The notes under the pieces are model-generated. The model was not told where the DNA came from. It did no database searches and was given only the letters and a program-made list of their open reading frames with translations. Below, in pieces: positions 1 to 64,000 of a DNA stretch of 64,000 nt. The stretch is taken from NCBI GenBank assembly GCA_902728285.1, contig CACVBU010001144.1, forward strand, positions 620,001 to 684,000. The letters run 5' to 3'. This DNA is from Clytia hemisphaerica (lineage: Eukaryota; Cnidaria; Hydrozoa; Leptothecata; Clytiidae). How positions within the stretch are numbered: the stretch's first letter is position 1; each line of letters begins with the position of its first letter. The position numbers and the translations under genes were made by a program.

Positions 1-372
1 ATAAGAGGCGAAGCCCCCCCCCCGGGCACTTAGGTAAAATTGGGTAAAGGGTCCACGTGCCACTGGTCAGGGTCCCTTTCTTAGACTCTGGAGATATCTG
101 ACAGGGTCCCAAATTTACTAATTGTGAAAATGCGGACCTGACGGGGTCGATTTTTGGTCATTTTGGACAATATTCAGTGTGGAAATTAGAATAATTTTCA
201 ATTTTTTCGTCCACTTTTAGTCATTTTTGCCATTTCTCAGGGTTTAAATGGAAAAATATTTCGATTACTAAACATTCATATCTGATAGGGTCCACTTTTG
301 AAACTCAAGCGGCACGTCCCCTCGGTCGTCAAGGTCAGAGCCCCCCCCCCTCCGGGGGGGGGGGGAGAAGAG
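1..372. repeat. G/C-tract-bounded repeat, partial
   Basis: This AT-rich block is bounded by long C and G runs (about 15-23 and 342-365). It carries repeated 'agggtcc' and 'gacagggtcc' phrases. The left edge (C-run, then CGGGCACTTAGG) resembles the termini of the G-tract elements at 2,708, 36,197 and 39,280, so it is probably a diverged or truncated relative. No coding sequence is seen. The stretch 373-1,039 shows nothing recognisable apart from being downstream of the MCTP stop codon. Confidence 0.5.
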
Positions 373-1039
373 TGAATAATTCCATCATTTGTCCAGCTCC
401 TCTCTCCGTCAAAAAAGTGTTTCGTGTCCATATCCACAGTTCAAGTATATGATAAGTGTATTCAACGTTTAAAACATAAATTTTCAAAGTGTATATGCAT
501 TCGATTTACATTTCTCATTTTTTAGACATCAATCGGAGATTGCTTGTATCCACAATATAAAGTTTTGATTCTTTGTTTGGTTTATCTTCATATGAATAAA
601 ATGTTCCAGAGTGTATTGCAGTTGGACGTTTCCCAGAAATAAAATGTGGATCGTGAATACATATAACAAGAAGCCGGCTGTTTTTATATTCCCATGTTGT
701 TGAATTCTAGAAAGATATTGTACACCATAAAACCTGAAAACGAGAACGGTAATCTAATAAATACTTGTCACAGTGCACCCTTGATAAAGTAAATTGGGGT
801 TTTGCAGAAGGGAGAATATCGAGGGAACAATTTTGGGGTATCAAAACCTGAAAGGAATTTTATGTGATAGTGGCATATCACTTTTTCTAGCGGTAAAATC
901 TCGTGTAGTAATAGAAAATCCAAATATTCGAGTCCACTGTGGTCGTTGTTTATAAAAGGAAAATTTATGCTTTTTGATAAGCTAAAGAATGTTTCGGCAT
1001 ACCTTCAGCATTGATTCGACCTCCACACCTTCCACAGTG

Positions 1040-4000
1040 CTACCTCAGCACAACGTCTGTTTTCAATGGTCGTCTCTTTTTCTGAAAATAAATCAAAATG
1101 TCCACATGGTTTGGCTTCTGCAAGTTGTAAAGAAAAGAAATGAGGAACACAAAAAATATGAGTAAGACGACGTGAGAATTCTCTGAAGTTGAAAAATAAA
1201 TTCATTGTATAGAGTTCAACCGATATACTAAACATTCTTACCACTTCAGGGTCTGAAGGTACTCTGGATAAGAAATCCAACAATTCGTTATTAGGTATGG
1301 CATTTGGTTTACGTATTCTTTTGGTGAATTTGTTGACACCCCATGCCAGCAGAAGGTATCGTATGGGAACAATGTAGAGGACGACTGTACCAAGAAGCAG
1401 GATGACCATCAATAGATATGAAAGGAAAGGTACTGACCAATTGAACGTGCTAAAAACAAACAAAATAATTACACATGAAAGCAATTACCTTATGAAAATT
1501 ATTCAAAATTTGATACATCCTACTAAACCTGAATAAAGCCTTGTTATGGAAAGAGTCAGAGCACTTATTTTGCGATAAAACTAGACAAAAATGTAAACGC
1601 CAGCAATTTAAGCAAGAGAAAGGAGAACTACCGTATTACTACGAATATTTATTAATTTTTTTGGATTTCAGGAGGGGTGTTTATTCGAGGGGGGGGGGGC
1701 GTTTGAAAGAATGGGGTGTTTATTAAACAATTTATAAAGAAGGTCACTTTAGTAACATGAATTGGAACCTTTTTTTGCCTTCTCGTTATTATTTGAGTAC
1801 AAATATGTCAGGGAAGTAAAAATGGTCAAAACCAGTTCGAATACAAAAAGAATACAATTATTGTTGCATATCTAAGCTTTTCTTCATATTATAATTCTTT
1901 ACTGCCACCTGTTTCGAATAAACGCCCCTTACGCCCCTTCTAAGGGGAGGCGTTTATTCAAAGGGGGCGTTTATTGAAAATTTTTCCATAAAGAAGGGAA
2001 GTTTATTCGAATTAATACGGTATTTACTTTTTGATTCGTTCACCGAAAGAAGCGACGTCGTCCATCTTATTTTGTACCAGTGTACAAATATTGTTGATGG
2101 CTTCCAACTTCTCACGAAACGTCTTTGAACGGCCCTAAAGCAAGTCAAGAAGAAAATAACATATAATAAACATAAAAAGGGTTGCGGAACGAAAAAAGAA
2201 ATTTCGACATGAACAAACGATTGTCAAACTTTCATTGGTAATGTTTCCCAACAGCAAAGTTAGTGGCCTTTAGGCTGGTAGTTCATCTGAATAAATTTAT
2301 GAATATTTCTTATCCTATCTTTTCTGTGACTTTTTGAAATAATTATCTAGCCCTTTATATAACATAAGACAAATTTATTAACAATTCAAAAAATGTATTA
2401 TATATTTCCCTTCAAAATGTAAAAGAAAATAGTGTGGAGTTTGAAAGATGATCTTGAGCTTTTCAGCCATCAGAACCTTTATCTTTGGGTGACAGATGAT
2501 TAATATGATATAAAGATATACAGATTTTTTACGCAGACCTGCGTTAACCAAATGGAAGGGAGAGATACCTTTTTATTTTTTTCATCATCGTCATCGTCAT
2601 CATCATCTTCGTCTAATTCTTCCTGAAATGGAAACAACAAACTCCATTCAATCAAACCTCCATCGGAGAGACTTTCTCTTACTTAAAATTGATCAAACCC
2701 GTTCGACCCCGGGGGGGGGGGGGTACTAGGTTTGCGAGGTGACGGGTATGTCCGAGCCGAAAATCGAAAATCGAAAATCGACCCTTTGAGAGACAAAATT
2801 TTGGTGATTTTGGGACCCTTTGAGAGACTTTTTCCTAAATTTCGGTCCACTTTTTCCAAATTTTGGTTTAATTTTCACCAAATTTTGGTCAAAATTCTTG
2901 GAAATCGTGACCCTTTGAGAGAGAAATTTTTGATTTTTGTGATTTTGGGACCCTTTCAGAGACTAACTTTTGAATTTGTACCCCTTTGAGAGACTTTTGA
3001 GGAATGAGAAAAGGTACCCTTATGGCTCGCACATACCCGGCACCCATTTTGCCTAAGTACCCCCCCCCCCCGGGCGTTCGACACTCTATGGCTTCACAAT
3101 CCTTACTGCACATCAAGGAACTTTCTTCAATTGTTTTTTTCATTGTTTGGAAATCTTTGCCTATTTTGCGTGAGATTGATTGCTCGTTAAATTAAATCCA
3201 AGCTGGATATATTAAGGCTCACTCACAAAACCACAAATCCAAAAGTTTTTAGGATATTTATCTCGCAATTTTTAACCTCGTGACAATTTATATACACAAA
3301 ATGTAGCTAACATTTAAGCATAAGCATAAGAAATAGATGGAGAATTAACTCCTTTTGTTTCATTGTACCTAATCATCGGAAGCAAACTGTTCCTTGCAAT
3401 GGGAACAAGTGATTAATTTTGTGTGCACTCATGGGAATATTAAAGTTCATAAAAAAACTGAATAAAAAGATGTCGGATTTTCAACAACTCAATTGTGAGA
3501 TAATAGCTTTGTTGATCAAAATAAGAAAAAGCTTTCCGTAACAAGCACAAAATCCTATATTTCTAAGGGTCCCATAAAATCATCAATAAATTTCAAAAAG
3601 AATTCTATATTACGATTAGGTAACCTTTCAATTAATCATCCATCAGAATTTGAAAGCCCCCTCCCTTTTAGACGTAAAGATTTCTAATGAAGAGATTTTC
3701 AAGGAAAATGTGCTGAAACTCTCAAAATTAGCACAGTGTTCGCCCAAAAATACATCGATACACCTAAATCATAGAACCTTATTTATTGTAACCTTAATTA
3801 TTTTTGTATCGCGTTTGAAAATTTACATTTCAGTTTTTTGCTTCCAATTATAGGCCAATCAAAGAAAACCGATTTGAATTTAACGATCACTATTTTTATT
3901 ACCTTCATGATTTTAAGGAAAGGCAGTAAAACTGCAAAAGTTTCTTACCTCTTCTTGGCTTTGTTTGTTGGGTGCGAGCATAAAAACAATATAATTTTTC

Positions 4001-7000
4001 AGCAAGACCAAAAACAAAATCAAAGGTAACATAAATGCATCGAAATTCATCACTAGTAATATGTAGATCTGAAATAACAACAAAAAAAAAACAAAAAATT
4101 GTGTATCAGTCTAAATTAAAATTGGAATAGATGGGCACAATCCGTCCTACCCAATGAATCATATACTAAGAGTGTTTACACGAAAAAAGCCCAACGACCA
4201 CAATTTAATAGCGACCTAACTCTGAAGTGGTTTTCTAAAGCCAAAATTGAATGCAAAACTGAAAGGGAATGCAGTAATCTTACAAAATTTGTTGATACAC
4301 AGTCCAAAGACTTACAGTGAAAGCGAAAGCACTCCGTAGCCTGAATTTCCAAGTGAAAAGACTTTGTATGAATTCGCCCGTTGCTATGATACTTCGTATG
4401 AGGTTCGTTATTCGATCTACGTTCTTTTGTAACAGCTGAAAGGAGAACAAAGAAAATAGATCGTAAAATCCGGGCATGCGTTGATTTACTGAAGTTGCAC
4501 ATCAACCAAGATTATTTTAGCTCGCTTCGTTTTTTATTTGGTTATCAAGAAATAAGAATGTAAATAATTGATTTCAAAAGAAACGGACATACCTGCCGCC
4601 TAAACCTGGGCGCTTCATCGAGAACACGTTCTTCGCGCGGGTTGACCGTTCGAAGACTGGCACGAATAGGATTGTAGACCACGCCTAATGTCATGATAAG
4701 ATGCCCCTTGGCTTGTGCTTGTAAACGTTTGTCTTTCAGTTGAAACAAACGTCTTTCCCACGAAGAAATCTAGACATGAAGGAGAGTTTTCCTTTCAAGC
4801 TCTTACATATGTAATGTAAATTACAATTACATAAAGAATTAAAATCACTCGAATAAGTCGATTATAAAATATACAGGTTGCAGAATTAAAGTCTGAAGAC
4901 AAATCACGCTTTTACTTGAAATTTTTATGTGCTTGTTACAAGACATTTATTTCTGATTGACACTAATAAAGTTATCAGCGGTAAGTTGTAAGGCAAGTAA
5001 CATGGGAATAAAATCACGTGAACTTTTACGAGTAATCACATGTTTTGACTGCATTGACATGATTTTGCAGCCCGTGTAGTATGAATTAAATTTTCAAATT
5101 TTGAGGCAAATTCAACTTAATCCATAATAGATAAAGAGAATCAGACAAAGAACTCACCGATAACAAAGGAATTTGAACGCGTCCTAAGAACTCTGGTGCA
5201 CCGCGTTTATCTTCGTCAAAAACCGTGATCTCCAACACCTCGTGAATATCATATACCGGTCTGTAAAATAAGATAAAGAGGAGGCGGGGTTAACAATCAA
5301 TTAAGACCGACCAAATTACCTCAAACCAAAAACTTGGTGACATATTGTTGATCTTTGTGTGTGGAAAGTGTTCGATATAAAAAGAAAGAGAAATTCATAC
5401 AATTCATAAACTTTGTCCCATTGCGGGTTGAGTGTTTTATATATGGTGGGCGTGACAAGACGTTGATTTCCCAGTTCTATGACTGCAAATGGATCACTTT
5501 GTCCACCGATGTCTTTAGCAGCCAAATTACTTGCTCGATGTAGCTTCAACTAAAATGCAAACGATCCTATTGAACATCTTTCGTCAAATGTTTTTTAATG
5601 GTAGCTTCTCAGATTAATTGACTGATTTCTAGCCACGGTAGTGCAGTGGAAGAGCATACACCTACGGTGCGCAAGGTTGATGGTTTAACCCTCGAACGGG
5701 TCATACAATAGACTTAGTACAAAAATGATACTTGATACTTCTCAGCTTAGTGCTTGGTAATTAAGAGAAGAATCATGAGTATATGGGGCAATCCAGGGAG
5801 AAATAGTGGCGCTCTCCCCTACCTCCTGGTAGAGAGCTATCGAAAGAGGAGCCTTCTGGTCGCCTTACAGACGTACTTACTAATTGACTGAATACTTGAA
5901 AGGTTCCACGAAATATAAGAAGTGAACAAACCTGCATCCACCCTACTTGAGACATTGCTTTCGTCGTTTTGAGTAACGAGAAATCGTTTTCAATCTCTTT
6001 GACACGTAATGAGTCATCATTGTGGATCTTGATATCTGATGCACTTCCTGAAAATATAAAGAATAATTTCCGTGTGAAAAAAAAACCCTTTGAATACATG
6101 TTCATTAAGCAACATTTGAGCTCTGTAATCGTGCAACGAAAAAAGGTTAATGTCGTTCAACCAAGTTGTAGTTGATGCATAGTTAAAGTACAAAGTAAAT
6201 AACAAAATTGTGATGAAGATACCTTCGTTATTGAGAGCAGTAATGGAAATGTGCAGGCACAAGACACCAGGTTGATCTTCCAAATTCAATTCAACATAAT
6301 GTGATTTCTCTTTCTCCAAAGAGTCCAGGTCCAAGCTTGTCCTGTTGAAAAGTTAGTGATATCTCGTTTAGTATGGTTTCAGATCAGAGGACACCTTAAA
6401 AACGGAAAACTGAAGGTTTCAATAATCTGAAACTGAAATACTAAAGACTCAGATTTGGACTCTTTTCAACAAATCAGGAAATATTAATCGTACAAAATCT
6501 TTAAAGAAATACAAAAAGATGAGCCAATAAAGAACACAGACCTTCCCATGAACTCATCTTTACAAAATCATCCATCAACTTCACCAACGTTCATGCAACC
6601 GGTACAATATTTTCAAGTAATCAATATTTCATCATTTAATTTTGATTCAGGAAATCATCCAACAAGTACCTGAGAGATTTAGATCTACAAAAATCAGAAA
6701 ATTAACTTTCCATAAGTGGAGATAATAACAAGTTCTCAAGGCAGGTAGGAAATTTTTCAAATACTTCGACAAACCAAGCTATATCTTAGGCGGTGAATGT
6801 TAGAAATAAAATAACCTTACCTTTGATTTGTACTTATCATTTCCAAGTTTGAAGCGTACGTATGGATCACTTTTACCTGAGATAATAATTGAATGATGAA
6901 ATAATACTCGGAGGGAATAAAACGCTATTTTGATAGAAATTACCACAGAGACCACAGAAAGAAGACTACATAACTCTGAATCGAAAGAGTGACAAGATAC

Positions 7001-10000
7001 CTGTGTGATCCATTGGTCGTAAATTGGTCCCTTTGACCAGGATTACAGAGAGAAGCGAGTCCCATATTTGACTCCTGCTGCTGTGCTTGGAGACGCGTTT
7101 GGCGGAACTCAACAATTGTGCCAGCTTTAAAGGAGAAAAAAAAAGAAAACAATTTCACGGAAGAATCCTGAAGAAATCTTGTCGATCTTTTTTGTTGAAC
7201 TGTAAACTGGTGTCACATAGTTACTCATAGAAACTTTCTGAAAATTCTGAGCATAAACTATTAAAGGAAATCCAAATAAAGATAGAAATGTCTAGATTTA
7301 ATGGATAGGGATTATCAATTAATTCTGTGAAAAATACCGAAGCATTCGCATCATCACATGGGGTCTTTAATGTAGTCGAGAGGTAAGCTTGTCAGCCTTC
7401 GGACAAATCAATTTATCAAATTATCATTGAGGTTTTACAAAACATCCGAAATTACCTCTTTCATGGAAGCCTGTTTTTCAGGCGAATAAAACCGATTCTT
7501 TTCTTTAGCCGGATTTCGTAAATAAATTGTGTCTTCAACTTTCTTTAAAGGACTGTTTGAAAAGTACGATGGAAATTTCAAAGCTCCTAAACCCGTTGCA
7601 TCAACCGACAGAGTAGAGGCCTTCCGACTTGTTAATACTGGGGTTAACGGTTTAGGCTTGGTGAAACTATTCCCTGTAGTTATGACATCAACTTCCTGAA
7701 AGATGTCTCTTTTGCTCAGGTCAGTCTCACTTAAGCAACGTCTCTGTGCTAACGGGATTGCGTTCTCGTTGCCAGGTATCTTCAAAGAATGAAAGTCTCT
7801 TTTGACTTTCTTTTTAAACAGTTTTGTAACAGAGAATTTCTTTTTGGTAGAAGCTGGTTTTTCAAGCAATTGCATCTCCTGATACGGAAAATTGTCAACA
7901 TCTTGTAAAACAGAATCATGGTCGCCTTCATTTTCATTGCACAAAGCTTCAGAACGGTAAATTTTATCTTCTCCAGGATCAAAAGCATTTTCCTCGTCAA
8001 GGAGAGATGGTTCGATAGCAAGCTCTACATCAAAGTCATCAACTTTCGTTTCTAGGGTATCACTGGCCACCGAACCATATTGGCTAGTTGAATCATCCTC
8101 GTCAATCTTTTGTGATATAATATCAACAGACACCGCATTAACATTGTCAATGATTGAATCTTGGCTAGAGCTCAATGAATCCATTATTCTTTCCAGCGTT
8201 TCAATATTTGGTGAAGTAATATCAGTATTTTCGACTTTGATATTAATGATGGAATCTTTGTAGGAGGGTTCGATTTCGATGGAATTACATTCACTAAGGT
8301 TTGTCAGAGATGAGGCTAGAGTGTAGTTGGAACAAAAATCATCTGCCCTAGATCCCATTAGCATGGCTTCGTGTTTGTCTTTGGTGTCCTCAGGCCCGGA
8401 TTGGGCCTCTGATCCTTTGTGTATTTTGCTTTGTGAATCACTCAAAGTTTCAAAACCTGCACCGACAGCAGATTTTCTTTCAGTATGGGCAAACTCGCTG
8501 GCATCTAATACCCCTTCAAAATGTCTTGAAATACTGAGTTTTGATCTAACATTTTCCTCAACCTTGGTAAAGATAGGCTCCCCTCTTTTTTCTATAAGGT
8601 CCGCATAGACCATATCAAAAGAAGCAGCGTTTGGAACCTTTCCTTGAAAGGGAGCGGTAGGGAGAGGTGTCAGATTCTCTTGCAAGTCAACATTGCTCTC
8701 TGTTTTGTCTTTCAGTCTTGAGGAAGGTTGAATTTCGTACATGTGTACATTCCTCACTTTATCAAGTTTTTTGGTTCTCATTTCCGATTGATTATGAAGA
8801 ACAAATTCTTGTTCACAAGATGCACTTTTAGTGACTGGTGAGGATCCAATGACGTAATATGCAGTATTAGATTCTGTCCAGCTTTCTTCGATTCGATTTC
8901 GTTTACTCATCCGTAGCAATGGTAAAGTCAGTAATGGAAAATCTATCTATCAATCTACCAATCATTCAAATTGAGAATGACAATGATCAGTCTGCGCCAC
9001 TAACTCGATCGGGAAGATTCTTCCACAATTGGAAGATTCTTCCGAAATGGGAAGTATCCTCCCGAACGGGAAATTAACTTAACACCCAAACGGGTTAACG
9101 GACTTCCAGATCGGGAAGAAGCGAGAAACTAAGGAAAACTCGATCGGGTTGGAACTTCCCGTTTGGGAAGTTTACGCAGTTTTTTCACAATTTAACAAGA
9201 TTTCTACGGTAAAGTCTACTTTTCTTTCGGTGAAAAACCTTAAAATTTGATGCTTCTTCACCTCCAAAAAGTTTCAACTCTCGCCGGTCATCGTACAGCT
9301 TCGCCGAGATTCAGTCAATTTTCAACTTCCCAAAGAGGAAGAATCTTCCAAAACGGGCAGAAAAAAATAGAGTAAGTTCTTCCCGTTCGGGAAGGTTCTT
9401 CCCATTTCGGAAGAATCTTCCCGATCGAGTTAGTGGCACAGACTGATGATAGTATTTATCAATTTTCATCTCACTCTACAAAGTTTGCAAAATATTACAT
9501 CGTATTATACCATTACTGTACGACCCAGATTTCATTTTAAGTTACATTGATGTTATTTTAGTTGACCAAGTAAAATTCAAAACACTTATGAAGTCAAGTT
9601 CTTCTTTTTCTGAAGAGGTAAAATGAAGCTGCAGCCGCAAGTAATTTAAAACATCATTTCTTTTCCTTTTGTGTACCTTTGATGTGAAATTACGAAGAAA
9701 AAAATCAAATTTTTCAATATTTGAAAAAAAACTCTTGATAAAATACAGCTGCAAAGAAAAGTGAAGGAAACGAAGCAAAAATATTAAAACATTGAAAATG
9801 GAAAGAGGAAATTAGCAAAAAAACCGGCAATTTCTATAAATACAACAAGACAAGAACACTCGAGAAATGTATACTACCACATCAGAGGCGAACAAAATTC
9901 AACCTTTACTTCAAAATGTCGACAAACTCATTAAACTTATTCGATCAATTTTTCTGTAATAAATACACTTTATAACAAAATCTTCTAGAAAAACACCTCA

Positions 10001-11688
10001 ACATTTCTGATAACTTGTTAGATATAGCATATCAATACTAACGCGCTTAAATTAAAAGGGAACCTAAACACCATTTTACTAGCATACAAATATATTTCCC
10101 AGATCATTCAGGGTGCCTGAATTTCGAGGGAAACTCAAGATAAGAAAAATAAAGAATAAGCCAAAGGTATCCTTGTTACCACAGAATGGGCAGAAATCAG
10201 GGGTCAGACACATATTTGGCTATAACTTTTGATCTAGATGAATTGGAATTCATCGAATTGGAAAAAAAGTTTGACCACTCATTTTAAAGCATTTTACGTA
10301 CAAAATCAGGAAAATTGAATTTAAGTTTTTTGAAAACAATTCAAAAATTGTCAATTTTCAAGTATTCCATGGACTTCAAATTTGCCTTCAAATTAGACAA
10401 AAAAACAAAAAATCACTAACTAACTAACTCAAAACTTTATGCTGATTATGAAAACAAATCATTTCAGACGATTTTTGCAAAATTTGGGTTTTCCCAAATG
10501 TGCCCCCTGATTTCCCACAGCGTACCAGCGCTACTATTTCGGGGATTTCGAGTTCGGATAAACCACAGTATCGAGGTACTCCTTTTTATCACAACTTGAA
10601 CAAACCTTATAAAAAGTGAAGTGAGTCTATAATTTATATTTTATTATATTTATAATTAAATATTTTACTCACTTCTATCGTTTCATTGGTTGATTTTGGT
10701 TTGATGGCTAACTTGAGCACTATTTTGCCCAAATCTTCTTGGAAACCATGTTTATTGATGAGTGGCAGTGATAATTCATGTTCCCTGTTCAAAAAAACGG
10801 TGAGAATATCAAGTGCATAACATTTCGAAGGAGTACTAACCCAGCTGGCACACAACGTTGTTTCAACGTTCGTCTAACGTTTAATGGTCGTTGTGAACGT
10901 TTGATAAACGTTGAAACAACGTTGTGTGCCAGCTGGGAAACTAAAATTAATACTTCCTGCTTTATATAAATGGTAGCAAAAATAACTATTTCAAGATTAA
11001 GAAAAGGAAGAGGTTTTACTTCAGAATCCTGCTACATTTCTTTGCCAGTTAAAGACTGAAAATTAACGTTAATCCCAAGTGGGGCCTATTTTTGAAATCT
11101 ATAAACCCCATGCTAATTCACAAAGACATAACAACAAGTTCAAGGAATTCGTTTGAAATGAATTGACAAGGAAAACATTAGACACGATGAATTTACTTGT
11201 TGACTTCGATGTTGCCAAGAGACACACTAGCTTCTCCCATATCATCATCGTGTGATAGACGATCGAAATCATATACTTTAAAGACCAGATCGGTGTTGAC
11301 GTCATCGATAGCCAATTGAAATTGCTCGTTCCATGATGGGTTCAAGTTACGGTAGACGATTTTGGTTTTGAAAACACATTTCGAGCGGAGCTTGATTTTG
11401 ACATAAGGGTCGCTTGTTCCTAAAGATTGAAGCTCGTTATATGTAAAAAAATACATTGGCAAATTTATCAAGTATGACAGTGGAATGATACCTCTGCGAA
11501 ATACACAGCTCATTTGTCACACATTGAGGTCCAATACACTTAACGTGATGGACAATGACCTAACGTGAAAGGAGGAAGAGCAGTATAATTTTCACCCACC
11601 TGTTTTATCTCTTGCGATGAGTCCTTGACCAGCAATGATCTCACCTTCCACTGAGAAATAAGAACAAACGCCACTCTTCCATATCGTG
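1040..11688 (-). CDS. MCTP-type multiple C2 and transmembrane domain protein (core exons)
   Basis: MCTP proteins are ER-anchored Ca2+/phospholipid-binding proteins with three C2 domains and two C-terminal membrane segments. Exons in coding order: 11670-11688, 11600-11650, 11197-11419 and 10673-10784 (C2A, with [10 protein letters not shown] and [10 protein letters not shown]); 7001-7124 and 6821-6876 (first half of C2[11 protein letters not shown]); 6542-6557 (16 nt, reads DEFMGR); 6223-6341; 5932-6047; 5401-5549 and 5158-5260 (C2[26 protein letters not shown]); 4593-4769; 4316-4435; 3949-4068 (hydrophobic); 2569-2622 (acidic D/E run); 2028-2134 ([11 protein letters not shown]); 1242-1449 ([14 protein letters not shown] to [17 protein letters not shown]); 1040-1117 (basic tail, stop at 1040). 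All junctions keep phase except between 6821 and 6557, where the second half of C2B is not found. The C-terminal block matches the conserved MCTP ending closely. Assignment to MCTP1 or MCTP2 is not possible. Confidence 0.9.
1629..2022. mobile_element. TA-site inverted-repeat element, TACCGTATT family, copy 1
   Basis: The ends read TACCGTATTACTACGAATA and, inverted, GAATTAATACGGTA. Subterminal phrases repeat 'gggcgtttattcga'. A second copy lies at 55,025-55,462. The TA at each tip fits a Tc1/mariner-type target site. It lies in the intron between MCTP exons 2028 and 1449, and its right end reaches base 6 of that intron. Confidence 0.75.
2708..3074. mobile_element. G-tract-ended non-autonomous element with 8-bp target duplication
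   Basis: The element runs from CCC(G)13 TACTAGG to CCTAAGTA(C)11 GGG, an inverted pair. The flanks are CGTTCGAC on both sides (2700-2707 and 3075-3082). The interior repeats 'gaccctttgagaga'. An 8-bp duplication is typical of hAT-type elements. It sits in an MCTP intron. Confidence 0.8.
5636..5900 (+). repeat. tRNA-derived SINE-like sequence
   Basis: A tRNA-like head at about 5,636-5,710 has a box A-like 'tagtgcagtgg' and a box B-like 'ggtttaaccc', followed by an unrelated body with 'ctctcccctacctcctgg'. It is not a functional tRNA, because the stems are degenerate. It lies in the MCTP intron between exons 5401-5549 and 5932-6047. Confidence 0.5.
7456..8910 (-). CDS. Alternative first exon of the MCTP gene, 485 codons, disordered
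   Basis: A single open exon begins at ATG 8910 and ends at a GTAATT donor (7455). It is in phase 0 with the C2B exon at 7124, so it can supply an N-terminus for an isoform lacking C2A. The C2A exon ending at 10673 is also phase 0 and can skip it. The protein is rich in Ser, Asp and Glu. Near its end is a Lys-rich patch ([17 protein letters not shown]) followed by CLSETDLSK. No folded domain is recognised. No convincing splice acceptor lies upstream in frame, which favours a separate promoter over an internal linker exon. An inverted-repeat element sits about 70 bases upstream of the ATG. Confidence 0.65.
8983..9450. mobile_element. Inverted-repeat element next to an MCTP alternative first exon
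   Basis: The left end 'gccactaactcgatcgggaa' is matched inverted at 9,405-9,440 ('ttcccgatcgagttagtggc'), with further similarity outward. The interior is filled with 'gggaagattcttcc'-type words in both orientations. It starts about 70 bases upstream of the ATG at 8910. Confidence 0.75.
10842..10940. repeat. Short near-perfect palindrome (AACGTTG hairpin)
   Basis: 'cccagctggcacacaacgtt' is matched by its inverse 'aacgttgtgtgccagctggg', with internal AACGTT words. It could form a hairpin of about 40-bp arms. It lies just upstream (minus strand) of the last C2A exon. Confidence 0.8.
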
Positions 11689-13063
11689 CTCGCCTAAATA
11701 ACAACAAGAAAGATGGAACTCGATAAAAAAGATTTGTATTGATCGGGTTAGACGCGTAGAATAAAAGGTACAAATTTCAAACGTATCCAAAATATAGTTC
11801 CAGGCATCTTTACCGCGACCTGTGTTGGTAAAAATAACTGAATTCCACATTGTGATGACGTGACGTTTGTTGCATCACTTGCTCAATTTGTCGAAACACC
11901 TAACTCTAACTCTAGAGCATCATATCCGCAAATTGAGCGGATTATTACAATTCTCAATTTTTAAAGATTGCCAAACAAATCTCCCCAGGGAAATGTGGAC
12001 GAAAATCAACAAACGTCGGTCCATTATAGTTAATGATGTAGTGCTTAACTATGCAATAGATATTAACCTAAACATGTAATTTTTTAGCTGATTCCGATTT
12101 TTTTTTGTCTGTCTAAATTCCTGTAAACAAGCTGCCAAAAGGGTTTATATCAAACAAACAACAAACACAAAATGTCAGGTTCTAGTTCAAGGGAAGTTGA
12201 AATTGAGGAATGATATAAGCCGTCAGCAAATGATGAAAAAAGTCCGGAATGGAGAAAATTGAAGACGTATCCCATCACAAGAAAGCGACATTTACCTGGG
12301 TTGCAGTCAACAAAAGCTCAGCAACTACGCCATAATCAAGACGACATCGACCTCTCATCACTCAACAAATAAAAAGAGAATAACAAACAAGCTCCAGGAA
12401 AAGTTTAACTGATAGTTCCTCTTATCCACACAGTTTGATTTTCTACACAAAAAGATGACTGGATGGATATTATTGTGAGATATCATAAAATTTAAAAAAG
12501 ATGAGTGAAAAAGAGAGCAAAGGAGGGAAAGATGTATTTTATATCACATCCCATATGTTTCTCTCCCTTTTTTCTTATGTCTAAGTGATCGTGAATATTT
12601 AGCTCTTAGTAAGTATGTTCCTATCATTTTCAAAGTTCATTTTCGAAGTTCATTTTCATATTTTCATCTTCACTTAAACGCTTTTTTATTTAACATTTAA
12701 AGATTTTGAAAATGAAGTCAAATGATATGAAATTTCGTTATCTCTATTTTCCTTCTTGGTTTATGACGATTTTAAAAACTTTTGTTTTGAAAAAGATAAG
12801 ATCTTTTCAGAGATGAACGAAAAACATTACGTCCTAAGCATGTTTTATCAAAACGTGCAGAGTTTAATAAGCCTTCACAGATAACTGACAATCTATGACA
12901 AATAATGGACTTATTCAAGCCCAAGTTCTTGAAGTATGTCGAGCTTTAGACGTCAATCATAACTTGAAGACTTGAACATCACACTCAGTAGTGTAAAGGG
13001 AACCTTGCTTCAAAGCACACTTTACACCCAGCAAAAACTTTACCTTCACTTTTTTAAACCTAC

Positions 13064-13651
13064 CTCAGAAGACTCAGCATCTTGCTCATTTTCACTTTCT
13101 TCTTCATCTTGCGATGAAAAGGAGTCGTCCAATATTTCTTCATTCTCACTATTCCCTTCATCTTCATGTGAAGAAGAAAAACGGTGGCCCGACATTCCTT
13201 CTGAATGAACGGTATCAAAATGTACGGTGGCTGACAAGGGTGATGGGGTAAATAACTCACTCTTCGGTGGTTTCCAGTGATCTACACTTTCTGTCTCAAT
13301 TGTTTGTTCAAAATGTTCACTACTTTCGTTTTGGGCCACCAAGGGCGAGTTTTGTATTGGTGCCGGATGAGAGAAATCGGACGTCTTGTTTGATGTACTT
13401 TCAATAATGTCTGGAATACTGAAGCCTACAGGTGAAGGTGCAAGAGATCTGGAACTTGTAGAATCTGCTAATACTTTCTTAGGAGTGTCATTGCGATTAT
13501 ACGAGATATTATCTTCGGAAAAAGAAAGAGTTCTATTGAGTTTGGATGTTGTTTTTGTATTTGTGGAGTTTCTTTTACGGTGAGATTTTGACGGTGAAAT
13601 GCCGTGACGGAATACTTTTTTGAAAGATTGCAAGGTAAATTGTTTCTTCAT
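13064..13651 (-). CDS. Alternative N-terminal exon of the MCTP gene, 196 codons
   Basis: The exon opens with ATG 13651 (MKKQFTLQSFKKVFRHG) and ends at a GTAGGT donor at 13063, phase 0. That joins the 19-nt exon 11670-11688 and then C2A in frame. It has a basic start, then TLSFSEDNIS, then a Ser/Glu/Asp-rich low-complexity region. The layout (basic patch, then a Ser-Leu-Ser-type motif, then an acidic stretch) recurs in the other two N-terminal modules. The role is unknown; membrane or cytoskeletal targeting is only inference. Confidence 0.6.
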
Positions 13652-16600
13652 TTTTCGTATCTTTTTTAATAACTTTTAATGATAAATAAATATCAGAAAC
13701 TTTCCTTAGAAGCGCACCCTTTTGTAAAATTTATGAAAAACAGTCAAATATTATATTGTCCTTGATTACGGTGAATCCTCTGTATGGCAAAATCGAAAAA
13801 AATTTCAAGATATACTCGTGACAACGCACAGAATGTAAAACTACTAACCGATGGAAAGTAATAAAAAACTTAGCCCAGGACACAATATCCCAATCAACTC
13901 TGTCTTCCCTAGGATGTATACCACAATCAATAATTGCAATTTTGACATTTTATATCATTAAATCATACAATGTTAATTAGTGTTACAATGGTAGAAAAAA
14001 GTTTAAATCGATCAAAGAAAAGCTAATTCAATGAAAGGTTATATAAAGGTCTTAAATTCAAATTGAGATCCATGCTCACCTAAGCTTTTCGAAAGAATAA
14101 GTCACTTTAGTCCAAACGAATGGATTTGTATAAAGCAACAGTCTCCTGATACACAAAAGGGTTCACCCTAAATGTGAGGGAGGAAAATAAAACCTTTTCA
14201 AGATGGAACAAAGACAGATTTTCCAATGTGGTTTTCATTATAGATTTTTCATTGAATAAGGACATAGAGATTAGAGGGGAATTTTGCGGTTGCCTGAACG
14301 AAAACAAATGAAAAAAAAAGAAAAATTCTTCATGAAAACTCTCGTCGTTTTGCTTGAAATTATGAATAATTTGAATTTTTTGTTTTGGATGACCTTGTAA
14401 AAACATTCGACTGAAAATTTCTCTCCCATTTTTCATAAGTACTGTGGATTGTAGAGGAATTCGAAAGTTTGAAAGAAAAGAACCACTAAAGTTGTCGCAA
14501 AGGAAAAAACTGATAAAGTCTTGGAAAAGTCTTTTAATTCGCCTCTGTTGTTTAGTGGTGAGGCTCAAGCCTCGTTACTTTTGCAATTTTCCCTCATCCT
14601 TTTGTTGCGCTTCATTGGCGAGATTTAAAAGTTTGATGATAAGGACCGATGAGCCAAGCCTACTAATGTTCTTCATATCTTTATATGATTTTCAAGAAAG
14701 TATAGGCGAAGGAGTGCTTATTTAACTCTATCTCGATACTTTAAAGGGTTTCAAAATATTGTAGCAATATACAGTGCAGAGAGTTGCAAATAATTACCTG
14801 ACCATGATAAAAACTAGTAACCAACTGATAACAGTTTCCTCCGTTGGGAGGAAAGCGTGATTGAATATTTTGAAAATAAAAGACTCGAGATGTCGCCAAT
14901 ACAAGCCGGTTATAAGATATAACGTGACTGAATCTTAAGCTACCCAGTGGCGTCAAAAGATATCCAAAAGAAAGTTCTAAACGGAATTAATTTCTTTCGT
15001 AAATTTACAGTGAGTCTCTTCGCGCAAAAATAACACAATCAGAACAGTGTGAATGTTCTGAACATTGAGCAGTGTGAGTGTTCTGAACATTGAGCAGTAC
15101 AAGTCAGGTCCAAAAAACACTCGAAATACCATTCAAAAAAATCTACTTGAGGGTTTCAATATAAAACTTTTCCAAAATGCTTTTAAAGACGTTAAATATT
15201 GAAATGTGAAAGAATGAAAACCAAGAAGAATAAAGGAAAATTTAAAAAGGAAAAGCATAAAGGAAATCGATAAAGGAATCGATAATTAAAAAATCATAGT
15301 TTGGAAGGGCGAGAGCCTAACTACTAATGAGGGAAACATTGGGGGACGAACAATTTCAACGTCGAAGAGAAATATGAATATAAGTAAAATGTCGAAAACT
15401 AAAAAGCAAATTCTGATGCTAAATGAATCTAAGTGTATAATTTCATAAGGGTTTTCATAAAGGTGACTTTCATGAATTAAACTTTCAGGAGTAATATTAA
15501 AGCTTATAATAAGAATTTCTGAAATATTCATATCCAGGCCACCTCAACTTGTTGTTAAAATGCACTTCACCGTCAAAATCTCCTTTCATTGAAAACTTGG
15601 GTATCCCTTACTTAGCATTGAGGATTTCTCAACAGTGACCAACATGTGAATAGAAGAGTTGAGACCAAATTATCTCATCGAGAAAAATGTTTTCCAGACT
15701 AAACTTTTGATTTTTTTGAATGATGGAAAATTAGAGTGTAATTCAACAAAAACAAGATTCGCTCATCGTGAAGTTTAAGCTTGCCTATTCAACTGTACAT
15801 CTTTTGAATTTCTCCAGGAACAATTTTTAAAGGACATTTAAGAAACTGTCTAGAATTTCTTCCTTTTGCACGAATTAGGAAAAAGCTGTAGCAGTAGTTT
15901 CAAGCTCATCAACTTCCCCCATCTAATTTGACAAAAGACAACCAGTTTAAACAGAAGAATGAGAGTGAAAGAAAAAAAATTATTTCGCTTCAAGTTCCAA
16001 TGAGCATAGGCGAAGATATTTTTACTGACAGAAACGAAATGGAGCCGAAATACAAGCAAAACAGGCGTCGAACGAAGGAAGCAAGATGTTATCTCTAACA
16101 AATGCACCGATGACTTTAAAATATTGATCTGACGAAGAACTTTTCTCTATCCTGATAAAGAATCTAACTACCTATGACTTATTACTTTTTAGGGGCTCTT
16201 TTTTGTTCTTTTTCTTTCATCTAAAAAATTCAAGACCTTTTTGCGAATTATGGAGGGAAATATATTTGGAACAGTAGTCTATATAGAGTAGAGGAAATTC
16301 AAAGCAAACAACGCTGATATGTTATAAAAACATTCGCTATATTGGACTCGACTTTATCATCTCCTTTCCGGAGCAGGTACTTCGATCTGAAAATTACAAA
16401 GGAACATTAATGCAATTTCCTAAAGGACAAGTTCCTAGACTGACAAAAAACTCGGAAGTTTTTTTATTCTACTTTTTTCAAAACACTACATGTACTTGAG
16501 TTCTGTGAAATGTATCAAAAACTAGATTGACCTGACGAAATGTTATTTCAACGACACCATCATCTATAGAAAAAAGAAAACAGTTTGAACGATAAATATC

Positions 16601-17506
16601 ACTCTTACTTCCACTAAGTTTGTAATATCTTCTCAAAGTTTGTTAATCTTTCAAATATGATTCAATTTAAAATCAAAGAGAGAAAGGGTCATATATATTT
16701 TCACAGATTGTCAGCTATCAAATCATAGTTTTTATTAAATGATCTAGACAGATAGAGCTCATCTGCCGCATTTTAGAAAGATAGAAAATCAAATTTGTAA
16801 AAATTGGTTGCCATTCGCTCTGATCAACTTTTTAGAATGATGAGGAGTAACCAAGAGGTTAATGCTCGAGAACCAAACTGAAATAATAAAGATCTTATTT
16901 CGGAGATTTCTTAAAAGACACTTATTTAAAATCAAACTGTTGTTGCTATTCACAGAAAGACCACTGAAGCCCTGTTATCTCTCACGGACATCAATTCACT
17001 CCCAACCCCTTTTCTAATCATTTAGGAGAGAGCTGTCCGGAAATTCAAAAGTACCTTCGTATTTTCTTCCATAGATACGATCCTTCCCTTTCCAATTACA
17101 ACCAGTTTTAAGAAATAAATACTACACTCGTAGAGGTCGAAACTCATATGTTCCTAGTTAGAAGTAAAATTTCACATTTTACTCGGTAAAGGACGTCGTG
17201 TTATTGAAAGCAAAAGTAAAATTAGAAAAACTCGAGGTCAACGATACATGAACTAAAGAAAAATCACAGGAAATACCACGACGTCACCACTGTAGCTTCC
17301 ATGAAGAAGTAAGAAAAATTTTAGGAAAAAAAGAGAAAGCTAATCGAGGAACTCAAAAAGACGTACATATGCCGAAAATTATCTTAAAATGTATCCTGAA
17401 AGTTAAGTCCAGTCCTTCAACACATTTAAACCCAGTAATGGAGCTTGCTTTCAACTGTTGCACCATTATATGTATCTTATTAGCAAAGAATATGTCCTTT
17501 AGCAGT

Positions 17507-17742
17507 AGCGTAGTGGGTCGACAAAAATTCGGGCAAACTGGGGAGGCAATTTTCGAATATTATGATTTTGGCGCCTCCTATGACTGAGATATAAATATCT
17601 TTTGGGGTATTTTCTCTCTGTTTGGTCGAAAACTGCTATATCTAACTCTAAGGTGTAAAAGAGCAAAAGTCTTATAGCGCCTTTTATATTTTGGCACCCA
17701 AAAAAATCGACCGCCCCTGCCCTCCTCTGCCACCACGCTACT
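17507..17742. mobile_element. Short inverted-repeat element
   Basis: The tips are 'agtagcgtagtgg' and the inverse 'ccaccacgctact'. The interior has 'ggcgcctcc' and 'tatagcgcc' but no ORF. It lies in the region upstream of the 13.6-kb N-terminal exon. Confidence 0.65.
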
Positions 17743-17779
17743 GTTCTTCACCTATCATTCAATAAAACGAAGTACTTAC

Positions 17780-19665
17780 TGTTGTTCCAGGAGGTACTTT
17801 ATCAAACGAACCATGCACACTTCCATCGACCACTACCCTGCCATTGCCGACAGACGTTTTCTTTTGATGATTGTGATGTATGCGTTGAAAGTAACGATCG
17901 CTTCTCTCATCCTCGTCATCTTCGTCTTCATCGTTGTTTTCTTCCGATGATGATCGCCGACGTTCGTTCTTCTTCAGATCCCGACCTCGAATGTTGAGCG
18001 GAGTCGTGCTGGACGTAATTGATAATATTATGACTACTTAAATTACTGGCTAAACTCTCATTCTCCTCGTCTTCGCCTACAAATAAAAAAAGTAAATAAT
18101 TATCAAAGATTTGATCTCAAAATTAAAGAAATTTTTCTAGAGCTAAGTAAGTAATATAATGTACATTACTCGAGCACGACAAATCCATTAACATTGTGCA
18201 AGGTGGACACAAAGTCCGATGCGGTAACAATGAAGACGCTTCATTAATTTAGCAACCAATGGGAGTATTTCGGCTGGTAGTCGCTAAGACACCGAACTAA
18301 AAGATCTCATTCCAATTGGTTCGTGACACGATCATTTCAAAGTCACTTGCACTTTCACAAAAAAAAACTTCACTTGCTTTGCATCTGAAAAGGGAAAAAA
18401 GATATTGCAGGATGTGCACATCGCTGCCCTTCTTTAATATTCTCACTGAAAATACTGTCAATGTTGCGAGCTTCGGGTTTCCAAAGGAAGTAACTGGCTA
18501 AACACCCTACCTGGTACATCATGGGAAGAGTCGATGCTGTCGATACCACTGGTCAATGTTAAGTACTGATCTTCGTTCCCACCCCCACTCTTGGATGAAG
18601 TCTGACTTTTGAGGCTGTCCTGTTTGTGTATACGTGTTCCTAGTTTGCTACCTGAACAAGACAAGATAGAAATTATTGATGGTGAAGCTTAGTGAAGCAT
18701 GCATGGATTGACTTTTAAAATGTGGTTTATTGTAGCAGATACGGATTGACTTGTAAAATGTAAGTGTTAATTTCTGTCCCCCTGTCCCCTAGATTTCCAA
18801 TTTGTTAATGGTTCAGCCCATTTCTCAGTAGTATATTCATTCCTTTTTCAAAAGCAAATAAGATAACCGCAATTCAACCTTTCTCGAAACATTTGTGTAA
18901 ACAATTGGTATGGTACCTTTTCGTATGTTGTGATGGGAAAGATCGGTCAGCGATTTGGATTTGGACTTGGTTTTTGACTTGCGAAGGAACTTTACCGAGG
19001 GAAGAGAAGAGGTTCTTCTTCTTGGTGGAATGTTCTCCTGACATCGTCATCCCTGTCGTGTCTGTTGAAGTAAGCAGAAGATACAGATCAAACAATATTT
19101 CCAGTGTTTTGGTTATTATTATGTTACGTTAATGCGCGAGCTAAACAAGTTTATGAAAATCTAGTTTTTCCGTACAATACTACTCAAAATATTTGTTTGC
19201 CGGAATGCGTAATAGTGTTGCTCCCCCCTGATTGTCTGAACGTTTCCCACTATCAGTAAGATGAAGTGACAAAAATCTCAAGAAGAATCGCGTGAGTGCT
19301 TTGATATTTCGTTTAGCTGTTCATCTTTGATGCTACTTTACAGCCTTCTGCAAACCGATTCCATTTTAATGGACGTTTAAACTCGGACCATGGCGTTTTA
19401 AATCTAGGCCTGTAGATTTAGAACACCATGCCTTGGACCCTTTGCACCTCACTCGTCGAAATTCCGCTAAAATACCATTTCGACAATGTGATTAGTTTTT
19501 TCTCGGAAAATAAATAACATATTTTAATCCATTTCGTAGAGAAAATAACAAGTCACAAAGCATAAGAATGAGTGATCGAGTCTGAAGTCTTTATGTATGA
19601 CCACATCTTCCCGAAAACTTACTTCTCCTTGTTAAAGATTTCTTCAACATCGTAAACTCTCGCAT
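17780..19665 (-). CDS. Upstream N-terminal exon cluster of MCTP, or a small separate gene
   Basis: Four exons can be joined: 19623-19665 (MREFTMLKKSLTRR), 18917-19061, 18511-18647 and 17780-18076. With these boundaries one frame is open and stops at 17928-17930, giving a 157-residue Ser-rich protein. Other acceptors change the frame: 19037 and 18651 instead of 19061 and 18647 (giving KSKTKSKSKSLTDLSHHN), and 18036 instead of 18076. The last choice opens an Asp/Glu-rich frame ending at donor 17779 in phase 0, which joins exon 11670-11688 and MCTP C2A. Both outcomes are phase-consistent. No folded domain is recognised. Confidence 0.45.
19386..19442. repeat. Imperfect hairpin
   Basis: 'ggaccatggcgttttaaatc' is mirrored by 'gatttagaacaccatgcctt' around a short centre. 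It may be a small foldback element or a transcript hairpin. Confidence 0.45.
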
Positions 19666-19699
19666 GATTTTGATTTTTATTATGAACTTGCTGGTGATA

Positions 19700-21690
19700 A
19701 AGTTTCTAAACGTATATTTATATCCAAGGACACTTGTATAGCGTATTTATATTTATATTTATTTCTATAGCCTTGAAAATTTGAGAACACTCTAACAACT
19801 CAAACGTTACTAAACAGCTTAAAATGATGCGTGAGAGATAAACCGCATTCTTATCACGGTTCAGTCTAATTTTAGTATGTTTACTTATATGCTTATGTTT
19901 AAGAACCAAACCTGGAATTTGAAAGGCTAATCTTCTCTGACTACAAAAAAAAACATTCTTAAATAGTACAGACGTTAAGTGCCATTTAATAACATTGATT
20001 TCGAGTGATTTTAAGTCTTTACATCCAGACGTTAGGCTAATACACTAAACTTACTCTTGCATAATGAGTTTGTCCTTCTTGATTAACTATATACTTACAA
20101 TAATGGTTGGTGAGGTCCAATCCATGACGACAAATAAAGCTTTACGAACTTTAGTGATCAGAAGAAAATTTGAACTTGCACTCGCAAAGCTCAGAAAATC
20201 CAAAGATAAGAAAAATATTATTTTGCTCTCAAAAAAGGAACTCAATGAAAAAGAGATCCTTATTTTCCTCTTTTTGCACAAATCTCGTTTGTAGAAAATT
20301 TCTTTCAAGCGAAGAAAGCTTGTTCATGTTTAGAATCCATTTTAGAGTTCTGACTTATTGTTTTGATAACATAAAATACGCTGTTTATTTTTAAAAGAAC
20401 TAGTTAATCGACGGAGGGTTTGTAGTCCCTATATAAACTCCATCCAAAGCTCATCCAAAACATTTTTATCAAAGTCACTTGAAACCGGAAAACTGGCAAG
20501 TGAAAATAAAATCGACATTAAACGCATATTCAACAACATACATTAAGGAGGGACTTTTGAAAGATGTGGAATAATGTTTCTAATAAAGAATCTTTTCAAG
20601 ACAGAAAAACGAAAGATCCCAAATAGAATGTGTAGTGCACAGATGGCTAAAATAAAACAAAAATGTCATGGAAAAAGAAAGATTTTCCTAGCCAAAGCAT
20701 AAAGATATGTCTGAAGAATAAACACTGCACTCTGAGAACAATTTTTCAAAACCCGTTATCTCATCTTTTAGGTTCATATCATTTCAACAAATCCCATCAT
20801 CAGACAAATGAAAGGGAACTCTCATTCGAATATTTTCTGGTTTTCAAAATCAAAGATCTTCAAGTGCATGTAGCATCATTAATAAAAGCACATTCGATCA
20901 CTTGAAGATCAATCCAAGAGCTGTTTAATAAAGTAATCAGACCAAAATTTCATTTTATAATCTAGAAGCTCTAATTTTCACACTCCTAAGTTTGATATAA
21001 CTGATAATAATGAGAAGACAGGAGAAGAAAACTTTGAAATAATTGGTCCACTTTTGAGAGTTCAAAATATCGGATATATTATATATTATATAGATCAAAG
21101 AAAGTGGAACATTGTCTTAAAATTTCTCAAGCGTAGGATACATTTCAACATCTCATCTCATCTCCTAAAGTTTTTCAAAATTTGTCTCTTTTAGTTTTAT
21201 CCCTAGATAAACCATCTTTATTGATTTGTCAACCAGTCAAGTCATTCACAGGAAAAGTATACATAAAATACGTCTGATGAGAGATATTAAAAGGAATCAA
21301 TGCCATGGACAGTGAAACAGACATTTCAGAATTATTTTTTCAGACAACCTTTAAATGCCGACAAACTAATAAAACAAAGATATCTTTACATTTTTATTTC
21401 TCAAATAAATTCTACCCCGATGGTGTATGAAAAATAAAAAGAATGCACCCTACAGTCAAAGGAAAATCTTTTGAAGAAAAAAAAGAAAATCCTTCAAAAT
21501 CAGAAAGGAATGAAAAACTAAGGATCACAGAGAGAAATGTGGTATGATTTTTTCTATTTTTCTGTATATTATTTATTAAATTTTTAATAAAAAGCCAGGG
21601 CAAACGATTTATCAAGGTTCGTAAGTTTCTTGGTTTCAAACTTTTAAAATATAATTTTTAAGGATAGTTTTAGGTTTAGGCTTTTCTTTT
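19700..21690. other. No gene recognised
   Basis: This is AT-rich sequence between the MCTP N-terminal exons and the Penelope-like element. No coding exon with family similarity, RNA gene or clear repeat was found. Confidence 0.6.
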
Positions 21691-21699
21691 TTCTTTTCT

Positions 21700-23055
21700 T
21701 ACATTCCTTATGTTAATGAGGGTGGGAAAAAAAGGCAGAGCCTCCATTTGTAAATCATTAACAAACGTCAAGTCATCCATTAAATACATGATAGAAATTT
21801 TAACATTTTTAGGCCTCATCCTCACGCTTAACACTATCTCCAAATCAAAGGATGCGCAATGGGCCCCATCGTATGCGAACATATTTATGGGAGAGTTCGA
21901 AGAACGAGAAATCTATCCGTGTACGCATAAACAACAACATCATAAAATACCTCAGATTCATAGATGACATATTTTTAATATGGAAAGGAACAGAAAGCGA
22001 TCTAAAAGAATTCTTTGCAATCATCAACACAGTTCACCCATAAATTAAATTCACGACGGAATACTCTTATAGCAAGATCAACTTCCTGGACACAACAATA
22101 ACCATAGTAAACAATCGACTGGATTACAAGGTCTTCCAAAACCCAACAGATCGGTCATCATACCTCCATACTACCTCATATCACCCAAACAACCTAAAAC
22201 ACAACATTCCATACTGTTAAGCACTAAAGGATAAAAAAGATTTGCTCTAACCCTGAAGAATACAACCAATCCCTCCTTCAAATGAAAGATGCATTCATCA
22301 GAAGAGGATACAAAGCTGAAAACCTCCATAAACAGTTCGACAAAGCAAAGAATAAAAACCGGGAAGATACAACAACACCAAGAAAAAACAACAAATCGCC
22401 TTCATCACTATATATAACAAAAACTTACCACCTATCCACACATTTGAAAAGCACTGGGATATCCTAAATATCAACAAACGGTTTTAAAATACCTCCAACA
22501 AGCAACAGTCATTACGTATGGACGCAACAAAAACTTGAAAGATCTACTTGGACAAACATCAATATCCAATAACAAAGTCTCAAGAAAACAACAAAAAATT
22601 AAAGGAAAATACCTTAAGCCTTGCTTAACAAGGACAGGAAACCTTTGTTGTAAACAAATAATCAACCTCAATCTTCACCAGCCAACAAACCAAAAGAACA
22701 TACCAGATTTTCCACAACATAAACTGCAAAAGCACTCGTATCATCTATCTCCTAGAATGCAACAAATGTCACATCCTATATATTGGAAAAAGTGTAGACC
22801 CAATTCAACCAAAGACTCAATAACCATAGAAGTAATGCATACAGACCACGACAAGAGACAATCCCAGCGTGTAAACATTTCCACCAAACCAACCACGATT
22901 TTAACCGAGACACAAAGTTCACCCTCGTCGAACAGATCAACAAGATAGGTATTGAAAAAATGAAAAGGATAATACTACAGAGAGAAAACTTCTGGATCAA
23001 AGAACTGAGAATCCTCACACCTCATGGATTGAACCAAGAACTCAATCTTCTCTAA
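21700..23055 (+). pseudogene. Penelope-like retroelement, reverse transcriptase plus GIY-YIG, decayed
   Basis: Penelope-like elements encode a reverse transcriptase joined to a GIY-YIG endonuclease. In order are seen: APSYANIFMGEFEE (about 21,860-21,905); YLRFIDDIFLIWKG with the catalytic DD (about 21,945-21,990); INFLDTTITIVNN and the downstream YLHTTSYHPNNLKHNIPY block; IIYLLECNKCHILYIGKS, the GIY-YIG core (about 22,735-22,790); and a C-terminal block ending TPHGLNQELNLL with a stop at 23,053-23,055. Frames change several times and in-frame stops occur, so the copy is dead. The 5' part is missing or unrecognisable. Confidence 0.85.
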
Positions 23056-23339
23056 CCGAGCACCTAAGTCTGGTCTACACGTTCATTTTAGACCAAATTC
23101 AACCTATCACTATCAGAAGGCCCCATTTACATCAACCTATTTACAAGCCAAAATCGCCTAAAGTGACGTATTTGTCTAATTTGACGTCAAATAATTTTGT
23201 ATAAAAACACTTTTTTTCTATAGAAATATCATTCCCTTGAGAATGGACCGAGTCTGAAACATGCCGGGAAAAATCAAAATCTAATAGACGCATTCTTTTT
23301 CACTGTTCAACACAAGGGTACTTCCATATATTAACTGTT

Positions 23340-23610
23340 GAACATGCTAACCGCACTGGCTCAACTTCAGTATCTTTAAATCATTTGTAGGCCCAATTGT
23401 AAACTTATTGGCTTAAGGAAAATTTTAGTGTTTCTTAAATAGGTTTTAGCCTCGTTTAGGCTAAAAACTCGTCCCCAGGCCCCAACAAGAAAAAAATTTT
23501 AAAATGAGACATGTACCCCGAAATATTCACCCAAGGAATAGGTATGCAAAATTTCAGCAAAATCCGATCATTTTTGAAGCCTCCAGGCTGCCCAAAAGTT
23601 TTTAGCCTCG
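23340..23610 (+). repeat. Fragment of the 156-bp tandem-unit element
   Basis: It shares 'ggctcaacttcagt', 'ggcccaattgta', 'ctcgtccccaggcccc' and 'tcacccaaggaa' with the array at 34.5-35.6 kb, but has only about one unit. The following 23,700-23,950 is locally GC-richer, with repeated CCGGA words, and is unexplained. Confidence 0.65.
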
Positions 23611-24164
23611 AAATATCGAAAAAATTAAAAAATGTGAGGTTTCACTTCCATGAGTCGGCTGATTTTTTAAAAATATGCGCGTGGGCAGTTAGTTTTCACA
23701 TGATTAGCACAGCGAGCGTTATCGTAATTATATTATGGATATCTTCTCCGGAGCGTTCCGGAGTTTCGGTGCAGCCCTATCGCCAAAGATCTACCTCCGG
23801 AACACCGAAAGTGCTCCAGAATCTTCCGGTGTTTCAGAGCATGAAAAAAACGGCACTTTTTACTCCGGACGTTTCTGGAGCGCCGCGAGGGTCCTGGTTC
23901 GGCGAAATGGTAGCCGAATTGCCGTCCCATGTTTTGTCAGATAGCCCCAGTCGGGAATTTGCTTTTTAATAGGATGAGACATAATAGAAGTTTTTAACAA
24001 AATAAGTTAATCACAATATGCTAGAGATTCCAAATAAGAGAATGTTTAAAGCACAGCTGATTGGCGTGGCTTCGAAACTCTCTATTGTTTCATTAAAACC
24101 TCAGTGGGCCTGCGATAGTATCCAAAAAAAATCAATATTAAAAACAAGAGTAGTGCACGTTACC

Positions 24165-25230
24165 TGAAGAAGAGTGAGTAGGAGTTTTATGCTCGAAAAA
24201 ACAAAAACATAAATTGGGCAGTCATAAACAAAGATTTACAATGTATTGAGTGGCATAAAACTTTGCACTCAACCTCTGACCCAGAGAAACAATACGAAAC
24301 TTTTATTAAGTGTATATCAGTTATTTCAGCAAACAAAGTACCAGCTCGAAAACCAAAAAATTCTTATAGAATAGAGACAGACGTATTTTGATGCGTAATA
24401 GAAAAATTGAAAAAAATTGAAAAAAAAAGGCATCGAACGAACAAAAACCACACAGAAACTTATCGATATTGAACTCAAGCTTCAACAGTTACACATAAAT
24501 GAAAGACAAAAGCAAGAACTTGATGCTACTTCAAATATTAAATATAATCCTAAATATTCGTATGCCTATGCAAAGAAGTTTTCAAAGCATAAACTCAAGG
24601 TTGGACCCTTAATATATTCGTCAACAAATGAACTTACAACTGACAGTAAACGTATGGCTAACATACTTCAGAACCAATACAGTTCTGTCTTTACTCAGCC
24701 ATTGGAGAGATATGACTTGAATGAAAATGACAACAACACTTCTCAACTATGTGATATAGACCTCACAGAAGCTGATTTTATCAACGAAATCAACACCCTA
24801 TCTGCCCCTGGACCTGATGGTTTCCCTGCCATCCTGCTCAAAAAAGCCAGACAACAACTTGCAACTCCTTTTTGTCTTATCTGGAGAAACATTCTAGACA
24901 AGAGTCAAACTCCCCATCTGCTGAAATCAATCTACATCACACTAATCAATCGAAGTAAGATACAGAAACATCTTGAAGACAACAATCTTTTCATTGGCAG
25001 ATCCTACCTGAGCCAACTTCTCTCTCACACGGAACGACTTATCCACCATATAGAAAACGGCAATAATGTGGACGTGATCTACCTTGACTTTACTTTAGCA
25101 AGGCTTTCGACAGAGTCAACCATACAATCCTTCTGAACAAAATTAAAACCAATGGCATCAAAGGCAAACTGCTTGCTTGGATCAAATCCTTCCAAACAAA
25201 TTCTTCACTGATACCCAAAAGGTGATAGAC
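24165..25230 (+). pseudogene. Non-LTR retrotransposon (LINE) fragment, N-terminal reverse transcriptase
   Basis: One frame from 24,417 to 25,136 shows a LINE RT N-terminus: NPKYSYAYAKKFSKHK, MANILQNQYSSVFTQP, APGPDGFPAILLKKA, then HLEDNNLF and NVDVIYLDF. Upstream, 24,230-24,400 in another frame reads like the endonuclease-RT linker (KCISVISANKVPARK). The segment between TLIN and HLEDNN is deleted where RT motifs normally lie. The catalytic YxDD region and the 3' end are absent, so the copy is inactive. A CR1/Jockey-like clade is likely. Confidence 0.8.
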
Positions 25231-25600
25231 CAAGACTATAGTCAAAGACCTTGAGATCACTTTAGATGTGGGTATGACATGGCAACCATATATTTAATAT
25301 TTAATAACCGAGATATTTTAATATTTGAGCCTTGAAAAATCTTTTGAAAGATTTTAAGGAAAGGAATAAAAGAAAGATTTTTACAAAAAAGTCTGAAGAT
25401 TAAAAATTCAGTCTTCCCAGCATTTAGGGATATCTTGTTTGCTTTGAGCCATGTTTGGAGTGATCTTAAATCACGATTGACTCTTGTGCAAATGGAAAGA
25501 AGATCATCATTAAAATATAAGAGGTGTGTATCATCAATGAGAAAATGTCATTGTGAAGATCGTTAATGTAAATTAAATTAAAAACAAGCAACATGCTGAA

Positions 25601-26645
25601 TGGACCTACCTAATGATCAACATCAGATGAAAATAAGAAAAAAGTGACAATAATTGTACAAAAATTCAGAATGGAAAAATAAAGCTTGTGTGTTGAATAA
25701 TGTAAAATGGTAAAAAGGAATTTCCCCAAATACGAAAATCACATAAACCATTCAGGCCCAAAAAACCCTACTTTTAAGCTGTTTTGGCCCAAATTTGCCA
25801 AAAAAATTTTCCTTAAAAATCTGGCTCCGTCACATTTTGGGCATTGCTATTTGCATCATTGTGCAAAAAATCAGAAAAAATTATGAGTCAACATTGAGAA
25901 AAGCTATATTTTCTTATTTGGTTAAAGGGAATTTCCCCAAAATACGAAAATCCGTCTTTTAAGGCAAATAAGAATTTCCAGGAAAAACCACTTCAGCCAT
26001 TCTTTAGAGAATCTTGCCCTCCATCTTTGTACAAAAAATCAGAAAAAAGTAATGACAGGATTTTACACAAAGTCCAAAAGACCTATCTTTACAGATCTTT
26101 AGGCAGTTTTTGGCCCATATTTGCCCAAATATATTTTTTTCGAAAATCGGGCTCTGAGACATTTTAGGCATTGCCATTTTGCATCATTGTGCAAAAAATC
26201 AGAAAAAAATTATGAGTCAACATTGAGAAAAGATATATTTTCTTATTTGGTTAAAGGGAATTTCCCCAAAATACGAAAATCCGTTTTTTTAAGGCGAATA
26301 AGAATTTTCTGGGAAAAACCACTTCAGCCATTCTTTAGAGATCCTTGCCCTCCATCTTTGTACAAAAAATCAGAAAAAAGTAAAGACAGGATTTTGCACA
26401 AAGTCCAAAAAACCCTATTTTTAGTTTTTCTGAGTTTTTGGCCCAAATTTGCCCAAATAAATTGTTTCTTAAAAATCGGGCTCCATCACGTTCTGGGCAT
26501 TGCCATTTTTCATCATTGTGCAAAAAACCAGAAAGAACTAATGAGCCAATCCTGAGAAAAGCTGGTAACAGACAGACGGACGGACGGACGGACGGACATG
26601 GGTTAATTTATAGAACCTCCACCGGGGTACCTGGAGCTAGGTCCA
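25601..26645 (+). mobile_element. Tandem-unit plus microsatellite element, copy 1
   Basis: It starts near 'tggacctaccta' and ends 'ccggggtacctggagctagg'. It holds about three diverged units containing 'gtgcaaaaaatcagaaaaaa'. These are followed by 'gagaaaagctggtaacagac', a (GGAC)n run at 26,577-26,595, and the tail 'catgggttaatttataga'. Related copies lie at 42.8, 45.05 and 46.97 kb. Confidence 0.7.
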
Positions 26646-26779
26646 ATAAGAGAGGTCCAAGAACAGAGCCTTGTGGGACCCCCCATGAGGGATTATTTTG
26701 ATAGAAGATTCATTAGATGAGATAGAAACAAACAGAGATCGGAAAAAAAATGGAAAAAACGCAAAAATTAAAACCCGCG

Positions 26780-27118
26780 CATAGTTTGCACCCCCCCCTT
26801 TTTAATAGGGGGGGATGCCAACTTTCTGGAGGGCCTTTGTAGGGGGGGTACCGAGATCTGCCGAAAAAACTAGGGGGGATGGGAATGTAGGGGGGGATCA
26901 AATAAAAAAGGGGGGGTTTGGAAATTTTGGTCAATTTTCTAATCAAATACTCTTTCTTGTTGATAATTTTGCTGGTAGGTGGGAAAGCGAGTTTCCTTCG
27001 AAACAGATTTTCTGTAAGAAAAAAGGGGGGGATAAGATTTCATTACAAAAGGGGGGGATGGGTATATAGGGGGGGATGAAATAAACCTAGGGGGGTTCAT
27101 ACCCCTCTGCAAACTATG
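26780..27118. mobile_element. CATAGT-ended element with 5-bp target duplication, copy A
   Basis: The inverted tips are CATAGTTTGCA and TGCAAACTATG. They are flanked by CCGCG on both sides (26775-26779 and 27119-27123). The interior has many 'aggggggg' runs. The same family recurs at 57,722. Confidence 0.85.
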
Positions 27119-27792
27119 CCGCGAAATGCAATTTTCCGGATATTTTTTTTCGACCGCGAAAATCAGTTCCCGCGAAAATTAGTTCCAATAAGGTATACTT
27201 GGTATATCTTTGAAAAATATTCTCCATATTTCAATCACTCTGTCTGAGAACAAACAAAGGGGGTATCACAACAGAAACCAGAGGCTCAGACGAAAAGGCT
27301 ACCTTATTGTAAAGAAGAAAATTCTAGGCACAAAAACATTTGGAGAGGCTCGTTATCTGAAGAAGAACCTAATCTTTTAAATCATCTCCTATTCTACATT
27401 CGTAATATCACAAACTGCACAAAAATTAAAATTAAAATTAAAAGACAACTTTGACCTTTTTTCTTTCCACACTGCCGGACCACCACTGTACGAACCACTG
27501 CTCCCGAATTACTATCCCTACAGGAGAGCGAATTCAAGCGGATTCAAACAGTGTGAGAGAAATGGTGAATTTCCAAATTGGATGATTAAGAGACTCAAAA
27601 AAAACATCAAAAGCATCAAAATAAAGTAAGTAGAAGGATATAGGAAGAAGATATGGAAGATTATGACGTAGCCCCAACAGAACCTAAATTTTTTTTTCAA
27701 ATGTTCCTTTTTGGAAAAATAGCCATAAACAAAGAAAAATCCTTTTACAAAGGAATTCAAAAAATAAAAGAGTGAATTGCGATAACGGTTAC

Positions 27793-27853
27793 CTTGAGCA
27801 AGTTGATCTTCCTCATGACCAGTTTCTGGTTCTTCCTCAGAATCCGACGCCAT
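27793..27853 (-). CDS. Probable 5' coding exon, gene unassigned
   Basis: ATG 27853 opens an acidic peptide (MASDSEEEPETGHEEDQLAQ) ending at a GTAACC donor in phase 1. The next minus-strand exon with a matching phase-1 acceptor is at 19061, so this may be a distal first exon of the MCTP locus. The intervening Penelope and LINE debris would then lie in its first intron. It could also start an unrelated gene whose other exons were missed. Confidence 0.35.
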
Positions 27854-27859
27854 TTTTTA

Positions 27860-29018
27860 TCTTTGTTTGTTTGTGTTTATGATCGGTTCCGCTTATCAAA
27901 ATTCTGGAAATCCGGAAAAACAAGACTAGATTTGGCCGGTTATTGGGTTGAGAGCGGGAGCTGCTGGGGTGTGCCGTCCGCGACTACAATCATCAAGGTC
28001 ATAATAACCCCCTAATAAGTAATTATTATAGTATTTGACTATCAAAGGTTACAGGCATTCTTGTTTCCACTGCCAATTTTATCTGAACAGACTTTAGAAT
28101 TTTATTTAAATCCAAAAGATCCATGCCAGGACAGGCTCCGGTATATAGGCTATATAGTATATTTTATATTTTTCAATGCCGAAAAAAAAAAATATCAAAA
28201 GAAATACCCCCTCCGCGCTGGTACAGTTTGCAAAAACAAAGTATGTAAAACGGTTGTTGAAAGAGTGCGTGCCACTCTAGTTCAAGACGGGAAACGATAG
28301 CACTCAATGGTCATGGCTCAGTAAAAGAATCTGCCCAGCTTTGGCAAATATTGATTAGTGCGGCCTTCATCCATATCCTGTATGATTGACATGGTTACTT
28401 ATATTTGTATTTATTATTGAGAGTGCGTTCTGAGTAGATACAATGTGTCCCAAGAAAGTGGAAAAACTTTTTTATACTTGATATCAGGAATATGTAATAG
28501 CGAAGCTGGATGAAGGACGAGAATTCCTTAGCGGATTGCTTCTTTGTCTTTTCTATTCTATTGTAAACTGTTCATAATAGAAATCCATATATATTTTGTT
28601 ATTTTGTTCACATTTTTCATCAAAATATTACTTGCAGAAGATACCCCAAAAGCTTCCTTGTAAATGAAATCTAATTTTATCAGCGTGTGTTATGAATTTG
28701 AAAAGCTTTCATGATTCTTTAAAAATTTCGGATGCAAATATTTTGATAAATATTGTTTCAATTGACTTGAAGTTTTTTCTATAATCAGACATACCGACTC
28801 GTTATCTGAAAATATCAGTTAGAAAGAGAGGCGCCCTGCGATGGAGCGCGGTATTTCAAATGAAAAAGTGCCATTTATAATCTTACAGAAGAAATTTCTT
28901 ATAACTTTACTAATGAAAACAATGTTTTTCTTTTTTTAATTGTTCATTCACCAATGTTTTACAGACCCTCTTGATAATTAAAAGTTTTTGATCGTGAAGG
29001 ATAAATGCATAGCAGCAG
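27860..29018. other. No gene recognised
   Basis: This stretch is upstream of the acidic 5' exon at 27.85 kb. No supported coding sequence, RNA or repeat family is seen. Confidence 0.55.
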
Positions 29019-30043
29019 AATCGGCTGCGTTTAGACCAGCCTGGCATTTGTAATTGCTTGCAGTATTCTTTTGAATTCTATTGTTCCGCGCAATTGTTCG
29101 GTTTGTCAAATGCCTAATGATGCCAGCGTGTTGGCATTACGTTGGCATTTGAAATGCCATTTTGAGCAAAGGAATCCCCTTTTCTGGCATTTCAAATCAA
29201 ACAAAGGAACCAAAACAAAGAGAAAAAATGACATTTTTAATTTTTTAAAGTATTTGCACGTTTTTTATTCGGTTCTTTCTATAGATTGTAAAATTTGCAA
29301 AATTTGCCTTAGCCTAGCCCTACGGCAAAAAGTTTCAGTCTTAGGTCGTGTTCAGATCTGAAAGTTTAAGTTTAAGGTTTAAGTAGTACTTTGTTGATAT
29401 GGGAATTCAATTATAATCACTTTTCTTTTGTCATCATCGATTGGCGATCTCGAGAAATCTCCTTTCCTAACTTGAAATCATGTCATCTTCTCTCTTGAGA
29501 TACTTTGAAACAAAAAAGATTTCAGGGAATCCCTCTGCAAAACACTAATTCGTGTTCTTTTAAGCCATTACTGCTAGAGATGCTCCGAGCGTCTCTAAGT
29601 CATAAATTTCACGTTCTTTTTTCTTCATTTAAAAAAGGAGCATGCTTTTCACTTGCGAATTCTGATTTCGTCTATTCAGAAAACTGTAACGAAAAAAAAC
29701 TTTTTTTTTAAACCAGAGGGTGATTCCTTTTTAAACTTTGGTTTAACTAATGAGGAGCGTGCCGTTAGATACAAAAGGAATATAAAAGAAACATGTAGAC
29801 CTAATTGCTTTAAACCTTGGTCTGAACACGACCTTAATGACTGCAGTTTTTGAGAAATTCCATGCTTTTCATTGTTTGATCTGTCAAAGTTGAACTTGAG
29901 GGAATCACCTTTTCAGTAATGACTCTAAAAAGACGATTCCTTAAATGCCATGACAGAAAATACAATGGAAAAGCTATTAAAATCGAATCCCTCATGAGCA
30001 AATGCCAAATTACAAATGCCAGTTGGTCTAAACGCAGCCGATT
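29019..30043. mobile_element. Foldback inverted-repeat element of about 1 kb
   Basis: The outer tips 'aatcggctgcgtttagacca' and 'tggtctaaacgcagccgatt' are exact inverses. A second inverted pair lies inside: 'taggtcgtgttcaga' at 29,341 and 'tctgaacacgacct' at 29,820. 'aatgcca' words occur throughout. There is no transposase ORF. Confidence 0.85.
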
Positions 30044-30337
30044 TCACGAGTTTGCAATTAAAAAAGTTAAATTTCATATCAAATTTTAATGTCAGGGTAC
30101 AGAGATAGAACGAGGCTTTTTCAAATATGCGTTATCCAGCTCCGCTATTACAAATCCATGTTGATATTAATTAAGTAAAATCCTCAAAACTCACCATCTT
30201 AACTGGGCTTAAGAATGATTGAAATGTGAAATGCATAGTTTTCTTTTAACTCGAACGTCAAGATGGACAAGGAATCGCTCTTTCTATGGAGAACTCGAAT
30301 AATAGAAAGATAGTTATACCAATAATAGAGGTTCAGA

Positions 30338-30632
30338 CCATTGAGTTTCAAGCCGAAGGCTAGAGGTCAATCTCTTTGGTAGGATTTGAAGCCAACAAAT
30401 CCTACCAAAGTTGCGCGGCCTTGAGCGACCCGCCTGGTTTTTACACAAATGACAGATTGAAACTAAAATTTACCGCTTAATTTCGAAAAATATATCACTC
30501 GAAGACAAAGGAATTGCTAGATTCAATCCGTCATCAAAAATACGGCGCATATTTTAAGGCTTCAATTTTTCTTGCCTGAGAAAGGTTAGAGATTGACCTC
30601 TAGCCCTTCGGGCTTGAAACTCAATGGTTCAG
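30338..30632. mobile_element. Short inverted-repeat element
   Basis: 'cattgagtttcaagccgaag' at the left is matched inverted by 'cttcgggcttgaaactcaat' at the right. The arms continue through 'gctagaggtcaatctct'. A smaller inner hairpin has 'gtaggattt' and 'aaatcctac'. It lies about 200 bases downstream of the stop of the secreted protein gene. Confidence 0.8.
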
Positions 30633-30831
30633 ACTCGGTAAACAATATTTTGCAAGAAAGTTAATTATGAGATCGATGATATACTGTATTTGAAAAAAAC
30701 GAAAGATCACTAAAAAATAATAAAAATCTATTTTCTACAATTCATTTAGACGATAAGACAAGCCAATTTGATTTTTATTGAAAATTTGATTAATACCAAT
30801 GGATATTTTTCATCAATGTTTGGTATGCAGT

Positions 30832-33401
30832 TTAATGCTTCTTTTGTTTTTTAGGGAAGTCACAGGCTTGTGCTTTGTTGTTGAAGACAAGACCACTTGG
30901 ACATCGTTGACAGATGGGTTTGTAGTTGACACATCGAACGAAGACTGAGGGTCTGTGTGGATCGGCAAAGAATGCGTCACCGTGTCGGTTCTTGCACAAA
31001 GAGTTCTTGCCTGAATATTAAGAGGATAAATGATTTAAATTAATTCTAGCTTTTGTAATTCAATTCAATCAGAAATACGAGAAAATGTACTTTTAGATGA
31101 CTCTCATTCATGTCAAAATGAATAAAACCTTACAGCTTAATGGTCTTCGTGTGGTTGTTGGCTTTTGTTGAACGGTCGTTGGTTTTCGTTGGGTAGTCGT
31201 TGGTTTTTGCTGCACAGTCGTCGGTTTTCGTTGGGTGGTCGTTGGCTTTCGTTGAACAGTCGTTGGTTTTCGTTGGGTGGTCCTTGGTTTTCTTGTAGAG
31301 GTTGGTGCTTCAGGTACACGCACACAAGTTTCAGCTTTATTGCTGAAGATGAGATTTCCTGGGCATCGTTGACAGATAGCACGATGGCTCACACAACGAA
31401 CAAAGTAATTTGGTCTTCTGCTAGAGAGGCGAAAGATGGCGTTCTCTGGTTTGTGTTTGCATAAAACATTTGGGCCTATAATAAGAGAGAGAGAGAGTTG
31501 AGAAAAAAATATCCAGAGAATAAAAGTTCTAACGTTAAGTTCTATGTTTTAATAAGCTGGCTATTGGTCTTCTGATTCATTCCCGCACTTAAGAATATAA
31601 AAAGTCCAATCTTCCAACCTGAGAAGTCGATAACACAATTAGAGCGCTCTACGTCAAAATTTGAAACTTATGGAAGTTTTTTTGGACCACCCGGTAGTTT
31701 GATTCGCAGATTATAAATGGGACGCCTATACCGATACAAGGGTGTCCTATAGAGTCTAGGAATATGACACTGTCTCACAGCCCCACTGGAACTTTTTTCC
31801 TCAGTGGGATAAACATTCCTATTGAATTCCCGATGAGAATATAAATTCTATTGTTCCAGGGTTAAAATTTTCCAGTGGGGATGCTTTTGGAGTACAATTT
31901 TTAAACAATGAATTTCGAGTGGGGATGAAATCAAAGTCAATTTCCCGGTGGGGCTGAAATTCCAGGTTTTTTTCCCACCGGGGACGAAATTTTTGCCAAA
32001 TTTTCCAGTGGGGTCCCAATGGGTCTGTGACTCAGGGGTGTAATAGGGCTTACATGGAACTGATGGTCTTCGTGTGGTGGGCCTTTGTTGTCTGGTGGTT
32101 CTTGGTTTTCTTGTGGTGGTGGGTCGTTGTTGTCTGGTGGTTCTTGGTTTTCTTGTGGTGGTGGGTCGTTGTTGTCGGGTTGTCTTTGGGGCTCTTGTGG
32201 TGGTGGGTCGTTGTTGTCTGGTGGTCCTTGGTTTGCTTGTGGTGGGTTGGTTGGGATCTGCACAAGTTTGAAGGCGGTTGATGAACACAAGTCCTTTAGA
32301 GCACCTTCTGCAGACGGCTTTTCCATTATCACAAGTGACGAAAATGTTTGCTCGTCTGCTACTAAGTCTGAACACTGAACCGTCTTTTTTACCATGGCAT
32401 GCTTTGCTTGGACCTGATGAAGAAATACAACTTTAGATAGTCAGTAATAATACACGTTTTTTATAAGAACAAACTATATAAGGACATTTAGGCTTAAAAC
32501 TCAAAAAGTTAGGAACATCCGAAGGCTTGAAAATATTTGGATGTTCTTATAAAATTACGTGTATCCTCATGAGAACAGCCATAGAAAAATAATTAACATT
32601 CAAATTATAGAACCAAAGTTAAAGAATCAAAAAGATATTGATATCCTTCTCTTGGTGCATCTCAAGAAAAGAAATTGGATCAGTACTTACATGGAATTGG
32701 TCTAGTGGTTGGTCTTTTTTGAGTGGTTGAGGTAGGTCGAGCAACAGTAGTTGGTGCTTTTCCAGTGGTGGGAGGGTTCAAGGAAACACACGTTCGTAAC
32801 TTATCGCTGAAAACAAGTCCTGTAGGGCATGGTCTGCAAATGGGGCGACCAAAGACACAGGTGACGAAGACACCGGGTTGACCGCTACGTTGGAATGGAA
32901 CACCATTATCTTTGTAATGACATAAAGATTTTGGACCTGAAAGAAAGTTATTTTCTATTTTTCAAAACTTCGATAAAAAATCATTAGTCGGTCATTTAAT
33001 TCCCATTTCAAATTTTAGAATGAAATCATTTTGAGAATAAAATATTAAACGTAAATAATGAAAATGTGAACAGATTTAAGTTCGGAAACTTACATTTGTT
33101 AGGGTGTCCACGGCCTGCCTCTGATAACGCGCTCACTGAAAATAAAGTAACAAGAATGTTTATGATAATGTGTGAATTTTTAATTTTTAATCAATATCTA
33201 AATTCGCTGTATGTAAACATCCAGCTTTCAAATTACAATAATAATTTGGGCAACAGATTACACCATTCGCCATTCAACTGAAGGTTCCCACCTCGATAAG
33301 GTTGTGCTCATCATTGATCAAAAGAGAAGGGATAAAAGAAAAGAGACAAGAGACTATATCTTACCCAGCGCAACAATTGCTAACGTTGCCAAAATCTTCA
33401 T
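30832..33401 (-). CDS. Secreted Cys-rich modular protein, chitin-binding-like modules with Thr-rich linkers
   Basis: Six exons give 401 residues: 33365-33401 (signal peptide start MKILATLAIVAL), 33094-33135, 32691-32936, 32054-32413, 31134-31475, 30832-31010 (stop 30832). Each of the last four exons carries one module of six cysteines, spaced roughly CPxxxLC, FVxC, IC, RC/PC, then GLVF and TC. The order resembles peritrophin-A/CBM14 (CxxG and CPxGLVF core), but the first two and the middle cysteines are closer together than in that family. Three linkers are Thr/Pro/Arg/Lys repeats (TTRQQRP in exon 4, KPTTTQR in exon 5), likely O-glycosylated. The module exons are flanked by phase-1 introns, so they can duplicate freely. 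An extracellular matrix or mucus role is inferred. Chitin binding itself is unproven. Confidence 0.85.
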
Positions 33402-33409
33402 CTTGTTTA

Positions 33410-34540
33410 TTTCTTCTTCTGTTCAAGGAAAATACTTCTTGTCTTTTGTAATCAGATTGATTGTGATGTTTGAATGTGATGTTCCAAGGTGAAAATCTTC
33501 CACTATTTATACTTGCTCAGTGAAAGAAAATTTTTTTGCTGACTTATGGGATTACTAAGGGATACTGATTTTTGTAGGGTATTACATAAGGTATGTCAGA
33601 CTTCCTTACCACAAACTTTAAATTTTTAATTAGACTTGCCACAAACAACCCCTATTAAAATGAAAATTGATTTTCATTAAAATGTGATTTACAACTTGAT
33701 GCAAATATCATTTCCGTTTCTACTTTTTTCAAAAGGATTTTCTTTTCGAGTAAGCTCCCAAAACTGGCACGGTAAAGCTCCGAGTTACAGCATATTTCCG
33801 CGGTCGTTATCCAAGAAAAAAGTTTCTGGATAGATTTTCTTTGAAATTTATCGATTCTCATCAAAATAAAAAGACTTTCCAGAGCATTTTTCCTGCGGAA
33901 CTTGAACAAGTCAACGCGAGTCAGGTTTTTTTAGTAATATGACTTACAGCTGCCGATTATTGCAGATTAGGAAACAGCAAAGTTTGATAGGAAATTAACA
34001 CTGTTTCGCATAAGAAACTTTTTGACTTTTGGGGCAAGCCATAGAATGAATCTGCAAAATTACTTAAATTTATTTCCCCCCAAATGATGTTTTTCAGAGA
34101 AGTGTAAAGAAATGGAAAAACAGACAATGGAAATGCGGCTCGTCATGTACCATTCCCTTTACCCTAAGGGTATTGGACTAAAAACAAAAAATACCAACCC
34201 ACTTTTATAAACTTAGCCATATAAAAACCAGCACTCTTCGCATGATGAGCCGTTTTTTCTGAACTTTTTGGACTACCTAAAACAAAGGAGTTTTCAACAG
34301 AAAGAATCAGAACACTATGGGTAATCAGAGACGCGCTTTTTCTTTCCCTTTTCATTTTTCTAGTGAGACTTTTTTCACTCAATGACGAAAAATGTACTAT
34401 CAGAAAATTCTGATGGGAATTATTGGTCAGGGGGACGTCTTTCGGAGAACAATTAGTTTTAAACCCGTACGTTGGTTTTTGTTAACGTTTCGATACATTA
34501 GCAAGTATATAATAAATCTTTTTTTTTTTTGTCCCGTTAC
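33410..34540. other. No gene recognised (upstream region of the secreted protein gene)
   Basis: This AT-rich sequence should include the promoter of the minus-strand secreted gene. No confident core promoter element was identified, and there is no coding sequence or clear repeat. Confidence 0.5.
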
Positions 34541-34547
34541 TTCAATA

Positions 34548-35559
34548 TAGTCGAACGTGCGCAACGCACTGGGCTCAACTTCAGTGGCTTCAAATTATTC
34601 ATAGGCCCAATTGTAGACCCCCAGATATTTACCCAATGAACAAGTGTGCCAAATTTCAACCAAATCCGACCATTTTGGAGGGCTGTAGGCTGCTTCAAAG
34701 CTTTAGCCTCGTTTTGGCAAAAAACTCGTCCCCAGGCCCCAAAAATCTAAATTTTTGAAAAATGCGAAAAGCACCCCCAGATATTCACCCAAGGAACAAG
34801 TGTGCAAAATTTCAGCCAGATCGAACAATTTTTGAAGTCTCCAGGCTGCCCCAAAATTTTAGCCTCGTTTTGGCGAAAAACTCGTCCCCAGGCCCCAAAA
34901 ATCAAAATTTTTGAAAAATGAAAAAAACACCCCCAGATATTCACCCAAGGAACAAGTGTGCAGAATTTCAGCCAGATCGAACAATTTTTGAAGTCTCCAG
35001 GCTGCCCCAAAATTTTAGCCTCGTTTTGGCGAAAAACTCGTCCCCAGGCCCCAAAAATCAAAAATTTTGAAAAATGAAAAAAGCACCCCCAGATATTCAC
35101 CCAAGGAACAAGTGTGCGAAATTTCAGCCAAATCGAACAATTTTTGAAGTCTCCAGGCTGCCCCAAAGTTTTAGCCTCGTTTTGGCGAAAACTCGTCCCC
35201 AGGCCCCAAAATCAAAAATTTTGAAAAATGAAAAAAATACCCCCAGATATTCACCCAAGGAGCAAGTGTGCCAAATTTCAGCCCAATCGGACCATTTTTG
35301 AAGTCTCCAGCCTGCCCCAAAGTTTTAGCCTCGTTTTGGCGAAAAACTCGTCCCCAGGCCCCAAAAATCAAAATTTTCAAAAAATGAAAAAAACACCCCC
35401 AGATATTCACCCAAGGAACAAGTGTGCCAAATTTCAGCCAAATCCAAGCATTTTTGAAGTCTCCAGGCTGCCCTAAAGTTTTTGTGACAGACAGACAGAC
35501 ACACACACAGACACACAGACAGACATTGTCAGATTGTAGCTCAACTGAAGTTGAGAATA
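34548..35559. mobile_element. Element built of 156-bp tandem units plus a microsatellite
   Basis: About five to six units of about 156 bp recur; 'tttagcctcgttttggc' appears near 34,702, 34,859, 35,016, 35,171 and 35,326. A (GACA)n/(CA)n stretch at 35,485-35,526 follows, then a tail with 'ctcaactgaagttgag'. The inverse 'ctcaacttcag' stands near the start (34,574). No duplication of the flanks was resolved. Confidence 0.85.
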
Positions 35560-36196
35560 ATTCTACTACTTCACATACTGAAAAATACTAACTGTAGAAA
35601 ATTATTTTCGTTTTGCTCTATATCGGTAAACTACCTGCGACACGACGAACATTTTGATGAATTACGAAACTCAAACTAATTGGTCATAATATTCTCGGTC
35701 AAATTCTTCCAAAGTCGTTTTTCAAAGTCGTTGCCCGGAATCGTAGAATTCCAAGAAAACAAATGATTTGAATCTACGAGCTCTCGTATCAAAATTCAGG
35801 GGACATTTCCCCGTGGCGTTGTTCATGTGTGTGAAAAGTCTATTTACTTTGCTAAAATCGTTTCAAAAATGCGGTCTGTAGGGCTCTGGTTGTGTGCGTG
35901 AAAAATGAACAAATCGCAAAATGAATCAGTGATGAGTAAACGAACTTCCGTTGCTAAAACATTCATGCTTACAAGGAAATTAATTTGCAATTAGTTAAGT
36001 TTGCAATTAAGTTTGCAGGTTTTCCTTTCAAAACGAAAATGAAATTACTGATTATGTAATAATAAGTGTCTTAAATATTGATCCTAAAACCTTGAGCGAG
36101 TGAAAACACAATTAGTGTTTTCTGATACAAAAACCTGCTTTGTCATATCAAATTTATATCTTGTAACTAACCTTCAATTTAGTTACATTAGATCCT

Positions 36197-36551
36197 AGGA
36201 GAAGGGGTACTAGGTTTACAAAAGACGGGTATGTTCGAGCCAAAATTCAAAAATCGAAGATCGATCCTTAGAGGGAATGAATTTCGAAAATTTTGTCCCT
36301 TTTATGACGTTTTTGCCACCCTTAGAGAGACTTTTTCCACAAAATTTAAAATTTTAGTGCAAATTTCAAGAATTTATGACCCTTTGAGGAGGTCGATTTT
36401 TAAGTTTTGTAATCTTTGAACCCTTACAGCTACTCAATTGCTTTCTAATGATTTTTGAACCTCTTTGAGGGACTTCCAAGGGTGTGAAAAAGGGACCCTT
36501 ATGGCTCGCGCACACTCGGCACCCATTTTGCCTAAGTACCCCCCCCCCCGG
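36197..36551. mobile_element. G-tract-ended element, copy 2
   Basis: It has the same interior words ('gacgggtatgttcgagcc', 'atggctcgcgcacactcgg', 'ttttgcctaagtac') and C-run end as the 2,708 copy. The left G-run is eroded. A possible duplication AGATCC stands on both sides. Confidence 0.75.
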
Positions 36552-37227
36552 AAAAAGATCCCGACTAATAATTGGAGATTGAATAGAGCGAATATTTTTC
36601 TCCACACGTGTCGCCAGGTAGCCAAAAGTAGCTATTACTTAAAACAGATAAATATAGGTTTCACCAACTACATTTTAATTGTTCAATTTCATTGGCGTAT
36701 CCTGCTTATTGATTTTTGATTTGAAAATTAGGCGTGTAATTTGTCTGAAGAAATGCTTACAATTTCCTGTCATGGAGAAGTTCAGAAGAAAGCAAAAACA
36801 AACCAATAAAATGAACCGCAATATTTTGATCTGGTCATTAATGACAAATTAACGAGGGTGAAGAGGTTTGACGGGTTGCTGAGTAGCAAGTTGATCATCT
36901 CATCATCATCGTACCATCGAAAAACAGGAGATGTATGTATGATAAAAAAAGTTACGAGGTTTGCATGATCATAATCTCATATATCGTACATTTTATTTTC
37001 GTCCATTGGTGAGATCTTTTTTGCTCATTTAAGTGTTAGAAATTGAATTTAAAAAAGGACTGTATACTGGACAACCCGTTATCAAATGACAGGGTTTTTC
37101 GATCAATGCTTTCTGTAAAGTGAACTCTCTTGCGTGATACTTTCCTTTAAAATTCTCCATCGACTTTTTGTCTAGAAATTCAATTGAGTCTAAAATCGCG
37201 TGTGTCTTTCCATTTTCTGGATTAATA

Positions 37228-38135
37228 GTCCAGGGAAAGTGTGCTAAAAATGAATACAATTGTGCATTTTTGACTAGAAAGCATGAAATTTGGTACAGTG
37301 GTACCTTAGGGGGTAAGAATTATTTCAAGCCTCTGACCCACTTCCGAAACACCTGTTTGTGTATTTTACAGACCAGAATGCCTCCCAGGCAAGAGATAAA
37401 TTTTTTGTCTTCAAGACATGTCATATGATATATTGTTGGAAAGGTTTTCTCACACTGGTTCTAAAAAACATCACAACATATATCTGAAAATGGAGTTATG
37501 GACCACGGAAGTAATTTACAGACCAGTCTGCATGCCCGAAAAATTTTTTTATGTTTGTTCCAAAACATGTCATGTTATATACCGTATGAAAGGTTTTTTC
37601 AGATTGATTCTAAAAAACATCACAACATGTATCTGCAAATGGACCAGGTCCGAGTTATGGGCCAAGAGCCATTCTGGTCTGTAAAATACTCTCATGGCCT
37701 ATAACTGGGACCCAGTCCATTTTGAGATACATATCATGATGATTTTTAGAATCAGTGTGAAAAAACCTTTCCAACGGTATATGAAATGACATGTTTTGGA
37801 ACAAAAATAAAAAAATTTTTCGGGCATGCAGACTGGTCTGTAAATTACTCCCGTAGATAATAACTCGGACCCAGTCCATTTTAAGATATATGTTGTGATG
37901 TTTTTTAGAATCAGTGTGAGAAAACCTTTCCAACGATATATCATATGACATGCTTTGAAAATAAAAAAATGTTTTCTTGCCTGGGAGGCATTCTGGTCTG
38001 TAAAATACACAAACAGGTGTTCCGGAAGTGGGTCAGATGCTTAAAATGTTTCTTACCCCCTAAGGTACCACTGTACCAAATTTCATGCTTTCTAGTCAAA
38101 AACGCACAATTGATGCACACTTTCCCTGGACTATA
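37228..38135. repeat. Large palindrome (foldback), arms about 450 bp
   Basis: 'tagtccagggaaagtgtgc' at the left is the inverse of 'gcacactttccctggacta' at the right, and similarity continues to the centre near 37,690. Each arm has an internal repeat with 'cagaccag', 'tctaaaaaacatcacaaca' and 'atgcccgaaaaattttttt'. ORFs in the arms are by-products of the repeats. Confidence 0.9.
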
Positions 38136-38466
38136 AGGGCTCTGACCATAGTGAATTTTTAATATTTGCCACTTACAAATCATAAATTTCTGTAGCCCAC
38201 AAAACTGTGGCATGTTATACATATTCTGTTAGGCCAATTATCCGTGAGTCTGAAAATTTAAGAATCGCAATGAAAAAATTTGATGATGAAGAAAATGAAG
38301 ACCTTTTATCGAACTAAAATTACTTTCTCGGAAAATTTTTCTAAAAGCTTATTTGCTTTAAAATCTTGAAAATAGTGCTTTTTGACCAATTTTCCATCCC
38401 AATTTTTCATAGAAAAACAGCCATAACTTTTGATGCATTAATTTAGAAAATTCAATTCTTTGCGGA

Positions 38467-38657
38467 CAGTTTGAAAAAACTTCGAAACAAAAAGGTTAAT
38501 TGCCCATTAAAACTTAGCACTTTTTATAAAAGAAGGTGATGCAACATATTATTAACGTCTGTCCAGTTTGAAAAAACTTCGAAACAAAAAGGTTAATTGC
38601 CCATTAAAACTTAGCACTTTTTATAAAAGAAGGTGATGCAACATATTATTAACGTCT
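38467..38657. repeat. Exact direct duplication, about 92-97 bp
   Basis: Two copies start 'cagtttgaaaaaacttcgaa' (about 38,467 and 38,565) and end 'cattattaacgtct'-type sequence. They appear identical, so the duplication is recent or an assembly artefact. Confidence 0.9.
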
Positions 38658-39032
38658 TTTTGAAGTTCATAACGTCATTTTTGCAATTAAATTCTTAATT
38701 ACTCTTAAGGGATTCGATTAAAAAGCAATTTTTAAAGGTAATTGTTTGTTAAAAGTGTTAAAGAACCTAAAACATAACCTTATGTTCAAATACTAAAATC
38801 AATTTTCCGACTATGGCCAGAGCCCTTAAAAAATATCTTTCTAAACAAAACCCTTCCCCTTTCAATAATTAACAGAATATTGAAATTAAGATCTACATGT
38901 TAAACTGACTGCCACTTCGACTGCAACGAACACGACAAAGAGAAGCATCAAAATTAAGGAGCGGTGATGATTTTCACTTTCAATCATGAAATATTTCGTC
39001 ATATAAAGAGTATAATAGACAAACTAAATAAA

Positions 39033-48634
<9,602 letters not shown>

Positions 48635-49969
48635 CTTTCCTTTGTTTTATTTCCTGCAAAATGAAAAGGAAAAAAGACAGCATAATCACTCAATTATTTT
48701 CTTCATTACATCATACTCAACAACGAAGGAAGTTAGGACCAGAATCATGGACATTGGTAAAGTCAGCGGTATTTTATGACAAAAGCAACAAACAAAAACT
48801 TTCTTTTTTTGTAATAATTTTACTAAAGAAATTTTGACGACCACATACCTCAGAAGGTTACCATAAAATGAATCATCTAAAGAAAACGTTGAACTTTATT
48901 TGACGTCAAAAATGATGAAAGATCGGCGTCACTTTTCTGAACGGAATTACACACCAATGTTGCTTTTCATCGAATTTCTTATTCATGCATTCAAAGGGTC
49001 TTCACATATGTAAGGAAATATCATATCATTTGAAACCTTTCGATTATTGAATTAAACATACTTTTCTCAACCAAAAGCAAAGAATATTCAATCCAAAACC
49101 ACGTAATGTATCTACCCTGAAAGAAAGAAAAATATATAGCTGTTTTTCAGGAGAAATCACAGCATTTTGCAAGTATCTGATATGTTATTAAAAGTATCTA
49201 TAACTACAAAAATTTACACCCGATTAACTTTTCTATCAGCCTTTCTTGTCAGTCAATTATCGCTCAAACTGAAACCAGCTTAGGAGACAACAATGATATC
49301 AAAAACGAAATACGCAACACTAGACTAAATAATGAAAATATGAAATGATTTAACGTGAGGGGGTTTTCGTTACGAAGAGGAAAATGTATAATTTCAGAGG
49401 GGTTTCAATTTTTGAGCAAAAAGAATTGACATTATAAATGTGAAATGTCTTGATTAAAAAGTATATACAAGAGTCCAAGGAAAGATACATCAAACATGTT
49501 CATCATAAATCATCATTTTAAAAATGCTATATTTTTCAAAAAAAAAGGTACCATTTTATCTACATTTATGTACACAAAAAATATAATATAAATACAATCT
49601 TTTTTCTATAGAATGACCAACAAAAAAATCTTGGTTAAAAAATATTTCGGTTAAAAATATTTATTAAAATTGCACAAGGAACGGAAAAATCTCAACCCAT
49701 GTTTCTCACCAATTGCAATGAGAAAACATTTTCGATAGAGAAGCAAACACAATAGAACTAGACGATATAAAAATTGTGAAAATTTAGTTCCTACCCCATG
49801 CATAGTTTGAAGGGAAGCCGTCTCTAAGCACGACACTTGAAAAGTATGCTAAAAGACACAACAGAAAAGATTTGATGTATGTAAAAGGAAACGGTTTAAA
49901 AAAGGAAGAGTTTCGCAGCAACAGAAAATGTACGTTGTAAAAATTCCCTGATACCCTTTAGCTGATTTC

Positions 49970-58967
<8,998 letters not shown>

Positions 58968-58969
58968 TT

Positions 58970-60069
58970 TCAATCACTTATTATCATGTATTTCTAAAAA
59001 GAAATCTGTAATTTAAAGGAACCAAAAGATAACGTTATATGGACTGGCTTTAAAAAACATATTTTTTAAATGTTCAGATCAAATGGATAGATCAAAACAG
59101 AGGGTTAAATAAAGACAGGACTGACCTTGTTACAAAGGGATAAATACAAATAAACCACAGGCAAACTAAGAAAACTAGCTTAGTTAAAATCTGAGCAGCA
59201 TCATTCAGCATCATTTTGTTTGAAATGTTCAGAAATGTTGGCACATGTTTGTACATGTTCATTTCATTAAAAAACTCTACCAAATGATATTTTTCAGATG
59301 CCTCTACCCCTCGGGCATATATTTGAATAAGTTTTCCAGAGGCTCCTGCGGATTATTGCGAAACCCTTGTTTAACTCAAACATGTATGGAATTATCTTTC
59401 TAATTATCAGCTGCCGCCCGCAAAGTTTGCGGATATCCTGTGGAACTTCGCATTCTCCGCGTTTCACTCAAGCATGTATGAAATATCTTTCTAATTATCT
59501 GCCGCCGCCAGCGGAGCTCGTGGATATTCTGCGAAAAAATACACATTTCACTCAAGCTTTTAGAAAATACACACTTACTTTTTAGTTGTTTTAAAAGAAA
59601 AACAAAAAGCAAATTAAGAACAATCGAGAAGTTTTGATATTATCAGTTAAATACTTCTTTAACATTCTTTTTATCACGGGTAATCTTATACATCTTTTAA
59701 ACAGCCAAAAGTAAATTTTGTAACAAGTAAATAATAAATCCATACCTTTAAGGAAAAAAATAGCTTAGTTAAAATTAAATACATTTATAAAAATGGGATA
59801 CAGAAAATGGAATAATCAGACCTGGAAAACTACGCCAATTAAAATTGGACACTTTCAAGATTATTTTTAGTCAGAAACTTCGATCTGAAAATCTGTTCTT
59901 TAAATTTTTCATAGTATAGTAACCTTAAGTTTTTCATCCCAATCAATTTATCTAATACTTTAAAGATGCATTTGTTTCAATAAAACCAATAAAACTTTAA
60001 ATTGTCTAATTGGAAGTAAAAATAAGAATCAAATATTAATGACAAATCGCATGGATTTCAAATTAAACA
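58970..60069. other. Intergenic, TENT2 upstream region
   Basis: No gene is recognised. An imperfect repeat of about 110 bp containing 'actcaagcatgta' or 'aactcaaacatgta' and 'gaaatatctttctaattat' lies at about 59,370-59,550. The TENT2 promoter must lie at the low-coordinate side, but no element is certain. Confidence 0.5.
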
Positions 60070-61450
60070 TTACCCATTGTTTGTACCAAATTCAATGTTC
60101 AGAAGTCTGTATTTCTGAACCAAATTCTCTCTGTCAGGACAATCGCTGTCCCCTGGGCTGAACCTTTTGAACGATCTGGAGTTTGGTGAATATTTGCCGA
60201 AACCCAGCGATTCCAAACCCTTTACAAACTTATTGGCGATTATTGACCCAGATTGGTTGTTTAAGACGGGATAGATTTTATCTCTGGTTATTGCAGACAT
60301 TGGGATTTTATCTCTGGTTATTGCAGACATTGGGATTTCATCTTCCTTTAAGATATTTCTCACTTTATGATGATGGGTACCAAATATTCCATAGTTAGTT
60401 GTTCAGCTTCCGGTAATGGTTCTTGACGTATGGGTTCTTTTTTGACAACAGAAGATCAGCTTTCTTGACTGCTGTCGACACAGAACTGTTGGCGATTTTT
60501 TGGCCATAAAAACGTCTTGCTTTGTAACGGTGTTGCTGATTTGGTCTGTACATGCAAGTCTCATTACCATACTCTTGACAGAAAGTTTTGCTATCTTGAA
60601 TCTGTCTTGCCTCCTGAAAGCTACAATTTCGTCGTGTATCTCATCGTACAGCTTAATCGCATCTCCATCTAACTCCATGGCTCGAGGTTGAACATGACAA
60701 TGGTTGTATATTTTACCGATTACTGCATCCATTTCTATGATATTGGATTTCTGCTCGATTTCTTATCTTTCATGGTGACGAAAACTTCATCTGGTACAGA
60801 CAATAGTAATCTTTGAAAGAACCTGTCATAAAAATTGTCCCTTGCAAATTGCATCGCATAATATGGCTGGGTATAACCAATCATACTAAAGTGTGGATCA
60901 ATAATGTCAGTTTTGACTTTTGGCTTAGTGTTATTTGACCAACTGCTACCTGAACAGAGTGAAAGATACCGAGACATTTCACTTGAACCTGAGGACCCTT
61001 TGTCTAAAGCATCGTTGAAAGACGCGAATTCATCGTGAACAGCCATCAGACGTTGTCATGTAGAGATTTCATTAGCCCTTCAAGAGTGCCAGTGTCAAAG
61101 GTATGTGGAAGGTTACCCAATTTGTTGTCAATAGAGGTTATGATGTTGAGGACGACTTTCAAAGACGCACTCTTATTTGTCCCCGATTGTCCAACTACAA
61201 GGCCATAAAGAATTACTGGTTCGGTATGCAAATCTTCATAGGCTACGGTAGCATGCTGCGCACAATAAGCTGTACTGATAAGAAGCGGTGTTGAGATGTA
61301 GGATTTCAGGACGCCAAGGATTGTTGAATTGTACGAAATCCACTTCACTATTTCTTTTGGAAAGCATTCATCAACATTGAATGTTACATCCCAAGCAGCA
61401 TTCACAGACTTTTGGTAGGAAGCAGATTCGATTAGTGGATATTTGGACAT
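60070..61450 (-). pseudogene. DUF3987-like P-loop ATPase, frameshifted
   Basis: ATG 61450 opens a frame containing a Walker A-like motif, GLVVGQSGTNKSASLK (about residues 87-102). It breaks at about 61,047, where the next frame resumes immediately with a Walker B-like AVHDEFASFNDALDKG. Further frame breaks occur at about 60,745, 60,495 (in an A-run) and 60,390. The last part, to stop 60,070, reads SIIANKFVKGLESLGFGKYS. The order (strand-loop P-loop, DEF after about 50 residues, FFQRLLLSVPDE, C-terminal GFG block) fits DUF3987 (primase/helicase-associated ATPase) proteins found in mobile contexts. A 30-bp tandem duplication (IPMSAITRDK twice) lies at about 60,270-60,330. There are no introns. 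Four frameshifts make it a pseudogene unless the assembly is faulty. Confidence 0.65.
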
Positions 61451-61870
61451 GTTTCTGTAGAATAAGTGAAAAACAGTCCAAACATCAATAAAACGATGAC
61501 AATCCTTAGTAGAATCATCTCACTATATAATTTTTTTTCGAAACTGAACCACATCGTTTCTATTTTTCAGGCATATTTATAAGTAATCTTAATAATAAAT
61601 GTCTTTCTGATCCCACATTGTTTAAATGTAACACGTTAAATGCATAGATAATCTTTTAACTTTATAAATTACAAACAGAATTTAGAGAAAAATCCCACTT
61701 ACCGGGATTTGTAAACAAAATACGTCTGAACTCAGTTTGCCACCAAAATGAAATAAAATTTGTTATCTGGTTCAACGGCATTTGAAATTGTGATGTTTCT
61801 ACATTGTAACGCCTTCTTTTTTTATTTGTGACGTCAATTTTTTAGCTTGTAGTCGTTTGACCAGTGCAAC
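61451..61870. promoter_or_regulatory. Shared upstream region between divergent genes
   Basis: About 420 bases separate the minus-strand ATPase start and the plus-strand KDZ-like gene. The region is AT-rich, with no ORF. A shared promoter is inferred from position only. Confidence 0.3.
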
Positions 61871-62579
61871 GACTTCGATAACAAGATGTTCAGTTTCAGG
61901 TTGTAGCAATGAAGATTGGTTTAGATGCTTTGCAAGTATTCCATATTCTTTTCAAGGCAATACTGCTATCAGATCATCAAATCACATGCTGCTACATTGA
62001 TCGAGAATAATGGTTGGCAGAAAGATGGCAATCAAATTATTACCATACACGACGTTGAAAGTTATCAAGAAAACTATTTAATTTCACAATTAATGATATA
62101 CTCCTATTAGAGAACAATCTAAGAAAAACTAAGTTATCGTTACAACTGAATGATATTGTTGCCGATGGATAACTTTTGCTGTTGATCCTTGTTGCACCTG
62201 AAATCCTATTTCGCAAGTGTCACTGTGTATGATATCAACCAAGTGACCATCGCAAAGTCATATCATTCACGATGCAAAAAATGTAAAAGGAAGTTTTCGT
62301 ATGGATTTATTGATGAAAAAAGTGGTATGTTACTTAGTACATTTTCCTCCTGATATTAATTTATTATTATATCATTAACTCATGGCAAACCAATCCTTTA
62401 CTTATTATTTGGATTAAATTATGAGATGTTTTTCTTGACCAGTAAAATTGTTTAATTTGGTAAAGGATTAACAGCACGAGAGGTTACTTTTTTTCTTGTT
62501 TAGGGTATGCGGAAACTCAATGTTGATTGAGATTACATCATGTTTAACAACGTTACGGTATACAGTAAACGATTGATGA

Positions 62580-63140
62580 AATATATCGACAGGGCTGCAA
62601 ATAAGCGTCGGTCATCGGTCAATGTCCGACTGATAAAGCTATTTGATTGACTGAAAATCTTTTGTGTCGGTCGTGATGTCTGAATGAAAAAAGGAATAAA
62701 CGATTAACTTGAGAGTTGAAAATAAATCTCTTACATCTTTGTCTCTTACTTAGCCTATTCTTTTAATACTCGCTTCCTTTGTAGCTTTCAGGGTGTTTCT
62801 AAGTTAACTTTTATTGACTTGCTTTCTTCGTTGCTTTCTTTGTTTCTAAGATCACTTTTATCAACCCGCTTTCTTTGTAACTCTTTTAAGGGTGTTTCTG
62901 AATTACTTTTGTCAACTTGCTTTCTTCGTAAACTTCTTTGTTTCTAAGATCACTTTTAACGAATCAATTTCTCTGTTATATACAGTAACAAACTGTTCAA
63001 AGGTAACTTTTATTTTTCCTACTCGCTTTCTCCGTAACTATATAAAAATATACACTGAATGACCGACAGGATTTTGAGTTTGACCGACAGGGTTTCTGTC
63101 GGCCATGATGTCCGATTGACTAAAAATATTTATTTGCCTG
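62580..63140. mobile_element. Inverted-repeat element inside the KDZ-like gene
   Basis: The left edge 'tcgacagggctgcaaataa' pairs imperfectly with the right edge 'tatttgcctgtatcgat'. The interior has repeated 'gtgtcggtcgtgatgtc', 'tgaccgacagg' and 'cgctttctttgtaactc' words. There is no ORF. Confidence 0.6.
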
Positions 63141-63323
63141 TATCGATAATATGATAACAATAGGAGCTTTCTCGTTTGAGAAGCTGAGTGAAATAGTAGA
63201 GGGCAATTGGGAAAGTAATAAAATCAATCCTGATAGAATAGAAGAGGCATGGTTTATTTACAGAATTTTAGAATTTATGAATGATTTTCCGGAATGGCCG
63301 CGTCATACTTCAAGCAAAGCATT

Positions 63324-63836
63324 ATATGTGACCCCCCAAGCGATTTGGAGTACATTAAAAATGAGACCGGTCTTGGTGCGGACGGATCGATAATATGTGC
63401 GGCAAAAAAGAGGCGAAACGATTTACCGTGCGGCCAAAAATCATCCAAAAATCTTTTCTAAAAATCCATTCAAACGCACTCGATCGGTCACTAAAGAGCA
63501 CCATTTGAATAAGTGCGGTATTCAGTGCGGTCATGGTGCGGACATTTTGCCGTTCGAAACGTGGTGCGGACATTTTGCTGGCATAACAAACAGCATACAG
63601 CATACATAGAAACGGCGGGGACTGCACCATCGTCCGCTTTAGTCGACGGGGACCGCACCATCGTCCGCTTTAGTCGGCGTTTTGTACGCACGGACCATAC
63701 GGTACTGTGCGGTCTTCTGGCCGCTTTTTTCAACATTTACTCGCACAATTAACCAGTCCGAAAGCGGCACGAGGACGACCGCACCAAGACCGGTCTCGTT
63801 TTTAATGTACTCCAAATCGTTTGGAGGGTCACATAT
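63324..63836. mobile_element. Inverted-repeat element splitting the KDZ-like ORF
   Basis: Nearly perfect terminal repeats of about 58 bp (ATATGTGACCCCCCAAGCGA and inverse) surround a GC-richer interior. The interior has a short tandem repeat ('gaccgcaccatcgtccgctt', about 63,610-63,680) and GCGGTC words. Removing it joins SSKAL to WNHCHSNFPEIKRM in one frame. The target duplication is not resolved. Confidence 0.85.
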
Positions 63837-64000
63837 TTGGAATCATTGTCATTCCAATTTTCCAGAAATAAAGAGAATGATTGATAGTCTATGGATAAAT
63901 CACATCTGTTCCGAAGTCTGTTGTAAAGAACAATTTATTGTAACCGATGGAAATGAAAAGTTGTACAGATTCATGTTCAGCCGAAAAGAAGAAAGTGACG

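Follow-up and report, generated by a model that had tools for sequence, protein, structure and literature searches.

The right end of the window (the whole stretch of 64,000 nucleotides that was analysed, C789:620001-684000) very probably carries a decayed transposon of the KDZ superfamily, in which a transposase gene and a gene for a DUF3987 ATPase stand back to back. The element is composed of these two genes, and from the recurrent pairing of the genes, the target duplications, the purifying selection on both and the lack of the ATPase in another KDZ lineage, we conclude that the ATPase is a probable core part of it. KDZ elements are large and widespread, and little is understood of how they move. 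A second core gene encoding a motor ATPase would mean a two-protein machine for this lineage, seemingly undescribed for KDZ within the literature searched. A new KDZ element with a helper ATPase is what the original prediction had proposed; the two-gene pairing has since been found to recur, and the word helper still expresses what we infer about the second gene.

Structure of the element

The contig of the window was read across the window end (locus L025, C789:679000-688999; window position equals L025 position plus 58999), and the KDZ core and terminal repeats that the original prediction had proposed to look for past 64 kb were found there. The element spans 59308 to 65438 (6131 bp), with its right end beyond position 64000; its limits are given by terminal sequences in L025, and the right end is common with copy L022. 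The left terminal inverted repeat (59308-59330, plus strand) pairs imperfectly with the right end (..CTATGCCAAACTC), and the element is flanked by a worn target duplication, GCCTCTAC on the left (59300-59307) and ATCTCTAC on the right (65439-65446), matching in 6 of 8 positions. Inside the ends lie subterminal repeats, on the left two 72-bp units which are 82% alike (59369-59531, plus strand) and on the right an array of a 98-bp unit in 1.8 copies (about 65124-65303), the left units being partly inverted relative to the right array.

The frameshifted ATPase gene occupies 60088-61450 on the minus strand according to Pfam and tblastn, and its open pieces lie at 61049-61519, 60738-61055, 60406-60762 and 60073-60402. 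A 30-bp tandem duplication inside the C-terminal part (60274-60343, minus strand) keeps the frame. The likely start codons, at 61450 on the minus and 61909 on the plus strand, are parted by a spacer of 458 bp (61451-61908), similar in other copies, which is presumed to be a shared promoter region; the original prediction had placed the genes back to back at about 420 bp, in good agreement. From 61909 the decayed transposase gene runs on the plus strand to 64000 and beyond the window, with its Cys cluster in the N-terminal half and its KDZ core between roughly 63930 and 64680, across the window end (tblastn with the L018 transposase, the domain limits being those of L018).

As had been suspected, both genes are decayed: they carry frameshifts and stops, and the copy has received two later insertions, both missing in sister copy L022. 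One, at about 62590-63140 in the transposase gene, we take to be a hAT-like MITE, judged by its ends. The other, at 63324-63836, has terminal inverted repeats of 61 bp and corresponds to an alignment gap at 63331-63834. As a spot check of the statement in the original prediction that every neighbour is an ordinary multi-exon gene, ten window frames were scanned, and two gave a Pfam match over cut-off, one to a C2 domain and one to a chitin-binding peritrophin domain.

The two proteins

Window positions 61049-61519 (minus strand) match PF13148 (DUF3987) with 28.7 bits (E 9.9e-7; cut-off 27). Separated from this piece by a frameshift, 60738-61055 on the same strand matches a consecutive part of the profile with 25.3 bits (E 1.1e-5), below the cut-off of 27. 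The Walker A motif GQSGTNKS and the motif HDEF are both present, and the assignment as a DUF3987-like P-loop ATPase stands. By tblastn, the window ATPase matches the ATPases of copies L017 (E 1e-92) and L015 (E 4e-52). The L017 protein in turn matches DUF3987 with 106.8 bits (E 1.8e-30; cut-off 27) and no other Pfam family up to E 1, including none of IstB, TnsC or MuB. In PHROGs, the ATPase matches a phage DNA helicase family with E 3.6e-15 and two primase families, down to E 6e-7. It thereby resembles phage helicases and, by family likeness, may itself be a helicase; the prediction in PMC5862659 is that DUF3987 comprises helicases of mobile elements. By eye, the C-terminal part has a winged-helix look, for which Pfam gave no support. 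Several other searches returned nothing: PADLOC with four window ATPase pieces, a PDB sequence search, NCBIfam with two proteins, viral contigs with three single window pieces and alignments A1 and A3, genome contigs with the same two alignments, and phage tblastn with one window piece. That the ATPase gene is intronless, as had been noted, fits the window copy; in a sister family (family A, L009-L014) one GT-AG intron per gene is predicted from DNA only and was checked in L009.

On the transposase side, the plus-strand gene from 62150 past the window end matches the L018 transposase with E 1e-50 (tblastn). The latter is a protein of 541 aa in an uninterrupted frame, with a Pfam match to KDZ (E 4.6e-9) and none to CxC5. 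The KDZ profile PF18758 exceeds its cut-off of 26.6 bits in L018 (36.7), L009 (31.8), L017 (32.4), L015 (37.1) and L022 (35.6). CxC5 is matched by L009 together with KDZ, in two exons (E 8.3e-13, 49 bits, and E 1.5e-7, respectively), and reaches 25.9 bits in L017, below the cut-off of 26.9. The window pieces of the Cys gene gave no secure match, the only hit being CxC4 at E 0.092. In L018 and L019 the CxC5-homologous region and the KDZ core lie in one uninterrupted frame, and a separate accessory Cys gene was rejected on this ground. The predicted KDZ-linked Cys-cluster gene is hence real, but it forms the N-terminal portion of the KDZ transposase gene itself and is no accessory gene beside a transposase. 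Profile searches with DUF3987, CxC5 and KDZ models thus found their matches in the copies. CxC6, which had been named alongside CxC5, had no match in the own genome, where a true absence would not follow since the model was silent in every control genome too, or in the Pfam scans of the copies; CxC6 is not a feature of all KDZ elements. Read by eye, the alignment shows residues D432 and E503 of L018 to be invariant in all six rows, and the likely middle residue to be D in five rows and E in L020; these three positions are candidates for the catalytic acidic triad.

Co-occurrence of the two genes

The assembly searched comprises 417 Mb in 951 contigs. Its one COX1 match is on C900 (14.6 kb); TGA is read there as Trp, and AGA or AGG occupy positions that should hold arginine, a pattern indicating the mitochondrial code used by cnidarians and sponges, so that the host probably belongs to one of these groups. 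With the L017 ATPase protein as query (best 90 of 780 candidates scored, counts therefore being lower bounds), at least 39 places were obtained, after matches covering only query residues from 396 on, where the L017 frame ends in a dispersed repeat, had been dropped. For the transposase (best 80 of 157 scored, with the same reservation), matches covering only residues 479-541 were likewise dropped before counting (C90, C335 five times, C327, C654 and C240). A transposase lies head to head within 6 kb in 28 of the 39 places and in another orientation in three; eight are without one, and three of these eight (C321, C480 and C540:377k) have transposase remnants on the opposite strand, head to head. 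With remnants included, the transposase accompanies the ATPase in 34 of the 39 places listed, 31 of them head to head, and other copies that keep both genes together, for which the original prediction had called, are therefore plentiful. By density, KDZ would be near about 0.3% of places, so that about 0.1 would be expected by chance as compared to the 34 observed. Chance adjacency of two unrelated decayed genes, which the purely positional link inside the window would have allowed, is refuted by this co-occurrence and has next to no probability left. At C283, the ATPase start is preceded, about 350 bp upstream, by a terminus of the window family, which fits a copy after loss of its transposase. 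At C170, C672:1382k, C899 and C904, only part of the ATPase is among the matches listed.

Pfam profiles gave a similar picture. In the own genome, 41 stretches matched DUF3987, 18 matched CxC5 over cut-off and at least 110 matched KDZ (best 150 of 171 candidates scored, counts being lower bounds). The Pfam models give 30 DUF3987 places, with KDZ or CxC5 within 6 kb in 16 of them, the KDZ list being a lower bound; adding the window copy and fetched DNA (C480, C624, C540:377k, C297, C321, C677, C843, C874 and C928) raises this to 26 of 30, with C170, C283, C310 and C672:1382k left over. By eye, all 15 KDZ places near DUF3987 recur among the listed matches of the L018 transposase. The reverse count is weaker: an ATPase lies within 6 kb in 34 of the 57 transposase or CxC5 places listed, and many of the 23 without one are fragments. 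Among the 23, however, C170:2014436-2016028 is a nearly whole transposase with one stop, whose flank is outside the sequence read. For two copies of another KDZ lineage, L040 and L041 (frames of 566 and 578 aa), no ATPase was found in the 5 kb fetched. Bacterial contamination was rejected as a source, since the 39 ATPase places are spread over 35 contigs, some longer than a megabase, and GT-AG introns are predicted in one family.

Ends and mobility

Exact ends are common to the copies, and in several of them both genes lie between these ends. Perfect 8-bp target duplications flank L009 (TTTTTAGA), L010 (GAAAACTT), L011 (GGAATCTT) and L024 (TCCTGACT), and the double copy at C786 has flanks CGATACCG, matching in 8 of 8 positions with a 2-bp offset. 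Target duplications match in 7 of 8 positions in L015 and L017, and none was found at the ends of L016. Over 3857 bp, L010 and L011 share 99.92% identity, and their target duplications differ, which indicates that the family moved recently. The aligned parts of either gene contain no stops in L009, L010 and L011, and this recent family opens the role of the ATPase to experiment. Among 14 copies scanned with Tandem Repeats Finder (TRF), the ends of some of them having been placed roughly, seven have arrays at both ends, with units of 71-94 bp, and seven at a single end; the units measure 71-98 bp overall.

Families and selection

Six families were compared, all chosen for carrying the ATPase; a branch without it would fall outside this sample. 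Identities among families are 34-56% for the transposases and 34-54% for the ATPases. L022 and the window copy (L025) form one family, with identities of 78% and 63% for transposase and ATPase, respectively. Trees of both proteins yield identical family groupings, each fully or almost fully supported, and their deep branch order agrees only in part. The distances correlate with 0.81 over seven copies (reached by 7 of 5040 permutations), with 0.67 after removal of L022 (10 of 720) and with 0.75 after removal of L025 (17 of 720). In L022, a window-like transposase stands beside an ATPase that is more distant, a mix due either to exchange between families or to a nested locus.

Both genes are under strong purifying selection in one diverged pair, L018-L031, which is the single pair giving a strong signal. 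Here, the transposase has a dN/dS of 0.10 (dS 0.69) and the ATPase one of 0.07 at a dS of 1.7, which is near saturation. Differences at the three codon positions are 0.09, 0.06 and 0.30 for the transposase, 0.10, 0.06 and 0.44 for the N-terminal half of the ATPase, and 0.19, 0.16 and 0.45 for its C-terminal half, where the third-position excess is weaker. Other within-family comparisons range from 0.25 to 1.36, including the L018-L019 transposases (1.02, 15 changes) and the L022-L030 ATPases (1.36, 6 changes), a range which fits copies that have spent some of their history ageing free of selection. A dN/dS of 0.8 for the L017-L036 ATPases was rejected as a frameshift artefact, as the DNA is 97% identical.

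Possible role of the ATPase

It is highly likely that the ATPase takes part in the movement of its own element, and recurrence of the pair suggests that a KDZ element of this kind moves with a dedicated motor. From its family relationships, we infer a helicase-type DNA motor that would work together with the transposase. Acting at the element ends or on the joined product, a helicase-type step is our favoured reading, ahead of target choice and of element replication, and we put it at somewhat under an even chance. The transposase would cut at the element ends, the motor would act near the subterminal repeat arrays and would melt or remodel the DNA or the strand-transfer complex, and excision or repair would then be completed. 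More tentatively, the element may represent a DDE-type eukaryotic transposon dependent on its own motor ATPase, a second core subunit with its origin in a phage or bacterial mobile-element helicase, for which the iteron-like end arrays could serve as loading sites; in its logic it would then parallel Tn7, Mu and IS21.

TnsC, MuB and IstB are the ATPases of Tn7, Mu and IS21. An ATPase of this sort would coat target DNA and switch the transposase on, and the plan of one transposase and one ATPase gene, kept in six families, speaks for such a target-choice and transposase-activating protein. However, DUF3987 is the only Pfam match of the L017 ATPase up to E 1, and its PHROGs relatives are helicases and primases, which makes this role rather unlikely, at perhaps one chance in four. 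Slightly less credit is given to a replicative helicase copying the excised or nicked element, which would be a small replicon gaining copies with iteron-like terminal arrays. In mobile elements, DUF3987 does take the position of the replicative helicase (PMC5862659), and half of the copies scanned (7 of 14) carry arrays at both ends, with units of 71-94 bp; yet the frames listed between the ends include no primase or polymerase gene, and the 8-bp target duplications fit ordinary insertion by a transposase. Improbable, finally, is a passenger role, in which the gene would protect the element or serve it in some other way outside its movement machine. Passengers of the TET/JBP type occur in fungal KDZ elements (PMC12730594, in excerpt), and 23 of the 57 transposase or CxC5 places listed are without the ATPase. 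Against such a passenger, selection on the ATPase is as strong as that on the transposase in the one pair with a strong signal, the pairing is old, with ATPase identities of 34-54% between families, and PADLOC was blank for the four window ATPase pieces.

Relation to known systems

With KDZ elements (Kyakuja-Dileera-Zisupton, PF18758), the present element has in common the KDZ core, the N-terminal Cys cluster, terminal inverted repeats and 8-bp target duplications, whereas the second gene for a DUF3987 ATPase and the subterminal tandem arrays set it apart. Target duplications of 8 bp are described for Zisupton and a Dileera (PMC12730594) as well as for KDZ1 (PMC12810828). Compared to the nematode Zisupton transposase, for which 1166-1367 aa are reported (PMC9297572), the transposase is shorter here (541 aa in L018). 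The literature searched yielded neither a pairing of DUF3987 with KDZ nor a KDZ transposase with an AAA ATPase; repeat libraries and the founding KDZ work were outside its scope, and an earlier description is possible. Among articles on Zisupton with an ATPase or helicase, judged by title and start of abstract, no such element was found, and the DUF3987 literature, at the same level of title and abstract opening, concerns bacteria, phages and their elements.

The CxC5/CxC6 inserts of the fungus Pleurotus are similar in being multi-copy mobile DNA and in encoding a Cys-cluster protein of CxC5 type that is comparable in length (660-739 aa there), and no KDZ transposon was detected within the expected distance of them (PMC7641404). 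Here, in contrast, Cys region and KDZ core are in one protein, CxC6 is unrecognised and an ATPase is present. The helicase-like DUF3987 proteins known from phages and from mobile elements of bacteria (PMC5862659) belong to the same Pfam family and likewise have a Walker A motif and a PHROG helicase match, but the partner here is a eukaryotic KDZ transposase instead of a primase, the genome is that of an animal and an intron is predicted in one family. If true, the two-gene element would provide a setting for a eukaryotic branch of DUF3987.

The bacterial elements Tn7, Mu and IS21 combine a transposase with a dedicated ATPase gene, as does the element here, although the ATPase comes from a different family and any part of it in target choice would be hypothetical. 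In animals, the DNA transposon KolobokP (PMC9587614) similarly retains a gene for a second enzyme next to that of its transposase; it differs in its Kolobok transposase, its homing nuclease and its long terminal direct repeats.

Variant arrangements and inserted or repeat sequence in element copies

The head-to-head layout of ATPase and transposase genes found in copies elsewhere is replaced at C874:84500-89500 (L037) by an arrangement in which both genes share one strand, and both are decayed. A tandem of two element copies is located at C786:198500-214499 (L012/L013), and this double copy is bordered on either side, as one unit, by CGATACCG. In the copy on contig C267 (L022), ATPase and transposase are separated by inserted ORFs (L022:3937-5207), which perhaps represent a retroelement. 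For the ATPase frame of another copy, L017, the genuine gene end has probably been replaced, since its final 45-55 residues (L017:2987-3150, minus strand) correspond to a repeat found across many contigs.

Related genes and other repeats

A second KDZ lineage is represented by stretches L040 (C261:369500-374500) and L041 (C330:467000-472000), each carrying one uninterrupted ORF of 566 and 578 aa, respectively; an ATPase was not found near these frames within the 5 kb stretch at each. The same assembly also encodes a divergent DUF3987 protein at positions 383-1309 (minus strand) of L032 (C310:9500-15000), which compares with the element ATPases at 23-27% and is helicase-like by sequence comparison. 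No KDZ transposase was found beside it within C310:9500-15000, and the locus may belong to a different mobile element or lie on a foreign contig.

Within the window, an ORF at 24411-25133 resembles by eye the beginning of a LINE-like frame in L015, a further element copy (L015:84-1061), and gave no Pfam match when searched alone. Tandem arrays of 329-bp and 156-bp units occupy window positions 25782-26561 and 34617-35482, respectively.
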